From Anaerolineae bacterium (GTDB lineage: Bacteria; Chloroflexota; Anaerolineae; Aggregatilineales; Phototrophicaceae): a DNA stretch of 64,000 bases. The notes beneath the pieces are model-generated. The model saw only the letters and a program-made list of their open reading frames with translations, searched no databases and was not told the origin of the DNA. The translations under genes and the position numbers were made by a program. Each line of letters begins with the position of its first letter. Within the stretch, counting starts at the first letter, position 1. Below, in pieces: positions 1 through 64,000 of this stretch. Where the stretch lies: contig JALHNB010000033.1 of the NCBI GenBank assembly GCA_022843745.1, forward strand, positions 1 to 64,000, in the 5' to 3' direction.

Positions 1-822
1 GGCCGCCTTTTCCGCCGGACTACCTGCCTCGATAGACACAAGCATCAGGCCGATTTCCTGCTCCAATTGCTCGCTGAGAGCTGCGGGAAGGCGTACTGGC
101 TGTGCGCCAACGCCCAGATAGCCACGCTTCACTTTTCCATGTGAGAGCAGCGCCTCGATGACACGTCGGACAGCAGGTGTCCCAATCGTCAGGCTTGTGC
201 CGCGCGACATGGCGGATGTATTCATACCACGCACGAATCCAGCCGCATCAACCAGTGGCCCGCCCGAAAAGCCGGGATACATGACCACATCGGTCTGGAT
301 GGCAATTCCACCCGTTGATGTTGGCCGGAATTCACCCCATCTGCCGCGTCCGCCACGTCCGCCGCCACGCTCACCACGTCCGGGATGCTCGCCACGCCCG
401 CCATGACGCTGACGGCGGCGTTCTTCGAGCTGCTCCTCTTCAATCGCGCTCACCACGCCGAGAGTCGCCTGGACATTTTCGCCGGGACGACCTAATGCCA
501 GCACGAGATGACCGACCTTGAGATCATCGGCATCCGACCATGCAGGCGGAGTCAGACTCGCATCGACGCGCAAAACGGCGAGATCGGTATTGGGGTCACG
601 ACCAACAAATGATGCCGAAACAACCGTGCCATCATGCAGGCCAATCTGGATATTTTCGGTGCGCTCAATGATATGATGGGCGGTGACGATCACGCCATCG
701 GATGACCAGACGATGCCGCTGCCGGGCATCCGACGACGCGCTTCCACACGGACAATACCGGGGCTGGCGGTTTCGACCACGCTTGCCAGACCATCGGATA
801 AACTTTTTAATACTTCAGACAT
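1..822 (-). CDS. HtrA/DegP-like trypsin-type serine protease (partial, C-terminus outside window)
   Basis: This is the first 274 residues of an S1C-type serine protease; the C-terminal end lies beyond the window edge. The catalytic triad reads as His50 (TAHHIIE), Asp80 (DPNTDLAV) and Ser186 (GFSGGP), and a PDZ-like domain begins near residue 235 (GYLGVGA). No signal peptide or membrane segment is visible at the N-terminus, so unlike many HtrA proteins it may act in the cytoplasm. Residues 131-165, between the two halves of the protease barrel, form an Arg/Gly/His-rich insertion. The start is fixed by AGGAG six bases upstream of the ATG. The aldo/keto reductase gene lies upstream on the same strand, 116 bases away. 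The family call is firm; the substrate is unknown. Confidence 0.9.
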   Translation of the reverse strand, partial: MSEVLKSLSDGLASVVETASPGIVRVEARRRMPGSGIVWSSDGVIVTAHHIIERTENIQIGLHDGTVVSASFVGRDPNTDLAVLRVDASLTPPAWSDADDLKVGHLVLALGRPGENVQATLGVVSAIEEEQLEERRRQRHGGRGEHPGRGERGGGRGGRGRWGEFRPTSTGGIAIQTDVVMYPGFSGGPLVDAAGFVRGMNTSAMSRGTSLTIGTPAVRRVIEALLSHGKVKRGYLGVGAQPVRLPAALSEQLEQEIGLMLVSIEAGSPAEKAA

Positions 823-938
823 TTTCGTCTCCTTGTGACGATTTTTAACTTACTATCATCACTATACGACAGGAGACATACCCCTCACATCCATCGTTCG
901 GTGAGGACGTGACCTGGAAGAATGGGTAGGATCAAAGC

Positions 939-1967
939 CTACCAGCGATGTTGCAACGGTTTGAAGTCAATCATCCTGCCCGAATAGTAATTGACGATGC
1001 CCTGTTCCGGCGCGGCGACAGCATCCAGACGTGCGCGATCTTCGTCGGTGATGGTGACGTTCATCGCGCCGATGTTGTCCTCAAGATGTTCCATCGTGCG
1101 CGGGCCGATTATCGGGCTGGTGATTCCGGGCTGCTGGACGCACCATGCCAGCGCGATCTGCCCCGGTGTGCAGCCTTTTTCCTGCGCCAGTTCTTCGACA
1201 GCATCTAAAACGTTATAGGCCATATCGGTGAAATTCTGCCGTGTGCGGTTCGCCATCGCACCCTGCAAATCACGTCCAAGCCGCGAGTCGCCGGGGACAT
1301 CTTCGCCGCGACGATATTTCCCGGTCAAAAATCCACGTGCCAGCGGCGACCAGGGCAAAATCGCCAGCCCATAGGTTTGCGCCAGCGGGACAAGTTCGCG
1401 CTCGATGCTGCGATCCAGTAAGTGATAGGGCGGCTGTTCGGTGACAAAGCGATTGAGGCCGAGTTCTTTCGACACCCACAGCGATTCCATCACTTCCCAA
1501 GCTGGAAATGTACTCGTGCCGATATAGCGCACTTTTCCAGCGCGAATCAGATCATCCAGCGCACGTAGGGTTTCGTCAATCGGCACATGAGACTGAGGGC
1601 GGTGAATCTGGTAGAGGTCAATATAGTCCGTTTGCAAACGCTTCAGCGACAAATCGCATTGTTCGATGATGTGACGGCGATTGTTGCCAGCAGCCATCAC
1701 ATCGGTATCATCCATACGCCCATGCACTTTGGTCGCCAGAAACGTCCGACTGCGCTTGCCATTATTTTTGAGCGCCTTGCCGACGATTTCCTCACTCACA
1801 CCTCGGTTATAAACGTTGGCGGTATCGAGAAAATTGATACCCATATCGAACGCGCGATCAATCATCGCCAGCGATTCGTCTTCCGGTGTCGGCGTGCCGA
1901 AATTCATGCACCCCAGGCAGAGTGCGCTGACCTGTACGCCCGTCCGTCCCAAGTTACGATATTCCAT
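939..1967 (-). CDS. Aldo/keto reductase
   Basis: This is a 342-residue NAD(P)H-dependent aldo/keto reductase with a TIM-barrel fold, expected to reduce aldehydes or ketones in the cytoplasm. The catalytic tetrad is visible as Asp48 and Tyr53 (FLDTANVY), Lys80 (ATK) and His122 (YQIH). The N-terminus MEYRNLGRTG is typical of the YghZ/YajO-like group. An upstream in-frame codon would add 14 residues, but the chosen ATG has an AGAGGAG ribosome site at good spacing and matches the family start. A second, frameshifted reductase lies at 4394-5381, and an SDR and xylulokinase are nearby, so a role in sugar or carbonyl metabolism is plausible. The physiological substrate cannot be read from the sequence. 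Confidence 0.92.
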   Translation of the reverse strand: MEYRNLGRTGVQVSALCLGCMNFGTPTPEDESLAMIDRAFDMGINFLDTANVYNRGVSEEIVGKALKNNGKRSRTFLATKVHGRMDDTDVMAAGNNRRHIIEQCDLSLKRLQTDYIDLYQIHRPQSHVPIDETLRALDDLIRAGKVRYIGTSTFPAWEVMESLWVSKELGLNRFVTEQPPYHLLDRSIERELVPLAQTYGLAILPWSPLARGFLTGKYRRGEDVPGDSRLGRDLQGAMANRTRQNFTDMAYNVLDAVEELAQEKGCTPGQIALAWCVQQPGITSPIIGPRTMEHLEDNIGAMNVTITDEDRARLDAVAAPEQGIVNYYSGRMIDFKPLQHRW

Positions 1968-2074
1968 AATATCTATACTCCTCTTTATCAAAATTCTTTC
2001 GGAAAACAAAAGTTTACCCCATCCGAGCAGACTCCGGGGATACCATAGGCAAGATTAGCGCTATCAGGCTCAAA

Positions 2075-2683
2075 TTATAGAAAGTGTGTTGTGTCGTTAT
2101 AGCGGTTTAGCTGCCACACGCTATCGGACACCTGCCATTCGGTGATTGATGTGTAATCGGGATTCAGCCATCCGCGTTTGCTCGAAAATGGCGCATCAAA
2201 GAGCAGCAAAAACGACACGACAATAAATCCAGCGTGATTCACTGCAATAACGGTCTGATCCTGATAGGTTTGCTCTAAATTATTTAATACTATACGCACC
2301 CGTTGGATATACTGATTCCAGGTTTCACCGTTGGGTGATAACGGCGTATCGGGATTGGCGATAGGATCAAATGATCCATATTTCTCGCGATATTGTGTCC
2401 ACAACATGCCATCCACGTCACCGGGACGCTGCTCAGTCAGATCGTCATTGATCTGAATAGGCTTATTGAGGTGGGCGCTGATAATTGATGCCGTTTCATA
2501 TGCCCGTTTTACAGAGGTTGATAAAAGCACATCGCAGTCGGCGAGTTCTGTTTTCACTCGCTGTGCAAGACGCTCGGCCTGCCGCACACCTCGTTCCGTG
2601 AGGCCTTTACAGGCGGCGTGGGCAATAAATTTCTCCACGCCATGTTTCGATTCGCCATGCCGCACTAGAATCAATCGCATCAT
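2075..2683 (-). CDS. Histidine phosphatase family protein
   Basis: This is a 202-residue cytoplasmic phosphatase of the phosphoglycerate mutase-like superfamily. The phosphohistidine motif LVRHGES is at residues 6-12, and the second active-site histidine is in VIAVNHAG near the C-terminus. The start is one of two adjacent ATG codons with TTGGAG about 10 bases upstream; a longer reading frame exists but would run into the upstream SDR gene and lacks a ribosome site. The gene follows the SDR gene by 19 bases on the same strand and is probably cotranscribed with it. Its substrate could be a phosphosugar or a cofactor phosphate; the sequence alone does not decide. Confidence 0.88.
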   Translation of the reverse strand: MMRLILVRHGESKHGVEKFIAHAACKGLTERGVRQAERLAQRVKTELADCDVLLSTSVKRAYETASIISAHLNKPIQINDDLTEQRPGDVDGMLWTQYREKYGSFDPIANPDTPLSPNGETWNQYIQRVRIVLNNLEQTYQDQTVIAVNHAGFIVVSFLLLFDAPFSSKRGWLNPDYTSITEWQVSDSVWQLNRYNDTTHFL

Positions 2684-2702
2684 GACACCTAGTCTCCAAG
2701 AG

Positions 2703-3491
2703 CTAACCAACCAGCAAAGACTCAGCGCCGTCGATCCACATTTCTGTTCCGCTGACAAGCTTTGAGGCATCCGATACCAGAAACAGAACTAATTGGGCAA
2801 TATCTTCAGGGGTTGCCGCTTTGCCATGTGTGAGAGGAGGAAGTGACCCATCAGGATATTCAACTTGAAAAGCGATCTTGTCCAGCGCGGCACTCCTCTG
2901 CGTGTTTTGACCAATGTTCGTCTCGGTAGAGCCTGGGCAAATGACGTTGACGCGAACACCAAATGGCGCAAGTTCCAGCGCCACCAGCTTCGCGAATGCG
3001 ACTTGTCCGGCTTTCGAGCTGGCATAGGCCGATCCTCCAACATTGCTAAAGTTGCGCGTACCTTGAACAGACGAGGTGATGACCACAGCGCCACCCTGTC
3101 GCTTCAAATGTGGAGTCGCGTATTTGACGGTGAGAAAAGTTCCCTTCAGATTGATGCCCAGGGTTTTGTCCCAATCTTCTGGCTCCAGTTCTTCCAGCGG
3201 CGCCCATTTGCCATTGATCCCCGCATTGGCGAACACAATATCAAGCCTCCCCCAGCGAGCTATAATTTGCTGAACGGCCTGCTGAACTTGCTCAGGATTG
3301 GAGACATCCGCCACCAGCGGCAATATTTCGCCGCCCTCACTTTGAATTTCGCTGACCGTCTCTTGTAAACGATCTTCTACTTTGTCTAGCGCGGCGATCT
3401 TCGCGCCTTCACGAGCCAAAAGCTGCGCTGCGCCCTTTCCAATGCCCGAACCCGCGCCTGTTATAAACGCTACTTTGCCCGCTAACTGCAT
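2703..3491 (-). CDS. SDR family oxidoreductase
   Basis: This is a classical short-chain dehydrogenase/reductase of 262 residues with a Rossmann fold. The cofactor motif TGAGSGIG sits near the N-terminus, Asp in the ALDK segment after strand 2 suggests NAD(H) preference, and NAG plus the catalytic Ser (TSSVQG) and YASSK follow in order. The start MQLAGKVAFITG is the usual family start; two longer in-frame starts exist without good ribosome sites. Likely substrates are a sugar, polyol or 3-hydroxyacyl compound. It probably forms an operon with the histidine phosphatase downstream. The family is certain, the substrate is not. Confidence 0.9.
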   Translation of the reverse strand: MQLAGKVAFITGAGSGIGKGAAQLLAREGAKIAALDKVEDRLQETVSEIQSEGGEILPLVADVSNPEQVQQAVQQIIARWGRLDIVFANAGINGKWAPLEELEPEDWDKTLGINLKGTFLTVKYATPHLKRQGGAVVITSSVQGTRNFSNVGGSAYASSKAGQVAFAKLVALELAPFGVRVNVICPGSTETNIGQNTQRSAALDKIAFQVEYPDGSLPPLTHGKAATPEDIAQLVLFLVSDASKLVSGTEMWIDGAESLLVG

Positions 3492-3578
3492 CAAATCGTC
3501 TCGCTTTCGTATTGGTCGGTTCATATTAGAGTAGTTGTTATAACGTAATTCCCACTTGCTGGACACCCTTATCGGAAC

Positions 3579-4232
3579 TCAAAGGATAATCAGCCCCAGC
3601 CGCGTCGCGCGTACAACAGCCTCGGTGCGGCTCTGCGCATTGAGCTTGCTCATGATAGCGTTGACGTGGAATTTGACGGTATGATCGCTGATGGCAAGTT
3701 TTTGCGCAATCGCTTTGTTCGCCAGCCCCTCCGCCAATAATTGCAGCACATCCAGTTCACGCGGCGTGAGCGCTTCGGAAGGCGCTTCAGGCGTGGGTTC
3801 GCCACTCGGCAAAACAGCGCTGCCTAATGCCGGGTCGATCACCAGCAGCCCTTGCGCCACCGCCGGGAGTGCCGCAATCAATTGATCCGTTTTCGAGTCA
3901 CGCAGCAGCAAACCACCCGCCCGCGCGATACTGAGCAGCGCAGCGACTTCGGCGGCATGAGTTTCATCCGGGATCAGTACCAGAATCGGCAGCGTTTGAC
4001 CGCTTCCAGCCTCGTCAATCAACGACGAAACACGATCAATCGGCGGCTTCGGATTCCAGCCCAAATCCCACACCAGCACGTCGGGTCGATAAATATCAAG
4101 ATCGTCCGGCAGTTGGTCATCACCTGCGACCTGCCCAACAATGTCGAAAGAATTCTGTGTCGATAAAAGTGCTGCCAGCCCTGCCCGCGCTAACAGGTTA
4201 TCGGCGATAATGAGGATGCGAATATCGGCCAT
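3579..4232 (-). CDS. LuxR/NarL-type response regulator
   Basis: This is a 217-residue two-component response regulator. The receiver domain occupies about residues 1-120, with the phosphoacceptor Asp56 in VLVWDLG; the usual acidic pair near the N-terminus is reduced to one Asp (IIADN), so phosphorylation may be atypical. The C-terminal LuxR helix-turn-helix ([15 protein letters not shown] then [18 protein letters not shown]) occupies about residues 150-215 and binds DNA. No histidine kinase is adjacent. An earlier in-frame start would add 50 residues with no domain homology, so MADIRIL is preferred. The gene lies between the AKR/xylulokinase locus and the SDR pair, and may control one of them; that is inference from position. 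Confidence 0.9.
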
Positions 4233-4340
4233 TATTGGTCGCCAGCAGAATTGGAGGTTTTGAATTTTTCCACGATTGATACTCTCAAGCACGCAACTTG
4301 CTAGACACGGTATCACACTTTCCATATGTCTCACGTAAAC

Positions 4341-4366
4341 AAAACGCCGAACCTTTCGTCCGGCGT
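4341..4366 (-). terminator. Intrinsic terminator candidate after the aldo/keto reductase
   Basis: Read on the minus strand, a six-base-pair stem (ACGCCG/CGGCGT) with an 11-base loop is followed by TTTTGTTT. It lies 28 bases past the stop of the aldo/keto reductase gene and upstream of the response regulator, separating the two transcription units. Confidence 0.6.
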
Positions 4367-4393
4367 CGATTTTCAAATCCAACTTATACGGCT

Positions 4394-5381
4394 CTACCAG
4401 CGCTGATGCACCTGATCGCGAATGTACTTATCGTAAATATCACGCACGGCAGACATTTGTAGGTCATCCAGCGGCGGGAAATCAACCGCTCGAATGTTAT
4501 CCTCGACCTGATCGGGTCGCTTCGCGCCTGGAATAACACACGAAACTGCATCGAACATCAAAATCCACTTGAGTGCCAGCTGTGCCATCGTGTAGCCAAC
4601 CGGGACTAACGCGCGCAGTTCTTCGACAGCCCGCAGCCCGGTTTGATAATCCACGCCTGAAAATGTCTCACCTCGATCAAATGCCTCGCCATGTCGGTTA
4701 AAATTGCGGTGATCGTCATTGCTAAACGTTGAGCGCTCGGTCATTTTGCCTGTGAGCAGGCCACTTGCCAGCGGAACGCGCGCCAGAATGCCAACTTTGC
4801 GCTTAATCGCCTCCGAGAAGAATATCCCCGCCGGACGATGGCGAAACATGTTGAAAATGATCTGAACCGTCTGGACGTTGGGATATTCAATCGCCTTGAG
4901 TGCTTCTTCAACCTTCTCCACACTGACGCCGTAATAGCGAATTTTCCCCTGTATCACCAAGCCGTCGAGCGCGTCAAAAACTTCAGGGCGGTAGAAAACT
5001 TCGGTAGGCGGGGTATGAAGCTGCACAATGTCCAGGCAGTCAACATCCAGATTTTTGAGGCTGCGCTCGACAAATTTTGTCAGATTATCAGCGGTATAGC
5101 TGTCTGTCACATGCGGGCTAGATCGCCGTCCGGCTTTGGTCGCGACGATAATTTTTTCGCCGGTGCGTTCTTTAAGAAGCTGACCGATAAGCTGTTCGCT
5201 GTGACCGTCACCATAGACATCAGCAGTGTCGATAAAATTCACGCCTGAATCAATCGCGCGGTGCATTGCCGCCAGCGACTCTTTATCGTCTACCGTACCC
5301 CCATGACGCACCGATTGCCCATGCGCCGAAACTGACCTCGGACACTTTCCAGCCTGTGCGCCCCAATTCGCGATAATTCAT
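4394..5381 (-). pseudogene. Aldo/keto reductase interrupted by a one-base frameshift near the N-terminus
   Basis: The gene encodes an aldo/keto reductase but is split across two frames. From the ATG at 5381, preceded by AGGAG, the product begins MNYRELGRTGWKVSEVSFG and stops about 33 codons in. From about 5300 onward a second frame gives the rest of the enzyme (VDDKESLAAMHRAID through QRW). Removing one C from the run of five at 5298-5302 joins the two as SWGTVDDKES, the expected family sequence. Catalytic Asp and Tyr (FIDTADVYG), Lys (VATKAG) and His (VQLHTP) are all intact. It could be a recent frameshift, phase variation at the homopolymer, or a sequencing error. It is divergent from xylulokinase. 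Confidence 0.85.
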
Positions 5382-5465
5382 CCTGGTTACTCCTGAAATT
5401 GCGACTTTAAAAACTTGCATCTAATATTAGCGTTTAGATTGGGTTTGTGACAACAGAGACAAACA

Positions 5466-6974
5466 ATGACAGCATATCTTCTGGGAATCGACATCGGCAC
5501 ATCCAGCGTCAAGACGGCGGTTATAGATGTCGAAAGCGCGGTAATCGTCCATAGTGCCACACAGGAATATCCGGTTTTACAGCCGCAACCGGGTTACGCC
5601 GAGCAAAATCCTGACGATTGGTGGAATGCCATTGTCCAGACAGTTCGTACAGCAACCGAGTCAGTCAACAAAAATGTGATTCTGGGGATCGGGCTGTCCG
5701 GTCAGATGCACGGCACGGTCTGCCTCGGCCAAAACCGAGAGCCTATCCGTCCGGCCATCATCTGGGCGGACACCCGCAGCAAGCCGCAGTGTGACGCGCT
5801 GATGTCTCGCGGTAATCTCAGCGAAATGGCGCTTCACGCAGCAGGCCGCCCCGCTGCCGGATTTATGGGGCCAACACTGATGTGGCTGGCGCAGCACGAG
5901 CCGGAAACGCTGAAGCAGGCTCAGGCTGTAATTCTGCCAAAGGACGAAGTGCGGCGGCGCTTAACAGGCGAAATCGCAACCGAAGTGAGCGATGCGGCAT
6001 CAAGCTGGCTGCTCGATGTCAGAACCAGCCAATGGTCGGATTGGTTATTAGGGGCTTGTGGTTTGGAAAGTCGTTATATGCCGACGGTTCTCCAATCAAC
6101 CGACATCGCCGGAAAATTGACACCCGATGCTGCTGGTTTATTGGGTCTGCCAGCGGGCATTCCCGTGATAGCGGGCTGTGCCGACCAACCTGCTCAAGCC
6201 TTAGCCTATGGATTGTACGCGCCGGGGACAGCACTCGTGACTGTCGGCACAGGCGGGCAAGTCTTTTTACCACTCGAATATCCACAGACTGACCCGCAGA
6301 TGCGTTTCTATGTGTTCAACCACGCTGTCCCGGATCGCTGGTACGCCGCCGCTGCGATTTTATCCGCTGGTTTATCGCTGCGCTGGCTGCGCGATTTACT
6401 GGGTTTAAAGGAACGCGCGGATGCCTATGAGCATCTTTCCAACCTTGCGAGTTCTACCCCACCCGGTGCGGAAGGTTTAATCTTTTTGCCTTATCTGGCG
6501 GGTGAACGCACGCCCCATTTCGATCCACAAGCCAGCGGCGTATTTCTCGGTCTGCGCCTGCACCATCATGCGGGGCATATAGCACGCGCCGTCATGGAAG
6601 GCGTGACCTTCGCGCTCAATGAGTGTCTCTCGCTTGTTGCCAATCCCAACGAACAATTTCGCGTCATCGTTTCTGGTGGCGCGGCAGCTTCTCCCGTGTG
6701 GCGGCAAATTCAAGCCGATATTTACAACAGACCACTCAGTCTCTCTGCCGGGGCAAATCATGCCTGTATGGGTGCGGCGCTTCTGGCAGGAGTCGGCTGC
6801 GGAGTCTATTCGTCGATTGATGATGCTTGTTCACGCCTGCCACAAGCCGTCGAACAGGTTCTGCCTAACATCGAAAATGCAGCTTTCTATGTCCATCAAC
6901 GAGCGCTCTATCAGGGTTTATACGACACGTTGAAAGCTGACATGCACCACCTGTCATCGCTCGGAAAAAGCTGA
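5466..6974 (+). CDS. xylB: Xylulokinase (FGGY carbohydrate kinase)
   Basis: This is a 502-residue FGGY-family sugar kinase, best matched by xylulokinase, which phosphorylates D-xylulose to xylulose 5-phosphate for the pentose phosphate pathway. The N-terminal ATPase motif GIDIGTSSVKTAV, the substrate-loop LSGQMHGTV, IIWADTR, the catalytic-base Asp240 (AGCADQPAQA) and the second-domain ATP motif (TVGTGGQVF) appear in order, and the length is typical. The start ATG has a weak purine-rich stretch upstream. No xylose isomerase or transporter adjoins it, but reductases flank it on the left and an L-xylulose reductase-like gene lies at 58.7 kb. Other FGGY substrates remain possible. Confidence 0.9.
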   Translation: MTAYLLGIDIGTSSVKTAVIDVESAVIVHSATQEYPVLQPQPGYAEQNPDDWWNAIVQTVRTATESVNKNVILGIGLSGQMHGTVCLGQNREPIRPAIIWADTRSKPQCDALMSRGNLSEMALHAAGRPAAGFMGPTLMWLAQHEPETLKQAQAVILPKDEVRRRLTGEIATEVSDAASSWLLDVRTSQWSDWLLGACGLESRYMPTVLQSTDIAGKLTPDAAGLLGLPAGIPVIAGCADQPAQALAYGLYAPGTALVTVGTGGQVFLPLEYPQTDPQMRFYVFNHAVPDRWYAAAAILSAGLSLRWLRDLLGLKERADAYEHLSNLASSTPPGAEGLIFLPYLAGERTPHFDPQASGVFLGLRLHHHAGHIARAVMEGVTFALNECLSLVANPNEQFRVIVSGGAAASPVWRQIQADIYNRPLSLSAGANHACMGAALLAGVGCGVYSSIDDACSRLPQAVEQVLPNIENAAFYVHQRALYQGLYDTLKADMHHLSSLGKS

Positions 6975-7065
6975 CGTAAATTTTTTGCGAAATCTTAACT
7001 AGTGCATTGCGAGACAACGCGGTAAAGTAAAATCAAGCACAATTCGCCCATTCATTCGTAGGGTT

Positions 7066-7118
7066 ACAGTGCGCTGTATGCTCAAAAAGGCGAGACACAG
7101 TAATACAGTATGCTGTAT
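7066..7118. promoter_or_regulatory. Pair of palindromic boxes upstream of the two-module secreted protein
   Basis: Two near-identical boxes, ACAGTGCGCTGTAT (7066-7079) and ACAGTATGCTGTAT (7105-7118), lie 39 bases apart upstream of the secreted protein gene. Each centres on CAG-N4-CTG, and the second extends to a perfect seven-base inverted repeat, AATACAG/CTGTATT. The arrangement looks like a dimeric repressor or activator operator pair. The regulator is unknown. Confidence 0.45.
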
Positions 7119-7154
7119 TCCTATAAACGGCACACAAAAGAGGAGAGCAATTTT

Positions 7155-8924
7155 ATGCGGGGTTATTCAAAGAAGTTCATTTTTGCTGGTTTATGTCTTA
7201 TCGCTATATTCTCGCTCATTATCCCGGTTACTGCTCAAGAAAATACCGAAGGATATGCTGTTACCTGTGACAATGGCGTTGAATTTAACAACGGCGTTGA
7301 GATTCTTGTCAACTCAATGCGTGCCGGATTTACCTATACTGCTACCGCCATCGGCATTGGTGATTTTGATCCGGTGCTGGCGGTGTTGGATGCTAATGGG
7401 CAGGGTTTGTGCGCCGATGACACGCGCGAAGCCCAGAATTACACCGTTGATCTTCCCACCAGCGGCGCTGTTTCAGCATCATCATCCAGCTCGCAAGTCT
7501 TATTCTCGCAAACCAGCGGCCAGAACATGGCAGATGTTTCGTTAGTCGTCGGCAGCGTCGGCGATACCAGTGGCGAATTTATCCTTATGCTCGAAGGCAT
7601 GGCGGCGACTTCAGCCGATGGCACGGGTGATCCGTTCTCCGTCCGCCTTACCCCCGGTATGGTCAATTCGGGTGTGCCGCTGACGGTTTACATGATCTCA
7701 GTTACGGGTGAATTGGATCCGCTTATCGCGCGTATTGATGCCGATTTCAACTTTATCTATGATGAGGACGATCAGCAGGTCTATTGTGACGACTCCGGCG
7801 ATGCTTCGTTGTGCTGGGGAGAATCGACGCTGCTCAACAACTCATTTGTCACACGTCGTGGCAGCGAAAGACTCGGCGGCTTTGCTCAGGACGCGATGAT
7901 CTCGATCCCGCTTGAGGGTACTGAACTCGACCCAGACCCGGATTTCCGCTTCATCAATTACCTGATGACCAGCTACCAACAATCCACATTTGGCGATTAC
8001 GTCCTGGCCTTCCACATTGGCACGGGCGGTTCCGGCGGCAAAGGTCAGGGCGGGACAAAACCCACGCTATCGACCCCCACACCGATCCCTCAACCCGATA
8101 ATAGCAATAGCGGCGACACATCAGAAGGCATCAGCGTAGCCTGTGACAACGGTGTAGGCTTTGATAATGGTGTCGAAATCATCGTTAATTCGATGCGTGC
8201 CGGGTTCACCTATACCGCCACTGTTATCGGTATCGGCGATTTTGACCCCATTTTGGCCGTTCTGGATAGCAGCGGCAGTGGTTTATGTACCGATGACTCG
8301 CGTGAGGCATCGGCCTACACGGTTGACCTGCCAACCAGCGGTTTTGTCCCCAGCGCCAGTACCAGTGCGCAAATTCTATTCTCACAAACCAGCGGTCAGA
8401 ATATGGCAGACGTTTCATTGGTCGTCGGCAGTGTCGGCAATACATCCGGTCAATTTGTCCTCCTGCTCGAAGGTATGGCGGCAACTTCAGCGGATGGCGC
8501 TGGCGATCCCTTCTCGGTACGCTTGACACCGGGTATGGTCGCTTCGGGTGTTCCCCTCACGGTGTACATGATTTCCGTCACCGATTCGCTCGATCCCTTG
8601 GTCGCGCGTATTGATGCCGACTTTAATGTCATGGAAGACACCAACGGCAATCTGATCGCCTGTGATGATGCCGGAGATGCCGACCTGTGCTGGGGAGAAT
8701 CTGCTCCGCTTGGCGGCTCGTATGTGACACGGCGCGGCAGTCAGCAGCTTGGCGGTTTCGGCTCGGACGCGATGTTGAGTACACCGTTGACGGGCATGAT
8801 TCTTGATCCTGACCAGGATTTACGCTTCATCAATTATCTGATGTCGAGCTATCAACAATCCACATTTGGCGATTACGTCCTGGCATTCCATGCAGCTATC
8901 GGCGGCGCTAAAGGTAATGTCTAA
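7155..8924 (+). CDS. Secreted protein with two tandem equal-length modules
   Basis: This 589-residue protein starts with a signal peptide (basic MRGYSKK, then a hydrophobic stretch ending PVTAQ) and is presumably exported. The mature part holds two modules of 256 residues each that align without any gap, joined by a Thr/Pro/Gly-rich linker. Shared landmarks are CDNGV, NSMRAGFTYTATxIG, GDFDPxLAVLD, LCWGES, VTRRGS and STFGDYVLAFH. Each module has several conserved cysteines and Asp-rich loops that could bind calcium. The modules resemble bacterial pre-peptidase C-terminal type beta-sandwiches in flavour, but I do not recognise a named family. The start is set by GAGGAG upstream of the ATG. The function is probably extracellular binding; it is not otherwise assignable. 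Confidence 0.8.
   Translation: MRGYSKKFIFAGLCLIAIFSLIIPVTAQENTEGYAVTCDNGVEFNNGVEILVNSMRAGFTYTATAIGIGDFDPVLAVLDANGQGLCADDTREAQNYTVDLPTSGAVSASSSSSQVLFSQTSGQNMADVSLVVGSVGDTSGEFILMLEGMAATSADGTGDPFSVRLTPGMVNSGVPLTVYMISVTGELDPLIARIDADFNFIYDEDDQQVYCDDSGDASLCWGESTLLNNSFVTRRGSERLGGFAQDAMISIPLEGTELDPDPDFRFINYLMTSYQQSTFGDYVLAFHIGTGGSGGKGQGGTKPTLSTPTPIPQPDNSNSGDTSEGISVACDNGVGFDNGVEIIVNSMRAGFTYTATVIGIGDFDPILAVLDSSGSGLCTDDSREASAYTVDLPTSGFVPSASTSAQILFSQTSGQNMADVSLVVGSVGNTSGQFVLLLEGMAATSADGAGDPFSVRLTPGMVASGVPLTVYMISVTDSLDPLVARIDADFNVMEDTNGNLIACDDAGDADLCWGESAPLGGSYVTRRGSQQLGGFGSDAMLSTPLTGMILDPDQDLRFINYLMSSYQQSTFGDYVLAFHAAIGGAKGNV
7248..8891 (+). repeat. Intragenic direct duplication, two 768-base units
   Basis: Unit 1 spans 7248-8015 and unit 2 spans 8124-8891; both are exactly 768 bases and run in register, with long stretches of near-identical DNA (for example the segment encoding NSMRAGFTYTAT and the one encoding QQSTFGDYVLAFH). 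The 108-base spacer encodes the linker. Confidence 0.85.
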
Positions 8925-8937
8925 AATTTAAGGTGTT

Positions 8938-8966
8938 GTAGGGGCGACTCGGCGAGTCGCCCCTAC
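8938..8966. repeat. Dispersed palindrome (copy 1), also a possible bidirectional terminator
   Basis: A perfect 13-base inverted repeat, GTAGGGGCGACTC and its complement, encloses the loop GGC. It sits between convergent genes and supplies the TAG stop codon of the downstream minus-strand gene. Related palindromes occur at 50945 and 58686, so it belongs to a dispersed family. Confidence 0.75.
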
Positions 8967-11611
8967 CGCACGGTTATCATCCCCGGCAAGCGTATAAAAT
9001 CCTCACCATCGGATGTAATCGGTACGCGATTTCCCGTAACGGCATCATACATACCCACAATCAGCGTCGCAGTACCCGGTGCGGCGTTCTCGTTAAATTT
9101 CAACTCGTGCAGGTCGATAATATATTCACCCGTGCGCCAGCCTGTCGTCGGGCGGCTGCCCTGCGCCGGAATCGAGTCGCTTTGTGCGATTAAAATACCC
9201 TGCGCGTCCAAAAGCTGTACAAAAACAACATAGTTTGTATCTGATATCGTGTTGGCTTGCCAGACAAGCGTAATCGGCAACGCCTGATCTCTTGTGAACG
9301 AATCACCCGCTGCCGTGTAGCCGACTAAAACGCCGACACCTGGTATCTCGACCCCGACAGCAATATCCGATTCCGGCTCATCAAACAGCGCGGGCAGCAC
9401 CTCAACCCAATATCGGCTGATGACTGTCCCATCTGGCAGGCGAAGTTCAACCATTCCCGCCGAGGCATCCAGCGGAATTTGAACAATTCGCCAATCCAGC
9501 GAGATCAAATCTCTCGATTGATTTTCAGCGGGGATCGCGACCTCCCAATCCGCACCTGCCAGAGTCAAATCCGGCAGCGGATCGCGACCCTCCCACAAGA
9601 GAGTCAAAGGAATGGATTCGCCATTTTTAACGATTTTTGAATCATCCAGTGAGCCATCGTGAGCAACCAGCGTCAAATCATCGCTGACGGAGATATTAGA
9701 TTGAATGGGCAGGCCATTTTCACGAGTAACCCCTGACCAATCCGCACCCGTTGATATTTGCCACGTCGTCAACGTCAAATCTTTAGCCGGGAAACGGCTG
9801 GATGGCGATATGAGATCATAGCCGGATACCGCATCCTGTTCATCATAGACACGCAAAATAACCTGGTAATCCCCGGCGGGAGCGCCATAAGGCAAGCGTA
9901 GCAACGGATACGCCATCACTGATTCGCCCACCTGTAGCTGCGATGTCGTGCGCTGGTTCGCTGTCGCAAAGGGCGCATCCGCACGGGCAATCTCCCATCC
10001 GAACGAATTTCTCACAATGACAGCGGCCTTCAAATCGCCAACCAGTGGTTGATTGACCGTCATCTGAATTGGCAAACACAACGCATGTTCCGCCCTTGAT
10101 TCTGGGAAATCACCAATGGCATTGATCGTGACAACAGGCGAATGATCGACCAAAACACTAGCTTCAAACGCATTCAAGGCGGGTAAATTCAGCGTCGGTG
10201 ATTGATAAAGCAGATTGCTCATGCCGTAAACGGTGTGTTCCAACGGCAAGTTGACTGTACCGTTCCCCAACAAGCAGCCCATCATCCCACGAAAATCTGC
10301 CCGCTGCGTATACCAGACGTTGAGCGCGACATCGCCTGATTCCGGCAGCAGGGGCAAAATCGCGTCAAAGTCAGCGCCCTCTGGGAGGGTGATACGCCGT
10401 GCCTGAACACCCAAACTATCCCAGTAATACCAAAGCTCGTAGCGGTCTGCGTATGACCACGCCAGCACCGAATCCGCAGCGGTCAAATGATCCGCGTAAT
10501 ACTGCACCATGCCGCGTGCATCATCATGCTGATAAGCCGGATTTTGCGCCAGGGCGATCATCGCCACTAGTCCAGCGATAAAGAGACTGCTGATGCAATA
10601 TCGCAGAATTTTCATTGGCAAACCTGCGATACCTGCGCCCAGCGGGATCAGTATCAGCGGCGCGACCATGACGAGATAGCGTCCGTGTAGGTCATTGCCC
10701 AAAAATGTCAGCCCCAGAATGAGGCCACCGATGAGCAAAACAGCGTGAATCACCAGCCAACGCGCACCGGATTTGCGCCAGGGAATCAAAATCAGCCACA
10801 GGAAAAATGTAAGTGCGCCAAAAATCACAACAGCCCACTCGTGCCCGATCATCGACCACGAGCCAACCCAAAACGACTGCCAAATCTGGTTGAATAAGCT
10901 GAGTCCAGTTTCCGGCCTGCTGGTGACGGCGCTGTTCGCCTCCTGAAGCGCGATGAATCGAGATAGAAAATAGGGCAGCCATAAGACAGATACAATCGCC
11001 TGGCCCAAAATCCAAAAGCGAAAATCTGGACGGCGGAGATTTCGACTTGAAACCCAGGCTAACAATGTCGCAACATTCAGCCATAGGGCGATGACTGGCC
11101 CAGTGTTATGGGCGTACAATAGTAAAAGCTCACCCACAAGCAGCAAGACCCATGCCGTGCGCGTTGAATGACGCAAAAGCTGATGCCATGCCAGCGCGAC
11201 GATCAGAACCAGCATGGCTAAAAGTGTGTACATACGCGCTTCCTGCGATGCCCACCATAACAGTGGCGACACAGCGACAAGCAGCGCGGCGTACATCCCG
11301 GCACGTGCATCAAAAAGGCGACGCGCGAGTTGATAGGCTAAAGGAATCGTGAGAAGGCCAAACAGGAGCGAGAACCAACGCAAGCCAAAAGGACTATCGC
11401 CAAAAACACGCGCACTGATGTTTAATAAAACATAGTAGAGTGGCGGATTGGTCGCATCAGCACGGAAAGCATCAGATAAAGTCGGTTGTGCCGCCGCAAA
11501 AGCCGACCAACCTTCATCAAACCAGATGCTTTGATTCTGAATATGATACAGTCGTGTGGCGGCTGCAAGGAGAATCAGCAGGGTAAAGAGGGTGACAGAA
11601 CGCAATTTCAT
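8963..11611 (-). CDS. GT-C/PMT-type membrane glycosyltransferase (glycosyltransferase family 39-like)
   Basis: This is an 882-residue polytopic membrane protein. The first ~420 residues carry about ten hydrophobic helices and the first extracytoplasmic loop motif WFDEGWS, the acidic pair expected to act in dolichyl/polyprenyl-phosphate-dependent sugar transfer (GT39/ArnT-like). Further landmarks are NPPLYYVLL and WASQEARMYTLL. The C-terminal ~450 residues are soluble and beta-rich, presumably outside the membrane. It is probably involved in protein, lipid or exopolysaccharide glycosylation. The ATG is preceded by a poor ribosome site. It is convergent with the two-module secreted protein and divergent from the FHA gene. 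The acceptor is unknown. Confidence 0.85.
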   Translation of the reverse strand: MKLRSVTLFTLLILLAAATRLYHIQNQSIWFDEGWSAFAAAQPTLSDAFRADATNPPLYYVLLNISARVFGDSPFGLRWFSLLFGLLTIPLAYQLARRLFDARAGMYAALLVAVSPLLWWASQEARMYTLLAMLVLIVALAWHQLLRHSTRTAWVLLLVGELLLLYAHNTGPVIALWLNVATLLAWVSSRNLRRPDFRFWILGQAIVSVLWLPYFLSRFIALQEANSAVTSRPETGLSLFNQIWQSFWVGSWSMIGHEWAVVIFGALTFFLWLILIPWRKSGARWLVIHAVLLIGGLILGLTFLGNDLHGRYLVMVAPLILIPLGAGIAGLPMKILRYCISSLFIAGLVAMIALAQNPAYQHDDARGMVQYYADHLTAADSVLAWSYADRYELWYYWDSLGVQARRITLPEGADFDAILPLLPESGDVALNVWYTQRADFRGMMGCLLGNGTVNLPLEHTVYGMSNLLYQSPTLNLPALNAFEASVLVDHSPVVTINAIGDFPESRAEHALCLPIQMTVNQPLVGDLKAAVIVRNSFGWEIARADAPFATANQRTTSQLQVGESVMAYPLLRLPYGAPAGDYQVILRVYDEQDAVSGYDLISPSSRFPAKDLTLTTWQISTGADWSGVTRENGLPIQSNISVSDDLTLVAHDGSLDDSKIVKNGESIPLTLLWEGRDPLPDLTLAGADWEVAIPAENQSRDLISLDWRIVQIPLDASAGMVELRLPDGTVISRYWVEVLPALFDEPESDIAVGVEIPGVGVLVGYTAAGDSFTRDQALPITLVWQANTISDTNYVVFVQLLDAQGILIAQSDSIPAQGSRPTTGWRTGEYIIDLHELKFNENAAPGTATLIVGMYDAVTGNRVPITSDGEDFIRLPGMITVR

Positions 11612-11664
11612 AGGTGAAGATTAGCATCAACGAGTATTATTCGTCAAAAATTGACACAAACAAC

Positions 11665-11694
11665 TTGCATTGGAAGCAAACACCAAAGTAAAAT
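11665..11694 (+). promoter_or_regulatory. Candidate sigma-70-type promoter of the FHA gene
   Basis: A TTGCAT -35-like hexamer and a TAAAAT -10-like hexamer are separated by 18 bases, about 75 bases upstream of the preferred start of the FHA protein. It was recognised by eye only. Confidence 0.4.
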
Positions 11695-11769
11695 AGGGTG
11701 AGACAGAATTTATAAATCATCAATGTGCTGTTTGATCTAAACATCGCCTTTACACAAGCAAGCAGAAAT

Positions 11770-12669
11770 ATGGACCCAAAAACAATTTCTAAAGATGAAC
11801 TGGCAACCTTACTAAGAGAAGCTGAGAAAGCTCACGCCGAGTATGAAAAAATGCTGGGTGGTAAAGACGATGATTGGCCCGGCTGGTACGCAGACTTTAT
11901 CGTCAAAAAACTCCAGAAATCAGCCAAATCCACAAATCCCTTGCCGCCTATCGACACGCTGATCGAAAATGCGGCCACCAATGCGCCTCCAGAGCCTGTT
12001 AAGCCTGCAACTGTTGTTGAGAAAAGCAAGGAGGGTGATAAAGTGGAACCACCAAAGGTATCGTTGCAAATCTGCCCTACCTGCTCACACGCCAACCGAC
12101 CCGGCGTTCTATTCTGCGAAAATTGCGGAACCAATCTCACCAGCGGCGCACAGGTCAGCATCGGTACGCGCGATCTGCGCGACCCAGAACCAGCAGAAGC
12201 CACCTCCACGGAAGTCGCACCCGCAGAAGCCGCAAAGCCAGATGCCAAGCCTGCACCGATCAAGCTAGATACCACCGAATCGAAAGCGATCCGCAGCGCC
12301 GGAAGCAGCCGCTTCGAGAATAATATGACCCTTCGGATCGAAATTGAGGGCGGCGCGAATCCGATCATCCTGAAGCCCAAAACGCATGATATGATCCTGG
12401 GCCGCCGTGACCCCACGACAGGCGCTACGCCAGAAGTAGACCTCACGCCTTACGCGGGTTATCGAATGGGCGTGAGCCGTAAGCACTCTTCATTGCGTCT
12501 GGAAGATAATCAGTTGAATCTTTGGGATTTGGGCAGCAGCAACGGCACTTTTATCAACGGCACACGCCTCAACCCACATCGCCCCTATCCAGTGCGCGAT
12601 GGCGACGAAATTCGGCTGGGACAGATGGTTTTAAGAATGTTCTTTCAAACCAACCCGTCCAGCAAGTAA
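11770..12669 (+). CDS. Zinc-ribbon and FHA-domain protein
   Basis: This 299-residue cytoplasmic protein has an N-terminal helical segment (to about residue 55), a C-x2-C...C-x2-C zinc ribbon (Cys102, 105, 116, 119), a low-complexity Ala/Pro/Glu linker, and a C-terminal forkhead-associated domain (about 186-291) with the phosphothreonine-binding landmarks Gly211-Arg212, Ser236-Arg237-x-His239 and Asn258-Gly259. FHA domains dock onto phosphothreonine, so it should act in Ser/Thr-kinase signalling, although no kinase is adjacent. A start 15 codons upstream is possible; neither start has a strong ribosome site. It is convergent with the roadblock protein, which may belong to the same signalling layer. 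Confidence 0.9.
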   Translation: MDPKTISKDELATLLREAEKAHAEYEKMLGGKDDDWPGWYADFIVKKLQKSAKSTNPLPPIDTLIENAATNAPPEPVKPATVVEKSKEGDKVEPPKVSLQICPTCSHANRPGVLFCENCGTNLTSGAQVSIGTRDLRDPEPAEATSTEVAPAEAAKPDAKPAPIKLDTTESKAIRSAGSSRFENNMTLRIEIEGGANPIILKPKTHDMILGRRDPTTGATPEVDLTPYAGYRMGVSRKHSSLRLEDNQLNLWDLGSSNGTFINGTRLNPHRPYPVRDGDEIRLGQMVLRMFFQTNPSSK

Positions 12670-12706
12670 CGTGTAGCAGTCTGAAAATTCGAGATTTCGC
12701 GGAAGA

Positions 12707-13108
12707 TCAATAACTGAGGATTTCTGCAACCTCTGCGGCGGCTTTTCGGGCTGCGTACAACACATGGGCGATGCGTGCGTTCTTCTCGACCAATACGGCC
12801 AGGGATGCACGCCCTGCCGGGTAGACAACCATCACACCTTCTTCGGCTTCCATCAACAGACGTTCCAGTTCACCCTGCGCCAAACGGCCTAATGTGCGCT
12901 CCGCCAAACCGATCAGAGTCGCGGACATGGCAGCCACTTGAGGGCTGCTGGTTGGGTTTTCGTGGGGATTTTCCTCATCACCTGGCGGAAAAGAGGCGAC
13001 AAGTAATCCGTCAACGTTAACAATGACCGACGCCTTGACCCCTTCAACGGCGATGTGTAGCTGCCTTAAAGTGCTCTCAAGTTTCTCATCGCGATATTCC
13101 TGAGCCAT
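12707..13108 (-). CDS. Roadblock/LC7 domain protein (MglB-like)
   Basis: This 133-residue protein is a single roadblock/LC7 domain: an N-terminal helix, VEGVKASVIVNVDGLLVAS, a middle helix (MSATLIGLAERT) and the C-terminal strands around GVMVVYPAGRASLAVLVEKNA. Such proteins dimerise and regulate small Ras-like GTPases, as MglB does for MglA. A small GTPase occurs in this window only at 60.1-60.8 kb, so no partner is adjacent. The ATG has GAGG eight bases upstream. The 180 bases upstream of it, before the trmD end, hold no recognisable gene. Confidence 0.88.
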   Translation of the reverse strand: MAQEYRDEKLESTLRQLHIAVEGVKASVIVNVDGLLVASFPPGDEENPHENPTSSPQVAAMSATLIGLAERTLGRLAQGELERLLMEAEEGVMVVYPAGRASLAVLVEKNARIAHVLYAARKAAAEVAEILSY

Positions 13109-13289
13109 GACGAATGCCTCTTCTTTTCGATCTGTACTGTGAAACCGCTTGAGCGCGGTTATTGCCTGACAACTCTCAAAGTATAGCGGAATATGACGAC
13201 GGCCTCAACAAAGGTGTACCAAGTTCTCGCCACTCGTGAATCAGCTCATATCATAGCATGTTTAAAAGCTTTAGGAAATTTAGAGTTAC

Positions 13290-14039
13290 TTATTGACTAT
13301 GATTATATTCATCTGCAAAAACAGCCAGCAAATATTTTTCATCGTCGGTCAGGCGGGCACGGAGCAATAAATCCGGGCGATTTTGCCACGTGCGCCGAAG
13401 CCCCTGCTCACGCCGCCATTGCGCAATTTTAGCATGATCGCCCTGTTGAAGCACCTGGGGGACTTCCAGCCCTCGGAAAACAGGCGGGCGTGTGTAATGC
13501 GGACCTTCGAGGATACCATCGGCGTGGCTTTCAACATCCGCGCCACCTTCCGCGCCCAACACACCCGGAATATGCCGCACCACAGCGTCGATAATGACCA
13601 TCGCCGCCAGTTCTCCACCTGTCAGCACATAATCGCCGATGCTGATTTCATCCGTAACCACCAACTGGCGCACCCGGTCATCAATGCCTTCATAATGACC
13701 GCACAGGATGGTCAACTGGTCATAACCCGCTAATTCTTTGGCAATGGCGTGGGAGAATACTCGTCCCTGTGGCGAAGTCAAAATGACAGGTGTGCCGGGT
13801 GTCACTAGCGATTCGACGGCGCGTACAACGACATCCGTTCGCATAAGCATCCCACCACCACCGCCATAGGGGGCATCATCGACAGTACGGTGCTTATCGG
13901 TTGAAAAATCGCGAATATCGTGGATATGCAGATCGAGCAAATTGCGATCCTGCGCCTTCCACATCATGCTTTCGGTCATCGGCCCCTGGAACATGCCAGG
14001 GAACAGGGTCAGCACATCAACACGCAATTTATTCTCCAT
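13290..14039 (-). CDS. trmD: tRNA (guanine37-N1)-methyltransferase TrmD
   Basis: This 249-residue SPOUT-family enzyme transfers a methyl group from S-adenosylmethionine to G37 next to the anticodon of tRNAs, preventing frameshifting. The N-terminal LTLFPGMF, the [11 protein letters not shown] loop, LCGHYEGID and the trefoil-knot sequence YVLTGGELA followed by RHIPGVLG are all present, and the length is normal. In many bacteria trmD sits with rpsP, rimM and rplS; here it stands alone between the roadblock gene and a divergent membrane protein, so the usual operon has been dispersed. The start ATG follows GGACAACTG. Confidence 0.97.
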
Positions 14040-14171
14040 CAGTTGTCCTATGATTTCCCTATTGTAGCTTGCTTTGGCAGGGGATCAACGACACAATGCT
14101 GTGGAGAAATGTCCGTTAAAATACAAGTTCTTGCGTAACGGATTGGCCTTTCTTAAGTTTCAAGTGGTGTG

Positions 14172-16850
14172 ATGAAAAAGTATTTCGCCAAAATCGACTC
14201 CGGTTATTTTTTAGCGGCACTGCTCCCCATCATCGGGATCATTCCAACCTTCGGCAGCGGCATCATCAAAACAGCCGATGGCCCATTGCATGTGCAGCGT
14301 ATTTACGCCATGTCGCTCATGCTTGCTGAGGGTGATTTGTGGCCGCGCTGGATAACCTACTTTCACCTCGGCTACGGCTACCCGATTTTCAATTATTATC
14401 CGCCCGGTGTTTTTCACCTGGGTGGGATTCTCGTTCTGCTAGGCATGAGTGCGACAACCGCTTTTACAGTGGTCTCAGCATTCGCGTGGATCGTGGGCAG
14501 CGTTGGCACTTATGGATTGACTCGCTCGTTTTTACCGGGACACGCAGCCATTTTATCGGCGATGATCTGGGCGTATGCGCCATCCCGCCTGTTTGAAGTG
14601 TGGAATCAAGGTAGCCTGCCACAAATGATGGCCTCCGCGCTGATTCCCTGGCTACTCTGGGGAATAATCAAAGTGGCAGAAAATCCGACTCGCCGCAATT
14701 TACTGGCGATTGCGCTGCCATTAGCGGGGATCATCCTGACCCATCAGCCGATAACGATTATTACGGCGCTGTTCGTCGTTCCTTCCGCGCTGATTCTGCC
14801 TCTCTGGTCAGCCTATCGTGCGCGGCAAACACCCGTCAAAAAACTGCTCTATATGGCTGGTGGTTTGATGCTCGGCGTTGGCCTGGCAGCCCTGTTCTTA
14901 CTGCCGATTGTGGCGGAACTGCGTTATGTGGCAGCTTCACAAACGCCAAGCGACGCAGCCAGTTACCTGCGCAGCAATTTTCTGCAACCCAGTCAGCTTT
15001 TTATACAGCCACCCAATATCGACATGACGGATTTACGTTTTGATATGCCACCAACGATGGGGGTTATCGGTATTATTTTAGCGGTTGCAGGGCTGTTGAC
15101 ACTCGTTATCAAGCGGCATTTCGGATTAGCCCTGATGCTAATTGCAGGATTGATGTTCAGCATTTTTATGCTGCTCCCGATTTCACTCCCTTTATGGGAA
15201 TCAATCCCTTACCTTGTCCAACTCCGTTTCCCAGAGCGTTTTTTGCGCATGGGCGTGGTTTTTGTTGCTGTTGCGGGCGGCGCGAGCATTTTAATTTTGC
15301 CGAAGCGCTGGCAAGGAATTGGCCTGGGATGCGCGATGACGGCGGTGCTGGTGACTGCGCTGCCGACCATTTACCCCAGCCGTTCGTTTATCAATTGGGA
15401 TCGTCTTTCGGCGCTCACGCTTATCAACATGGAAATTGACGATCATATCTGGGGAACGACCAGCTATAACGAATTTAATCCGATCTGGGGAGATCGAATC
15501 GCCTTCGACAATCCGCCCGATCTGGAAACATATGCCGATGATCCCCTAACCATTCGGGTCTGGCAGACTGACAAGCAGCAGTTGCCGGATGATTCTATTC
15601 AGCAGATTAACCGTAATACAGTCTCGATTGACATGCCAGAAGCACGTCCGCTGCGCTTCAGACAGTATTATTTCCCCGGTTGGACAGCGACCCTCAATGG
15701 CAATTCGATTCCCGTTTATGCGGAGCAGGCTTTTGGAATGCTTTCGGTTGATTTGCCTGCGGGTAAGCACACCATTCAGCTTACTTATGAAGGCACACTT
15801 GTCCAGAAGATCGGCACCCTCATCTCACTCGTTAGCCTGGGAATTACGCTGCTGATTGCGCTTTATCCCGCACCAATGCGCACAAATCTACCTGCTCAGG
15901 AATACCTGAAATACCGCCCAGCTATGGTTATCGCAGCCGCCCTCCTCTTTTTTAGCGTCGTCAATACGGCCTACATTTCGCCGCAAACATCATGGTTCCG
16001 ATACCAATCACCGCCGGATAATCCGGTCTATATGCAAAGCAAAATCGCCGTGCCATTTGGCAATATTATTCAGTTAGAGGGGTATACGCTGAATCAGGAA
16101 AGTGTAACTCCCGGCGAAATACTGAACATTGAGCTTTTCTGGCGACCCCTCCACGACATCGACGCGGAATATCGACCCATCGTGCAATTCGTCAATCTAT
16201 CGGCTTCGTCAAGCTGGGCGGTCAGCGAGCCTTTCTTTCCCGGTAATGGCAAGACCAGCGATTACCCTCTCAATCGCTTTACCTCCGATAACCACATGCT
16301 GCAAATCCCTGAATCGACCCCGCCCTATGTAGGCCGCATCCTGGTGGCGATGGTTCATGCGCAAACCGGAGAGCGCTTAATTCTTTCGGACGGTTCTGAC
16401 CATCTGCTGCTTGAGCCGATCATCCGTGTGCGCGGCGACGGCGCACCAGCAAAGCACCTTCTGGACTACAACTTAGGAGGCGCTATCGAGTTATGGTGTA
16501 CATCGGTGACAGAAAATGCCGCTGAGTACGATATTGATCTTTACTGGCATATCACGCAGCCAATGGATCAAGACTACACCCTGTTTATTCATGGTCTGGA
16601 TCGCGACAATCAAATCCTTGAGCAAAATGATGCTGTACCTTTGCATGGCGATTACCCCACATCATTCTGGCTTCCGGGGCAAACGCTGGTTGATTCTTAC
16701 ACCCTGCCGCGCGATCCCAACATCCAGCAGATCGCCGTAGGGCTTTATCATGCTGATGAGCCGCGTCTGGTTGTCACAAAATCTGGTCAGCCTGTGCCGG
16801 ATGATCGGATATTGCTGCCGCTTGTACCAATGGATTGTCAGGCCAATTGA
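14172..16850 (+). CDS. Large membrane protein, GT-C/PTPS-related (YfhO-like) type
   Basis: This ~892-residue protein has about a dozen hydrophobic helices in its first 400 residues and again around 560-620, with the early loop TADGPLHVQRIYAM and the downstream GYPIFNYYPPG that characterise the 6-pyruvoyl-tetrahydropterin-synthase-related membrane family, a GT-C-like fold. The C-terminal ~270 residues are soluble and beta-rich and resemble in composition the tail of the minus-strand GT39-like protein at 9-11.6 kb. It is likely to transfer sugar from a polyprenyl carrier during envelope glycan synthesis. A GTG codon directly before the ATG could also serve as start. The substrate is unknown. 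Confidence 0.8.
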   Translation: MKKYFAKIDSGYFLAALLPIIGIIPTFGSGIIKTADGPLHVQRIYAMSLMLAEGDLWPRWITYFHLGYGYPIFNYYPPGVFHLGGILVLLGMSATTAFTVVSAFAWIVGSVGTYGLTRSFLPGHAAILSAMIWAYAPSRLFEVWNQGSLPQMMASALIPWLLWGIIKVAENPTRRNLLAIALPLAGIILTHQPITIITALFVVPSALILPLWSAYRARQTPVKKLLYMAGGLMLGVGLAALFLLPIVAELRYVAASQTPSDAASYLRSNFLQPSQLFIQPPNIDMTDLRFDMPPTMGVIGIILAVAGLLTLVIKRHFGLALMLIAGLMFSIFMLLPISLPLWESIPYLVQLRFPERFLRMGVVFVAVAGGASILILPKRWQGIGLGCAMTAVLVTALPTIYPSRSFINWDRLSALTLINMEIDDHIWGTTSYNEFNPIWGDRIAFDNPPDLETYADDPLTIRVWQTDKQQLPDDSIQQINRNTVSIDMPEARPLRFRQYYFPGWTATLNGNSIPVYAEQAFGMLSVDLPAGKHTIQLTYEGTLVQKIGTLISLVSLGITLLIALYPAPMRTNLPAQEYLKYRPAMVIAAALLFFSVVNTAYISPQTSWFRYQSPPDNPVYMQSKIAVPFGNIIQLEGYTLNQESVTPGEILNIELFWRPLHDIDAEYRPIVQFVNLSASSSWAVSEPFFPGNGKTSDYPLNRFTSDNHMLQIPESTPPYVGRILVAMVHAQTGERLILSDGSDHLLLEPIIRVRGDGAPAKHLLDYNLGGAIELWCTSVTENAAEYDIDLYWHITQPMDQDYTLFIHGLDRDNQILEQNDAVPLHGDYPTSFWLPGQTLVDSYTLPRDPNIQQIAVGLYHADEPRLVVTKSGQPVPDDRILLPLVPMDCQAN

Positions 16851-16874
16851 CGAATTTTCAATCACTGTGATAAT
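16847..16874 (+). promoter_or_regulatory. Candidate promoter of the nitroreductase-fold gene
   Basis: TTGACG and GATAAT are separated by 16 bases and end 29 bases before the ATG. The -35-like element overlaps the stop codon of the preceding gene. Confidence 0.45.
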
Positions 16875-16903
16875 TGTCTCAAAATTACGGTAGGTAACAG
16901 AAC

Positions 16904-17590
16904 ATGACCTCAAATTACAATTTTCAGCCTCTCCAATTCGAACGGTTATCGCCTGAAGAACAACTCGCGCATTCCCGCCATTTTCTGGCAGCGATGCGAA
17001 CCCGTCGCACTGTCCGCGATTTTTCGACAGAATCAGTGCCATTTGAGATAATCGAAAATGCAATCGCCACTGCTGGCAGCGCACCTTCCGGCGCGAATCA
17101 GCAGCCCTGGACATTCGTAGTCGTCAGTAACCCGGAAATAAAGCGGCAAATCAGAGCCGCCGCCGAAGCTGAAGAAAAAGAAAGCTATGAACATCGCATG
17201 AGCGAGGAATGGCTGGAAGCTCTCGCGCCATTGGGAACGGATTGGCATAAGCCGCATCTGGAAGACGCACCCTATCTGATCGTGGTGTTTCGTCAGGCAT
17301 ATGGCCTGCACACAGAACCGCAAACAGGTGAAACGACCAAATTCAAGCACTATTACAGTGAGGAATCCGTTGGCATTGCTGTTGGAATGCTCCTGTGCAG
17401 CCTGCACCAGGCCGGACTCGCAACCCTGACGCACACGCCAAACCCAATGGGCTTTTTGAGCGATATTCTCCAGCGTCCATCCAACGAACGCGCTTTTGTC
17501 GTTATCCCGGTAGGCTACCCGGCAGCCGATGCCAAAGTCCCAGCAATCACCAAAAAGCCGCTTAACGAAATTATGGTACACTTTGATTGA
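16904..17590 (+). CDS. Nitroreductase-fold flavoprotein with iodotyrosine-deiodinase-type active site
   Basis: This 228-residue protein is an FMN-dependent nitroreductase-superfamily enzyme. FMN-contact motifs RTRRTVRDFS and GSAPSGANQQPW are near the N-terminus. Unlike ordinary nitroreductases it has the substrate lid of iodotyrosine deiodinases: Glu91, Tyr95 and Lys116 have the same spacing (4 and 21 residues) as Glu157, Tyr161 and Lys182 recalled for human IYD, and the surrounding pattern (RM...W...L...W-x-K...APYLIVVF) and the C-terminal PVGYP...VP...KPL motifs also match. The predicted reaction is reductive dehalogenation of halotyrosines or halophenols. Bacterial homologues are known, but their natural substrate is unsettled. 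It appears to be transcribed alone. Confidence 0.88.
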   Translation: MTSNYNFQPLQFERLSPEEQLAHSRHFLAAMRTRRTVRDFSTESVPFEIIENAIATAGSAPSGANQQPWTFVVVSNPEIKRQIRAAAEAEEKESYEHRMSEEWLEALAPLGTDWHKPHLEDAPYLIVVFRQAYGLHTEPQTGETTKFKHYYSEESVGIAVGMLLCSLHQAGLATLTHTPNPMGFLSDILQRPSNERAFVVIPVGYPAADAKVPAITKKPLNEIMVHFD

Positions 17591-17603
17591 TTCAAAAAAT
17601 TGA

Positions 17604-17663
17604 GCCACAGAGACACAGAGATCACTGAGACCGTAAGACCGTAAGCCACAGAGATCACAAAGA
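17604..17663 (+). repeat. Degenerate CACAGAG-type simple repeat
   Basis: The segment carries repeated CCACAGAG/ACACAGAGATCAC units, with an internal doublet of ACCGTAAG, between two genes. A diverged copy of the same sort lies at 63436-63475. Such runs look like relics of a dispersed intergenic repeat. Confidence 0.5.
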
Positions 17664-17683
17664 TAGAATAATTGAGAAATTTT

Positions 17684-18043
17684 ATGAAAACAAACACCTA
17701 TACGATATGGATCAAAACAGGTGATGTGTCACTTGCTGGAACGGATTCGAATGTTTTTATTCAGCTATTCGGCACAAACGGACAAACCGAATCCGTCTAT
17801 TTGCCGCCGCAGGATATTTTTGCGTTCGAGGCCGGGAGTCTGGACAAGTTCATCATGGAAGTCCCTGACCTCGGCAATTTGACACGCTGCTGCATTGGGC
17901 AGGATGCCAGCGCCGATCCAGGCTGGTTGGTCGAGACGGTGCGCGTACAGGACGATGAAACAGACCGCGAATGGCTTTTTGTTTTTAACCAATGGTTGGA
18001 TTTACAAGAATCGGGGCATCTGACCGCATGTGTCACATGCTAA
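17684..18043 (+). CDS. PLAT/LH2-domain protein
   Basis: This 119-residue protein appears to be a single PLAT/LH2 beta-sandwich: YTIWIKTGDVSLAGTDSNVF, then IQLFGTNGQ, the acidic FEAGSLDKFIMEVPDLGNL and a C-terminal DREWLFVFNQWL, in the order seen in that family, which binds lipids or membrane proteins. No signal peptide is visible. The ATG is preceded by GAGA; an earlier TTG is in frame but less likely. The stop overlaps the start of the lipoprotein gene that follows, so the two are likely translationally coupled. Confidence 0.75.
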   Translation: MKTNTYTIWIKTGDVSLAGTDSNVFIQLFGTNGQTESVYLPPQDIFAFEAGSLDKFIMEVPDLGNLTRCCIGQDASADPGWLVETVRVQDDETDREWLFVFNQWLDLQESGHLTACVTC

Positions 18044-18447
18044 AAAACGTCCTGTTGATGGCAATGATGCTGTGCATGAGCGCCTGCAATTTACAGGTCG
18101 GCACACCCACACCACCACCAACGCCCGATGCGCCGCAGATTGAATTTCAAGCGCCGTCCAGCGCCGTATTAATTGCCGAAAACACTGAACTCGACATCGA
18201 GTTAATTGCACGTGATGTGGGCGTTGGTGTCGCAAAAATTGAGTTACTCATTGATGATCTGCCTTACCAGGAAGTGAGTCCGACCACCAGCGCCGCCGTT
18301 CCGGTTTTCACCGTAACCATGAATTGGCTGGCAAAAGGTATTGGATTTCACTCGATGACGGCGATAGCCTTTCGCCCGGATGGAACTGCCAGCCCACCCG
18401 TGACGATCATTATCGAAGTTACGTCAGAGCAGCAGGGAAACAGTTAG
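18037..18447 (+). CDS. Small lipoprotein with Ig-like domain
   Basis: This 136-residue protein begins MLKNVLLMAMMLCMSAC, a type II signal peptide with lipobox MSAC, so the mature protein should be lipid-anchored at Cys17. A Thr/Pro-rich spacer (TPTPPPTP) is followed by about 100 residues of beta-sandwich pattern (IELIARDVGVGVAKIELLID...FTVTMNWLAKGIGFHSMTAIAF) like a bacterial Ig-fold. The start overlaps the preceding PLAT gene's stop; an ATG nine bases upstream is also possible but weakens the signal peptide. It is likely a surface-exposed binding or structural protein. I do not recognise a specific family. Confidence 0.72.
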   Translation: MLKNVLLMAMMLCMSACNLQVGTPTPPPTPDAPQIEFQAPSSAVLIAENTELDIELIARDVGVGVAKIELLIDDLPYQEVSPTTSAAVPVFTVTMNWLAKGIGFHSMTAIAFRPDGTASPPVTIIIEVTSEQQGNS

Positions 18448-18469
18448 TATCTATCCATACACCTCGCCT

Positions 18470-18530
18470 CATAAAGCCCCTCTCCATGACGCGCAGCGGA
18501 GAGGTTTGGGGTGAGGGTTTACGGATAGGT
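18470..18530 (+). repeat. Dispersed intergenic repeat of the CCCCTCTCC...GGAGAGG type
   Basis: The spacer between the lipoprotein and the next gene holds an imperfect palindrome: CCCCTCTCC at the left, GGAGAGG and then TTTGGGGTGAGGG at the right, around GACGCGCAGC. This pattern is a common dispersed intergenic element in Chloroflexota and other bacteria, as far as I recall. Confidence 0.5.
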
Positions 18531-18571
18531 TCTCACATCCGAGCAGCCAGAAACCAGTTAAAGGATGTTTT

Positions 18572-18955
18572 ATGCCCTACCTGCAACGCCTCAAAGCCCG
18601 CCCTGACCCCAATAAACTTGCGCCGGGTGAGGTCAATCAATTGATGCAGCGCTTCGATCCTTATGCCGGGGACGTGATGGTCGAGGGTGAATCGATCCAT
18701 TGGGATAACATTGAGGAGATTGAAGTTGCGCAGGCCGCCCGCGCGATTGGCCCGGCGGGTTGGCTCGTCAGGTTTTTCGTGTACAGCGGTCATCAGCGCT
18801 ATCATGTGGCATTTTATTATGGCAATCGTGAAGCAGTGCTGTCCAATCTTTCGTTAGAGGCTGCGCAGTATGTCGTTCAAGCGACTGCTTTTTACTCTCC
18901 GCATCCAATTCGTTATGCTGGTCCCGATGGTCTATCCCCGCTGATTGAAGCCTGA
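18572..18955 (+). CDS. Conserved hypothetical protein
   Basis: This is a 127-residue cytoplasmic protein without signal peptide or membrane helix. It starts with a basic, helical segment and continues as an alpha/beta domain (DVMVEGESIHWDNIEEIEVA, then GWLVRFFVYSGHQRYHVAFY). The pattern of a strand pair around WDNIEEIEV and a C-terminal helix (LEAAQYVVQATAFY) would fit a PH-like fold, but that is a guess. AAAGGA precedes the ATG. It lies three bases upstream of a lipoprotein gene, in a run of small genes on this strand, and is likely cotranscribed. Confidence 0.7.
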   Translation: MPYLQRLKARPDPNKLAPGEVNQLMQRFDPYAGDVMVEGESIHWDNIEEIEVAQAARAIGPAGWLVRFFVYSGHQRYHVAFYYGNREAVLSNLSLEAAQYVVQATAFYSPHPIRYAGPDGLSPLIEA

Positions 18956-18958
18956 ATT

Positions 18959-20140
18959 GTGCGCACCGCCCTGCTATTGATATTCGCTCTCCTGGTGGCG
19001 GCTTGCAGCCCAACACCTACCCCCTCACTGTGGGGAGAGGTCATCACCTTCGGGCAAACCGAGCAAAGCACAGCGCCAGTGCTTTGGGCAACCCAACAGC
19101 GTGTTATTGCCGCGTGGGTGGGCGCGGATGACGCAGGCGTACATCAGGACACAACGATTATCGAAAGAAGCAGTTTTTCCGAGCGTGTTGTTTTGCCGCT
19201 GCTGCCTGTGCATCCGTTCGCGCAGCAGATTCTCCCCGCGAACAACGGCTACACCCACTTATTGTGGCTGGATGCTGATCCCAATCGCGAAAATCGCCTC
19301 TACGCTGCTCTCATTACGCCGGGCTTGCAGATTGAACGCGGTTCGACGCTGATTTCGAATGGCTTGACGTTGCGCTACGCGGCTGTTTCTGATGGAGGCG
19401 GCGGTTTGTGGACGGTGTGGAGTGGCGGACTCTTAGCTGAGCCAAGATTATACGCTCAATATATTGACAGTGCAGGTCGTCCCCGACAGCCAAACCAGAT
19501 CGCCGCGAATGCCGATTGGCCGACAATGGCACGTGGAAATGACGGCACAATCCATGTTTTTTGGCTGCATCCGGTGACGGGCAAAATCTACCACACGACA
19601 CTTGAAAGCGGCATCGCCACAAATATCGACACTCTTGAGCAAGTGATCGACCTCGCGCCAGGGGATCGTCTGATAGATTTTCGTGCGGCGCTTGATACGA
19701 CTCACGTTTACATCTTCTGGAATATCACCCGCACAGATGGCATACTCGAATCGTGGTTTACCAGTGCCAGATTGGATTCACAAGCGTGGAATCACCCTAT
19801 GCGACTCGGATTCGGCATCGAATCTGAAGACACTTTTGATACAGGTTTTAACGGCGGCATAGCGAAATCGGTACTATCCGGCACATCATGGTTCGCATGG
19901 GCAGCGCCGATGACCGGACAATTTGACATGCTGCCTGTCGCGGCTTATCGTGACGAAAATCTCATCGTCGTCTTTTTTCGAGATGGGATGATCGCAGGCT
20001 ATCAAACCATCCTGCCAGTGAGCGTTTTGATCGGCGCTCCCACGCTATCCACCGATCAAAATCGCCATCTGTACCTCGCCTGGGCGGAACCAAATCCTTT
20101 TGGCTATGCCGATTTGAAACTCACGACAACCCTGCGTTAG
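18959..20140 (+). CDS. Lipoprotein with sialidase-like beta-propeller repeats
   Basis: This is a 393-residue predicted lipoprotein. The N-terminus has a short basic/hydrophobic signal (MRTALLLIFALLVAAC) with lipobox VAAC, and a TPTP spacer follows. The body has recurring beta-propeller-like strands with Asp and aromatic residues (TVWSGGLLAEPRLY, TIHVFWLHPVTGKIYHT, HVYIFWNITRTDG, HLYLAWAEPNPFG), as in BNR/sialidase-type propellers, but no catalytic set is recognisable. The start is GTG, three bases after the previous stop, so the genes are coupled. Its stop overlaps the stop of the opposite-strand gene. Confidence 0.75.
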   Translation: MRTALLLIFALLVAACSPTPTPSLWGEVITFGQTEQSTAPVLWATQQRVIAAWVGADDAGVHQDTTIIERSSFSERVVLPLLPVHPFAQQILPANNGYTHLLWLDADPNRENRLYAALITPGLQIERGSTLISNGLTLRYAAVSDGGGGLWTVWSGGLLAEPRLYAQYIDSAGRPRQPNQIAANADWPTMARGNDGTIHVFWLHPVTGKIYHTTLESGIATNIDTLEQVIDLAPGDRLIDFRAALDTTHVYIFWNITRTDGILESWFTSARLDSQAWNHPMRLGFGIESEDTFDTGFNGGIAKSVLSGTSWFAWAAPMTGQFDMLPVAAYRDENLIVVFFRDGMIAGYQTILPVSVLIGAPTLSTDQNRHLYLAWAEPNPFGYADLKLTTTLR

Positions 20141-21090
20141 CTGGCTGGCAGGAATACCGCCCGATACGAGGTAATCGCTCGTTCTCCGGTTTCGGTACTA
20201 CAAGGTGTCGCAACCAGGGAATCCGCAGAAGGATCGGAGCGTCCCGGCATGTCAATGACATAGCCTCGTCCCTCGTCCATCTGGAAATCGGCATAAGCAG
20301 GGCCGCGTTCCGGTTTCAAACCAGTAAAAAATGTGTTCTCCCCGCCATCCCAACGCACCCGCACCGCCTGACCCGGAATACCAGTTCCGCCGAAATCCTG
20401 CACATAAACTTCGATAATGCCGGAAATTTCAGAGTCACAAAACGTAGCAACATTCGCCAGGACAAAATCACGCTGCGGTACGCTGGTCGGCACGATGATA
20501 AACGCGGGTGTCGGACTCGCGTTGGGCGCACTGATCGGCGTTGGCGTTTTGCTGGCAGGCGGTGCAAGAGTCGGTGTCGGCAGGTCAATCTGCATTACCG
20601 CCGTCGGCTGCATATCCCCCGCCGGGACAAGCGTATCGGCACAGCCTGTGCGCCCTTGTAGCTGGTAAAAGGTCATCATGCTGCGAATGGCGCGGAGGCC
20701 GCTGTTGCTATTGACATACCCCGTTGTCGCCAGTTGGCAGGTCGTATCCGCCACATCCTGAAAAATATCACGCTGCTGCTCACCTCTTGGTTGAAGCGCC
20801 AGCAATCGCTCGACTGCGCGGTTCAAATTGCCATCATAGGAAAATGAGAGTGTCACGGCGACAATATAGCGGGCGCGGTCATCCGGGCGAAGCTGCCAGG
20901 GATCGGTAGAGACTTCAATAACCGGACTGATTGCCCAGGTATAGACCAACCCTACCCCAACACCAATAATCAAACCAATAATTAAGCCCCAACCAGAAAA
21001 TATGCGGCGCGGGCGATTATAGCGGCTGCGGGGTGGCGGCATCTGTTCGGGAACGGTAGGCGGCGGGGGTGGAGTCCGGCGTTTGCTCAT
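20137..21090 (-). CDS. Membrane-anchored protein with C-terminal extracytoplasmic domain
   Basis: This 317-residue protein has a Pro/Arg-rich cytoplasmic head (residues 1-30), one transmembrane helix (about 33-55, WGLIIGLIIGVGVGLVYTWA), a helical segment shared with its neighbour (DRARYIVAVTLSFSYDGNLNRAVERLLAL), a Thr/Pro/Ala-rich linker near residues 160-195, and a beta-rich C-terminal domain with several cysteines (VYVQDFGGTGIPGQAVRVRW onward). The start overlaps the stop of the upstream paralogue by four bases (ATGA), so the two are translationally coupled. Function is unknown; the layout suits a cell-envelope sensor or anchor. Confidence 0.75.
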   Translation of the reverse strand: MSKRRTPPPPPTVPEQMPPPRSRYNRPRRIFSGWGLIIGLIIGVGVGLVYTWAISPVIEVSTDPWQLRPDDRARYIVAVTLSFSYDGNLNRAVERLLALQPRGEQQRDIFQDVADTTCQLATTGYVNSNSGLRAIRSMMTFYQLQGRTGCADTLVPAGDMQPTAVMQIDLPTPTLAPPASKTPTPISAPNASPTPAFIIVPTSVPQRDFVLANVATFCDSEISGIIEVYVQDFGGTGIPGQAVRVRWDGGENTFFTGLKPERGPAYADFQMDEGRGYVIDMPGRSDPSADSLVATPCSTETGERAITSYRAVFLPAS

Positions 21091-21458
21091 GGCAGGCTGA
21101 CCTGTCTGTACGGCTCCATAATTGGTGTCAGGCGATCCATCGCGGTGGCAAGCGCGACCAGCACACGAATATCGCTGACCTCGCGCGAATTGGTGATGTA
21201 ACGCTCGGCGGTTTCCTGCACAAAAGTCGGGATATTTTCGACCCCGATCAGTCGCAGACGGTCAACTGCTGCTTCCAAATCACCATCCTGCAAAAAGCCG
21301 GAAGCGATCATTACCGCATAGTCGTCTTTATGTCGTAGCGAAAGATCAGATGCCGGACTGTTGACATATTCTACCGGGAACTGCACCCAACCGAGGTAGA
21401 GGCCAATTAACAAACCCACTGCCAGCCCAATCGCCAGCGAGATGACAAATCGAATCAT
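21087..21458 (-). CDS. Small membrane protein, paralogue of its downstream neighbour
   Basis: This 123-residue protein has one N-terminal transmembrane helix (about residues 3-24, rich in Gly, Leu and Ile) and a soluble part with the pattern DLSLRHKDDYAVMIASGFLQDGDLEAAVDRL. The same layout (helix, short strand, then a D-Y/D-x-A-Y-hydrophobic helix with D-G-N/D-L-x-A-V-x-R-L) occurs in the gene it overlaps downstream, so the two are paralogues, this one without the C-terminal domain. It heads the two-gene unit. The 216 bases upstream hold only low-complexity TTAGC/TTTTAG-like sequence. The function is unknown. Confidence 0.7.
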   Translation of the reverse strand: MIRFVISLAIGLAVGLLIGLYLGWVQFPVEYVNSPASDLSLRHKDDYAVMIASGFLQDGDLEAAVDRLRLIGVENIPTFVQETAERYITNSREVSDIRVLVALATAMDRLTPIMEPYRQVSLP

Positions 21459-21674
21459 AGTATCTTTTCTAAGCCGTTAGCTTGTAGCGGTTAGTTTTTA
21501 GAGATCAGCTTTTAGTGACCAGCAAAATCACTCGCGCACAATCATTCTGGAGTCGAATTGTATATGAGCGTGGGAGTCGGGGCAAGCGCAGGTAATTTTG
21601 ATAAGTAAGGTAAGCACAGAACGGAGGGAATTCGTAGCCGGAGTGTTCATCGTCAGAGACCAGCTATGAAGAAG

Positions 21675-21795
21675 CTACAAGTAAACGAGTCGAAAACCAC
21701 AGTAGTTGAAGCGGACACTTGGATCGTTCATGTAGCGGAATGAACAAGCCGCCCTGTACGCAAGATCGTAGAACGATCCACCTCGAACGACACGC
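21675..21795 (-). other. Candidate DGR variable region at the 3' end of the TIR-FGE gene
   Basis: At positions where DGR templates usually have AAC/AAT codons, the gene has TTC, TAC, GAT, CTT, TAC, TTC, TAC, AAC, GAT, AGT, GTC, TTC, AAC, TAC and TGT. All fit NNY, as expected from adenine-specific mutagenesis of AAY. The framework residues (RGGS, A, R, P, R, GFRLV) match known DGR targets. No template repeat or reverse transcriptase is in the window. Confidence 0.5.
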
Positions 21796-23033
21796 GACTT
21801 ATCCGTATGAAGCGCAATACTATCTTTACCCCACTCTGTTAAACACCACTCCCATACATTGCCACACATATCCATCACGCCATAGGGACTTGCGCCATGA
21901 GGATATTTTGTAACAGATGTGGGTTTGCGAATGCCACTCTCAATCGTATTGCAGGCGAGTTTATCGAAATTATTATCCCAGGGATATTTGCGCCCATCAT
22001 TACCCTGGGCGGCACACTGCCACTGCTGTTCGGTAGGCAACGTAATTTCCTCATTCACCCGCGCCGTTAACCAGTGGCAAAAGGCCACAGCATCGTACCA
22101 ACTCACATTCGTGCGCGGCAGGTTAGTCTCAGAGTAAGCCGTATAGTTCAACTGTGGATTTTCAGCACGCCACTTTTTTGCATGTTCCGAAAAGTCCCAC
22201 CATTTCAGGTTGCGATAGCCATCTTTGGCATCGACAAAAACCTGATATTGGGCGATTGTGATTGGATATTTGGCAATAGCGAAAGCGGGAACATCATAGA
22301 TGCCGCCTTTTGTGCCGCCAATATCGCTCACATCTTCCAACGTGACTTTACCCGCTGGGATTTCGCACCATTCGAAAGGGTGTGGGAGAACGGCAGAAAC
22401 ATCGGGAACCGCTGGTTTGGGGATGAATAAATTGTCGGCTAAAGATAAGCTGATGAGCAACGTATCGGCCTCATCATCCAGGGGCAGTGTATCAATTTGT
22501 GGTATTCGCGGTATATCTAAAGTGTCCGGCTGTTTGCTAATGTCTGAAGTCACAGTTGGAGACTGTTTCCCTCTCCCCAATATCCGATCAATCGCGTGAA
22601 TAAGGCGATCCATATGGGGATGAAAATCTCGATCACTGACTTCAAGCGCGTTACGTCGTGACAGCGACTTAAGATCATCCGGGAGTTCATCGGCGTAGGG
22701 CATAGACGCGCCACCGACCAACAGCGGAATCACACGAATGCCACGCCGCAGCGCTGTCGCCACCTCCAACCGCACAAAATCATGAGGGTTATCCAAACGC
22801 CGTCGCCCGTTACTATCCGTCACACTGACCCAATTGCGTCCGATAACTGCCAAAAGCACATCACAGGACTGCACAGCCTGTTCAAGACGTTCTACAAAAT
22901 CGTCACCGTAATCAATGGTATCGAGATCACGAAATATATGTGCCGGATCATATTGTTTTGCCAGTCGATCATAAATGGCGATCACATAGCCGGAGGTATC
23001 GGCACGGCGATAGGAAATGAAAATACGCGACAT
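21675..23033 (-). CDS. TIR domain fused to FGE-sulfatase/C-type-lectin-like domain; candidate DGR target protein
   Basis: This is a 452-residue fusion. Residues 1-150 form a TIR domain (IFISYRRADTSGY; HIFRDLDTIDYGDDF; putative NADase Glu in DFVRLEVATAL). A linker leads to an FGE-sulfatase-type domain from about residue 225 (PHPFEWCEIPAG, NLPRTNVSWYDAVAFCHWL, LPTEQQWQCAAQG, YPWDNN, GNVWEWC, VVRGGS...GFRLVYL). The paired cysteines of true formylglycine-generating enzymes are not both present near the C-terminus, so it should be a ligand-binding C-lectin fold rather than an enzyme. The last 38 residues have the character of a diversity-generating retroelement variable region. The start has AAGG about seven bases upstream. 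The LAGLIDADG gene lies upstream on the same strand. Confidence 0.9.
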   Translation of the reverse strand: MSRIFISYRRADTSGYVIAIYDRLAKQYDPAHIFRDLDTIDYGDDFVERLEQAVQSCDVLLAVIGRNWVSVTDSNGRRRLDNPHDFVRLEVATALRRGIRVIPLLVGGASMPYADELPDDLKSLSRRNALEVSDRDFHPHMDRLIHAIDRILGRGKQSPTVTSDISKQPDTLDIPRIPQIDTLPLDDEADTLLISLSLADNLFIPKPAVPDVSAVLPHPFEWCEIPAGKVTLEDVSDIGGTKGGIYDVPAFAIAKYPITIAQYQVFVDAKDGYRNLKWWDFSEHAKKWRAENPQLNYTAYSETNLPRTNVSWYDAVAFCHWLTARVNEEITLPTEQQWQCAAQGNDGRKYPWDNNFDKLACNTIESGIRKPTSVTKYPHGASPYGVMDMCGNVWEWCLTEWGKDSIALHTDKSRVVRGGSFYDLAYRAACSFRYMNDPSVRFNYCGFRLVYL

Positions 23034-23129
23034 GCAAGAGCCTTATTGTTTATCGTGTCTGCGAGTTCATCGTTACCAAAGATTATGGCTGTTACGAGGA
23101 TGTGACGCAAGCAGGTTAGCAGGCTCGGC

Positions 23130-23903
23130 TTAAGACTTTGGGCCGACGACACCATCCAGATATTCGACATCAGCACGCTTGGCGATGTTGATATTGCGTC
23201 CGTTGCTAGCAACCGTCCAGTGCAAGCCGAGCAAATCGCAGACGTGGCAAAACAACTGTCGGATGTCTTGAGAGAGGTTGGTGAATGCGTATCGTGGATA
23301 CTCTTTACCCTTCACAACATTCTTGTCGCGCGAGCCATCGGAATGAAAAAGTCCTCGGAAAAATTCAAGTGGATAGGAATCAATAATTTTGAATTGCCAT
23401 TCTTCGAGTTTAATTTCGCGATTGTGCTTCCTACCGTCACCATGCTGCGGGAACAGATCAGGCCAGAATTTGTGATGACAGCTCACATTAACACAGCCTA
23501 CAGCTTTCACAATTCCGACTTTATTGTTCGGCAAAATGGTTTCGATTGACTTTTTACAATCTGCAATAATATTGGGATATTTCAGATCAAGTGTTATACG
23601 CAATCGATAAACGTTACGATTCCTGGATATGTCACCATCTCCAAGATAAAGGCCTAGGAGATAAGCATAGGCTATGTGAGTACGAGAGTTTTGTGGATTA
23701 AGTTCAGAAGGTATAAGTGCTGAAGTGTTGTTTTTGACATCATGTTGAATGAGGTTTACACTGCATATCTGATTCAGAGTAAAAACGAGATTAACTCGAC
23801 TTTTGGAAATGCCTAAAATTCTTGCTATTTGTGATATATTTTTCCCTTCACTCCAAAATCTCAAAATAAGTTCTTCTTCATAAGTCGGAGTGTTGCTATC
23901 CAT
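23130..23903 (-). CDS. HTH and LAGLIDADG-type protein (free-standing homing-endonuclease-like)
   Basis: This 257-residue protein begins with a helix-turn-helix (EEELILRFWSEGKNISQIARILGISKSRV) and continues with a two-motif LAGLIDADG fold: YLLGLYLGDGDI near residue 85 and FFRGLFHSDGS near residue 185, each containing the metal-binding acidic residue. A conserved basic C-terminus ends GPKS. Proteins of this design are common, often labelled transcriptional regulators, in actinobacteria; whether they cut DNA is unclear. The gene is clearly more AT-rich than its neighbours, which suggests transfer, and it sits next to tRNA-Leu, a typical integration site. No host intron or intein is visible. Confidence 0.8.
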   Translation of the reverse strand: MDSNTPTYEEELILRFWSEGKNISQIARILGISKSRVNLVFTLNQICSVNLIQHDVKNNTSALIPSELNPQNSRTHIAYAYLLGLYLGDGDISRNRNVYRLRITLDLKYPNIIADCKKSIETILPNNKVGIVKAVGCVNVSCHHKFWPDLFPQHGDGRKHNREIKLEEWQFKIIDSYPLEFFRGLFHSDGSRDKNVVKGKEYPRYAFTNLSQDIRQLFCHVCDLLGLHWTVASNGRNINIAKRADVEYLDGVVGPKS

Positions 23904-23995
23904 CTCTGTACCCGTTGACTTTCACTTTTTAAAAGTATAATATGCTTCAGGCGTATAGAAAACAAAAAGCCAGGGTTTACCTGACTTCTTTTTTG

Positions 23996-24078
23996 TGCCG
24001 GTGGTGGGAGTCGAACCCACACGGGATCTCTCCCGGATGATTTTGAGTCATCTACGGCTGCCATTACGTCACACCGGC
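23996..24078 (-). tRNA. tRNA-Leu (anticodon CAA)
   Basis: The minus strand folds into a class II tRNA of 83 nucleotides: acceptor GCCGGTG/CACCGGC, anticodon stem GATGA/TCATC with loop CTCAAAA (anticodon CAA, reading UUG), a long variable arm (CGGGA-GAGA-TCCCG), a TTCGACT T-loop and discriminator A. CCA is not encoded. The long variable arm and the A discriminator fit leucine. Confidence 0.95.
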
Positions 24079-24162
24079 GTCACCATAGCAATAACAACTT
24101 GATTGTCATTTGCTAATACAGCGATTTATTTGTTATCTTAATTTTTTTTGGCGCAATTGTCA

Positions 24163-24771
24163 ATGGTGAGCAACCCGCAAAACGAACAAAAACTGATCCG
24201 GCAGGCGATGAAGGGTAACCTCGATGCCTTCAATGCGCTGGTCTTGGCGTACCAGGACAACGCCTATACCCTCGCCTACCGCATTATGGGCGATTCCGAG
24301 AGTGCTGCCGATGTTACACAGGACTCATTTATCACCGCCTACCGCCGTCTCAATACCTATCGCGGCGGGAATTTTCGCGCCTGGGTGCTGCGCATCGTCA
24401 CCAACACCTGTTACGACGAACTGCGCCGCCGCAAACGCCGCCCCGCCGCATCGCTCGAAGAAATGGGCGCGGATATGGACGATGGCATACCCATCCCTGA
24501 CGATGCCCCCTCGCCCGAACAGGCCGCGCAGCAAAATGAACTCAACAGCGCGATTCAGAACTGCATCAGCAGCCTGAGCGAATCGCAGCGAACTGTGATG
24601 GTCATGAGCGATATTGAAGGCATGAGCTATCAGGAGATCGTGGACATCCTCGGCATGAATCTGGGTACCGTGAAATCGCGCCTCAGCCGAGCGCGTGTCA
24701 GCATTCGCGATTGTTTACAGTCTGTTCAGGAACTTTTACCGTCGATTTATCGTCTTGATAATAATGAGTAA
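24163..24771 (+). CDS. RNA polymerase sigma factor, ECF type
   Basis: This ~202-residue protein is a group IV (extracytoplasmic function) sigma-70 factor. Region 2 (YQDNAYTLAYRIMGDSESAADVTQDSFI, then FRAWVLRIVTN) binds core polymerase and the -10 element. Region 4 (ISSLSESQRTVMVMSDIEGMSYQEIVDILGMNLGTVKSRLSRAR) reads the -35 element. The linker is acidic and Pro/Ala-rich. Several upstream starts are possible (TTG at 24148, ATG at 24163); none has a clear ribosome site, and ATG is preferred. The membrane anti-sigma factor follows by 18 bases, so the pair probably forms an envelope-stress switch and may autoregulate. Confidence 0.93.
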   Translation: MVSNPQNEQKLIRQAMKGNLDAFNALVLAYQDNAYTLAYRIMGDSESAADVTQDSFITAYRRLNTYRGGNFRAWVLRIVTNTCYDELRRRKRRPAASLEEMGADMDDGIPIPDDAPSPEQAAQQNELNSAIQNCISSLSESQRTVMVMSDIEGMSYQEIVDILGMNLGTVKSRLSRARVSIRDCLQSVQELLPSIYRLDNNE

Positions 24772-24789
24772 TCTTCTACCGGAAATTCC

Positions 24790-25818
24790 ATGCAATCCTT
24801 GACCGAACGTGACTATGAACTGCTGTCGTCTTATATCGACGGCGAGTTGAGTGATGCCGAACGCGCGGCATTGGAAATACGGCTGAATGCTGAGGATGAG
24901 CTGCGCCGCGAGTTGGCCAGTCTGCGTCAGACGGTTGCGCTCGTGAATCAACTGCCCAAATTGAAAGCGCCGCGCAATTTCACGCTGGATAAGCCTGTCG
25001 CGCAAACACGCACCATACCATTCCCAATGACAGCCGCATTCAGCGCATTGAGTGCCGCCGCAGCCGTTTTGCTGATCGTTTTCGGCGGGTATCTACTCAC
25101 ATTCTCTGGCAGCTCGCCTGCAACATCCGCAGTACAGATAGAATCCCAGCCTGGGCAAGTCGCACAAGTGCCAACAAGCATGTCAGACCCGCAGGATTCT
25201 GTGGAAAACAGTCAGGCCGCAACCGATGAGCGCGAACTCATGTATGGAACGCAAAGCCAGGAGGCACTTGAATCGGCAGTTGTGGGCGAATCAGAAGAGC
25301 CGCAAGAGGACGCGCTCTCGTTCGCGATTGCCGCCCCGACCATGACGGAGATTGCCCAAACAGCTATTGGCGGTCAGGGCAGCGCGGGAGCAGATCAAGC
25401 TGAAGAAACAGATTTTTTCGCTATGCCAGCGGGGACTCAACTTCCTCCAAGCGCCGCGATGGATGCTGCCGCGCCGATGATAATGCAGCAAACCGCTGAA
25501 TCGACTGCCGAAGCGCAGGATAACGCGACTGCAAACTCCGCTGCTGGGTTGGCAATCCCAGCGTCACCACCGTCCTCAACCAGCACACCGCTGCCAACAG
25601 CAGTGGCCGAGTTGCAGACATCTGACGGCACCGTTCAGCGGGCAGCAGCTACCGAATCGCCTGTTCCACCACCACAACCAACGCTGATTCCGCAGCAAAA
25701 AATCGGCGCGGAGCTTGGTAGCAGCACTATTGGGTCTGTATCGATCATCGTCGGAATCGTATTCCTCATCGCTGCGCTGGTGACAACGCTGGCCCGCCGC
25801 CGAAGGAAAGTTGCATGA
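24790..25818 (+). CDS. Membrane anti-sigma factor
   Basis: This 342-residue protein has an N-terminal anti-sigma domain (LTERDYELLSSYIDGELS...) that would bind the preceding sigma factor in the cytoplasm. The zinc-binding His-x3-Cys-x2-Cys motif of many such domains is absent. A first transmembrane helix follows (about residues 78-100, FSALSAAAAVLLIVFGGYLL), then a long Ala/Ser/Thr/Gln/Glu-rich extracytoplasmic region, and a second helix at the C-terminus ending in RRRRK. The two helices and the polar loop differ from the single-pass norm and resemble a cell-wall or surface sensor. The 3' end overlaps the Nudix gene by four bases. Confidence 0.85.
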   Translation: MQSLTERDYELLSSYIDGELSDAERAALEIRLNAEDELRRELASLRQTVALVNQLPKLKAPRNFTLDKPVAQTRTIPFPMTAAFSALSAAAAVLLIVFGGYLLTFSGSSPATSAVQIESQPGQVAQVPTSMSDPQDSVENSQAATDERELMYGTQSQEALESAVVGESEEPQEDALSFAIAAPTMTEIAQTAIGGQGSAGADQAEETDFFAMPAGTQLPPSAAMDAAAPMIMQQTAESTAEAQDNATANSAAGLAIPASPPSSTSTPLPTAVAELQTSDGTVQRAAATESPVPPPQPTLIPQQKIGAELGSSTIGSVSIIVGIVFLIAALVTTLARRRRKVA

Positions 25819-26321
25819 GTCAAGAACGCATCGCTAATTTTTGCCCGCTATGCGGCACAGCGTTGGAACGTCGCCAGCGCACGGGTGCGATCCGCCCGGT
25901 TTGTCCAAAATGCGACCACACCGTCTATTTCGATCCCAAAGTCGCCGTCGTTGTCGTCATTTTTCAAGACGAGAAAATTCTGATGATTAGACGCGCTCAA
26001 GACCCTAAAAAAGGATTTTGGGCGCTTCCTGCCGGATTCGTGGATGCCAGGGAAGACCCTCAGGCCGCCGCCCAGCGTGAAGCATTGGAAGAGACGGGCT
26101 TAAACGTGCAAATTGATCGCCTGATGGACGTTTTCTACACGCCTGACGATGGCGGCATGGCTGATATTGTGATCGCCTACGCAGCCAGCATTATTGGCGG
26201 CACACTCCATGCGGATGATGACGCTGATGCTGCTGAATGGTTTGGCAAAACGGGCATCCCGGAAGTGGCATTCTTACCTTCGCAGCGCATCATCGGGCGC
26301 TGGATCGCTGGCGAGATTTAA
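25815..26321 (+). CDS. Zinc-ribbon Nudix hydrolase (NudC-like)
   Basis: This 168-residue protein has an N-terminal zinc ribbon (Cys-x2-Cys...Cys-x2-Cys: CPLCG and CPKCD) followed by a Nudix hydrolase domain. The Nudix box is visible as GFVDAREDPQAAAQREALEETG, conforming to G-x5-E-x7-REUxEExGU, and binds Mg2+ to cleave nucleoside diphosphate-X bonds. The combination resembles NADH pyrophosphatases, but it lacks the NudC SQPWPFPxS signature, so an ADP-ribose or nucleotide-sugar substrate is equally possible. The ATG overlaps the stop of the anti-sigma gene (ATGA), so the gene belongs to the sigma operon. Confidence 0.9.
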   Translation: MSQERIANFCPLCGTALERRQRTGAIRPVCPKCDHTVYFDPKVAVVVVIFQDEKILMIRRAQDPKKGFWALPAGFVDAREDPQAAAQREALEETGLNVQIDRLMDVFYTPDDGGMADIVIAYAASIIGGTLHADDDADAAEWFGKTGIPEVAFLPSQRIIGRWIAGEI

Positions 26322-26447
26322 GCAATCAGCCCGCAGCTTATCACGCTGGAATTCTGGAAATGGATTAAAAGTTAAAATGATTTATTTCAAGCGAGTGGAC
26401 AATATTGGACATATTTTCCAGATTTGCGCCATGCTACTCTGACGGTT

Positions 26448-27197
26448 ATGACCACTCAAACAACCACCATTTACACACGTCGGGCTGAATTTCTCGCGGG
26501 CATCAAAGACACCTTTCCGATGGTCATCGGCGCGATTCCATTTGGCATCATTTTTGGCGCGGTAGCCATCGCAGGAGGCTTATCACCCGCCGCCGTCATG
26601 GGAATGTCGCTGTTCGTTTTTGCGGGATCAGCGCAATTTATCGGCGCAAACTTGTTTTCACAGGGTGCAGGAATCGGCATCATCGTACTGACGACCTTTG
26701 TCGTTAATCTACGCCACGCACTCTACGGCGCGTCACTCGCTCCCTATGTCAAGCACTTATCTCAGCGCTGGCTTCTCCCTCTCGCATTTACCCTGACCGA
26801 TGAAACTTATGCGATTGTGATTAGTCACTATCAAAAGCACGACGACTCCCCATATAAACACTGGTATTTCTTCGGCTCGGAAGTCATCATGTACCTCAAC
26901 TGGCAAACCTGTACCCTGATCGGCATTATCGCGGGGCAGCAGTTTAGCAATCTTGCCAATCTGGGACTCGATTTTGCGATGGTCGTGACGTTTATCGGCA
27001 TCGTCGTGCCGCTTGTCCGCAATCGTCCGATGCTGATTTGCGCGGCAGCGGCGGGGATCACCAGCGTCCTGGCGAACGACCTTCCCAACAGACTCGGCTT
27101 GATGGTCGCGGCGCTGGTCGGCATCGTAGCGGGAATGATCGCGGAAGAAATACTTTTAAAGCAACGACACAATGAAAGCAAAGAAACGCAAAGCTGA
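26448..27197 (+). CDS. azlC: AzlC family branched-chain amino acid exporter subunit
   Basis: This ~249-residue polytopic protein has about seven hydrophobic segments, with the AzlC landmarks [48 protein letters not shown] and LTDETYAI. AzlC is the large subunit of a two-component exporter for branched-chain amino acids. The start ATG follows ACGGTT; a TTG eight codons upstream is in frame but has no ribosome site. The small subunit AzlD follows after 29 bases. Confidence 0.93.
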
Positions 27198-27226
27198 ATT
27201 TTGCTGACTGACCGCTGAAAGCTAAC

Positions 27227-27547
27227 ATGAACGAAATTTTACTGATACTTGGAATGATGCTCGTCACATTCGGTGTCCGTTACCCAATGCTGGCGATTGT
27301 GGGTCGGCTGCAACTGCCGTCAAGCGTCATCCGTGCGCTGGGATATGTGCCTGTCGCCGTGCTAACCGCCATCATCGTTCCGGCGGTGATTATGCCGCAG
27401 GGTGACATTGATATTGGGATTGATAATGCTTATCTGATTGCTGCGCTACTGGCACTTATCGTCTCGTGGCGCACGAAAAATCTGCTGGCAACCATCGTGA
27501 TCGGCATGGGCGGGTTTCTCTTATGGCGGACGGTGATGGGTAATTGA
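27227..27547 (+). CDS. azlD: AzlD family transporter small subunit
   Basis: This 106-residue membrane protein has four short hydrophobic helices. The AzlD pattern is visible at the N-terminus (LILGMMLVTFGVRYPMLAI) and in the middle (LGYVPVAVLTAIIVPAVI), ending in WRTKNLLATIVIGMG. It pairs with the AzlC protein upstream to form the branched-chain amino acid export complex. The 29-base spacer carries a GCTGACTGACCGCTGAAAGC run that looks like a remnant of a dispersed repeat. Confidence 0.92.
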   Translation: MNEILLILGMMLVTFGVRYPMLAIVGRLQLPSSVIRALGYVPVAVLTAIIVPAVIMPQGDIDIGIDNAYLIAALLALIVSWRTKNLLATIVIGMGGFLLWRTVMGN

Positions 27548-27587
27548 AGCGAATTATATGATTGAGATTTGAGAATCGAGAAAGTGC

Positions 27588-28091
27588 ATGATGCAAATCG
27601 AAATTGTCGAAACCACGATTGCCGACAGGCCGTTGATGACGAATGTTTACCAATATTACATGTATGACTTCAGTGATCTTGTGGACGACATGGACTTGCT
27701 GGAAGACGGGCGCTACTCGATTGATGATCTCAATGGCTATTGGGTCGAACCCTGGCGGCACGTCTTTTTGGTAAAAGTCGATGGCAAAATCGCGGGTTTC
27801 GCGCTGGTCGATGAACCGCCGCCGAATCAAGCTGAGAAATATATCGAGATGGCCGAGTTTTTTGTCCTGCGCAAATTTCGCAAATCCGGCATCGGGGAAT
27901 ATTTTGCGCGGCAGCTATTTGATCGCTACCGGGGCAAGTGGCTCGTGCGCGAAATCAGCACCAATACAGGCGCGATAGCGTTCTGGCGCAAGATCATCGG
28001 GCGTTATACCAACGACCAGTTTGCGGAGCAAGTCTGGGAAGGTCGCAGGCTGCGCGGCTTCACCCAATATTTCGACAACAGCTTTTTGTGA
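27588..28091 (+). CDS. GNAT family N-acetyltransferase
   Basis: This 167-residue protein is a GNAT acetyltransferase. The acetyl-CoA pyrophosphate loop appears as RKFRKSGIGE after strand 4 (EMAEFFVLRK), and a C-terminal FWRKIIGRY motif occupies the position of the usual strand 5 and helix. It transfers an acetyl group from acetyl-CoA to an unknown amine. Two adjacent ATG codons are possible; GAGAAAG lies upstream. It follows azlD by 40 bases and may be the last gene of that unit, or be transcribed separately. Confidence 0.88.
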   Translation: MMQIEIVETTIADRPLMTNVYQYYMYDFSDLVDDMDLLEDGRYSIDDLNGYWVEPWRHVFLVKVDGKIAGFALVDEPPPNQAEKYIEMAEFFVLRKFRKSGIGEYFARQLFDRYRGKWLVREISTNTGAIAFWRKIIGRYTNDQFAEQVWEGRRLRGFTQYFDNSFL

Positions 28092-28207
28092 TGTTTCCTG
28101 TCATTCCCTTAAAACCTATTGTCTCGACAATTAGGAGTATGATTTGACACCACTCGCTTGTTCACGATAATGAGATAATAAATATTTCAAAAATAACAAA
28201 AGAGATA

Positions 28208-29407
28208 ATGTCTAGTAAAAGCATATTTATCAGTTTCCGTCGTGAGAGCAGCGAACATTTATCCCAGCTCATTTTTAATAATTTAGAAATTCGAGGGTAC
28301 GATGTTTTTATGAATATTGTTACTCCCGATGACGATCCATTTGACGCAAGAATCCAGAATGAAATTGAAAAACGGCCTCATTTTCTTGTTCTCTTGTCAT
28401 CTGGTTCTTTGGAACCCTGTATCAAGCCGGATGACCCGTTCAGGCTCGAAATTGAGCACGCCATTGATCTACAGAAAAATGTGATCCCACTGTGTGAAGA
28501 GGGTTTCAATTTCAGAAATTATCAGGAATATCTAATCGGCAAGCTGAGTCAGTTATCCCATTATGAGGGGACTCGCTTGTTTAATGATTATTTTGAAGCC
28601 GCCCTCCATGACTTGGAACATCGTTTCCTGAATAATCGGAGCCGAAATCAGTTAAAAATCGATTCTAATCTTGTATTGAGTGTGACCCTACCTTATCGAG
28701 CATCCGATGAGCTAGTCCATTCAGCAAAATCTAAAGTCCAGATCATTCTCGATGGAGATATTGCCAATTTTGATCAAAAGGAATTTACGAATGCCCTTAG
28801 CGGCATGTTAGATGTTCCCCAAAAGGAAATAACGATTTTGAGAGCAGCTGAAGGAAGTATCCTCATTCAAATCGAGCTTCCAACAGATGCGGCAAAACGA
28901 TTATATGACTTGGTGTATCAATCTGAGGATCAACTTCATACTTTATATAGACCAGAGAATGCATCTAGAAATATTGATCGAGCGCCGTCAACACGTCCGA
29001 ACCCATCTGAGCTGTTAAAAGCGAAAGAACACAAAGAAAACAAAGTGAAGCCTACTGTGCTTATCGTTGATGATGAAGAGGGATTTCTACAAATTATACA
29101 GGTCATTCTTAAAAGAGCTGGATACAAGACATTCCTTGCCAATGATGGGATAATGGCACTAGAGATCATTTACAAAGATCGACCAGATATTATCATTTTG
29201 GATGATATGATGCCGGGAATGACTGGCGGTGAGGTTTGCAAACAAATAAAAGGTGACGCTAGGATACGGGATACCATAGTAATCATGCACAGCAGTGGGG
29301 CAAAGATACGAAACCCTGAATACATCAAACAAATCAAGGCTGATGGTGTCCTTTTTAAACCTTCGCTACCGAATGAGATTATTGATATGCTTAATCGGCT
29401 ACGTTAA
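28208..29407 (+). CDS. TIR domain and response-regulator receiver fusion
   Basis: This 399-residue cytoplasmic protein has three parts. Residues 1-140 form a TIR domain (SIFISFRRESSEHL; putative NADase Glu81 in FRLEIEHAI). Residues 175-240 form a small alpha/beta unit (VQIILDGDIANFDQKEF...IRAAEGSILIQIELP) that I have seen fused to other effector domains but cannot name. Residues 280-399 form a CheY-like receiver with VLIVDDEEGF, phosphoacceptor Asp332 (IIILDDMMPG) and Lys in VLFKPS. The gene is AT-rich relative to its neighbours. It may be a phosphorylation-gated TIR effector. AGAGA precedes the ATG. A hairpin terminator follows. Confidence 0.88.
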   Translation: MSSKSIFISFRRESSEHLSQLIFNNLEIRGYDVFMNIVTPDDDPFDARIQNEIEKRPHFLVLLSSGSLEPCIKPDDPFRLEIEHAIDLQKNVIPLCEEGFNFRNYQEYLIGKLSQLSHYEGTRLFNDYFEAALHDLEHRFLNNRSRNQLKIDSNLVLSVTLPYRASDELVHSAKSKVQIILDGDIANFDQKEFTNALSGMLDVPQKEITILRAAEGSILIQIELPTDAAKRLYDLVYQSEDQLHTLYRPENASRNIDRAPSTRPNPSELLKAKEHKENKVKPTVLIVDDEEGFLQIIQVILKRAGYKTFLANDGIMALEIIYKDRPDIIILDDMMPGMTGGEVCKQIKGDARIRDTIVIMHSSGAKIRNPEYIKQIKADGVLFKPSLPNEIIDMLNRLR

Positions 29408-29433
29408 TCCGGTCCGGATCTAGTGACCTAGAA

Positions 29434-29458
29434 AACCTGTAGCGTTATAGGTTATTTT
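29434..29458 (+). terminator. Intrinsic terminator candidate after the TIR-receiver gene
   Basis: An eight-base-pair stem, AACCTGTA/TATAGGTT with one G-U pair and loop GCGT, is followed by ATTTTGC. It lies between convergent genes. Confidence 0.55.
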
Positions 29459-29463
29459 GCATC

Positions 29464-30222
29464 TTATTTCTTCCGCGCGATGCCGATTTGATTGACACCC
29501 ATGCTCAAGGGCGTGAAGGTCGTGCGCGTCACCACTTGTGCCAGCGCGGGTAAACCAAACATGCCGAATTGAATCATTTTGGGAATCAGCGGCAGATACG
29601 GAACATCCCACAAACCATCGCCAAAATGCTTGACCATCGCAAAACCATTCGCTTCGCACCAACGCCGCCACTGCTGCGGTGGATGCACATTAATATGTGT
29701 TTTATCCTTGCCAATCGCATCATTTTCGCGGTCTTTGAAACGGCGCAGCGCATAATCGGGATGCGGAGTCGCGAACAACCACAGGCCACCCGGTTTGAGG
29801 ATGCGACTCACCTGTTGGATCGTATTTTCGGGGTCTGGCAAATGCTCGACGAGATGCAGCGCGACCACCACGCTGAACGATCCCGTCTCGAAAGCGCTCA
29901 AATCGTCGGCGCTCATCTGATAAGCTTCGGCTTTCGGCGCATTGAGCTTCGTTTGCTCGATGCTGTAATCGATCAGGTCAATACCGACACATTGAAAATC
30001 GTCCTGCAAAAGACCCAGCAGATGCCCCAGCCCACAGCCCATCTCTAGCAATTTCCCGCCGGGGGGCGCATAACGCTGCACCAACGCCGCATAATAGCGC
30101 CGCGCGAACCAGTACATACTGTATTTGCCCAGCCCGCGATCCGCATAATTCCATTTCTCAAAATATTCACGGGTATAGTGCTCGACAGGGGCATTCGATT
30201 GATTGGTCGAGGGATCCGTCAT
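29464..30222 (-). CDS. Class I SAM-dependent methyltransferase
   Basis: This 252-residue protein has a Rossmann-like methyltransferase fold. Motif I (LLEMGCGLGHLLGLL) binds S-adenosylmethionine, the acidic residue after strand 2 is in VGIDLIDYS, and motif post-II/III (SFSVVVALHLVEHLPDPENTIQQV) and GGLWLFATPHPDY follow. This matches the UbiE/COQ5-like group that methylates small molecules; the acceptor is unknown. GAGG lies about six bases before the ATG. A structured spacer and the histidine kinase gene precede it on the same strand. Confidence 0.92.
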   Translation of the reverse strand: MTDPSTNQSNAPVEHYTREYFEKWNYADRGLGKYSMYWFARRYYAALVQRYAPPGGKLLEMGCGLGHLLGLLQDDFQCVGIDLIDYSIEQTKLNAPKAEAYQMSADDLSAFETGSFSVVVALHLVEHLPDPENTIQQVSRILKPGGLWLFATPHPDYALRRFKDRENDAIGKDKTHINVHPPQQWRRWCEANGFAMVKHFGDGLWDVPYLPLIPKMIQFGMFGLPALAQVVTRTTFTPLSMGVNQIGIARKK

Positions 30223-30277
30223 AGTTGCCTCGTGATATAAGCAGGCCGAAAAAAGTGATTTGTGCTACTATGAAATT

Positions 30278-30378
30278 GGCGGGACGTGGAAAAGAGCGCG
30301 CCGCCCTTACGGACGGCGCTTTTACGCGAGGTCGTGAACTGTTTAAAGTTCACTTCATTCACAGTACCACGTCTCGCC
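30278..30378. other. Highly structured 101-base spacer
   Basis: The ends GGCGGGACGTGG and CCACGTCTCGCC pair over 12 bases with one G-U pair, enclosing two inner hairpins: GCGCCGCCC/GGACGGCGC with one mismatch, followed by TTTT on either strand, and GTGAACT/AGTTCAC. It could be a bidirectional terminator, a structured leader of the methyltransferase mRNA, or a miniature inverted-repeat element. Confidence 0.5.
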
Positions 30379-30398
30379 TCATAATTGAATAAAGGTTG

Positions 30399-31493
30399 TC
30401 AGGCAAGCGCGAGGCGAACAAGCACCGTCGTTTGCTGGTTGGGCGTGCTATCAACCGTCAGACTGCCACCATGTAATTCTGCCAGCCGCTTCGCGATAAT
30501 CAACCCCAGACCAGACCCTTGCTGTTCATAAAATTCGCGATCAAACTGGCGATAAGCACCGATGCGCTTAATCTGATCAGATGTCATCCCACGTCCCTGA
30601 TCAGAAACGGAGAGAATATATTCCTGCTCATTTACGCTGCCACTGACTTTGATAGGCGCACCCGGAGACGAAAATTTAGCGGCATTATCGACCAATTCTT
30701 CCACGATTTTAGCGAGATTTTGCTCGTGAATTTTCAGTTTGGCAGGCGCAATATCTAGTTTCAAATCACCATCACGCTGAACGGCATTGAGCGTGCGGAA
30801 GGTTTTCTCCTTGATAATTCTTTCCGCTTCATTGGTCGTACCCTTGAGGGTATCTTCCCGGCGTTTCGGATCGAATCCCAGAATCTCGATCTGAGCGTAA
30901 GTCAGATAATTTTCGACCAAACGGAAAAGCCGTGTGCCAGCCTGATAGATGTGATCCGCCATTTTTACCACCTGGTCAGGTGGCATCGACGTCCCATCCA
31001 GCACAATAATTTCTGAGAAACCCAGAATACTCGTCAGCGGTGTACGCAGCTCATGCGGCATCGATAAGGCGATATTCTCGCGCAACGTACCGAGTTCTGC
31101 CTGAGCGATGTCAACAATATCATCTGTCTTTTTCAGTCGTGCATCAATGCTTTCCAGCAATTCAGCAACCGTAAATGGTTTGGTCAGATAATCATCCGCG
31201 CCGAGGTTCATCCCCTGGCGCATATCCCGGCGTTCAGTACGTGCAGTCAGGAAAATAAACGGTGTCAGGCGGGTTGTAGCGCTATTACGCAGTTGGTATA
31301 GCACTTCATAGCCGTTCATCTCAGGCATCATAATATCGCATATGATAAGATCTGGCAGGTACTCATACGCGCATTGCAGCCCAAGCCGGCCATTCTCTGC
31401 GCCTTGAACGTCAAAACCTTCAAGTCTTAATATCTCAAGCGCATTGTGGAGAACGGATTGTTCATCCTCAATGACTAAAATTTTCTGTTTCAT
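30399..31493 (-). CDS. Receiver-histidine kinase hybrid (response regulator fused to HisKA/HATPase)
   Basis: This 364-residue protein is an unusual-order hybrid. Residues 1-120 are a receiver domain (VIEDE, phosphoacceptor Asp53 in LIICDIMMP, Lys105 in YLTKPF). Residues 130-220 contain the dimerisation/phosphotransfer domain with His147 (MPHELRTPLTSILGFSE). The C-terminal HATPase has N, G1 and G2 boxes (VEELVDNAAKF, VSDQGRGM, GSGLGL). There is no membrane helix or sensor domain, so the input is likely through receiver phosphorylation. AGGATGG lies upstream of the preferred ATG, 13 codons inside a longer possible frame. No partner regulator is adjacent. Confidence 0.93.
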   Translation of the reverse strand: MKQKILVIEDEQSVLHNALEILRLEGFDVQGAENGRLGLQCAYEYLPDLIICDIMMPEMNGYEVLYQLRNSATTRLTPFIFLTARTERRDMRQGMNLGADDYLTKPFTVAELLESIDARLKKTDDIVDIAQAELGTLRENIALSMPHELRTPLTSILGFSEIIVLDGTSMPPDQVVKMADHIYQAGTRLFRLVENYLTYAQIEILGFDPKRREDTLKGTTNEAERIIKEKTFRTLNAVQRDGDLKLDIAPAKLKIHEQNLAKIVEELVDNAAKFSSPGAPIKVSGSVNEQEYILSVSDQGRGMTSDQIKRIGAYRQFDREFYEQQGSGLGLIIAKRLAELHGGSLTVDSTPNQQTTVLVRLALA

Positions 31494-31547
31494 GTTTCCC
31501 ATCCTTTTCTGTATTATTAATCGAAAAGGCATTTCGAAAAATTAACG

Positions 31548-32153
31548 TCACCGTTTTGATGGAGTCCACTCACTCAATGGTACAGGTTGTTCAGGTGGCA
31601 TCGTTAAATCATACAACTCAAACGCAAGTTCGGGCAAGCGGAGTATTCCATAGGTGTGCGACGACGAACGCATATTATTAAAAGTATAGAGTGAACCAGG
31701 GTTGATAACACAGCCCTGATCGACGCGAATACACATCGGCATGTGGGTATGCCCCGTAATCAAAACATCCGCGCCAAGCGAATCCAACATCATATTCAGC
31801 AGCGTATCGGAAATATGATCGCGATACAGTCCCCAAATGTTGTTGCCGGGTTTGCCATGACACATGTAAATGCTGCATCCATCAAAGTCGCCCTGCCAAT
31901 CCAGAGGCAGCGATTTGAGATAGGTAGCATCTTCCAATGTTAACCCATGAAACCATTCATCATGATTACCACGCACAGTTGGTATCTGGCGCTGACGAAA
32001 CACTTTAACGACTTCACCCGGCTCCGGCCCACGCCCCACCAGATCACCCGCGCAAAGAATCAGGTCAACTTTGTGATAATGATCAAATCGGTCTAGAACC
32101 GTCTTGAGTGCAGCATAGTCTCCATGAATATCTGATATAAGCCCTATTTTCAT
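31548..32153 (-). CDS. YfcE/MJ0936-type metallophosphoesterase
   Basis: This 201-residue protein is a calcineurin-like metallophosphoesterase. The metal ligands appear in order: DIHGDYAAL (Asp-x-His), CAGDLVGRGP, RGNHDEW, CHGKPG and TGHTHMP. The dinuclear metal centre hydrolyses phosphodiesters or phosphomonoesters in the cytoplasm; the physiological substrate of this small subgroup is usually unknown. AGGA sits upstream of the ATG. It lies between the epimerase and the kinase-receiver gene on the same strand, with modest gaps. Confidence 0.93.
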   Translation of the reverse strand: MKIGLISDIHGDYAALKTVLDRFDHYHKVDLILCAGDLVGRGPEPGEVVKVFRQRQIPTVRGNHDEWFHGLTLEDATYLKSLPLDWQGDFDGCSIYMCHGKPGNNIWGLYRDHISDTLLNMMLDSLGADVLITGHTHMPMCIRVDQGCVINPGSLYTFNNMRSSSHTYGILRLPELAFELYDLTMPPEQPVPLSEWTPSKR

Positions 32154-32243
32154 CCTAAATTCCTACGGCAGACAGAATGTAGACTATTATACCAAAACTG
32201 TCCGTTAAAAATGGGGGCAGAGTAAAATTTCGGACTTCAAACT

Positions 32244-33191
32244 CTAGAGCTTATGATGTGTGCGATACCATTCCCATGTCCGGGCGAGGCCATCTCGAAT
32301 GTTTACTTTGGGGTTAAAATCTAAAAGTTCGGATGCCCGGCTGTTATCGCAGTAGGTAATGCGCGGCTCGGTCAGTGGCGCAGTCGTATTCTTGATAATC
32401 GCTCGTTTGCCGATCAATTCCTCGTAAATATGTATGAATGACATGAGAGAAATCGGCGCACCGTAGCCGAGGTTGATGGTCGAATAACCCATTGGGCGCT
32501 CTAACGCCGCCATGACACCGTCGACAGTATCATCGACATACGTCCAATCCCGCTCCATATCACCGCTGTCATACACTGTAATCGGTTTATCATGAATCAT
32601 AGAATCAATAACTTTGAGGGGCATCATATCGGGCCGTCCGTTTGGCCCATAGACGTTAAAAAAGCGGAGCGCGGTTACATTCAGACCAAATAAATGATAA
32701 TAACTGTGGGCAAATAATTCGGCGGCGCGTTTACTGGCTGGGTAAGGTGCAAGTGGAGCGTCCGGCAGGTCATCTTCCACAAATGGGACACGCAACGCAT
32801 TGCCATAAACGGATGAAGTCGAAGCCAGAATAAAGACTTCTACATGATGTTTACGAGCAGCATCCAACATGTTAACGCTGCCTGTTGTATTGACATCGGA
32901 GTACAAACGGCCTCGTTCAGCCGAATAACGAACGCTCGCCATCCCGGCCAGATGCGCCACACGGTTAATCGAATAGTCGGTAAATATACGTCCAACCAGC
33001 GCCTCATCCCGTATATCACCTTCCAGGATAACGGCTTTATCTTTTAAGACCGCAACTCTCGCACGCTTCAAAGCCGGATCATAATAATCGTCAAAGTTAT
33101 CGAATATGATGACTTCCTGCCCTGCCTGAATTAAGCGATTGGCGAGATGATTGCCAATGAATCCAGCGCCACCTGTGACTAAAACCGCCAT
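32244..33191 (-). CDS. NAD-dependent nucleotide-sugar epimerase (UDP-glucose/glucuronate 4-epimerase-like)
   Basis: This 315-residue protein is an extended short-chain dehydrogenase. The NAD-binding motif TGGAGFIGNHL is at the N-terminus and NFDDYYDPALK after strand 2 is characteristic of UDP-glucuronate 4-epimerases. The catalytic Thr/Ser (STSSVYGN) and the YPASK Tyr-Lys pair follow, and the length is typical. The product would supply sugar nucleotides for cell-envelope glycans. AAGGAG precedes the ATG. It is divergent from the histidine phosphatase gene, across a promoter region with inverted repeats. Confidence 0.9.
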   Translation of the reverse strand: MAVLVTGGAGFIGNHLANRLIQAGQEVIIFDNFDDYYDPALKRARVAVLKDKAVILEGDIRDEALVGRIFTDYSINRVAHLAGMASVRYSAERGRLYSDVNTTGSVNMLDAARKHHVEVFILASTSSVYGNALRVPFVEDDLPDAPLAPYPASKRAAELFAHSYYHLFGLNVTALRFFNVYGPNGRPDMMPLKVIDSMIHDKPITVYDSGDMERDWTYVDDTVDGVMAALERPMGYSTINLGYGAPISLMSFIHIYEELIGKRAIIKNTTAPLTEPRITYCDNSRASELLDFNPKVNIRDGLARTWEWYRTHHKL

Positions 33192-33210
33192 TCAATACTC
33201 CTTATACTGT

Positions 33211-33256
33211 GCGCTAAATGCCGATACTTTAGCGCCAAAGGTGAATGTGCGCTAAA
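33211..33256. promoter_or_regulatory. Inverted repeat GCGCTAAA/TTTAGCGC plus a third copy in a divergent promoter
   Basis: GCGCTAAA (33211-33218) and TTTAGCGC (33228-33235) form a perfect eight-base inverted repeat with a nine-base spacer, and another direct GCGCTAAA is at 33249-33256. They lie between divergent genes and look like operator sites for a dimeric regulator. Confidence 0.45.
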
Positions 33257-33282
33257 TTCTTGATGTGATTCTTGCAGGGATA

Positions 33283-33291
33283 TGCTATTAT
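33283..33291 (+). promoter_or_regulatory. Extended -10 promoter element
   Basis: TGCTATTAT has the TG-n-TATTAT form of an extended -10 element, 38 bases upstream of the phosphatase ATG. No convincing -35 element is placed at 17 bases. Confidence 0.4.
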
Positions 33292-33328
33292 CCACCTTTA
33301 GTTCAGACATATCATATCAGAATAATCC

Positions 33329-33982
33329 ATGACACACCTCCTGTTGATTAGGCACGCTGTAAACGATTTCGTAAAAACGGGTAAGCTAGCTGGCTGGACA
33401 CCCGAAGTTCACCTCAATGATGAAGGCAAAGCGCAGGCCGAGGCACTCGGTAAACGGTTGATCGATGCACCGATCAAACATTTGTATGCCAGCCCTTTGG
33501 AACGCACTATGGAAACCGCAGAAGCAATCCGGCAGCACCACCCACACCTCACTATCCTTCACAAAGAGGGTATCGGAGAAGTCATCTATGGTGAGTGGGA
33601 AGGGAAAAAGATTTCTGATCTTGCGCAGCGCAAAATGTGGAGTGTGGTGCAGGATTACCCTTCGCGCGCCAGTTTCCCCAACGGTGAAACGATGCGCGGC
33701 GTACAGATGAGAGTCGTGAACGCGCTTGAAGAACTCGTTTTGGAACATCCACGTGATATGGTGGCAGTTGTGTTTCATGCCGATTTGATTAAAATGGCGT
33801 TGGCGCATTATTTAGGGATGCACCTGGATAATTTTCAACGCATCGTTGTCTCCCCTGCCTCAATCAGCAGCATCATGCTCGGCCACAGCCGCCCGTATAT
33901 CGCAAGCATGAACGACACGGCTCATCTGGCAGAGATGGAACGCGAGCGCAAAAATCAAGAAGCGCAGCAAGAACAAAAATAA
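33329..33982 (+). CDS. Histidine phosphatase, MSMEG_4193-type phosphomutase family
   Basis: This 217-residue histidine phosphatase has the active-site sequence LIRHAVNDFVKTGKLAGW, with Ala in place of the usual Gly after the His, as in the group first described in actinobacteria beside DUF3090. The second His is in VVFHADLIKMAL. The length and the sequence HLNDEGKAQAEALG fit that family. The substrate is unknown; a phosphosugar or inositol phosphate is likely. It is the first gene of a three-gene unit with DUF3090 and a kinase-like protein, an arrangement I recall as conserved in actinobacteria. Confidence 0.9.
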   Translation: MTHLLLIRHAVNDFVKTGKLAGWTPEVHLNDEGKAQAEALGKRLIDAPIKHLYASPLERTMETAEAIRQHHPHLTILHKEGIGEVIYGEWEGKKISDLAQRKMWSVVQDYPSRASFPNGETMRGVQMRVVNALEELVLEHPRDMVAVVFHADLIKMALAHYLGMHLDNFQRIVVSPASISSIMLGHSRPYIASMNDTAHLAEMERERKNQEAQQEQK

Positions 33983-34011
33983 ACGGCTATCGCATTAAAG
34001 GCAACTGAATT

Positions 34012-34527
34012 ATGCCGAATACTGAAATCGAATTGAATCCTGTAGACTATGTAACGATTGGCACGATTGGGCCAAAAGGTCAGCGCACTTTCCATCTGCA
34101 AGCCGGAAAAGGCACTCAGGTGGTTTCGTTATTGATCGAGAAAGAACAGGCATGGGCGTTAAGTGAAGCGGTCAAAGAACTCCTGGACGACCTTGATAAG
34201 CGCTATCCAAATCCTGATGGCAATCCAACTGAAATTGATGTAAAAACGCTTGATATGGATCTGCGTGAACCGATTGAGCCTGTTTTCCGGGTCGCTCAGA
34301 TGGGTCTGGGCTATGACGAAGATCGGAATATGGTGGTATTGGTGGCGCAGGAACTGGTTGCTGCACAAGAAGAAGAGAATGAAATCGACGCGGTTGAACC
34401 CGGCGTGGTACGCATGTGGTGCAGCCGTCAACAAATGCGGGCTTTAAGCCTGCACTCTCTGGAGACTGTTCAGGCTGGACGCGCAGACCCTCGACAAAAT
34501 GGACGTGTGGTATATTATTGGACCTGA
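34012..34527 (+). CDS. DUF3090 family protein
   Basis: This 171-residue protein matches DUF3090: the N-terminus reads IELNPVDYVTIGTIGPKGQRTF, and LQAGKGTQVVSLLIEKEQA and the acidic middle (VFRVAQMGLGYDEDRNMVVLVAQ) follow. As I recall, family members end with a cysteine-rich zinc-binding tail; here that part is missing, and the sequence passes from QAGR straight to DPRQNGRVVYYWT. The protein sits between the phosphatase and the kinase-like gene, and its stop overlaps the next start (TGATG). Its function is unknown, though the trio is thought to act together. Confidence 0.88.
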   Translation: MPNTEIELNPVDYVTIGTIGPKGQRTFHLQAGKGTQVVSLLIEKEQAWALSEAVKELLDDLDKRYPNPDGNPTEIDVKTLDMDLREPIEPVFRVAQMGLGYDEDRNMVVLVAQELVAAQEEENEIDAVEPGVVRMWCSRQQMRALSLHSLETVQAGRADPRQNGRVVYYWT

Positions 34528-35285
34528 TGAGCGACGAGACAAACGACACCAACCCACAAATCCCGATTACGACTGAACAGCTTCTCGAAGTGCTTCAAAA
34601 AGGCGCTATCGAGGGTGAATACGGCGTAATGCGCTGGAGTTCAAACTATACATTTCTGCTGTCTGTCGTCTACGAAGGCATGACGACGATGGCTGTCTAT
34701 AAACCTCGCAAAGGCGAACGACCCTTGTGGGATTTTCCTGACGGCACGCTCTGCAATCGCGAATTGGCTTCATTCCTCACCTCGCACGAACTCGGCTGGC
34801 AGATTGTCCCGCCGACTGTCTTGCGTGAGGGGCCGCATGGTATGGGGTCGATGCAGTTTTTCATCAACCATGACCCCAACGTGAATTATTTCTCGTTTGA
34901 TGAGAAATTCCGTCCACAATTGCAGAAAATGGCCGCTTTTGACATCATCGTCAATAACGCGGATCGCAAAGGCGGACACTGCCTCGTGGATCAGCGCGAA
35001 CATCTGTGGGGAATCGATCATGGGATTACCTTCAATGTCGATCACAAGCTTCGAACGGTCATCTGGGATTTCGCGGGTGAACCAATTCCCGACGATCTGC
35101 TGACCGCTATTGAACAGATTTTCAACAAATTAAACGATCCCGACTCCGACTTTCTCAAAAGGCTGTGCGAACTCATCGAGACAGCGGAAATCAACGCCTT
35201 CAAAAACCGCCTCCGCAAACTTCTGCAACAAAAACACTATCCCAAGCCCGGAGCTGGCCCCAATTATCCCTGGCCGCCTGTTTAA
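34527..35285 (+). CDS. SCO1664-type PI3/PI4-kinase-like protein
   Basis: This 252-residue protein has the character of the SCO1664 family, distant relatives of phosphatidylinositol kinases. Visible features are the N-terminal Gly-rich strand (IEGEYGVMRWSSNYTFLLSV), the Lys in AVYKPRKGERPLWDFP and the catalytic-loop-like sequence DIIVNNADRKGGHCLV with IDHGITFN. This resembles the HxDRxxxN and DxG motifs of the kinase fold, in the order Asp-Arg-Lys-Gly then Asp-His-Gly. The start is set by the TGATG overlap with DUF3090. It completes the phosphatase/DUF3090/kinase trio; the substrate is unknown. Confidence 0.85.
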   Translation: MSDETNDTNPQIPITTEQLLEVLQKGAIEGEYGVMRWSSNYTFLLSVVYEGMTTMAVYKPRKGERPLWDFPDGTLCNRELASFLTSHELGWQIVPPTVLREGPHGMGSMQFFINHDPNVNYFSFDEKFRPQLQKMAAFDIIVNNADRKGGHCLVDQREHLWGIDHGITFNVDHKLRTVIWDFAGEPIPDDLLTAIEQIFNKLNDPDSDFLKRLCELIETAEINAFKNRLRKLLQQKHYPKPGAGPNYPWPPV

Positions 35286-35334
35286 ATTGGTTATTGTTAG
35301 AGTTTGGCAATATGAGATTCAATCACGGAGACAA

Positions 35335-36957
35335 ATGAATATGTCACGAAAATTAAGCATCTTTTTGAGCATTCTTCTTTTGACAACGCTCATCATCCCC
35401 ATCAGTTCGGCGCAGGACGACGACTTTGAGCTGACGATTTTGCACACCAACGATACCCACTCACACCATGAACCCCAAGCCGATGGCAATGGCGGCGCAG
35501 CACGGCAGGCTGCGGTGGTCAACCAGATTCGCGCTGAAGGTGGAAATGTAGTGCTGCTGGATGGCGGAGATCGCTTTACGGGCACACTGTTCCACACTCA
35601 ATATAAAGGGCAGGATCAGGTACAGATCATGAATCTGCTCGGCTATAACGCGATGGCTTTGGGCAATCATGAATTTGATAATGGCGACGATGTTCTGGCA
35701 GCATTTCTGGACGGCATCAATTTTCCGGCGCTGACAGCCAACGCAGATTTTAGCGCGTCACCCGATTTGAAAGACAAGGTTGAACCCTATACTGTTCTTG
35801 ATGTTGGCGGTGAAAAAATCGGTGTAATCGGCCTTACTACAGCGGACGCTCCGACCATTTCATCCCCTGGTGATGAAATTATCTGGCGCGGTGATTATGT
35901 CCAGCTGGTCAACGGACTTGCAGCGGAACTCACCGAGCAAGGTGTCAACAAAATTTTCCTGCTGACGCACACTGGCATTGATGTTGATCTGGCGATTATC
36001 GAGCAGCTTGAAGGCATTGATGTCTACATTGGCGGTCACAGCCACACGCTCTACAGCAACGCCAATACAGGTGCGGCGGGTGAATATCCGCTGACTTATA
36101 CCAGCGCAACAGGCGAACCGATCTACTATGTTCAGGCCGGAGAGAAAGATATTTACCTGGGCCGCCTTGACGTGGCCTTCGATGCCAGCGGTATCATCAC
36201 CAATGCCAGCGGTGACACCATTCTGCTTTCGCGCTATATCACGCCTGATCCCGAAATGGATGCGCTCATTACAGAATTGGCCGGGCCGATTGAAGAACTG
36301 CGGAATACGCCTGTTGGCGCGACCACCGATGTCCTGCTGGAGGGTGATCGCCTGATTTGCCGTGTCGAAGAATGCAACCTGGGCAACGTTATCGCAGACT
36401 CCATGCGGGCGGAAACAGGCGCACAGATCGCCATCATGAACGGTGGCGGTATCCGCGCCAGCATCGAACCCGGCGACATTACGCTTGGCGAAGTTCTGAC
36501 CGTTCAGCCTTTCACCAATCTGATAAGCGAGTTCGAAATTTCCGGCGCGGATGTGATCGCAGCGCTCGAAAATGGCGTATCGCTGCTCGTCGTGGAAAAT
36601 GGCATCGTCCAGCGTGAGGGCGCGGCTGGTCGCTTCCCACAGGTTTCTGGTATCCGTTACACCATTGACCCCACGCTCGCACCCGGCAGCCGCATCGTCA
36701 GCGTAGACGTGCTGGGTGAGAACGGTGAATACGCACCGATTGATCCAGAGATGATCTATACCATCGCGACCCTCAATTTCATCCGCACGGGTGGCGATGG
36801 TTACACGATTTTTAACGACAACGCGATTGAGCCTTACGATTTTGGCCGTGCTGATTACGAAGTGACTGCGGATTATCTGCCGACCATTACCCCAATCACA
36901 GCGGAAGTCGAAGGGCGGATCACCTATGTGAACGCCGAAATCGCGCCAATGCCATAG
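35335..36957 (+). CDS. Secreted 5'-nucleotidase (UshA-like)
   Basis: This 540-residue exported enzyme begins with a signal peptide (MNMSRKLSIFLSILLLTT...SAQ). The N-terminal metallophosphoesterase domain has ILHTNDTHS, LLDGGDRF, ALGNHEFD and LTHTGIDVD...GGHSHT metal ligands. The C-terminal 5'-nucleotidase domain has LGNVIADSMR, IMNGGGIRASI and the substrate-binding FIRTGGDGY. It should release nucleosides and phosphate outside the membrane. No C-terminal anchor is seen. GGAG lies upstream of the ATG. A terminator-like hairpin follows the gene. Confidence 0.95.
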   Translation: MNMSRKLSIFLSILLLTTLIIPISSAQDDDFELTILHTNDTHSHHEPQADGNGGAARQAAVVNQIRAEGGNVVLLDGGDRFTGTLFHTQYKGQDQVQIMNLLGYNAMALGNHEFDNGDDVLAAFLDGINFPALTANADFSASPDLKDKVEPYTVLDVGGEKIGVIGLTTADAPTISSPGDEIIWRGDYVQLVNGLAAELTEQGVNKIFLLTHTGIDVDLAIIEQLEGIDVYIGGHSHTLYSNANTGAAGEYPLTYTSATGEPIYYVQAGEKDIYLGRLDVAFDASGIITNASGDTILLSRYITPDPEMDALITELAGPIEELRNTPVGATTDVLLEGDRLICRVEECNLGNVIADSMRAETGAQIAIMNGGGIRASIEPGDITLGEVLTVQPFTNLISEFEISGADVIAALENGVSLLVVENGIVQREGAAGRFPQVSGIRYTIDPTLAPGSRIVSVDVLGENGEYAPIDPEMIYTIATLNFIRTGGDGYTIFNDNAIEPYDFGRADYEVTADYLPTITPITAEVEGRITYVNAEIAPMP

Positions 36958-36982
36958 AAACAAGCTCTCATCTGAGTTTATG

Positions 36983-37014
36983 AACGTCGGCGGCCTATAT
37001 CCACCGACGTTTTA
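36983..37014 (+). terminator. Intrinsic terminator after the 5'-nucleotidase
   Basis: AACGTCGG and CCGACGTT pair, with an inner GG/CC pair and a loop around CCTATAT, followed by TTAATTT. It lies 25 bases past the stop. Confidence 0.7.
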
Positions 37015-37081
37015 ATTTCCGCATTCAGCACTTTCGGTTAAAATAGATTTGTGATGTGTAGGCAGCGTGAAGGGGGCTAAC

Positions 37082-39328
37082 GTGTCGAGCGAACAAGCGC
37101 GAGAATTACGGCAGAGGGGGATCGCCGCCGCCAAAGCGGGTCAAAATGACCTGGCGCGTCAGTTACTTCAACAGTCCATCCGGTTCGAGCCAAATAATGA
37201 GGCGGCCTGGATATGGCTGGCAAGTGTCGCGCAGGATCGGCGGGAGCGTCTATTCTGCTTTCAAAAACTGCTCGAAATTAACCCTCAAAACGAAACTGCT
37301 CTTAAAGCCCTCCGAGCGATGGGGATCACGCCGGAGCAGCTAAGAGGGCAGATCACGCCCGAAGAACCGCCACAACAACCTGCAAAATCTCCTGCTGTCT
37401 CAAAGCGCATTACGCCTATGCAGTCCGCTGCACAGCCTCAGCAGTCGCAGCAGCCATCACCGTCAAGTGCGCCGCCACAACAGGTTATGACACCGGGAGT
37501 CCCCGTGCCGGATGCGCAGCGCGTTGCCGAGGCACAGCAAAAAGTCGATGAGATTTTGCGGCAGTATCGTCTGTCATCCGAAAAAGTCGAAAATCTACAA
37601 TGGACGCGAAAAGCAAAAGGACGCGCCGGTGAGCGCGATTCCCTCGTCCTTCGCTTGTATGTGATCGGCGGTATCATCGGCGTACTGCTGGTAGTCGGTA
37701 TCATAGGCACGTTTGTCGTGCTCAATAATCCCCGGCTGCGCGGCATTGTGTTCGCGCCTACCTGGACACCAACCTACACGCCCAGCGTAACGCCCACTAA
37801 TACACCAGGATTCACACCGACCCCATCGCCAACACCCCGCTTGACCGTGACTCCAAGCCCCACCGTTTTGCCCAATATCCAGAGAGGCGATATTAACGCG
37901 CCACCTGCCCCAACGCGCATTTATCCGCCTGTCAATAATCGCCTTATCAGCGATTCTGTTGCGCTGATTAATCAGAATGCTTATGCTGTCGCGCTGCCAA
38001 CGCTGGAAGCTGAACGCGCACTCACCGAAAACAGTTTTAATCCCGCGCCCTATTATTATGTAGCATTGGCGCTGCTGGGGGCTGACAATACCACCCGCGC
38101 CCTGCGAGTCATCGAGGAAGCGGAAAATCGGCTGAACGAACGGCCTAACGAAGGCTTTAAACCGCTTGTTGATCTGGGATACGCGCAGGTGTATTTGAGA
38201 TTAGCCGAGAATGCTTTCAAAACACGCGAAGCAACAGATGCCGTGAATTACCTCGATCAAGTCCAATTACGCGCCGAATCGGCGATTGCGGGTGATCCCC
38301 GGATGGCGGATGCCTATGTCATACTCGCGAAAAATTACGAGCTTCGAAGCAATTATGATGATGCGCTCGACATCCTGAACCGGGGGCTGGAAAATCCAGA
38401 ACTTGCTTCCGATGTCAACCTGATTGTCGAACGCGGTGAAGTCTATTTTGAACAGGATGAGATTGATCTGGCAGCGCAGGAAGCATTTTTGGCGCTGTAT
38501 GTTGATCCCACCGTTGAGCAAGCCTATCAACTACAAATCAAGATCGCTCTCGCGAAGGACGATCCCGGTTTGGCGGTCATTTATGCGCAGAATTACCTCT
38601 TTTTCTATCCCGGCAGCATAGCCGGATACAAATTATTGGGTGATGCGCGTGTTGCCGAGGGCAATATCGACCTCGCATTGGCAGCCTATGACCAGGCATT
38701 AGCCGCCGAAGAACCAACACCCGACACGGTTGATGTATTGGTTGCGCGGGCGAATCTTTATACACAGCAGCGGCGCTATGACCAGGCGCGGCTTGACCTG
38801 ACGCGTGCATTCAACCTGAGCGACGACCCGGCGATACAGGCACTGCGAATGCAAGCGGCTTACATGGCAGGCAATCTTGGTGTGGCGCAGGAGGATGCAG
38901 ATTCATTGCTTGGCACGGGTGTACTGCCCGATTCCGAGGTTCAACTCCTGCAAGCACGTATTCTGATTGATGAGGCATCCCCCCAGGATACGCAGTCATT
39001 TACCCAGGCTTTGACCCTGATCGACACAGCAACAGGCGATATTCCTGATGATCTCGTCCCCATTGCGAATGAATATCGTGCGCGTATCCTCTATGCCACT
39101 GGGCAGTTTGATGATGCGCTGTTGGGGATCGACTCAGCGCTCGCAGCCGCCGAAACAGGCAGTCGTCGCTTCCTGCGTGGTGAAATTCTCGAAGCGCTGG
39201 AACAGCCCGAAGCGGCTAAACGCGAATATGAATGGGTGCTGACATGGGGCGAGATTTACGCCTATCCATTTTTGCCAGATGTCCGCGACAAATTGGAGGC
39301 AATAGCAGCCTCAACAGACGACCAATAA
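37082..39328 (+). CDS. Membrane-anchored TPR protein
   Basis: This ~748-residue protein has an N-terminal TPR-like helical pair (ELRQRGIAAAKAGQNDLARQLL), a Pro/Gln-rich cytoplasmic linker, one transmembrane helix (about residues 200-222, YVIGGIIGVLLVVGIIGTFV), a Thr/Pro-rich stalk (TWTPTYTPSVTPTNTP), and a large extracytoplasmic array of TPR repeats (about residue 300 to the end). It is probably a scaffold at the cell surface. The start chosen is GTG at 37082, preceded by AGGGGG; an earlier GTG five codons upstream has none. It stands between the nucleotidase and the pentapeptide protein with terminator-like sequence on the left. Confidence 0.82.
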   Translation: MSSEQARELRQRGIAAAKAGQNDLARQLLQQSIRFEPNNEAAWIWLASVAQDRRERLFCFQKLLEINPQNETALKALRAMGITPEQLRGQITPEEPPQQPAKSPAVSKRITPMQSAAQPQQSQQPSPSSAPPQQVMTPGVPVPDAQRVAEAQQKVDEILRQYRLSSEKVENLQWTRKAKGRAGERDSLVLRLYVIGGIIGVLLVVGIIGTFVVLNNPRLRGIVFAPTWTPTYTPSVTPTNTPGFTPTPSPTPRLTVTPSPTVLPNIQRGDINAPPAPTRIYPPVNNRLISDSVALINQNAYAVALPTLEAERALTENSFNPAPYYYVALALLGADNTTRALRVIEEAENRLNERPNEGFKPLVDLGYAQVYLRLAENAFKTREATDAVNYLDQVQLRAESAIAGDPRMADAYVILAKNYELRSNYDDALDILNRGLENPELASDVNLIVERGEVYFEQDEIDLAAQEAFLALYVDPTVEQAYQLQIKIALAKDDPGLAVIYAQNYLFFYPGSIAGYKLLGDARVAEGNIDLALAAYDQALAAEEPTPDTVDVLVARANLYTQQRRYDQARLDLTRAFNLSDDPAIQALRMQAAYMAGNLGVAQEDADSLLGTGVLPDSEVQLLQARILIDEASPQDTQSFTQALTLIDTATGDIPDDLVPIANEYRARILYATGQFDDALLGIDSALAAAETGSRRFLRGEILEALEQPEAAKREYEWVLTWGEIYAYPFLPDVRDKLEAIAASTDDQ

Positions 39329-39482
39329 GCTCATAAATCAGGTTTTATATCCCCACAGATTGGGGGTATTCCAACTTTTGCCCAGTCGTATCTTAATATT
39401 TGGGAACAAATCCGCCGCATAAAATATATTCAATCACTTTTTATGCGTGATGATAGGTTGTCAATGTTTAAAGGGGCGATTT

Positions 39483-40715
39483 ATGAGCAATCATAGTTGG
39501 AAACACGCACCGACCTGGACGGATAAGCTGCAAGATTCGCAGATATACCTGTTCATTTCGCGGATCATTGATTCGCTGCTGACAGTGCGCAAGCTGGGAT
39601 TGGTGCTGCTGGTTCTGGCGATTTTGAACGCCGTAACGGGATATTTCATTGCCCATCCCGGCGAAATATTCACATTTCAACGGTTAACCAGCGATTTCTA
39701 TTCTAATGCCAGCACCGAACTCATCAGTATTGCCTTCACGGTACTCATCATTGATTGGCTCAACCACCGCAGCCTGGAGAAATATCAGAAGCGATCCTTA
39801 ATTTTACAAATGGGCAGCCCGGATAACGTTCTGGCAGTCGAAGCTGTGCGTCAGTTATGCCAGAATGGTTGGCTGACCGATGGTTCGCTGCGAGGCGTGA
39901 ATTTAAAAGAGGCGAATTTACAGGGCGCGGATTTGGAAAGTGCGAACTTGCAGGGTGCGATTCTGTGTCGGGCCAATTTACAGGGCGCGAAATTGAGCAA
40001 AGCTAATCTTCGCCATGCCGACTTGTACGAAGCTAACCTTCAAAAAGCTAACTTGGAAGAAGCAGATTTACAGGGCGCGCGTCTGGAAGAAGCTAATCTT
40101 TCCGAAGCGGATTTTCGTGGAGCAGACCTGGAAAATGCCAATCTGCGCGTTGCCAATCTGCAAAACGCGATCCTGCGCGAAGTTGATTTGCACGATGCCG
40201 ATCTCTACGAGGCGAATCTCGAAGGGGCAAATTTGCGCGAAGCTGACCTTCATGACGCTGATCTCTATGAAGCGAATTTGCAAAATGCCAATTTACGGCA
40301 GGCGAATCTCCACGATGCTGATCTCTACGAAGCGAATCTCGAAGGGACAAACCTGTCGGAATCTGATTTGCGCGGCGCTATTCTGGTCAATGCTAATCTA
40401 TCCGGCGTTCTCAGTTCGCGCGTGACCCGCTTCGATGCAAACACGGTCATGCCGGATGAATCACGCTGGTCACGGCAAAATGAACTGGAGCGCTTCACGA
40501 ACCCATCGCGAGAAGATTTTTGGCGCTCCGAGGACAGGCATTCACCAGCGTGTGAGCCTGAGGTGTCCCCCACAGAAGCAGCAACCATGCCTCTGCATGT
40601 GCCGCCAAAGCCGAGCGATGTGACATTGGAAGCGCTGATGAGCAAGCTCGATGCACTCTCGCTGGATGTGGCAGCTGTGAAAACAGCGCTGGGCAAAAAC
40701 TCATCAACAACATAA
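39483..40715 (+). CDS. Pentapeptide-repeat membrane protein
   Basis: This 410-residue protein has two N-terminal hydrophobic helices (about residues 36-58 and 78-97) and then, from about residue 135, some thirty A(N/D)LxE/x pentapeptides that form a right-handed quadrilateral beta-helix. After the repeats comes a polar C-terminus with DFWRSEDR and a short helix. Such proteins can mimic DNA or scaffold other proteins; the membrane anchor points to an envelope role. GGGG precedes the ATG by six bases. The nearby DUF488 gene is 51 bases downstream on the same strand. Confidence 0.88.
   Translation: MSNHSWKHAPTWTDKLQDSQIYLFISRIIDSLLTVRKLGLVLLVLAILNAVTGYFIAHPGEIFTFQRLTSDFYSNASTELISIAFTVLIIDWLNHRSLEKYQKRSLILQMGSPDNVLAVEAVRQLCQNGWLTDGSLRGVNLKEANLQGADLESANLQGAILCRANLQGAKLSKANLRHADLYEANLQKANLEEADLQGARLEEANLSEADFRGADLENANLRVANLQNAILREVDLHDADLYEANLEGANLREADLHDADLYEANLQNANLRQANLHDADLYEANLEGTNLSESDLRGAILVNANLSGVLSSRVTRFDANTVMPDESRWSRQNELERFTNPSREDFWRSEDRHSPACEPEVSPTEAATMPLHVPPKPSDVTLEALMSKLDALSLDVAAVKTALGKNSSTT
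40191..40370 (+). repeat. 60-base tandem repeats within the pentapeptide gene
   Basis: Near-identical units encoding HDADLYEANL followed by ten variable residues recur at 40191, 40251 and 40311, spaced exactly 60 bases (four pentapeptides). They show recent expansion of the array. Confidence 0.75.
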
Positions 40716-40729
40716 GCCCAAAATAGCCA

Positions 40730-40738
40730 TGCTATAAT
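40730..40738 (+). promoter_or_regulatory. Extended -10 promoter element of the DUF488 gene
   Basis: TGCTATAAT is a perfect TG-n-TATAAT extended -10, about 28 bases upstream of the DUF488 start at 40767. Confidence 0.5.
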
Positions 40739-40766
40739 CGCATTAATTTGCATGAGGCTGCACAAG

Positions 40767-41315
40767 ATGAGTGCGATCTACACTATCGGATATGGCAATC
40801 GCAACATTGGCGATTTCATCGAACTGCTGAAACTGTACCACATCGCCTACCTTGTTGATGTTCGTTCACAGCCGTATTCCAAAAACAATCTTGAATTTTC
40901 AAAGACCCGACTCGAAAAGAACTTGTCCGAAAACAGCATCCGTTATGTTTTTATGGGCGATACGCTCGGTGGTCGCCCGGCTGACCGAAGCTGTTACGAC
41001 GAAAGCGATAGGGTGCTTTATGATGAAGTTCGAAACAGACCGTTCTATCAAGCGGGAATCGAGCGTTTAAAGGATGCCTGGAATCAGAAGCTCCCCATCG
41101 CTTTGATGTGCGCCGAGTTAAGGCCGGAAGAGTGCCATCGAAGTAAACTCATCGGCATAACGCTCCAACAGGAGCAAATTGAGGTCATCCACATTGACGA
41201 AAATGGTGCTCTTAAAAACCACGGTATTGTCATGAGTGAGCAACGAGCGAAATCCGATAGAGTCTCACCCGATCAACTCTCATTCCTGAGCGATGAAGAA
41301 TTGCGGAAAGCGTGA
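40767..41315 (+). CDS. DUF488 family protein
   Basis: This 182-residue protein belongs to DUF488: IYTIGYGNRNIGDFIELL at the N-terminus, LVDVRSQPYSK, and the conserved CAELRPEECHRSKLIG near residue 120. The conserved Cys, Glu and His residues of that last motif suggest metal or substrate binding. The family occurs beside repair, restriction and stress genes, but no activity is established that I recall. An ATG five codons upstream is also possible. It is convergent with the Clp_N-Uma2 gene, with only eight bases between the stops. Confidence 0.9.
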   Translation: MSAIYTIGYGNRNIGDFIELLKLYHIAYLVDVRSQPYSKNNLEFSKTRLEKNLSENSIRYVFMGDTLGGRPADRSCYDESDRVLYDEVRNRPFYQAGIERLKDAWNQKLPIALMCAELRPEECHRSKLIGITLQQEQIEVIHIDENGALKNHGIVMSEQRAKSDRVSPDQLSFLSDEELRKA

Positions 41316-41323
41316 TCTCTCTT

Positions 41324-42385
41324 TTATTCCGGTTTCCCAAACAAATCGCGCACGGGAATTGCCAAACCTGGAAATAAAGCCGACTCTAAAACATCATCAA
41401 TCTTATAACCTTTGACAGCGCTGGGGTCGTCCCGGCTGTAGAGACAAACCTGCTGTTGTGCGAGGTGGATTACCGAGACTTCTTCTGTGCCATGTGCAAA
41501 ATAATCCCGTATTTTGCTGAAGACGCTGTATTGGCTTTTGAAGCGTGTCACGATTTCAACGGCTAAATCTGGTGCTCCCGGAAACATGCCAGAAAAATCG
41601 TAACCGGAAAGCCGCGCCTTTCGGATGAAAGAAATGTCTGGGATACGTGATCGAATGACTCGATTATTTTCTTTCAATAAAACATAGATCAGGTTATCCA
41701 GTGCGACATATCCCAGGTCGTGTTCTTGGGTAAATGTACGCAATCTATTATAGAGATTTGCAGGCACGACTCCATGTGCAAAGCGATTTGAGTCCGTCGA
41801 GACAACCACTCCATCGACAACTTCCACCAAGTCCGAGCCATTGAGAAGCAAAAGTTCTGCTTCCGTAATTTCAAGCCCTCTTGAAGCCATACGACGAGCT
41901 GCCGATAGAGTTTCTGCGCTCAAATCACCGGTTAGAATATACGATTCTTCCAGGATAAGCCGCGTTCGCCGCCGTACCTGTTCCGGCGTAATGCTGGCAT
42001 CTCGAAGCGCCTCAATAGCCGCACTATTGGATTGCCGAACAAGTCCCAATAGAAGATGTTCAGTTCCCACAAAAGTATTTCCCATACGCCGCGCTTCATC
42101 AACGGACAAATACAGTACATCTTTAACATCTTGTGTAAGGTCAAGCGCTTTATCCCGAAACAGCGGGGGCCTTTTTGTAAGTCTCTTTACCCACTCGTTT
42201 ACCTGTCGTAGTTCTAATCCCAAATCTCGTAGAACATGCTCCGCAATACCTCTCTCCTCACGCAGCATTCCCAATAATAAATGCGCGGTGCCAATAAATT
42301 CATCCTGAAATTTCTCAGCGTCTTCTTGGCTCAACTTGAGTACCAATCGTGACCGATTCGTAAATCTCTCCACCTTATTTGGCAT
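41324..42385 (-). CDS. Clp N-terminal domain fused to Uma2-type PD-(D/E)XK domain
   Basis: This 353-residue protein has two Clp_N repeats of the ClpC/ClpB type (residues 1-150: FTNRSRLVLKLSQEDAEKFQ...GTAHLLLGMLREERGIAEHVL, then TFVGTEHLLLGLVRQ). It lacks any ATPase module. The second half (from about 195) is an Uma2 domain (DUF820, a PD-(D/E)XK nuclease-like fold): VVPANLYNRLRTF, RIPDISFIRKARL, GAPDLAVEIV and the C-terminal QQVCLYS. The catalytic Asp and Glu (PDLAVEI) are present. The fusion links substrate-binding Clp domains to a likely nuclease. AAAGGAT lies upstream of the ATG. The fusion seems unusual. Confidence 0.85.
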   Translation of the reverse strand: MPNKVERFTNRSRLVLKLSQEDAEKFQDEFIGTAHLLLGMLREERGIAEHVLRDLGLELRQVNEWVKRLTKRPPLFRDKALDLTQDVKDVLYLSVDEARRMGNTFVGTEHLLLGLVRQSNSAAIEALRDASITPEQVRRRTRLILEESYILTGDLSAETLSAARRMASRGLEITEAELLLLNGSDLVEVVDGVVVSTDSNRFAHGVVPANLYNRLRTFTQEHDLGYVALDNLIYVLLKENNRVIRSRIPDISFIRKARLSGYDFSGMFPGAPDLAVEIVTRFKSQYSVFSKIRDYFAHGTEEVSVIHLAQQQVCLYSRDDPSAVKGYKIDDVLESALFPGLAIPVRDLFGKPE

Positions 42386-42448
42386 CGTAGCATCCTTTAA
42401 GCTACCCTCTTAATCTCAAAATCCTGCCAGATAGCGCGATTGCTTTCT

Positions 42449-43570
42449 TTATCGCCATTCCAGTACATAGCGTCCGCGAGTCGTTTGCGATGTCGCCGTG
42501 TACATCACCGTTTCGCCATCTACGATCAAAATGTCGGCGTGACCGATGCCCCAATTGAACGTCACGGGCATAATGACCGGATTTTCGGGATATTTTTCCC
42601 ACGCGCCGTCAATTTCTGACCCGACTGAACGTGCGAATCCCAGCCCAAACTGCGTATCCATCCCGCGTTCCAGCACATCCGGCCCACGCACACCTTCGTA
42701 AGCCATGTAGTAGTGGTCGCCGACTTTCACCACCTCAGCCGAACTGATATAGCGGAAATCAAAATAGGGCGCGATTTCAGCTCCTTCAGTAATGTCCAAC
42801 GGGCCATATTCGCCTGCACCTGTAAACAGCGGATCATTGTTACAGACTGTGAGATCGGCGAGGCTATCGTGACGATTTCCTTTATAACAGCGCATATGCC
42901 CCGGCGCAGACCCAGCCGCCACGAACACATAGAGCATATCGCGCTCAACATAAATCCCCGGCGGTGCGCCGACCAGACAATCATCGACCTGACCACGAAT
43001 ATTGGGATGTGCGCCTATTTTTTCGACAGGACTGCAAGGCGCATAGGTACTCGGCCATGTGCCGCCCGGTGTGCGTAAATATTCCCAGCCCGACCAGTTA
43101 ATGCCATCGGACGACTCACGCAGCATGGTTTGCGCGTGCCATTCGTAAGCCAGATAAGCCTTGCCATCCGCAAAAGCCACACGCGGATATTGCTGCGCTG
43201 TGATGTGATCGCGCTGGTCCTCACATGGGCAGGAATCGCAGGCCATCAGGCAAATGGGAGTCTTGAGTGCAAACGATTTTCCGCCGTCTATACTCTCCCA
43301 CAGCGTCAGGCATCCGGGAAATTCGACAGGCATCCCGCATTGGTCGATCACCCCGGCGGATTGGTCGCTGGCGTGGAGATATGACCAGTAAACGCCCCCG
43401 CCTTTATAAACCGTGTCACTTTCCCCGACTGGCAATCCGACATCAGCAATATCCATCACCCATTCCGCGCGACCTGCCCAGAAATCATCCAGAGTCGGTG
43501 ACTCCTGCGCCATAACAGGCAAAGTTAAAATAATCGTACCGATAATTAATGAAAATGTGCGCCAACCCAT
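42449..43570 (-). CDS. Secreted propeller-like protein, hypothetical
   Basis: This 373-residue protein begins with a signal peptide (MGWRTFSLIIGTIILTLPVMAQ) and is presumably exported. The mature part has many Asp/Trp/Gly-rich strands resembling five-bladed propellers of the glycoside hydrolase 43/32 superfamily (GGGVYWSYLHASD, AYLAYEWHAQ, YYMAYEGVRGPD, HADILIVDG), and a cysteine-rich stretch around residues 95-110. I do not recognise catalytic residues, so the enzyme class is unassigned. AGGTG lies upstream of the ATG. It is divergent from the large Trp-Leu-motif gene. Confidence 0.7.
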   Translation of the reverse strand: MGWRTFSLIIGTIILTLPVMAQESPTLDDFWAGRAEWVMDIADVGLPVGESDTVYKGGGVYWSYLHASDQSAGVIDQCGMPVEFPGCLTLWESIDGGKSFALKTPICLMACDSCPCEDQRDHITAQQYPRVAFADGKAYLAYEWHAQTMLRESSDGINWSGWEYLRTPGGTWPSTYAPCSPVEKIGAHPNIRGQVDDCLVGAPPGIYVERDMLYVFVAAGSAPGHMRCYKGNRHDSLADLTVCNNDPLFTGAGEYGPLDITEGAEIAPYFDFRYISSAEVVKVGDHYYMAYEGVRGPDVLERGMDTQFGLGFARSVGSEIDGAWEKYPENPVIMPVTFNWGIGHADILIVDGETVMYTATSQTTRGRYVLEWR

Positions 43571-43693
43571 ACAAAAGACACCTGTTTTCAGCTTGAGCAG
43601 ACTCGTGAGATAGTTTAAAGTACAAGTTGACGTTATGCGACATTCGGTGCAAGATTGTATTAAGCGGGTTTGGCAAGCGGGTTTTAACGCTTA

Positions 43694-43702
43694 TGGTATA
43701 AT
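43694..43702 (+). promoter_or_regulatory. Extended -10 promoter element of the large acidic TPR gene
   Basis: TGGTATAAT fits TG-n-TATAAT, 37 bases upstream of the ATG at 43740. A -35 element is not evident. Confidence 0.5.
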
Positions 43703-43739
43703 TAATTGATTGAGGCGTGTCGTTTTCTATAGAGGGCTT

Positions 43740-46700
43740 ATGGCCGAAATCAGCCTGAAAGATTATCAAAACAAGCTGGAGAGACTTCTCGTCACAGGCA
43801 CCACTGATGAGGTCGTTCATCACTGCCGACACATCCTGCAATATTATCCTAAAAATGTTGCTGTTTATCGCATCCTGGGACAAGCGCTGATTAACAGTAC
43901 GGGTATTGAAGAAGCGGGCGAGATTTTTCGGCGTGTGCTGGGTGTCTATCCCGACGATTACGTCGCGCACATGAGCCTGAGCGATGTTTACCAACGAACC
44001 GGCAAGGCCAACGAAGCAATCTGGCACATGGAACGAGCCTACGAACAGGACCCGAATAATAAAGCCAATAATGACCGTTTGCGCGACCTTTATCGCCAAT
44101 ACCGCCAGGTCGATTATCCTCGGCTTCAATTGACGACGGGCGCTGTTGCTCGCCAATATTTACGCAACGGCCTTCATGCGCAAGCCATTGAAACGCTCAA
44201 AGACACGCTGGAACAATCGCCAAATCGCGCCGATTTACGTCTACTCATGGCGCAGACGCTGTGGGAAAGTGGCGATCAGGTCGAATCTGCCGAAGCCGCG
44301 CTCGATGTCCTCAAAAAACTGCCGGACTGTTTGGAAGCCAATCGCATTCTGACCCTGCTCTGGCTAATAGAAGGCCGCCCTTCCGATGCGCAGCGTTATC
44401 TGAGCCGGATCGAAACCGTTGATCCTTATCAGGCGATGGAGATTGCGACCAATAATCCAGTAGCGGATAATGCTTTTATGCTGCCAGAGGTCGATTATGG
44501 CAGTATCACCCAACGTCGTCTGGCAACCAGCGAACCCGACTGGTTGAGCGAAATTAACAGCAAATCCTCGGAAACCACCGACGATTGGATGAGTGGTCTG
44601 GGCGCAACTTCAACGGAAACGCTCGATGAAGATTCATTTAGCGCCTCTGTGCCAGACGACTGGTTGCAGGATGACGAACCTGTCAAAACGGATGACATGA
44701 ACGACCTGTTCGCGGGCATCCAGAGGGGAGTTGAACCCTCGCCAAAAGTCACCGGCGGTCTTACCGGACTGCTGGCAGCGATGGAAAGTGGCAAAGACGA
44801 ACTTCCGCCTGACCTGTTTGACTTTGATGCCCTTGAATCCGAACTCCCCGACGAAGATGAAGGTGACACGCTGATCAGCAAGGCCGAACTGCCGGATTGG
44901 TTGGCTCAATCAGCACCCGTTGGGGCGGCTGAAGAATTACCGCCGCTTGAACTGGAAGAGCCTGATCCGATGGCGTGGTTGCAAGACAATGGTGTCGAAA
45001 TCACGGAAACCGAAACGCCTGACTTTTTCGCTGAAGACGATGAGATCGCTTCCCCAGATGCCGACAGTGATGCGGACGATGTTGATGCGTTCGCCTGGTT
45101 GCAAAATAGCGGTGTCGAAATCATCGAAAATCCGACGGTTCAGGATTTCTTCGCTGACGAAGGTGAAATGGTCTACCAGGATCCAAGCTCTGTTAATCCA
45201 CTGGCGTGGCTCGAAGACAGCGGTGTCGAAGTTACCCAGAGCGAGACGGCGCAATCTGAAGAACTGAGTGCGCCGAAACAGGAAAAATTCAACTACTCTG
45301 ATCCTGACGCAGCTAACCCCCTGGCGTGGCTGCAAGGCAGCGGCATGGAACTGACAGATTCATCCAGTCAGGATTTTCAGAGCCTATCATCCATGCTTGA
45401 GTCGCAGTCCAATCTGGATGCTGAAGACGACTCACTGGACTGGCTCAAAGAAGAATCAATGCTCGATGAGCTGCTCGACATTGAAAACCTAGCAGACGCT
45501 AAAGATGCAACCCCTGTCAGCCCCTCACCAGCAGCACCTCTTACCATCGAGGACTTTCTGTCACCCAGTGACGAAGAAGAAATTGTGTCGGGCGACTGGA
45601 AAGGCCAGACGGATGTTTTAGCTGGCAGTCGATCTTTTGATGAGCTTGCGCAAACCGACGACTCTGCCGATAATGTGGCAACTATATCAGATGGACAAAT
45701 CGATATGTCTGACCAGAATGATAACCAACTTCCCGATTGGCTTGGCTCCGAGTCGCCAGAGTCTGAATCTGAAAATTCAGGGCTTGAATGGCTCAATGCA
45801 GAACCGGCAACCCCAGATTCAGAGGCACCATCATTTTTCGATGATGACAATAGCACACTGGATTGGATGTCGGAATTGAATGATGAGCAACCTACCGCCA
45901 GCACCGAACCTGCTTCGGAAGAAGACATTGGGACTTCTCCTGAGTCTGGTTGGCTGATTGAGACCGAAGAAGTATCAGAACTTGCTAAAGCAGAAACGCC
46001 GGATTGGTTGACGGATCTAGCGCTATCCGGTGAACAAACACCTGCTGCTGAAAGCAACCTGAGTTGGCTGACTGAAGAACCTGATGAGCCAGAAGCAGAG
46101 CCTGTAAAAAATATTCCTGACTGGCTGACCGAAACAGACCCCGAAGAAATGCATCCTGAGCCTGTTTCAAGCACTGAACTGGAGTGGCTCACGACCAATG
46201 ATGAACCCATCGCTGAGCCGACTGCCAGTAGTGAATTTGAATGGGTATCCTCCGTGGAAGATGATGAACCCAGTGCGGAAATCGCCGCAGATGTTCCCAG
46301 TTGGTTAGCCGAGGCCGCGCCTGCGACTGAATCACTGCCGGAACCCGTTTCAAGCACCGAATTTGAATGGCTTTCCACCAACGACGAACCCATCGCCGAA
46401 CCTACTGCTACTGGTGAATTTGACTGGATGGCTTCGACTGAGGATGAAGAAGCGGATGCAGAAATTGTCGCCGATGCCCCCGATTGGCTTGGCGAAATCG
46501 CGCCCTCTCTCGAAAATACGCAGGCCGAAGCCGAACCTGTCATCGGCAGCGACTTTGAGTGGCTTGCCAGCGACGAAGGGCTAGCCGAAGAACCCGAAAC
46601 CGAAATCGCCGCCGATGTTCCCGATTGGTTAGCCCAGGCCGCACCCGCAGCCGAAGCGCAGCCCGAAGCTGTCACCAGCACGGAATTCGAGTGGCTCTCA

Positions 46701-48176
46701 AGCGATGAAGATCAAGAACCCGAAGCCGAAATTGTCACCGACTCTCCTGATTGGCTTGGCGAACTCGCCCCGTCGCTCGAAAATGCGCAGGCGGAAGCCG
46801 AACCTGTCATCGGCAGCGATTTCGAATGGCTTGCCAGTGACGAGGATGAAGAGCCGGAAGCTGAAATCATATCCGAAGCTCCCGATTGGTTAGCCCAGGC
46901 TGCACCCGCTGCCGAAGTGCAACCGGAAGTCGTCACCAGCACGGAATTCGAGTGGTTATCCAGCGACGAAGACCAGGAGACTGAAGCCGAAATTGTCGCC
47001 GATGCTCCCGATTGGCTTGGCGAGATCGCGCCCTCTCTCGAAAATGTAAAGGCCGAAGCAGAGCCAGTCATTGGCAGCGACTTTGAGTGGCTTGCCAGCC
47101 ATGAAGATCAAGCCGAAGAACCCGAAACCGAAATCGCCGCCGATGTTCCCGATTGGTTAGCCCAGGCCGCGCCCGAAACCGAAACGCAACCGGAAGCCAT
47201 CAGCAGCACAGAATTCGAGTGGTTATCCAGCGACGAAGACCAAAAACCGGAAGCGGAAATTGTCGCTGACTCTCCCGATTGGCTTGGTGAGATTGCGCCA
47301 TCCTTCGAAAATGCGCAAGCTGAAGCAGAACCTGTCGCGAGCACCGAGTTCGAGTGGCTTTCCGGCGCTACGGACGAAGAAACCGAAGTCGAAATCGAAC
47401 AGATCGCAGAGAAACCCGTTATTGGCAGCGACTTTGAATGGCTTGCCAGTGATGCGGAAGAACTTGAAGTTGAATCATTGGCTGATACGGACGAGGAAGA
47501 CGCTCTCGAAACAGCCGAAAATATCCCCGATTGGCTGGCAAATGCTTCCCCGGTCAGCGAAATCGAATCCATCGAAGAGGATAAATCCTCAGACTGGGTA
47601 GCGGAACCCAATAAAGTTGACTTCGGAAAAACGCGCTACCTTGAAGAACCCGGAGAGAGCGAATTTGGTTGGCTGGGTGAAGAAGAAAGCGCCCAGGAAG
47701 CCGCAATGTCCGAGGGCGAACCCGAAGCAGCCTATGCTGAATTAACGCCCGACGATCAGGAAGCGCTGTTCGGCGGCACAGAACATGACGAAATCGAACG
47801 AGTCATGGCCTCGGCACATGCACCACCACCTGCCGAAAATGCTCCCGATTGGCTCAACGCGATGGTTCCTGGTTTAGACCTGGATTACGAGGCCACCGAA
47901 GACGAGCCTCTGGATTCTGAATATCTTCAGACTACCGAGAAAAAGCAGCAAAAAGCACGTGACTTCGATTGGCTGGTGAACATTGTCGATGAGGAAACCG
48001 GCCCTATAGAACCTATTCGTGAGCTTGCTGATGTCGCTGAAGCCGCACCTCAACGACGTTTCATTTTCAAACGACAACCAGCCTGGTTACGCACACCCAC
48101 TGAAAGACAAAACGGTGAAGACACCACCAACCGTGCTTCAGATGATGATTTTGAGTTACCGGACTGGCTGCAATGA
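43740..48176 (+). CDS. Giant acidic TPR protein with about 40 Trp-Leu motifs
   Basis: This 1478-residue protein begins with TPR repeats (residues 1-230: YRILGQALINSTGIEEAGEIF, MSLSDVYQRTGKANEAIWHM, AQAIETLKDTLEQSPNRADL). The remaining ~1240 residues are acidic and low in complexity, and carry a short motif [P/F/L]-[D/E/S]-W-L again and again: I count 15 PDWL and 9 FEWL, plus variants. The central part (46.6-47.4 kb) is made of near-identical tandem units. There is no signal peptide or membrane helix. The motif density suggests a multivalent docking scaffold; the ligand is unknown. AGAGG precedes the ATG. A second such protein follows after 44 bases. Confidence 0.8.
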   Translation: MAEISLKDYQNKLERLLVTGTTDEVVHHCRHILQYYPKNVAVYRILGQALINSTGIEEAGEIFRRVLGVYPDDYVAHMSLSDVYQRTGKANEAIWHMERAYEQDPNNKANNDRLRDLYRQYRQVDYPRLQLTTGAVARQYLRNGLHAQAIETLKDTLEQSPNRADLRLLMAQTLWESGDQVESAEAALDVLKKLPDCLEANRILTLLWLIEGRPSDAQRYLSRIETVDPYQAMEIATNNPVADNAFMLPEVDYGSITQRRLATSEPDWLSEINSKSSETTDDWMSGLGATSTETLDEDSFSASVPDDWLQDDEPVKTDDMNDLFAGIQRGVEPSPKVTGGLTGLLAAMESGKDELPPDLFDFDALESELPDEDEGDTLISKAELPDWLAQSAPVGAAEELPPLELEEPDPMAWLQDNGVEITETETPDFFAEDDEIASPDADSDADDVDAFAWLQNSGVEIIENPTVQDFFADEGEMVYQDPSSVNPLAWLEDSGVEVTQSETAQSEELSAPKQEKFNYSDPDAANPLAWLQGSGMELTDSSSQDFQSLSSMLESQSNLDAEDDSLDWLKEESMLDELLDIENLADAKDATPVSPSPAAPLTIEDFLSPSDEEEIVSGDWKGQTDVLAGSRSFDELAQTDDSADNVATISDGQIDMSDQNDNQLPDWLGSESPESESENSGLEWLNAEPATPDSEAPSFFDDDNSTLDWMSELNDEQPTASTEPASEEDIGTSPESGWLIETEEVSELAKAETPDWLTDLALSGEQTPAAESNLSWLTEEPDEPEAEPVKNIPDWLTETDPEEMHPEPVSSTELEWLTTNDEPIAEPTASSEFEWVSSVEDDEPSAEIAADVPSWLAEAAPATESLPEPVSSTEFEWLSTNDEPIAEPTATGEFDWMASTEDEEADAEIVADAPDWLGEIAPSLENTQAEAEPVIGSDFEWLASDEGLAEEPETEIAADVPDWLAQAAPAAEAQPEAVTSTEFEWLSSDEDQEPEAEIVTDSPDWLGELAPSLENAQAEAEPVIGSDFEWLASDEDEEPEAEIISEAPDWLAQAAPAAEVQPEVVTSTEFEWLSSDEDQETEAEIVADAPDWLGEIAPSLENVKAEAEPVIGSDFEWLASHEDQAEEPETEIAADVPDWLAQAAPETETQPEAISSTEFEWLSSDEDQKPEAEIVADSPDWLGEIAPSFENAQAEAEPVASTEFEWLSGATDEETEVEIEQIAEKPVIGSDFEWLASDAEELEVESLADTDEEDALETAENIPDWLANASPVSEIESIEEDKSSDWVAEPNKVDFGKTRYLEEPGESEFGWLGEEESAQEAAMSEGEPEAAYAELTPDDQEALFGGTEHDEIERVMASAHAPPPAENAPDWLNAMVPGLDLDYEATEDEPLDSEYLQTTEKKQQKARDFDWLVNIVDEETGPIEPIRELADVAEAAPQRRFIFKRQPAWLRTPTERQNGEDTTNRASDDDFELPDWLQ
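46614..47412 (+). repeat. Tandem ~265-base units inside the Trp-Leu scaffold gene
   Basis: Units starting at the codons of xxPDWLAQAAP lie at 46614, 46875 and 47142 (spacings 261 and 267 bases). Each codes for four Trp motifs in the order PDWL, FEWL, PDWL, FEWL. They indicate recent expansion by unequal crossing-over. Confidence 0.75.
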
Positions 48177-48220
48177 GCCACGCACGCTCACTATGCCTAT
48201 TTGCTTGAGAGGTACGAACG

Positions 48221-50407
48221 ATGGCACCTGCCGATAACATGCCCGATTTCGACTCCATGACCCCCGAAGAGGTCATGTCATGGATGGAGAGCCTTGCCAA
48301 ACGCCAAGGGGCAGTAGAAGGTTTTACGACAGCCGCCGATATGAGTATCGCCGAAATCGATCCAACAACGGTTGAAATTGACGAGCCGGGCTATGTTCCC
48401 TTTGGTCAGGAAGCTCCCAAGAAGCCAGCCGCAGCCAGTACGCCGCCACCTGCCAAACCTGCGGCAGCGGCTCCACAACCCAAACCAGCAGCACCCAGTA
48501 CGCCTGCACCCGCCAGACCTGCGGCAGCCAGCGCACCCGCACCTGCCAGACCTGCGGCGGCAGTACCACAACCCAAACCAGCAGCACCCAGCACACCTGC
48601 GCCCGCCAGACCTGCGGCGGCAGCACCACAACCCAAACCAGTGCCGATTCAGCCCGCTGTATCCAAGCCTGCACCGTTGCCCGTGAAACCGCAAGAGGAA
48701 GAACCTGCGGCTGAACTAAGCGGCATGGCATGGCTGGAAAGTCTGGCAGCAGATCAAAGTGGTGACTTCCCGCAGCTCGATTTTTCATCCCTATCAGCTG
48801 AAATCGAGTCGGAACCCGTTCAAGCCACACAACCTGCTAATCCATTGGATTGGTTGGCAAGTCTGACCGAAAGCCCGGAAGAAGCACTAACGCCTTCTGG
48901 ATTGGCTGACGAAATCGCGGCTGCGATGGATTTTACGGGCAATGAAGACCCTCTGGCCTCCGGGATTGACCCGATGTTATGGCTGGAAAGCCTTGCCAAG
49001 CGCCAGGGAGCAAAGAGCGAGGAACTGACGACAGCGGCGAATATGGAAGTTGCAACGCCCGTCAATCCTGTCCTTTCTGAGCCAGGATACACGGATTTCA
49101 CGGTTGAATCCGACACCACACGCACACCTGCCAAGTTTGATGCCGCTGCGACCACGGATCCCAATGCGTGGCTGGCATCGTTAACGGTGGGCGAAGGTTT
49201 TACACAGCCGCCTCCAGCCGCGCCCGCTGCCCCTGCGCCCAAAACACGCATGACCGATCAGGAGATTCAAAAAGCGCTTGCCAGTGGCAAAGAAATTGCT
49301 CGTGAGGATATGGAGGCTTTCCTGGATCGGCAGCTCACCCGGCAGCTAGAGGGTGGCGAAATTCCGATGCCGGAGATCGATGACTACGATCCCGATGCTC
49401 CAGCTGTACCCGCCGAAATCCCGGACTGGCTGCTTGAGCAAGTCCAACAGCCTGCCCCTATCGAGCCGCCTGCGCTGCGCGATGATATTATCGAACCGCC
49501 AGCCGTAAGTGACCTGCCCGACTGGTTAAAAGAGGACGTAGCATCACAAAGCCCATCCGAACTTGAGAGCATTTTCGAGAGCGAAGAAGAAGGCATCGTA
49601 CCTATCGCCGCAATGCCTCAGATTGATACAACCGATCCCTGGGTCGAAGCCTTTGACGAAGAACTCAGCCAGGGGGACTCGGACACTACACCGGACTGGT
49701 ATGAACGTAATATCAAAGACCCCAAGCGTATCGCCGCTGTTGATCGCAAAGCGCGAGGGGAAGAGGCACTTGTGGACGAGCCACTCGCGCCAGAGCGTGA
49801 GTTGGTCGCTGGTCAGCCGGAAACGTTGCCCAACTGGTTGGACGATACCGTTACCGATGATGTCGCTGTGCCGGATTGGTTGTCGGGAGACGTGATTACC
49901 AGCATCCCGGATGACATCATCCCGGCAGAAATGGGTGAGATTCCAGACTGGCTCAAAGAAACTGAAGTCTCTATTGATCCCGGCGAGATTCCAAGCTGGC
50001 TGGTCGATACGGTAGAACCGGAGCAGCCAGCCGAAACAATTGTCCTGCCACCTACTGCGGTTATCCCACAGCCTCAGCGTGTTATCGCACCTCAACCTGT
50101 TATCGCTGCCGAGCCGTACCGTTCACCTGTGCCTGTTCCGGCATATGCGAATATTGATGCTGACGAAACACTCCAAAGCGCCCGCACAAAATACCGTGAT
50201 GGCGATCTGGACAGCAGCTTACGTGAATACGAAAGCATTATCCGCGCCAACATTGCGCTTGAAGCCGTCGTCGCTGATATGACGCGCATGGTGGATCAGC
50301 ACAAGGAAAACCCGGCGGTCTACCGCGTACTGGGTGATGGTTTAATGCGCCAGGGCAAGCTCCAGGCGGCATTGGACACTTATCGCAAGGCGCTCAATCA
50401 GATATAA
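48221..50407 (+). CDS. Second Trp-Leu-motif protein with C-terminal TPR
   Basis: This 728-residue protein shares the design of its upstream neighbour in mirror image: the Trp-Leu motifs come first and the TPR part is at the C-terminus (from about 645: DETLQSARTKYRDGDLDSSLREYESII, then NPAVYRVLGDGLMRQGKLQAALDTYRKAL). Motifs include IPDWLLE, LPDWLKED, LPNWLDD, VPDWLSGD and IPDWLKE. An N-terminal unit xWxESLAKRQGA...TTAAxM...EPGY occurs twice (about residues 22 and 250). A Pro/Ala-rich stretch fills residues 65-150. GAGG precedes the ATG. It probably works with the neighbour, as the two genes lie 44 bases apart. Confidence 0.8.
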   Translation: MAPADNMPDFDSMTPEEVMSWMESLAKRQGAVEGFTTAADMSIAEIDPTTVEIDEPGYVPFGQEAPKKPAAASTPPPAKPAAAAPQPKPAAPSTPAPARPAAASAPAPARPAAAVPQPKPAAPSTPAPARPAAAAPQPKPVPIQPAVSKPAPLPVKPQEEEPAAELSGMAWLESLAADQSGDFPQLDFSSLSAEIESEPVQATQPANPLDWLASLTESPEEALTPSGLADEIAAAMDFTGNEDPLASGIDPMLWLESLAKRQGAKSEELTTAANMEVATPVNPVLSEPGYTDFTVESDTTRTPAKFDAAATTDPNAWLASLTVGEGFTQPPPAAPAAPAPKTRMTDQEIQKALASGKEIAREDMEAFLDRQLTRQLEGGEIPMPEIDDYDPDAPAVPAEIPDWLLEQVQQPAPIEPPALRDDIIEPPAVSDLPDWLKEDVASQSPSELESIFESEEEGIVPIAAMPQIDTTDPWVEAFDEELSQGDSDTTPDWYERNIKDPKRIAAVDRKARGEEALVDEPLAPERELVAGQPETLPNWLDDTVTDDVAVPDWLSGDVITSIPDDIIPAEMGEIPDWLKETEVSIDPGEIPSWLVDTVEPEQPAETIVLPPTAVIPQPQRVIAPQPVIAAEPYRSPVPVPAYANIDADETLQSARTKYRDGDLDSSLREYESIIRANIALEAVVADMTRMVDQHKENPAVYRVLGDGLMRQGKLQAALDTYRKALNQI
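48430..48640 (+). repeat. Pro/Ala-encoding low-complexity repeats
   Basis: Units encoding KPAAPSTPAPARPAAA and variants recur at about 48490 and 48570, with matching DNA such as CCCAAACCAGCAGCACCCAG twice. The array encodes a disordered linker. Confidence 0.65.
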
Positions 50408-50433
50408 TCAGCCAAATAGTCAACCAGTAAAAA

Positions 50434-50459
50434 CAGACGGGTCGAAAACGGCCCGTCTG
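50434..50459. terminator. Hairpin between the Trp-Leu gene and ndk
   Basis: CAGACGGG and CCCGTCTG pair over eight bases around a ten-base loop. No U-run follows on the plus strand; on the minus strand a TTTTT follows. It may act as an attenuator or a weak terminator. Confidence 0.4.
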
Positions 50460-50484
50460 CCATGTCTACATAAAGGATAAAAAC

Positions 50485-50934
50485 GTGGAAAGAACTTTAA
50501 TCATCATCAAGCCGGATGCCGTGCAGCGTGGGCTGACGGGCGAAATTTTGCGTCGTTTTGAGGCGCGTGGCCTGCGTATCATCGGCATGAAATTTATTCA
50601 GGTGTCGCGTGAACTGGCCGAAAAACACTATGAAGTTCACAAGGAACGGCCATTTTTCGCAAGTCTGGTGAATTATATCATCTCATCGCCAGTGGTGGTT
50701 ATCGCGCTGGAAGGCACAAACGCCATCGCCGCCGCACGCAAAACCATTGGCTCAACCAAGCCACAGGAAGCAGAAGCCGGGACAATTCGGGGTGATCTCG
50801 CCCTGGAAATCGGGCGCAATCTGGTTCACGGCTCGGATAGCGTCGAAAATGGTCAGATTGAAGTGGCGAACTTCTTCAGCGCTGCCGAGTTGGTAAGCTG
50901 GCCTCGCGCGACTGACCCCTGGATTTTCGAATAG
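50485..50934 (+). CDS. ndk: Nucleoside diphosphate kinase
   Basis: This 149-residue enzyme transfers the terminal phosphate between nucleoside triphosphates and diphosphates through a phosphohistidine. The family signatures are all present: TLIIIKPDAVQRGLTGEI, the substrate loop HKERPFFASL, and the catalytic histidine in NLVHGSDS. The length is normal for a bacterial Ndk. The start codon is GTG, with AGGAT seven bases upstream. A dispersed palindrome lies directly after the stop, before the convergent rsfS gene. Confidence 0.97.
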   Translation: MERTLIIIKPDAVQRGLTGEILRRFEARGLRIIGMKFIQVSRELAEKHYEVHKERPFFASLVNYIISSPVVVIALEGTNAIAAARKTIGSTKPQEAEAGTIRGDLALEIGRNLVHGSDSVENGQIEVANFFSAAELVSWPRATDPWIFE

Positions 50935-50944
50935 AGAATTGGTG

Positions 50945-50972
50945 GTAGGGGCAGGTCTGAGACCTGCCCTAC
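50945..50972. repeat. Dispersed palindrome (copy 2)
   Basis: GTAGGGGCAGGTC and GACCTGCCCTAC pair with one bulged G around loop TGA. As in copy 1 at 8938, it lies between convergent genes and provides the TAG stop codon of the minus-strand gene (rsfS). Confidence 0.7.
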
Positions 50973-51316
50973 TGGATACTTAACAGCACATTCGCCTGCC
51001 GCCAAAGACCTTCCAGGTCGTAGTATGTGCGTTTTTGTTCCGTAAACACGTGTACGACCACATAGCCGTAATCCATCAGCACCCAACCACTTTCTGGGCT
51101 GCCTTCGACGGAAAATGGAAGTGTTTCGAATTGCTCCTTCACACCTTCGCGCACGTATTCGATCAGCGCTTTGAGCTGCCGATCACTGTTGCCATTGCAT
51201 ATCACAAAAAAATCCGCGATAACCGTATCGGGACGCAGATCGAGCAAGACAATATTTTCAGCTTTTTTGTCCTCCACCACATCCACGATATGGCGGGCAA
51301 GTTCTAATGAGTCCAG
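50969..51316 (-). CDS. rsfS: Ribosome silencing factor RsfS, apparently starting at CTG
   Basis: This 115-residue protein is RsfS, which binds ribosomal protein uL14 and blocks subunit joining in starvation. The family pattern is clear: LARHIVDVVEDKKAENIVLLDLRP, DFFVICNGNSDRQLKAL and GWVLMDYGYVVVHVF. The first conventional start, GTG at 51286, has no ribosome site and would delete the conserved N-terminal LDSLELARHIV. The CTG at 51316 gives that N-terminus and has a perfect AGGAGG six bases upstream. An in-frame stop (TGA) lies eight codons before it and no other start codon intervenes. The stop is contributed by a palindromic repeat. Confidence 0.88.
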   Translation of the reverse strand: MDSLELARHIVDVVEDKKAENIVLLDLRPDTVIADFFVICNGNSDRQLKALIEYVREGVKEQFETLPFSVEGSPESGWVLMDYGYVVVHVFTEQKRTYYDLEGLWRQANVLLSIQ

Positions 51317-51502
51317 AGAACGCCTCCTAAATTTCTTTCAAATGGATCAACCTATTGTAGCACAGTGAATAGGCAATGTCATCCGACAGCACCTTAACTC
51401 CCGCTCGGTCAAATCCAATGCACAACACATTTTTACGGTTCATTAGGGTTCATTATATGCCACTTCTATAAATTTTCCAGAGGCGAAACTCTATCGACAA
51501 TC

Positions 51503-52339
51503 TTATACAGCAGCTTCCGGGCAATTTTCTCGCAGCCAGACACGCAGCGGCACATCGTCATCGGTTGGCGTATAGTGACCATTGGCATTCACACCCCAGC
51601 CAAGCAACTGACGGCGAATCGGGTCGCTGCTATCCCAAAGTGACTGCACTGTCATATCGTCTTTCGTGCGAATCCAGCGGTAGCCGTAGCCATAAAATAA
51701 CACTTTGCGCGTGATGTCCGACCAGTTCGGGCTGGCGGTATGCCAGAGTCGGCGATCAAAAAAGACTGCTGTGCCGGGTTTCGCCAAAACAGGGACTGCC
51801 CCTTCCGGCTGACCAATGCCATCCGAAGGACGATCCAGCGTATCCCACAAGTGACTGCCGGGGACAACCCAAAAATTGCCGCGTCCGGCTTCGCTGGTAT
51901 CGGACAGGAAATAGGCGACTTTCAGGGAGAGGCGTGGACGGGGGTGGCTTTCCATCTCGATATTCACACGTCCGCTGTCCTGATGCCAGCCAAAGGTTTT
52001 GTCATCGACAGGCTGGCCCGAAGGTGGCGTAACGATCAGATGCGCGTGATAGAGATAAATATTCCAGCCCAGGATACCCCACACTTTCGGGAAGATTTTC
52101 TCGTAATCGACCAGATCGGCAAACAGCGGATTATCTGGGATAAAGTTGGGATAAAACAGCGCCTTTTTCGGATCAGCGCCTTCCGCGAATTTTTTCTCGG
52201 TGATCGCATCGCAGGCAGCCGTTAAGGCGGCGACATGCTCCGGCGAGAGCGCATCTTCAATCATCAAGATGCCTGTTTCGTTAAAAGTCTGTTTTTCTTC
52301 AGCGGTTAACTGATATTGTAAATTATCTAGGGTTTGCAT
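51503..52339 (-). CDS. Phytanoyl-CoA dioxygenase (PhyH) family protein
   Basis: This 278-residue protein is an Fe(II)/2-oxoglutarate-dependent oxygenase of the PhyH family. The metal ligands appear as His and Asp in FGWHQDSG and the distal His in RLWHTASPN, with the 2-oxoglutarate-binding Arg nearby (DITRKVLF). Visible landmarks VPGSHLWDT and GTAVFFDRR match the family. The reaction is hydroxylation of an unidentified substrate. Two consecutive ATG codons could start translation; the second has GAGG at five bases. It is divergent from tex. Confidence 0.9.
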   Translation of the reverse strand: MQTLDNLQYQLTAEEKQTFNETGILMIEDALSPEHVAALTAACDAITEKKFAEGADPKKALFYPNFIPDNPLFADLVDYEKIFPKVWGILGWNIYLYHAHLIVTPPSGQPVDDKTFGWHQDSGRVNIEMESHPRPRLSLKVAYFLSDTSEAGRGNFWVVPGSHLWDTLDRPSDGIGQPEGAVPVLAKPGTAVFFDRRLWHTASPNWSDITRKVLFYGYGYRWIRTKDDMTVQSLWDSSDPIRRQLLGWGVNANGHYTPTDDDVPLRVWLRENCPEAAV

Positions 52340-52467
52340 CATTGCCTCATTTTTAAACCAACTTTAACTTGATTATGGCAAGAAAACCGTAAAAGATAAC
52401 GCCATTTCATTTTGCAGGCAAAGCGCCTAAAATCATTCGTTTACAGTCATCACTGGTGAATTTGCCC

Positions 52468-54597
52468 ATGAGAAATTACGATCAAAAAATCGCCCAACTG
52501 CTCAACCTGCGCCCGACACAGGTTGGCGCGGCTATCCAACTGCTTGACGAAGGCAATACCCTGCCCTTCGTCGCCCGCTATCGCAAAGAAATGACGGGCA
52601 GCCTGGACGAGGATCAACTGCGCCAACTGCTCGAATCCGTGACTAAACTCCGCGCGGTAGACGAACGCCGCGACACCATCCTGGAATCCATTGAAGAACA
52701 GGGCAAGCTGACACCCGAACTCAAAAAAGAGATCGAAACCGCCGAAACGCTGACGACGCTGGAAGACCTCTACCAGCCGTATAAACCGAAACGCCGCACC
52801 CGTGCCAGTATCGCCCGCGAAAATGGCCTGCAAGGATTAGCCGATCTGATTTTGCAGCAGGCAAAGGTTAACAAAAACGCGGCGCAGATCGCGAAAGACT
52901 ATCTCAGTGCCGAAGTGTCAACAGGCGAAGATGCACTCAGCGGTGCGCGTGACATCGTGGCAGAGACGATCAGCGATCATGCCGGTGTACGCGGCGAACT
53001 GCGATCCAAAGCCCTGCGCTGGGGTCTGCTGCAATGCGAAAAAATCAAAGATGCCGCCGACGAAAAAGCCGTCTACGAATTGTATTACGCTTATGAGCAG
53101 CGTATTGACCGCCTCAAGCCGTATCAGATTTTGGCGATGAATCGTGGCGAGGCCGAAAAAGTGCTGCGCGTCAAAATCGACGTGGCCGAGCGTGATTGGC
53201 AAGGCGCGATTGAATCGACCTTCCGCCCGGATCGCCGTTCGCCGCTGGCGGAACAAATGGAGTTGGCGATTGCCGATGCTGCCAAACGCCTGCTCCTGCC
53301 TGCGATTGAACGCGATGTGCGCGGGGTGCTGGGCGAAGAAGCTGAAAAACACGCCATCACGATTTTCGCTACTAATTTACGCGGGCTTTTGACTCAGCCA
53401 CCGTTAGCTGGTCGCGTTGTCATGGGCATTGATCCTGCTTTCCGCACGGGCTGCAAAATCTGTGTGGTCGATGCCACAGGCAAAGTGATCGACACGACAG
53501 CCATTTTCCCCCACGAGCCACAGCGTCAATGGCGCGAGTCGCTCAAAACGCTGGCAGCGCTCATCACGCGATATGGCGTGACGTTGATCGCGATTGGCAA
53601 CGGCACGGCCTCGCGCGAAACTGAGCAGCTTGCCGCCGAACTCACGCGCAATATAGAGAGCGTGAAATACATCATGGTCAATGAGGCAGGCGCGAGTGTC
53701 TACAGCGCCAGTCCCCTCGCTCGCGCCGAACTGCCCGATCTCGATGTGACCCTGCGCGGTGCAGCATCGATTGCCCGACGAGCGCAAGACCCGCTGGCTG
53801 AACTGGTCAAAATTGACCCCAAATCGATTGGCGTGGGCATGTACCAGCACGATGTGAATCAGAAAGAATTGATTGATGCCCTGAACGGCGTGGTTGAAAC
53901 TGTTGTAAACCGCGTTGGTGTGGACGTGAACACAGCCTCCGTCGCACTACTGACTCATGTCGCGGGTATTGGGCCAAAATTAGCCGAAACGATTGTCGCC
54001 CAGCGGGATGAAAACGGCGCATTTCCGAGCCGCGCGGCGCTGAAAAAAGTGCCGAAACTGGGGCCAAAAGCGTTTGAGCAGGCGGCAGGCTTTTTGCGGG
54101 TTCGTAACGGCGACAATATGCTCGATGCCAGCGCGATCCATCCCGAAAGCTACAAAATCGCGCAAGCCATTTTGAAAAAGGCGGGAATCAAAGACAACAC
54201 GCCTCCCGCAGAGCGCGAAAAACGCATCGCTCAACTGCGCGAGAATAATCCGCTGCACGATCTCGCCGCCGAATTTGAAACCGGAATCCCCACCCTGACC
54301 GATATTCTCGAACAGCTTATCCGCCCAGGCCGCGACCCGCGCGAAGATTTGCCCGCGCCGCTTCTACGTAGCGATGTCCTGTCGGTGGACGATCTACAAA
54401 CGGGCATGAAACTCAGCGGCACGGTGCGCAATGTGGTCGATTTCGGCGCATTCGTCGATATTGGCGTTAAGCAGGATGGCCTGCTCCACCGCAGCCAGAT
54501 TCCGCGCGAACGCCAATTAAGCGTCGGCGAGGTGATCGAAGTCGAAATTTTAAGCGTCGAGAAGGAACGCGGACGGATCGGGTTGGGGTGGGTTTAG
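52468..54597 (+). CDS. tex: Tex-type RNA-binding transcriptional accessory protein
   Basis: This 709-residue protein is Tex, a cytoplasmic nucleic-acid-binding factor tied to transcription. Domain order is typical: N-terminal helical domain (LLDEGNTLPFVARYRKEMTG), an YqgF-like RNase H fold (VVMGIDPAFRTGCKICVVDATG), helix-hairpin-helix repeats (LTHVAGIGPKLAETIVAQRDENG, KVPKLGPKAFEQAAGFLRV) and a C-terminal S1 domain (LSGTVRNVVDFGAFVDIGVKQDGLLH). GTG at 52456 is an alternative start four codons upstream; neither has a clear ribosome site. The length is near the family norm. Confidence 0.95.
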   Translation: MRNYDQKIAQLLNLRPTQVGAAIQLLDEGNTLPFVARYRKEMTGSLDEDQLRQLLESVTKLRAVDERRDTILESIEEQGKLTPELKKEIETAETLTTLEDLYQPYKPKRRTRASIARENGLQGLADLILQQAKVNKNAAQIAKDYLSAEVSTGEDALSGARDIVAETISDHAGVRGELRSKALRWGLLQCEKIKDAADEKAVYELYYAYEQRIDRLKPYQILAMNRGEAEKVLRVKIDVAERDWQGAIESTFRPDRRSPLAEQMELAIADAAKRLLLPAIERDVRGVLGEEAEKHAITIFATNLRGLLTQPPLAGRVVMGIDPAFRTGCKICVVDATGKVIDTTAIFPHEPQRQWRESLKTLAALITRYGVTLIAIGNGTASRETEQLAAELTRNIESVKYIMVNEAGASVYSASPLARAELPDLDVTLRGAASIARRAQDPLAELVKIDPKSIGVGMYQHDVNQKELIDALNGVVETVVNRVGVDVNTASVALLTHVAGIGPKLAETIVAQRDENGAFPSRAALKKVPKLGPKAFEQAAGFLRVRNGDNMLDASAIHPESYKIAQAILKKAGIKDNTPPAEREKRIAQLRENNPLHDLAAEFETGIPTLTDILEQLIRPGRDPREDLPAPLLRSDVLSVDDLQTGMKLSGTVRNVVDFGAFVDIGVKQDGLLHRSQIPRERQLSVGEVIEVEILSVEKERGRIGLGWV

Positions 54598-54684
54598 GAG
54601 AATTATGATATAACTGAGTCAAATAAAATAAAGCAAAAAATCGTCCTCAAGAAGAGATTATATTGTCTCTCTAGGGTAAGAACT

Positions 54685-55467
54685 ATGGAAAACAGTAACG
54701 ACGATGGATTTCCAATAGACTTAGAATCTCTCCTGGCTGCACTCGCGCGAATATTCGCAATGCAGGGTGCATCAAAACAGGTAGCCATTCTAGTTAGTGC
54801 AACATTGCACGCAATACAAGTTAGCTATGATAGTTGGGATGGAGGTATCTATACTTATCAAATTAATGTCCATATTCTAGTGAGTGTTTATGGTCAAATT
54901 AGTAATGAACGAGAGGCGCTTGAAAAGCAGTTTCTCGATCAAATTCAAACTCTTTTAGTGTCTCATCGTCATAATTACTTAGAAAAAGTAAATATTATCC
55001 CACTTGTTAGCTCTCCCGATAAAGATTGGCGAGATAAGGCAAAAGCGTGGGTCGCTGGTGAAGGAATATCCAATCAAGGGCGTGTTCGATCAGATAATAT
55101 CGCTTCGAGAACTTGCGATGGCCTGCTGTTCAGATCACAACCCGAAATTAATCTATATCGTGCATTCAAAAAACGCGGTATTTCATTTGCCCCTCTACCT
55201 GTATTCATTCAGGGTGGAGAAACATATAAGCGCATCGAACCTGATTTTGTCATTCTCAGGAACGGTATTGTAATGGTTGTTGAAGTTGATGGAGATACAG
55301 TTCATCACGAGACACCCGCAGAAGCTCACGTCCGCACAACGATGTTAGCTCATGAGGGTGCCCATATCGAGCGTGTTAAAGCAAATGACTGTAGCACCCC
55401 CGAACTTGCAGAGCAGTGCGCCGAGAAAATACTACAAGTTTTGGCAAAACTGAAAAACGCCAGATAA
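54685..55467 (+). CDS. PD-(D/E)XK nuclease-like protein (DUF559/Vsr-like C-terminus)
   Basis: This 260-residue protein has an N-terminal alpha/beta region (YDSWDGGIYTYQINVHILV...KDWRDKAKAW) of a type I associate with predicted defence or effector proteins but cannot name. The C-terminal third has a PD-(D/E)XK-like set: Glu in SQPEINLYRAFKK, Asp in RIEPDFVI, and Glu-x-Asp in VVEVDGDTVHHE followed by a conserved Ala/His-rich helix. This matches the DUF559/Vsr-like endonuclease fold. The gene is AT-rich compared with tex and the beta-helix gene. No partner gene is adjacent. A function in anti-phage defence is inference. Confidence 0.7.
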   Translation: MENSNDDGFPIDLESLLAALARIFAMQGASKQVAILVSATLHAIQVSYDSWDGGIYTYQINVHILVSVYGQISNEREALEKQFLDQIQTLLVSHRHNYLEKVNIIPLVSSPDKDWRDKAKAWVAGEGISNQGRVRSDNIASRTCDGLLFRSQPEINLYRAFKKRGISFAPLPVFIQGGETYKRIEPDFVILRNGIVMVVEVDGDTVHHETPAEAHVRTTMLAHEGAHIERVKANDCSTPELAEQCAEKILQVLAKLKNAR

Positions 55468-55474
55468 GAATATC

Positions 55475-57235
55475 CTAACTATCTTTTTCAACCCCCACGT
55501 TATCAATAATTTCCTGGCATTCCGGCGGCCAACTCGTCAGGCCAACCTGATTATCCGAAACCGTGTTGTGCAGACCATTATTCAACATCTCACGTGTGTC
55601 GGTGCAGTTAAAACGCACCGTATTGTCACGAATCGTGTCCGTCCAGATGTGCAACCAGCGCGGGACATTCTCGACTACATTGTGCTGGACGGTGAAAAAT
55701 TGGCTGCCCTCATCCAGATACAAACCGCCAAATGGGTTTTTCTGGTCGCGGATGTAGTTGTACTCGATGACAGATTCGGGCTGTGGGCTGAGTGTGTAGA
55801 TGCCGCCGCCATCGCGCAAAACCTGCATGAATTTTTCGATGCGGTTGTAGGCAATCTGATTTCTGCGGGCGTATGAAAACTGCCCCCAGCCCCAACCGAC
55901 AGAAATTCCACTGTACGGCACATCAAAAATCTCGTTATGTGTGACCAGCGTCGAGTCCGTGTAGCCGAGAAAGATGCCAACGCCCTCAAAATATTCCTGC
56001 CCGATGCGGGTGATGGTGTTGTTGCGGATGACGTTGTTCAGCACGCGGATCGAAGTCACAGATGCGCTTGGGTCGTCAATCTGCCCCAACTGAATCCCCG
56101 TCGAGGAAATATCTTCAAATTGATTTCGCTCGATGATATTGTCCTGAGCGAAGCCATCCAGATTCAAGCCCACGCCGCCAAGATGGGTAAAAGTATTGTT
56201 GTAAAAACCCATATGCTGCGGATTGGTAAATGTGACATTGCCGGGTGTGCGTTGTAAATAGGTTGACGCAAGCGATGCCGCTTTTATTTCCGTGAAATGC
56301 CATGCTGCTTGCAGTGACGGATACCCGCCGGCGCTGCTGGGATGCAGCCAGGTGGCATAAGAAAATGTCAGGCCGCGAAATTCGACATTTTTGACATCCA
56401 CGCCGCTAACCAGCGTTTCCAAAACAGGCGCGATCACTTCTGCTGTAGATAAATCTTCATCGGCGGCGGGCTTGTAGTAGAGCGCACCTTCGGATTCATC
56501 GAGATACCACTCGTGCTCCGAGTCCAGCAGTTCATAGGCGTTTTCAATCCACGTCGGCAAATTGATCGGAAATTCTTTGTGGATATTCGCGTTCGCCCAA
56601 CACGGCTGCTGCATGGTGACGTTTCGGCCTTCAATTGAGTCAATGCCACAGCGGAAACTTTTCCATTCCCAGAAGGCGACAATTTCGATGTCCGCCGGGT
56701 TGCCCCACGAAGCCATCGACTCATCCGGCGCAACATAGCCTGTATCAGTTTTTCGCCAGCCGCGCGGATTTTCGTCGCTCCGCGCACGGATCGCCCGATT
56801 TCCATTGACGTAAAGCTGGCGCGTCTGCAAATCACCGACTTCGGCGCGATAAATATTTTTATCGGCATCGAACAACGTCCAGCCTATGATTTCACGTCCG
56901 CCGCTTAAAATCGGCGTTTCCTCTGGATAAGCCATATAGGTAATGTTGAACTCATTTGTACCTGAATCTTCAGCACTCAACTCAAATGGCTCGGAAGGTT
57001 GGTACGTGCCGCCGCGCAGATAGACAGTGATGTCACCCGCCATATCGTCATTTTCACGCCGCACGTGATCCCGCGCTGCTGTCAACGAGCAGGGTGATTC
57101 CAATGAGCAGAGATCGCCTGTGCCAGTAGGCGAAACGTAGAAACTCGCTTGCCCATCGGCAGATAAGCGACTCGAAAGCGCTAAAAACAGACCTAATAAA
57201 ACTGGAAAAAGTGAAAAATGTTTCGAAGTTTGCAT
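55475..57235 (-). CDS. Secreted right-handed beta-helix protein
   Basis: This ~586-residue protein has a signal peptide (SKHFSLFPVLLGLFLALSSRL) and a long parallel beta-helix. Visible features are the N-terminal ASFYVSPTGTGDLCS and GGTYQPSEPFEL of the pectate-lyase/DUF1565-like group, followed by rungs with Asn ladders (GFYNNTFTHLGGVGLNL, DNIIERNQFEDISSTGI, NVIRNNTITRIG, NQIAYNRIEKFM, IEYNYIRDQKNP). It is likely to bind or degrade a polysaccharide. The start chosen is the ATG five codons after a TTG, as it gives the better signal peptide. It is divergent from the antitoxin gene. Confidence 0.85.
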   Translation of the reverse strand: MQTSKHFSLFPVLLGLFLALSSRLSADGQASFYVSPTGTGDLCSLESPCSLTAARDHVRRENDDMAGDITVYLRGGTYQPSEPFELSAEDSGTNEFNITYMAYPEETPILSGGREIIGWTLFDADKNIYRAEVGDLQTRQLYVNGNRAIRARSDENPRGWRKTDTGYVAPDESMASWGNPADIEIVAFWEWKSFRCGIDSIEGRNVTMQQPCWANANIHKEFPINLPTWIENAYELLDSEHEWYLDESEGALYYKPAADEDLSTAEVIAPVLETLVSGVDVKNVEFRGLTFSYATWLHPSSAGGYPSLQAAWHFTEIKAASLASTYLQRTPGNVTFTNPQHMGFYNNTFTHLGGVGLNLDGFAQDNIIERNQFEDISSTGIQLGQIDDPSASVTSIRVLNNVIRNNTITRIGQEYFEGVGIFLGYTDSTLVTHNEIFDVPYSGISVGWGWGQFSYARRNQIAYNRIEKFMQVLRDGGGIYTLSPQPESVIEYNYIRDQKNPFGGLYLDEGSQFFTVQHNVVENVPRWLHIWTDTIRDNTVRFNCTDTREMLNNGLHNTVSDNQVGLTSWPPECQEIIDNVGVEKDS

Positions 57236-57277
57236 AACGATTGGCAATCTTTCACACTGAAAGCAGAATGGATTTCA

Positions 57278-57286
57278 TGATATAAC
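57278..57286 (+). promoter_or_regulatory. Extended -10 promoter of the antitoxin gene
   Basis: TGATATAAC matches TG-n-TATAAt, 31 bases upstream of the antitoxin ATG. Confidence 0.4.
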
Positions 57287-57316
57287 AGGGATAGGTCAAG
57301 AAAAAGGGAAAGCAAT

Positions 57317-57598
57317 ATGACCGACAAATTAACAGTGCGGGCAATCTATGAGGACGGGGTGTTCAACCCCCTCGAATCAATCGACTTACCTGATAAAGAA
57401 ATGGTCGAGTTTGAAATTGAGTTCAAGAGTAAAAAGCCCAAAAACGTCGATTTTGAAGGCGCTCTAAAACCTTATTGGGACGAAAACACAGATGTAGAAG
57501 CGGTACTAGAGGAATTGCGAGCCGAAAGGACGCAATCATTCGAGCGCTTAATGCGGCAGATTGAAGGGGATTTCGAGGAAGATGACCTCAAACCCTAG
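57317..57598 (+). CDS. DUF104/AF2212-like antitoxin
   Basis: This 93-residue protein opens with the DUF104 pattern (LTVRAIYEDGVFNPLESIDLPDKE, then VEFEIE), a small beta-barrel DNA-binding antitoxin domain, followed by an acidic, helical tail (about residues 50-93) that would wrap the toxin. The C-terminal coding sequence overlaps the start of the PIN-domain gene by 17 bases, the classic toxin-antitoxin arrangement. The partner toxin is broken, so the gene is an orphan or is decaying. Confidence 0.82.
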   Translation: MTDKLTVRAIYEDGVFNPLESIDLPDKEMVEFEIEFKSKKPKNVDFEGALKPYWDENTDVEAVLEELRAERTQSFERLMRQIEGDFEEDDLKP

Positions 57599-57846
57599 TG
57601 CTAAACTGCCGATGTATGTCGTTGATACGCACGTACTTTTGTGGTATCTCACAGCAGATAAAAAACTCAGCCAGACTGCTCATACAATAATTAAGCAGGC
57701 AATAAACGGGCAAGCAAATCTAGTCATTCCGGCTGTTGCGCTGGCTGAACTCTACATGATCGCCGAAAAACAGCGAACGCCACTTGTGGCTTATTACCAA
57801 AGACCCTCTCATCGTGAACAGCAAACTTGTACCGACACTATGGTGA
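57582..57846 (+). pseudogene. Truncated PIN-domain toxin (VapC-like) with internal deletion and frameshift
   Basis: The N-terminal half of a PIN-domain ribonuclease is present (YVVDTHVLLWYLTADKKLS, with the first catalytic Asp, and VIPAVALAELYMIAEKQRT with the Glu). After that the reading frame is lost. In another frame the sequence continues exactly as a PIN C-terminus (LITKDPLIVNSKLVPTLW, then TGA at 57844-57846). Roughly 50-60 residues of the middle are missing, including the second acidic set. The gene should be non-functional. It overlaps the antitoxin gene upstream. Confidence 0.8.
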
Positions 57847-57859
57847 TTGGAGAATCCGC

Positions 57860-58669
57860 TTGAAATTTGCGCTCAATTACTCCCCACAAGCCGCCGCGCT
57901 GCTCGACGAAGGCCACATCCAGATCGACCTCTACAAATGCCCGGACTGGCCGGATTTGATCGCGAAGGCCGAAAAACAGCGCCCGATTTACGTGCATTTT
58001 CCACTGATCGCAGGCCGTGCCAACACTGAAAAAGTCGGCTGGTCGAATATTGACCACCTCTTAAATACGACGGATACGTTTTACATCAACACCCACCTCG
58101 CGCCCAATGGCAACGATATGGGAATCCCTTTGGATACCCACGACCCGGCGCACCGTGAGCAGTTGATCGAGGTGATGTTGCGGGATATTGAGCCGCTGGT
58201 CAAGCGCTACGGCAAGGATAAAATCATCCTCGAAAACGCGCTCTGGGATGCGGAATGGGGTATTGCACGTCCGCTGCTGGAGCCGGAATTAATTCGCATG
58301 ATGGTCGAAGAAACGGGTTGCGGCTTTCTGATGGACACGGCTCATGCTATCGCCAGTGCGCGGTATTTCGGCGTGGACGAGCGCGACTATATTTCGCGAC
58401 TGCCCGTGCGCCAACTACGCGAACTGCATATCACCGGCTTAAAGCAGGAAGAGTCGGGCATTTGGGTCGATCATTTCGCAATGACAGACAGTGATTGGAC
58501 ACTGAACGAATGGGCTGTTGAACAAATTCGCACTGGAAAATGGTCAAAACCCTGGGTGTTGTCCTTCGAATATGGCGGCATCGGCCCGTTGTTTGAATAT
58601 CGCAGCCAATCCAGCGTGATCGCCGATCAAGTGCCGCGTCTGTATAATCTGGCAAAATCCGTCACGTGA
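57860..58669 (+). CDS. TIM-barrel metalloprotein, DUF692/MNIO-like
   Basis: This 269-residue protein has the look of a DUF692-type (multinuclear non-heme iron oxidase) or xylose-isomerase-like TIM barrel. Visible potential metal ligands are His in YINTHLAPN, Glu in IILENALWD, Asp and His in LMDTAHAIASA, His in LRELHITG, Asp-His in WVDHFAM and Glu in LSFEYGG. MNIO enzymes oxidise cysteine in peptides, but the short motif pattern here is not identical and no precursor peptide or partner is adjacent. The start is TTG at 57860, with GGAG seven bases upstream, 14 bases after the end of the PIN-toxin remnant. Confidence 0.6.
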   Translation: MKFALNYSPQAAALLDEGHIQIDLYKCPDWPDLIAKAEKQRPIYVHFPLIAGRANTEKVGWSNIDHLLNTTDTFYINTHLAPNGNDMGIPLDTHDPAHREQLIEVMLRDIEPLVKRYGKDKIILENALWDAEWGIARPLLEPELIRMMVEETGCGFLMDTAHAIASARYFGVDERDYISRLPVRQLRELHITGLKQEESGIWVDHFAMTDSDWTLNEWAVEQIRTGKWSKPWVLSFEYGGIGPLFEYRSQSSVIADQVPRLYNLAKSVT

Positions 58670-58685
58670 TAGTCAAGTGATAAAT

Positions 58686-58708
58686 GTAGGGGCGCAAGGC
58701 TTGCGCCC
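58686..58708. repeat. Dispersed palindrome (copy 3, truncated)
   Basis: GTAGGGGCGCAA is followed after loop GGC by TTGCGCCC. The outer right arm (CTAC) is missing. It lies between two same-strand genes and belongs to the same family as 8938 and 50945. Confidence 0.6.
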
Positions 58709-58739
58709 GAATAATTTTTTAGAAGAAAGAAGTTATTTT

Positions 58740-59471
58740 ATGGACATCAATCTGAGTGGAAAACGAGCGCTCATCACAGGCGCGGGCAAAGGCATCGGGC
58801 GCGAAATCGCCGTCGTGCTGACCGAATGCGGCGCGGAAGTCGTCGCCCTCAGTCGGACGCAGGCTGACCTGGATTCGCTCAGGGCGGAAATTGCCTGCCA
58901 GACGATTCGCGCTGACCTCACAAACGCCGACGATGCCCGCCGCGCCGCCGAGGAAGCTAGCGAAATCGACCTGCTGGTGAATAACGCCGGAATCTCAATT
59001 TTGCAGCCATTCCTGGAAACAACCGTCGAAGTTTTTGACGAGGTATTGGCAGTGAATGTACGCGCCGTGCTGATTATCTCTCAGGTGATCGCACGGGGAA
59101 TGATTGCGCGAGGAGACGGCGGGGCGATTGTCAATTTATCCAGCACAGCATCCAGTGTTGCGCTGCGCGATCACACCTCGTACTGCACTTCGAAAGGCGC
59201 ACTTGACCAGCTTACCCGTATCATGGCGCTGGAACTCGGCCCGCACCAGATTCGCGTCAATTCGATCAATCCGACGGTTACGCTCACACCAATGGGGGAA
59301 ATGGCCTGGGGCGATCCGGCGAAAAGCAGACCCATGCTGGCGCGTATCCCGCTAGAGCGATTCGCAAAGCCACGTCAGGTCGCCGAAGCCGTCGCCTATC
59401 TCCTGAGCGACCACGCCGATATGATTCACGGGGCTATTTTGCCTGTCGATGGCGGGTTTTGGATCACCTGA
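58740..59471 (+). CDS. SDR oxidoreductase, dicarbonyl/L-xylulose reductase-like
   Basis: This 243-residue short-chain dehydrogenase has the NADP-binding motif TGAGKGIGRE, LSRTQADLDSL (Ser-Arg after strand 2, an NADPH preference), NNAG, the catalytic Ser (NLSSTASS) and YCTSKGALDQLT. These, together with LELGPHQIRVNSINPTVTLTPMGE and PVDGGFW, match the L-xylulose/dicarbonyl reductase (DCXR) group of mammals more than ordinary bacterial SDRs. It may reduce L-xylulose or alpha-dicarbonyls with NADPH. AGAAGAAAGAAG precedes the ATG. Its stop lies one base from the stop of the opposite gene. Confidence 0.88.
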   Translation: MDINLSGKRALITGAGKGIGREIAVVLTECGAEVVALSRTQADLDSLRAEIACQTIRADLTNADDARRAAEEASEIDLLVNNAGISILQPFLETTVEVFDEVLAVNVRAVLIISQVIARGMIARGDGGAIVNLSSTASSVALRDHTSYCTSKGALDQLTRIMALELGPHQIRVNSINPTVTLTPMGEMAWGDPAKSRPMLARIPLERFAKPRQVAEAVAYLLSDHADMIHGAILPVDGGFWIT

Positions 59472-59472
59472 T

Positions 59473-60111
59473 TTACACACGCACAACCGGGAAATTGTCG
59501 ATTCGCTGTGCGCGGTCTTCCGGCAGCACAACGAGGCGCGATTCTTCACGATAATCCAGTGCTAAGGTTGTGAAGGGGATCACTTTGCCCCAGCGCAGCA
59601 TGGTCATGACGGGCGAGAGCGCCAATTTGACGATCATCGCCTCGACCACTTCCCAATCTGCTGGTGTCGCGTAGGAATGCGAGAGGATTATCTGCGGGGT
59701 TTTATTGGGACGCGGCATGGATTTGTCCATCAAACGTGCGCGTAAACCCACGCTGAGTTTTTTCTCGGCCTGCGCCTGTACCGACTGCGGATAATTGCGA
59801 AAACGCCGTTCGAGATAGTCAATAGAGGCGGACACCGACAGCACATCAATCACTGCCCGCCGGATACCGCTGCGTCCGCTTTCATCACGCTGGTCGGTTA
59901 CAGTCACGTCGGAAAGTGCAACCCCGCCGCCTTCCAGCATAAAGCATTTGAGCGAACGCGCACCCTCATAGCTGCCCCATCCCTGACCACGCGGCATAGC
60001 ACTACGCCAGATCGCTTTCAGAATATCGTCTGAAAAGCCTTTAGTGGACGACGTGAAATTATAGCCGCGCTGATGCCCCTCAAGAACGTATTCGAGGATT
60101 AACTGTGGCAT
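59473..60111 (-). CDS. Hypothetical protein encoded with a small GTPase (GAP1-N-like?)
   Basis: This 212-residue protein has no signal peptide or membrane helix. The N-terminal segment (VLEGHQRGYNFTSSTKGFSDDILKAI, then MPRGQGWGSYEGARSLKCFML) resembles the GTPase-associated protein 1 N-terminal domain described in conflict-system surveys; that identification is from memory and weak. The rest is alpha/beta (SDVTVTDQRDESGRSGIRRAVIDVLSV and PQIILSHSYATPADWEVVEAMI). AGGGGG precedes the ATG. It follows the GTPase gene by 15 bases on the same strand, so the two should act together. Confidence 0.62.
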   Translation of the reverse strand: MPQLILEYVLEGHQRGYNFTSSTKGFSDDILKAIWRSAMPRGQGWGSYEGARSLKCFMLEGGGVALSDVTVTDQRDESGRSGIRRAVIDVLSVSASIDYLERRFRNYPQSVQAQAEKKLSVGLRARLMDKSMPRPNKTPQIILSHSYATPADWEVVEAMIVKLALSPVMTMLRWGKVIPFTTLALDYREESRLVVLPEDRAQRIDNFPVVRV

Positions 60112-60126
60112 TCCCCCTGCTCCGCA

Positions 60127-60831
60127 TCAATTGATTTTCTGCGGACGTGGGCGCATCGTATTGAAAAAATGCCGCATCGTTTGCTTAACACCTTTACCTG
60201 TGGCGACACTGCCTTCGCTGATCGACCATTTGTAGCCCATGCGCTCGGCCTGAGCTTTCAGCCGTTTTTGCTCATTACGATAGTGGTGCATGATGTCTTC
60301 CAGTGTGGTTTCATCACCCCACAGGTCAGATTTATTGACCAGGATGAAAAACGCCTTGAGATTTTTCGCGGCGATTTGCTCCTCGTCGATCATCTGCATG
60401 ACAAAATTGAGTGCATCTTTTTGCAAGTGTACGTCGGAATGGTCGATCATGAACAGGATGCCGCGTGGTTGGGCAGCGCGAAAGAGTTCCACCCAATCGG
60501 TTTCCCACATGGCGTATTCGCCGCCGACATCACGATTCGGCTTGAGTTTCATATATTGATCGCCCATCAGGGAATTAAAATCGGGGATGACATCGCCGCC
60601 CGCCGCTGTCGGGTCTGGCTGGAAATCGTCAATGCTGGACATATTCCGCCGCAGCCATTCGATCAACGTGGTTTTTCCGGTCTGGCGTGATCCCAAAACG
60701 ATAAACGACATGCCAGAGACTTTCACGTAGAAAAAGTCTTGCAGCGTATTCACGCCTTCGGTGACAGTACGGCTGACCGTGCTGATCGAACCGACGATGA
60801 CGGTAATGATAGTATCGAAAATATTGCTCAC
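60127..60831 (-). CDS. Small Arf/Ras-like GTPase
   Basis: This 234-residue protein is a P-loop GTPase. The phosphate-binding loop reads GSRQTGKTTL (about residues 48-57), switch II contains DVGGEYAMWET (an Arf-like DxGGxxxxW), and the guanine-specificity motifs NKSDLW and SVATGKG follow. The N-terminal ~40 residues are a hydrophobic, amphipathic-looking helix (FDTIITVIVGSISTVSRTVTEGV) that may attach the protein to the membrane, as in Arf and SR-beta. The start is GTG with AGAGGG upstream. It forms a two-gene unit with the protein downstream; a roadblock partner exists only at 12.7 kb. Confidence 0.85.
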   Translation of the reverse strand: MSNIFDTIITVIVGSISTVSRTVTEGVNTLQDFFYVKVSGMSFIVLGSRQTGKTTLIEWLRRNMSSIDDFQPDPTAAGGDVIPDFNSLMGDQYMKLKPNRDVGGEYAMWETDWVELFRAAQPRGILFMIDHSDVHLQKDALNFVMQMIDEEQIAAKNLKAFFILVNKSDLWGDETTLEDIMHHYRNEQKRLKAQAERMGYKWSISEGSVATGKGVKQTMRHFFNTMRPRPQKIN

Positions 60832-60917
60832 AACGCCCTCTGTATTGAACTTTGTCCCTAGTATAAAACTATACGCGCAAAAGACGAATGGGTTGCTAGG
60901 GAATGCTTCGGCTAAAA

Positions 60918-60989
60918 GTCAGGAGTGTTGTTTGATAGCTGCGCCTTTATAAGGTCAGGGGTGTTGTTTGATAGCTGCGCCTTTATAAT
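60918..60989 (+). repeat. Two tandem 36-base repeats upstream of gamma carbonic anhydrase
   Basis: Copies 60918-60953 and 60954-60989 differ by one central base (GAGTG/GGGTG) and by the final base. Each ends in TTTATAAG or TTTATAAT, so a -10-like hexamer is duplicated; the second copy may be the promoter of the gene 42 bases downstream. Confidence 0.7.
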
Positions 60990-61030
60990 GGACTCAGACT
61001 TTTTCGCGAATCAAAGGGTTTTCATCCAGG

Positions 61031-61537
61031 ATGTTCCAGACGCGATTCCGGCCCGACCAGATTCATCAGTCCGTGTTTATCGCACAGGGTGCGGTGGTTG
61101 TGGGCGATGTAACGCTGGCTGAAGATGTGAGCATATGGTTTAATGCAGTGCTGCGTGGGGATACTGAGTCACTCCATGTTGGCGCACGTACCAATATTCA
61201 GGATGGCTGCATTTTTCATGCAGACCCCGGCTATCCCACGATTGTCGGTGGTGGCTGTACCATTGGTCATCGCGCGATCATTCACGGCGCACGAGTCGGC
61301 GACAACACGATTATCGGCATGGGCGCGATTTTGTTAAACGGTGTTGTGGTCGGGGAAAATTGCATTGTCGGCGCGGGCGCACTGCTCACACAAGGCAAAG
61401 TATTCCCGCCCGGTTCAATGATTCTTGGCAGTCCGGCCAAAATCCAGCGCGAATTAACGCCGGACGAGATCATGACGAATCGACTCAGTGCCGAAAGTTA
61501 TGTCGAAAAAGCGCGAGCATTCAAAAACGCAGGTTGA
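61031..61537 (+). CDS. Gamma carbonic anhydrase family protein
   Basis: This 168-residue protein is a left-handed parallel beta-helix (hexapeptide-repeat) protein of the gamma carbonic anhydrase/YrdA group. Rungs such as GDVTLAEDVSIWFNAVLRGD, RTNIQDGCIFHAD and GHRAIIHGARVGDNTIIGMG carry the conserved Arg, Asn/Gln-Asp and three His (in FHAD and GHRAIIH) expected to bind zinc or iron and interact with bicarbonate. The C-terminal helix follows GSPAKIQRELT. AGG lies right before the ATG. Carbonic anhydrase activity is likely but not certain, since many family members are inactive. Confidence 0.92.
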   Translation: MFQTRFRPDQIHQSVFIAQGAVVVGDVTLAEDVSIWFNAVLRGDTESLHVGARTNIQDGCIFHADPGYPTIVGGGCTIGHRAIIHGARVGDNTIIGMGAILLNGVVVGENCIVGAGALLTQGKVFPPGSMILGSPAKIQRELTPDEIMTNRLSAESYVEKARAFKNAG

Positions 61538-61542
61538 TTAAA

Positions 61543-61572
61543 TAGAACATTAGTGCTAAAATTGATGTTCTA
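61543..61572. promoter_or_regulatory. Inverted repeat upstream of rluD
   Basis: TAGAACAT and ATGTTCTA form a perfect eight-base inverted repeat separated by 14 bases (containing CTAAAATT), ending three bases upstream of the rluD ribosome site. It could be an operator or a stem-loop attenuator. Confidence 0.4.
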
Positions 61573-61584
61573 AGAGGTTTAAAA

Positions 61585-62511
61585 ATGAGCAGCAAACAGG
61601 TCGAATTTATCGCTCCAGCAGCGGGCGAACGGGTCGATAAAGCGATTGTGGCCGAGATTGGCGAAAGCCTTTCACGCGCACAGATTCAAACGCTGATCGG
61701 CGAGGAACAAGTCACGGTCAATGGCAAAGCAGTCAAAGCGAATTTTAAGCTCAAGGGCGGTGAAACAATTCGCGTGCTGATTCCGATCAAGGAGAAAGCC
61801 GAAAGCGTTCTTGCAGAGGATATTGCACTCAAGGTCATTTACGAGGATGCTGATCTGGCGGTCATTGATAAGCCCGCAGGTATGACCGTGCATCCGGGCG
61901 TGCAGAATGAAACGGGGACTCTCGTTAGTGCGCTGCTCTCCCGCTGGCCGGAGATCGCTGCCATGAACATCGAAGAAAAACGCGCGGGCATCGTCCACAG
62001 GCTGGACAAGGACACCAGTGGCCTGATCGTCATCGCTAAAAACGATCCAGCGCGGCGGAAGCTCATGGAGCAGTTTCAGGCACATACGATTGAGAAAAGC
62101 TATATCGCGCTGGTCGAACGTAAGCCGCAAACGAAAGTCGGACGCATTGATGCACCCATTGCCCGTGATCCCCATAATCGCAAACGTATGGCAGTCATAC
62201 GCAATGGTAAAAACGCGATCACCGAATACACCGTCATTGATGATGACTTCCATAACGGTCAGGCGCTCGTCAAGCTTAACATCCTGACTGGACGTACCCA
62301 TCAGATTCGCGTCCATATGGCCTTTATCGGCTGCCCGGTGGTGGGAGATCGCATGTACGGTTTCCGTAAGCAGCGCACCGGGATGCGGCGGCATTTTCTC
62401 CATGCCACTGAGCTTGCCTTCAACCAACCCACCAGCGGTGAACGCCTGAATTTTGAGTCGCCCCTGCCTGCGGGATTACAGAACGTTCTGGAGAAGTTGA
62501 AGGAAAATTAG
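61585..62511 (+). CDS. rluD: RluD-type 23S rRNA pseudouridine synthase
   Basis: This 308-residue protein has an N-terminal S4 RNA-binding domain (ERVDKAIVAEIGESLSRAQIQTLI) and a C-terminal pseudouridine synthase domain. The catalytic aspartate lies in the family signature AGIVHRLDKDTSGLIVIAKN. Further landmarks are VIDKPAGMTVHPG and GRTHQIRVHMAFIGCPVVGD. It isomerises uridines of helix 69 in 23S rRNA. AGAGG precedes the ATG. It lies downstream of the gamma carbonic anhydrase gene and upstream of the nitrilase-family gene on the same strand. Confidence 0.95.
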   Translation: MSSKQVEFIAPAAGERVDKAIVAEIGESLSRAQIQTLIGEEQVTVNGKAVKANFKLKGGETIRVLIPIKEKAESVLAEDIALKVIYEDADLAVIDKPAGMTVHPGVQNETGTLVSALLSRWPEIAAMNIEEKRAGIVHRLDKDTSGLIVIAKNDPARRKLMEQFQAHTIEKSYIALVERKPQTKVGRIDAPIARDPHNRKRMAVIRNGKNAITEYTVIDDDFHNGQALVKLNILTGRTHQIRVHMAFIGCPVVGDRMYGFRKQRTGMRRHFLHATELAFNQPTSGERLNFESPLPAGLQNVLEKLKEN

Positions 62512-62595
62512 ACCGTCAATTTGAGTCGTTAAAAACGCATTCTCTGGCTACAATGGGGCTTATGATGTCCCACCATTCATCACAAGAGGAAGAAT

Positions 62596-63432
62596 ATGCG
62601 CGAAATCACTATCGCAGTGGTACAAATGAAACCGAAGCTGGGCGAGGCCGAGGAAAATCTGGTCAAGATGTCGGAGACGATCTCCAAAATTGCTTCACAG
62701 CAGCGTGTCGATCTGATCGTTTTCCCGGAACTGATTACCAGCGGCTATGAACTCGGCGTGCGCTTTACCGAACTGGCGCAGCGCGTCCCTGGCCCGACGA
62801 TTAACCTGATCGCACAACGCGCCAACGAATATGGCGTGTATATCGCGTTCGGCATGGTGACCAAAGAAAAAGTCGAGAGCGTGTTGTATAACTCCGCGAT
62901 TCTCGTCGGCCCGGATGGGGAACTGCTCGAATCTTACAATAAAATTCACCTGCGCGGTGAGGAACGTATGGCCTTCCGCGAAGGCTTTAAACTCCCGATT
63001 ATCCCCACCGAAATCGGCAATATCGGCCTGATGATCGGCTATGATCTGGCATTCCCGGAAGTCTCGCGCAGTCTGGCGCTGGACGGTGCAGACCTGATCT
63101 GTGTCATGGCGAACTGGGAAGCGGCACAGATTGACGAATGGAAAACCTACGTTCGCGCCCGCGCCTACGAAAATTCAGTCTTCATCGCTGCGGCCAACCG
63201 CATTGGCGAGGATGTGACTCTGAACTTTGGCGGTGAAAGCATGGTTGTCGGCCCACGCGGTCAGATTCACGCCTCACTCGCCAATGATACCGACCCCGAA
63301 TCCGGCGCACCGCTGGAAGGTTTCGCTGTCGCCCGCATTGACCTGGACGAAGTGCGCAAGTATCGCGAGGAATTTCAGTTTATCCAGAATCGTCAGCCCG
63401 CCGTCTATAAGGCGTTGGTACGGAAATACTAA
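62596..63432 (+). CDS. Carbon-nitrogen hydrolase (nitrilase) family protein lacking the catalytic cysteine
   Basis: This 278-residue protein matches nitrilase/amidase enzymes: the general-base Glu45 (VFPELITSGYELG) and Lys116 (YNKIHL) are present, and the rest (GYDLAFPEVSR, NWEAAQIDEWKTYVRARAYENSVFIAAANR) fits the family. The nucleophilic cysteine that normally sits in IGLxICYD is Gly148 (GLMIGYD, codon GGC at 63037-63039). The usual chemistry, attack by a thiolate, is therefore impossible unless another residue substitutes. It may be a regulatory or binding pseudoenzyme, or a sequencing error (TGC to GGC). AGAGGAAG precedes the ATG. Confidence 0.9.
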   Translation: MREITIAVVQMKPKLGEAEENLVKMSETISKIASQQRVDLIVFPELITSGYELGVRFTELAQRVPGPTINLIAQRANEYGVYIAFGMVTKEKVESVLYNSAILVGPDGELLESYNKIHLRGEERMAFREGFKLPIIPTEIGNIGLMIGYDLAFPEVSRSLALDGADLICVMANWEAAQIDEWKTYVRARAYENSVFIAAANRIGEDVTLNFGGESMVVGPRGQIHASLANDTDPESGAPLEGFAVARIDLDEVRKYREEFQFIQNRQPAVYKALVRKY

Positions 63433-63435
63433 ATT

Positions 63436-63475
63436 GAACCACTGGACTCAGGGAAAACAGAGAAAATAAATCTCT
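63436..63475 (+). repeat. Diverged copy of the CACAGAG-type repeat
   Basis: The spacer GAACCACTGGACTCAGGGAA, then AACAGAGAAAATAAATCTCT, looks like a decayed copy of the repeat at 17604-17663. No gene is seen in it. Confidence 0.35.
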
Positions 63476-63515
63476 GAACCCGACATTTTTGTGAAATAGG
63501 AGCGAGTCAACATTC

Positions 63516-64000
63516 ATGCCCTATATCAAGCAGTTTTCCAACGACGAGGCCACCGGCATAGCCAAGCAGGAGCTTGATTCTGCGATGAAACGTGCCGGGC
63601 GCGTATGGAACATTGTCCGCATCATGACCCCCAACGGTGCGGTCATGCGCGCCTCAATGGGTTTCTACGGCGTGGCGATGTTTGGCGAATCGCCGCTGTC
63701 ACGAGCGCAGCGTGAGATGCTGGCTACCGTCGTTAGCGGGGCGAACCACTGCGTTTACTGACGACGCAGCCACGCGCATGACCTCCGTGCTGAGGTCACA
63801 TGGTTCAAAACTGAGGAAGAGGCCGATGCCTACGTCCATGCTATCGCGCGTGATTGGCGAACTGCGCCTTTAAGCCCGATTGATCGCACGTTATGCGCCT
63901 ATGCCGAAAAATTGACGCTGCGCCCAACTGAGATGGGGCCAGCCGATATTGAGCATTTACGCGCCGCCGGGTTGGATGACCGCGCGATCCACGATGCGAC
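63516..64000 (+). CDS. AhpD/CMD-like peroxidase-related protein with in-frame TGA at the active-site cysteine (candidate selenoprotein; partial)
   Basis: The protein opens with MPYIKQFSNDEATGIAKQEL, the N-terminus of the AhpD/carboxymuconolactone-decarboxylase-type peroxidase-related enzymes. The active-site motif reads Cys79-Val-Tyr-TGA(82)-Arg-Arg-Ser-His86, so the TGA stands at the second cysteine of C-x2-C, with His four residues later as in AhpD. Beyond the TGA the same frame stays open for 79 more codons to the window edge and reads like the family C-terminus (SHAHDLRAEV, RDWRTAPLSPIDRTLCAYAEKLT, HLRAAGLDDRAI). This favours decoding as selenocysteine over termination. A stem-loop follows the TGA. 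A TGC-to-TGA mutation or sequencing error remains possible. Confidence 0.75.
63759..63798 (+). other. UGA codon and candidate bacterial SECIS stem-loop
   Basis: The TGA is at 63759-63761. TGACCTC (63779-63785) and GAGGTCA (63792-63798) form a perfect seven-base-pair stem with the six-base loop CGTGCT, which starts 24 bases after the TGA and has G at its second position. This fits the geometry I recall for bacterial SECIS elements (apical loop 16-37 bases after UGA, G among the first two loop bases). Confidence 0.6.

Follow-up and report, generated by a model that had tools for sequence, protein, structure and literature searches.

On the minus strand of the window, by which we mean the whole stretch of 64,000 nucleotides analysed here, an open reading frame at 21675–23033 encodes a protein of 452 residues whose matches to Pfam TIR_2 and FGE-sulfatase both exceed the cut-offs, bearing out the TIR-FGE fusion proposed by the initial annotation. 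The TIR domain (residues 4–133; 22635–23024, minus strand; TIR_2 E 5e-12) contains a glutamate, Glu90, that is invariant in an alignment of 10 proteins and aligns with a Glu of the SARM1 TIR chain; we take it to be the catalytic glutamate of the TIR fold, and the fold and this residue together suggest a putative TIR NADase. A linker (residues 134–245; 22299–22634, minus strand), predicted with pLDDT below 50 at residues 155–205, leads to an FGE/C-type-lectin-like domain (residues 246–450; 21684–22298, minus strand) that is recognized by the FGE-sulfatase model (E 1.2e-42), by the structure model and by Foldseek. This domain ends in a block resembling the variable region (VR) of a diversity-generating retroelement (DGR) target (residues 414–450; 21684–21794, minus strand), RVVRGGSFYDLAYRAACSFRYMNDPSVRFNYCGFRLV, so that the C-terminal framework described earlier is confirmed, with a length of 37 residues. 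By alignment with the templates of relatives, 15 positions of the block correspond to template asparagines (N sites: 422–424, 426–427, 434–437, 439–440, and 442–445).

In the structure model (mean pLDDT 70.9; below 50 at residues 422–428), five of the 15 N sites fall in the loop 420–429 and others in 436–444, and Foldseek matches included FGE, EgtB, the SARM1 TIR, and Treponema denticola variable protein 1 (2y3c), a DGR protein. The protein thus has a C-type-lectin/FGE fold with a C-terminal VR in register. NCBIfam enzyme models of the FGE fold match it far below cut-off only, and PADLOC gave a weak ThsB match and nothing else. Directly upstream on the same strand (23130–23903) lies a gene for a LAGLIDADG_3 and HTH protein, for which no homologue was seen at the other loci compared. 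Elsewhere in the same genome, another TIR-like match of the protein (E 1.2e-25) was located just beyond the window (G000:C33:65683-66129), and a single frame of 634 residues (G000:C38:6354-8159; L007/L010) contains two tandem FGE-like matches. The named relatives found were mostly metagenome-assembled genomes of Anaerolineae and other Chloroflexota.

The codons at the N sites were initially described as all NNY, which is an overstatement because AGG (R427) and ATG (M435) are exceptions; NNY codons occupy 13 of the 15 sites, as against 240 of 413 in the rest of the gene (one-sided p = 0.019, for a gene that was chosen for this feature). On its own, the NNY pattern is weak evidence for a VR, and it appears stronger in the context of homologues: 19 VR-like segments average 14.4 of 15 and 36 other FGE homologues average 10.3 of 15, with five of these 36 reaching at least 13. 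When the N sites were scored with a VR model fitted on VRs within 0.10 of their template against a background that excluded the tested gene, the TIR-FGE gene obtained a log-likelihood ratio of +3.8. The corresponding values run from −2.4 to 7.0 for the 15 VRs that lie within 0.15 of a template, and of the 36 non-VR-like homologues a single one (L040, a member of the gene's own subtree) reaches 3.8. These codon and likelihood comparisons cover the 37-codon segments only, i.e., 56 of 68 segments, the window's gene included. At the DNA level, 26 of the 77 non-A sites mismatch the best of the relatives' templates compared, a value inside the range of homologues without a matching template (0.32–0.52); for some templates, the nearest other template is itself as far as 0.35 away. 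The variable sites therefore appear to resemble true VRs, while the DNA is not close to any template compared. The gene might never have been a DGR target: it could be an FGE homologue of the ordinary kind, with binding loops that normal mutation and selection have driven apart, a reading that the non-A mismatch and the modest p value of the NNY pattern favor and that the VR-like codon content opposes; all considered, we regard it as unlikely.

Comparison among clades bears on the same question. In a tree of 65 rows, from which segments with fewer than 150 residues upstream or with identical upstream sequence were dropped, the TIR-FGE gene groups with five others (L039, L040, L042, L003, and L050; support 86/85), and this 6-gene clade has an identity of 8% at the N sites versus 62% in the framework. 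A DGR clade used for comparison gave 17% and 84%, respectively, and four non-DGR clades gave 49–87% and 61–95%. In non-DGR clades, conservation at the 15 sites is thus comparable to that of the framework, but this does not hold for the clade of the TIR-FGE gene, which argues against ordinary divergence, as does the DGR linkage of its neighbor L039, which matches a template in its own genome (G014) at 71 of 79 non-A sites (8 mismatches). AAY-derived codons and hypervariability at the N sites are accordingly both found in the TIR-FGE gene. The window's genome is the sole member of its genus among the 98 genomes of the family. On the tree, the 15 rows labelled as VR are scattered and require 9 changes of label, which suggests that gains and losses have been frequent. 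Between two relatives, the TIR-FGE genes L041 and L045 from two species of one genus, the VRs differ at 21 first or second and 3 third codon positions and the 60 codons upstream of the VR at 15 and 17, respectively (Fisher p = 0.002 versus VR). This pattern may be a sign of recent DGR activity in relatives; no RT was seen in the L041 or L045 genomes.

DGRs are present in the bacterial family to which the window's genome belongs. FGE relatives at E ≤ 1e-40 occur in 95 of the 98 family genomes, and an RT of the type found at locus L142 was recovered as 14 full-length copies (one with an internal stop) in nine of the 98, and in fragmentary form elsewhere. Templates were detected in 16 of the 98 (none with the reversed pattern), seven of which have no full-length RT in the assembly, and nine template–VR pairs showed 0 to 3 non-A mismatches over 78–81 sites. 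The idea of a DGR target thus stands for the family, where L142 (genome G056) is a complete cassette comprising a TIR-FGE target, RT, Avd, and template. Its template and VR differ at none of 79 non-A sites and at 25 of 35 A sites, its Avd scores 95.8 bits against an NCBIfam cut-off of 80 (the Pfam match is also above cut-off), and its RT shares 33% identity with the Brt protein of phage BPP-1. The targets of other cassettes include a TIR-nSTAND1-FGE gene (L138, with a VR one codon longer than its own template and for this reason not compared with it) and a TIR-NACHT-FGE gene (L136). About 100 bases downstream of the TIR-FGE gene in another relative (G018:C10, L099 10440–10714) lies a broken DGR RT in two frames, a sign of DGR decay.

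Most DGR targets of this family carry a CTCTG/TTCTG-rich, heptad-like tract immediately downstream of the VR; in many cases hairpin-like sequence comes next, and the tract is present across genera (L041, L045, L123, L134, L138, L140, L142, L144, L146, and others). Among 975 kb searched on both strands there were 14 dense tracts, six of them lying no farther downstream of a VR end than the preset limit; those of L080 and L130 and one of L139 were also placed after a VR end by eye on the sequences. The 3′ flanks of the templates themselves contain 0–2 tract units per 150 bases. The tract could be a cis element for retrohoming or a common intergenic repeat. We compared 19 target flanks with 49 others, each with 100 bases available, and found that left-out 7-mer sharing was 28–81 for the target flanks and 13 for the flank of the TIR-FGE gene (21575–21683, minus strand); this value is not above background, since 132 control flanks share 7.9 7-mers on average and 16 of the 132 reach 13. 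No short hairpin was found in the 122 bases scanned at the VR end of the gene. The missing element is a further point in favor of the view that the gene was never a target.

For the window's genome itself (7.96 Mb, 117 contigs, 98.6% complete), the idea of a DGR target found no support. The RT and the template repeat that the initial annotation had proposed to look for were both searched for, and neither was found in this genome. The sole RVT_1 match (L001 718–2397, minus strand; G000:C97) is a UG21 defence RT and was rejected as a DGR RT because of this type. With a relative's DGR RT as the query, the genome gave nothing better than E 0.63, a match on contig C83 that was rejected, being antisense to a gene read as an ABC-type binding protein. 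Gene-specific template patterns hit only the TIR-FGE gene itself, blastn revealed no second copy, and the generic template pattern that is positive in 16 of 98 family genomes (reversed control 0) had no match in this one. The Avd of L142 had no tblastn match within the window and three other stretches of the same genome. A scan of loci with 29 VR-like segments revealed no cis template, and DGR loci were then located through their RTs. No template of the gene's type was detected in 154 genomes of the order, where pattern matches in G084 and G134 were rejected as low-complexity or carrying 3 mismatches. Viral contigs held no relative of the gene, and phage records gave weak matches (about 27–30% identity among the matches listed), none of which covers 80% of the protein. 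That the gene is nonetheless a live target, served in trans by an RT and template that lie on a mobile element or in sequence missing from the assembly or the bin, seems very improbable to us. In favor of it, the assembly, at 98.6% completeness, is split into 117 contigs, such gaps do happen, as the seven of 16 template-bearing genomes without a full-length RT indicate, and trans activity is reported for Thiohalocapsa in the available portion of PMC10907252. Against it, the genome yielded neither a remnant of an RT nor a template nor the 3′ element, and the C83 match is antisense.

We hypothesize instead, and consider it probable, that the TIR-FGE gene derives from sensors diversified by a DGR and that its retroelement has since been lost, i.e., that it is an orphaned or fossil target. 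Descent is supported by the template register, the framework match, the +3.8 ratio, the hypervariability of the clade, the DGR-linked neighbor L039, and the L142 cassette, and it is opposed by the 26 of 77 non-A mismatches, the two NNR codons, the lack of a 3′ element and of a template in the order, and the patchy label. The description of the block as shaped like a DGR target is in this sense upheld, as a target by descent, but with RT and template absent from the genome there is no support for a receptor that is being diversified now. Mechanistically, an error-prone RT and Avd in relatives would copy the template with its adenines randomized, the mutated copy would replace the 3′ end of TIR-FGE or TIR-NACHT/STAND-FGE genes, and the loops of the lectin-like fold would change while the framework is kept. 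The lineage of the window would then have lost the DGR and, with no RT or template found and no 3′ flank element present, the last variant would have become fixed in this genome.

The protein is most likely a one-piece sensor-effector. Its FGE domain may recognize a specific ligand, which could be a phage molecule or one arising from self-damage, and ligand binding may cause the TIR domain to degrade or process NAD+. Bacterial defence TIRs degrade or process NAD+, and a defence role would be in line with this architecture. A broader idea, that lineages of the family repeatedly lose the DGR and yet keep the last TIR-FGE variant under selection, turning a random specificity into a fixed innate immune gene, is one we put forward tentatively and hold to be doubtful; if true, it would be a bacterial counterpart of an antibody turned germline receptor. 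Overall, our data document TIR-FGE receptors diversified by DGRs across one bacterial family, in which both complete and decayed cassettes occur. The receptor described here seems to have persisted after the loss of the retroelement that made it, so that one can ask whether specificities generated by diversification ever get fixed.

Our literature searches found no work combining a TIR domain, FGE-sulfatase, and a retroelement, and little on DGRs in Anaerolineae, neither of which proves absence. DGR-diversified CLec/FGE antigen sensors have been proposed in multicellular bacteria, with hosts that include filamentous Chloroflexi (Dore et al. 2024, PMC10907252, as far as the accessible part of that article goes). 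As described there, those sensors share with the window's protein a C-terminal FGE/CLec domain with a VR and have TIR, CHAT, and NACHT/STAND parts; unlike them, the window's genome has no detected RT or template, and the TIR is fused straight to the FGE domain with no NTPase. An FGE/lectin sensor coupled to a TIR effector would fit both this proposal and a survey of conflict systems (PMC7159879), to the extent that the available text of the two covers it. The gene also resembles cyanobacterial remote variable proteins and VP homologues, which in the portion of PMC7517822 at hand are CLec paralogues encoded apart from the DGR, not all of them with a template match, with TIR-like domains listed among the N-terminal parts, but the cyanobacterial genomes carry a DGR and the window's genome apparently does not. 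A TIR domain with the aligned glutamate is shared with Thoeris ThsB and SARM1-like TIRs, in keeping with the weak PADLOC match to ThsB and the SARM1 matches, but the window's protein differs from these in its C-terminal FGE domain. The L142 cassette has the same TIR-FGE architecture and VR framework type and differs in having a complete RT, Avd, and a template with a perfect non-A match, and a VR one codon longer. TIR-lectin DGR targets have already been published, and the gene described here adds another of that kind.

Follow-up and report, generated by a model that had tools for sequence, protein, structure and literature searches.

A predicted selenocysteine-containing AhpD-like protein of the TIGR01926 peroxidase-related family in an Anaerolineae genome

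We analysed a 64,000-nucleotide stretch of Anaerolineae DNA (the window; positions 1-64000 of contig C33, 75,047 bases, JALHNB010000033.1) and found that a gene at its 3' edge is very probably a selenoprotein of the AhpD-like/TIGR01926 family, in which the UGA at codon 82 would be read as selenocysteine (Sec). We give this reading a probability of about 0.96 because the genome carries the Sec machinery, the TGA is conserved in homologues, purifying selection acts on both sides of it, and a SECIS hairpin built on near-frozen codons follows it; the coding frame, the machinery and the conservation of both UGA and hairpin were all established by computation. The gene and the residues of its putative redox centre lie as follows.

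63516-64094, + strand: predicted selenoprotein gene, AhpD-like (TIGR01926 peroxidase-related), 192 amino acids, with its last 94 bases past the window on the same contig
63714-63716, + strand: Glu67, codon GAG, 12 residues N-terminal to Cys79, invariant in alignment A2
63750-63752, + strand: Cys79, codon TGC, putative partner (resolving) cysteine of the CxxU motif, invariant in alignment A2
63759-63761, + strand: in-frame UGA predicted to be read as Sec82, second redox position of CxxU-x3-H
63771-63773, + strand: His86, codon CAC, four residues C-terminal to Sec82, invariant in alignment A2

The gene starts with an ATG at 63516, preceded 13 bases upstream by a GGAG motif, and ends with a TAA at 64092-64094, the TGA being its sole internal stop codon. 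A sequence-only reading of the window had proposed that the frame runs through C-V-Y-TGA-R-R-S-H, where the family has C-x2-C-x3-H, and that it stays open thereafter. Both points held: the TGA is codon 82 (peptide ANHCVY-U-RRSHAHDL), and the continuation of the contig shows no second stop before the terminal TAA. The in-frame UGA aligns with the redox-active Cys of homologues, and the layout Glu67...Cys79-x-x-Sec82-x3-His86 showed no variation in alignment A2, with Glu67 where AhpD-type enzymes have their catalytic Glu. Pairwise pN/pS values against eight relatives were 0.26-0.34 upstream of the TGA and 0.21-0.33 downstream, indicating that protein-level constraint is the same on both sides.

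The TGA could be a genuine stop, produced by a nonsense mutation or a sequencing error or left in a decaying pseudogene, since the standard code yields a truncated ORF of 81 amino acids and TGA is a normal terminator here, ending 5 of the 24 long non-overlapping ORFs in the 64-kb window. We consider this very improbable, because the same codon is TGA in independent assemblies, because purifying selection persists over the 110 codons beyond it, and because the genome holds a full Sec system. Among 200 relatives, all full-length matches above 42% identity have exactly one internal TGA, and the sole listed exception (G039:C84) is a 52-residue fragment that stops short of the site. When GTDB species genomes, a set that partly overlaps the 200 relatives, were scanned, 79 of the best 80 loci could be parsed, with TGA at this codon in 79/79 and a Cys codon in 0/79. 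Independent genomes thus show TGA rather than TGC or TGT at the codon 82 site, which speaks against a misread TGC, and the pseudogene reading was rejected on the conservation of the TGA together with that of the downstream coding sequence. The check for plain-Cys homologues was made across the family rather than within the genus, and within the genomes sampled no Cys form was found above ~42% identity to the gene; Cys forms appear only below that level. By their record titles, the 79 loci are mostly from Chloroflexota, with some Planctomycetota, Gemmatimonadota, Calditrichota, Latescibacterota and Actinomycetota MAGs, although this cross-phylum spread is suggestive only, because MAG labels can be wrong.

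The genome search proposed in the sequence-only reading recovered all four components of the Sec system above curated cut-offs. A tRNA-Sec lies at C19:121691-121785 (71 bits against a gathering score of 47; anticodon UCA by ARAGORN), and selB (394 bits, cut-off 242), selA (549 bits, cut-off 268) and selD (382 bits, cut-off 125) each occupy an open frame. With contamination of the assembly estimated at ~4%, those sel genes that lie on other contigs might in principle come from a different organism; yet the same pairing is seen in relatives. Fifty-nine relatives carry the TGA homologue and 57 of them carry selA (Fisher p = 6e-7, relatedness ignored), while selA is also common, in 92 genomes, among relatives that do not have this gene. 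The two TGA-gene relatives apparently lacking selA (G060 and G199) both have a tRNA-Sec above cut-off, so a selA that was missed or is broken is a likelier explanation than a genome without Sec. A recoded genetic code in which UGA stands for Trp or Cys, or is read through by a suppressor, is favoured by nothing beyond the continuation of the frame through the codon, and was rejected as exceedingly improbable because about a fifth of the long ORFs in the window end in TGA, so that the code does not look recoded, because the codon coincides with the catalytic Cys instead of being scattered over Trp positions, and because a conserved SECIS-like hairpin follows it.

That hairpin lies within the coding sequence and has the following position.

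63779-63798, + strand: predicted bacterial SECIS hairpin with a 7-bp stem and a 6-nt loop (CGUGCU), the loop 24 nt after the UGA

The stem pairs TGACCTC (63779-63785) with GAGGTCA (63792-63798) around the loop CGTGCT (63786-63791). The seven-base-pair stem and six-base loop had been recognised in the sequence-only reading, which placed the stem itself 24 bases beyond the TGA; it is the apical loop that lies at 24 nt, whereas the stem begins 17 nt after the TGA. Bacterial SECIS elements are described as having a loop of 3-9 nt, a stem of 4-16 bp, a UGA-to-loop spacing of 16-37 nt, an MFE of -7.5 or lower, and a G among the first two loop bases, with G or U frequently coming next (PMC13188914). 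The hairpin lies inside every one of these bounds, with a 6-nt loop, 7 bp, G as the second loop base, a 24-nt spacing and an MFE of -13.2 kcal/mol (UGA+49), and it is conserved. Its stability was not unusual relative to shuffled sequence (z = -0.33, +1.13 and -1.17 for three stretches), so the case for a SECIS element rests on conservation instead.

We therefore examined codon usage under the hairpin in 66 non-redundant genes. Leu90 is CTC in 66/66 and Glu93 is GAG in 66/66, Asp89 is GAC in 64/66, and Arg91 is encoded only by CGT or CGG, a restriction that keeps the loop pattern C-G-[U/G]. Synonymous codon entropy averaged 0.32 of expectation in the hairpin, whereas conserved codons outside it averaged 0.92 (Mann-Whitney p = 5e-5). 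Across 69 sequences, 97.5% of stem cells were paired, against 16-43% in slid controls. Two stem pairs showed changes on both sides; one instance is the fourth pair, where U-A replaces C-G in L067 and L153 (GAUCUC/GAGAUC). Since four of the seven stem pairs are invariant, the covariation, which rests on two pairs and on counts inflated by related sequences, lends modest support, and the synonymous freezing is the stronger line of evidence.

In a quick tree of 51 sequences, all Sec forms near the gene group without any Cys form among them, with 3 label changes compared to 7.6 in shuffled data, although many deep branches are poorly supported. Many genomes (L056-L065, L070) carry a second Sec subfamily, ~43% identical and with the motif C-x-Y-U-L-R-H-H (CxYU..HH), which is paralogous to the gene's clade; no copy of it was seen in the source genome (G000). 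Its hairpin, for example CCUUCGUC-AGUU-GACGAAGG, has a loop that begins 28 nt after the UGA, 4 nt further downstream, and its best-conserved members have the loop AGUU where the gene's clade has CGKGCY. We regard as evenly balanced the proposal that these patterns reflect an old Sec-only clade with nearly fixed SECIS codons, accompanied by a paralogous Sec subfamily whose different hairpin lies 4 nt downstream. A Sec-only clade, if true, would be unusual, given that Cys homologues are said to be abundant for most Sec families. Separately, very divergent AhpD-like proteins in L071 and L168-L170 have a TGA at the second redox position (motifs CFFU, CTFU and CPFU/CAYU), each with a different local hairpin, and are possibly further AhpD-type selenoprotein subfamilies.

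The protein, scored with Cys substituted for U, matches TIGR01926 (peroxid_rel) with 142.2 bits over residues 3-181 of 192 (cut-off 81.8) and Pfam CMD with 40.5 bits (cut-off 23). A 12-sequence profile retrieved solved peroxidase-related proteins, namely 6K40 (D. radiodurans, E 2e-39), 2OYO, 3C1L, 2PFX and 2PRR, and in the alignment to 6K40 and 2OYO the CxxC and Glu positions coincide. The AlphaFold2 model is all-helical (mean pLDDT 82), and its best solved match in a fold search was again 6K40 (TM 0.79, E 9e-11, 43% identity in the aligned part). The protein thus scores above the curated cut-off along its whole length and has the C-x2-C/U-x3-H motif, with a Glu ahead of it, in a helical fold of the CMD/AhpD type; its place is in the peroxidase-related TIGR01926 branch and not in AhpD proper. 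Its nearest solved structure, DR1765 (6K40), shares the Glu...CxxC...H layout but has Cys where our protein has the predicted Sec. The sequence-only reading had drawn an analogy to mycobacterial AhpD, in which the second cysteine, Cys133, is the reactive one, with His137. The fold class and the CxxC-x3-H motif are shared, but the M. tuberculosis Cys enzyme (1GU9) is only a distant cousin (fold E 0.06, 10% identity) and was absent from the sequence-profile matches at E <= 0.001, and assignment to AhpD proper was rejected on these values. Membership in NF041238 (AhpD_rel_CFYUT, an alkylhydroperoxidase-related selenoprotein) was also rejected: the CxxU core is common to both (residues 58-186), but the score is 69.6 bits against a cut-off of 175, and that model describes a different, longer protein (357 positions).

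The sequence-only reading noted that AhpD-like selenoproteins had been reported, and the literature bears this out. They were first described, with a CxxU motif, in the Sargasso Sea survey of 2005 (PMC1088965), the GOS survey lists AhpD-like 1/2 selenoproteins with CxxU (PMC2398784), and the table of a 2026 review includes an "AhpD-like protein, TIGR01926, CxxU", with MCB9421940.1 as the example (PMC13188914). The last shares with our gene the family model, the CxxU motif and a UGA with a downstream bacterial SECIS, and, judged by description, shows no qualitative difference from it. The gene thus adds a well-supported member to a selenoprotein family already on record, while a Chloroflexota-centred, Sec-only clade, its frozen SECIS and two subfamilies with differently placed SECIS elements were not found described in the AhpD-like selenoprotein literature examined.

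With respect to mechanism, SelB carrying Sec-tRNA(UCA) would recognise the hairpin just 3' of UGA82 and insert Sec, so that actual incorporation would be SelB-dependent. The resulting redox pair would be Cys79-x-x-Sec82, close to Glu67 and His86. Sec82 could then attack a peroxide or disulfide substrate and form a selenenyl-sulfide with Cys79, after which a cellular thiol system would reduce Sec82 back, the substrate and reductant of this cycle being presumed. Judged by homology, the protein is most likely a thiol/selenol-dependent peroxidase or a reductant for a partner peroxidase, and a peroxidase-type function taken alone seems reasonably probable; judging from the family, Sec may make such a peroxidase more reactive. 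DR1765 is the best functional anchor: in the work of Zhao et al., as relayed in PMC8945050, its deletion in D. radiodurans led to H2O2 sensitivity, and rescue was much weaker when the CxxC cysteines were mutated.

A selenoprotein whose main reaction does not involve peroxide, such as exchange of disulfides or selenenyl-sulfides with a partner protein, or Bmp8-like reductive dehalogenation, is unlikely but deserves weight, since other CMD-fold enzymes carry out different redox chemistry. CxxC chemistry is diverse within the CMD fold, the structural matches include the CMD-fold debrominase Bmp8 (6OHI/6OHJ), and the gene neighbourhood imposes no functional constraint. Against such a role, the closest relatives by both sequence and structure are AhpD-like or antioxidant proteins, and the DR1765 phenotypes relayed in PMC8945050 point towards peroxide.

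The upstream neighbour of the gene is listed below.

62596-63432, + strand: carbon-nitrogen hydrolase (PF00795), ending 83 bases before the selenoprotein gene

L076, L081 and L087 have a hydrolase copy 88-91% identical to it beside or close to the selenoprotein gene, an arrangement that most other relatives lack, and since the upstream genes differ among relatives, we claim no operon. Further TGA codons that lie in frame within redox-like motifs elsewhere in the window were set aside, as their flanking residues make them look like chance frames. On the - strand, a TGA at ~60129 terminates a small GTPase-like gene that matches Pfam Arf, and within a few codons the next ORF continues in that frame (59473-60111 and 60127-60831); these are probably two adjacent genes rather than a read-through, and an MglA/MglB-like arrangement at 59473-60831 is a guess. 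Just past the window, two adjacent ORFs at L004:7638-8904 start with TIR/SEFIR-like sequence (YVFISYAATD and IFISYRHRD).

Automatic annotation that treats the TGA as a stop ends the protein at residue 81 and drops its predicted catalytic residue, and the same would hold for the many homologues found. Our analyses show that Anaerolineae MAGs of the Chloroflexota very probably use selenocysteine in antioxidant-type enzymes. The two Sec subfamilies with different SECIS elements, together with the distant Cys forms, provide a clean natural set in which to follow how a SECIS element moves while the protein is unchanged.
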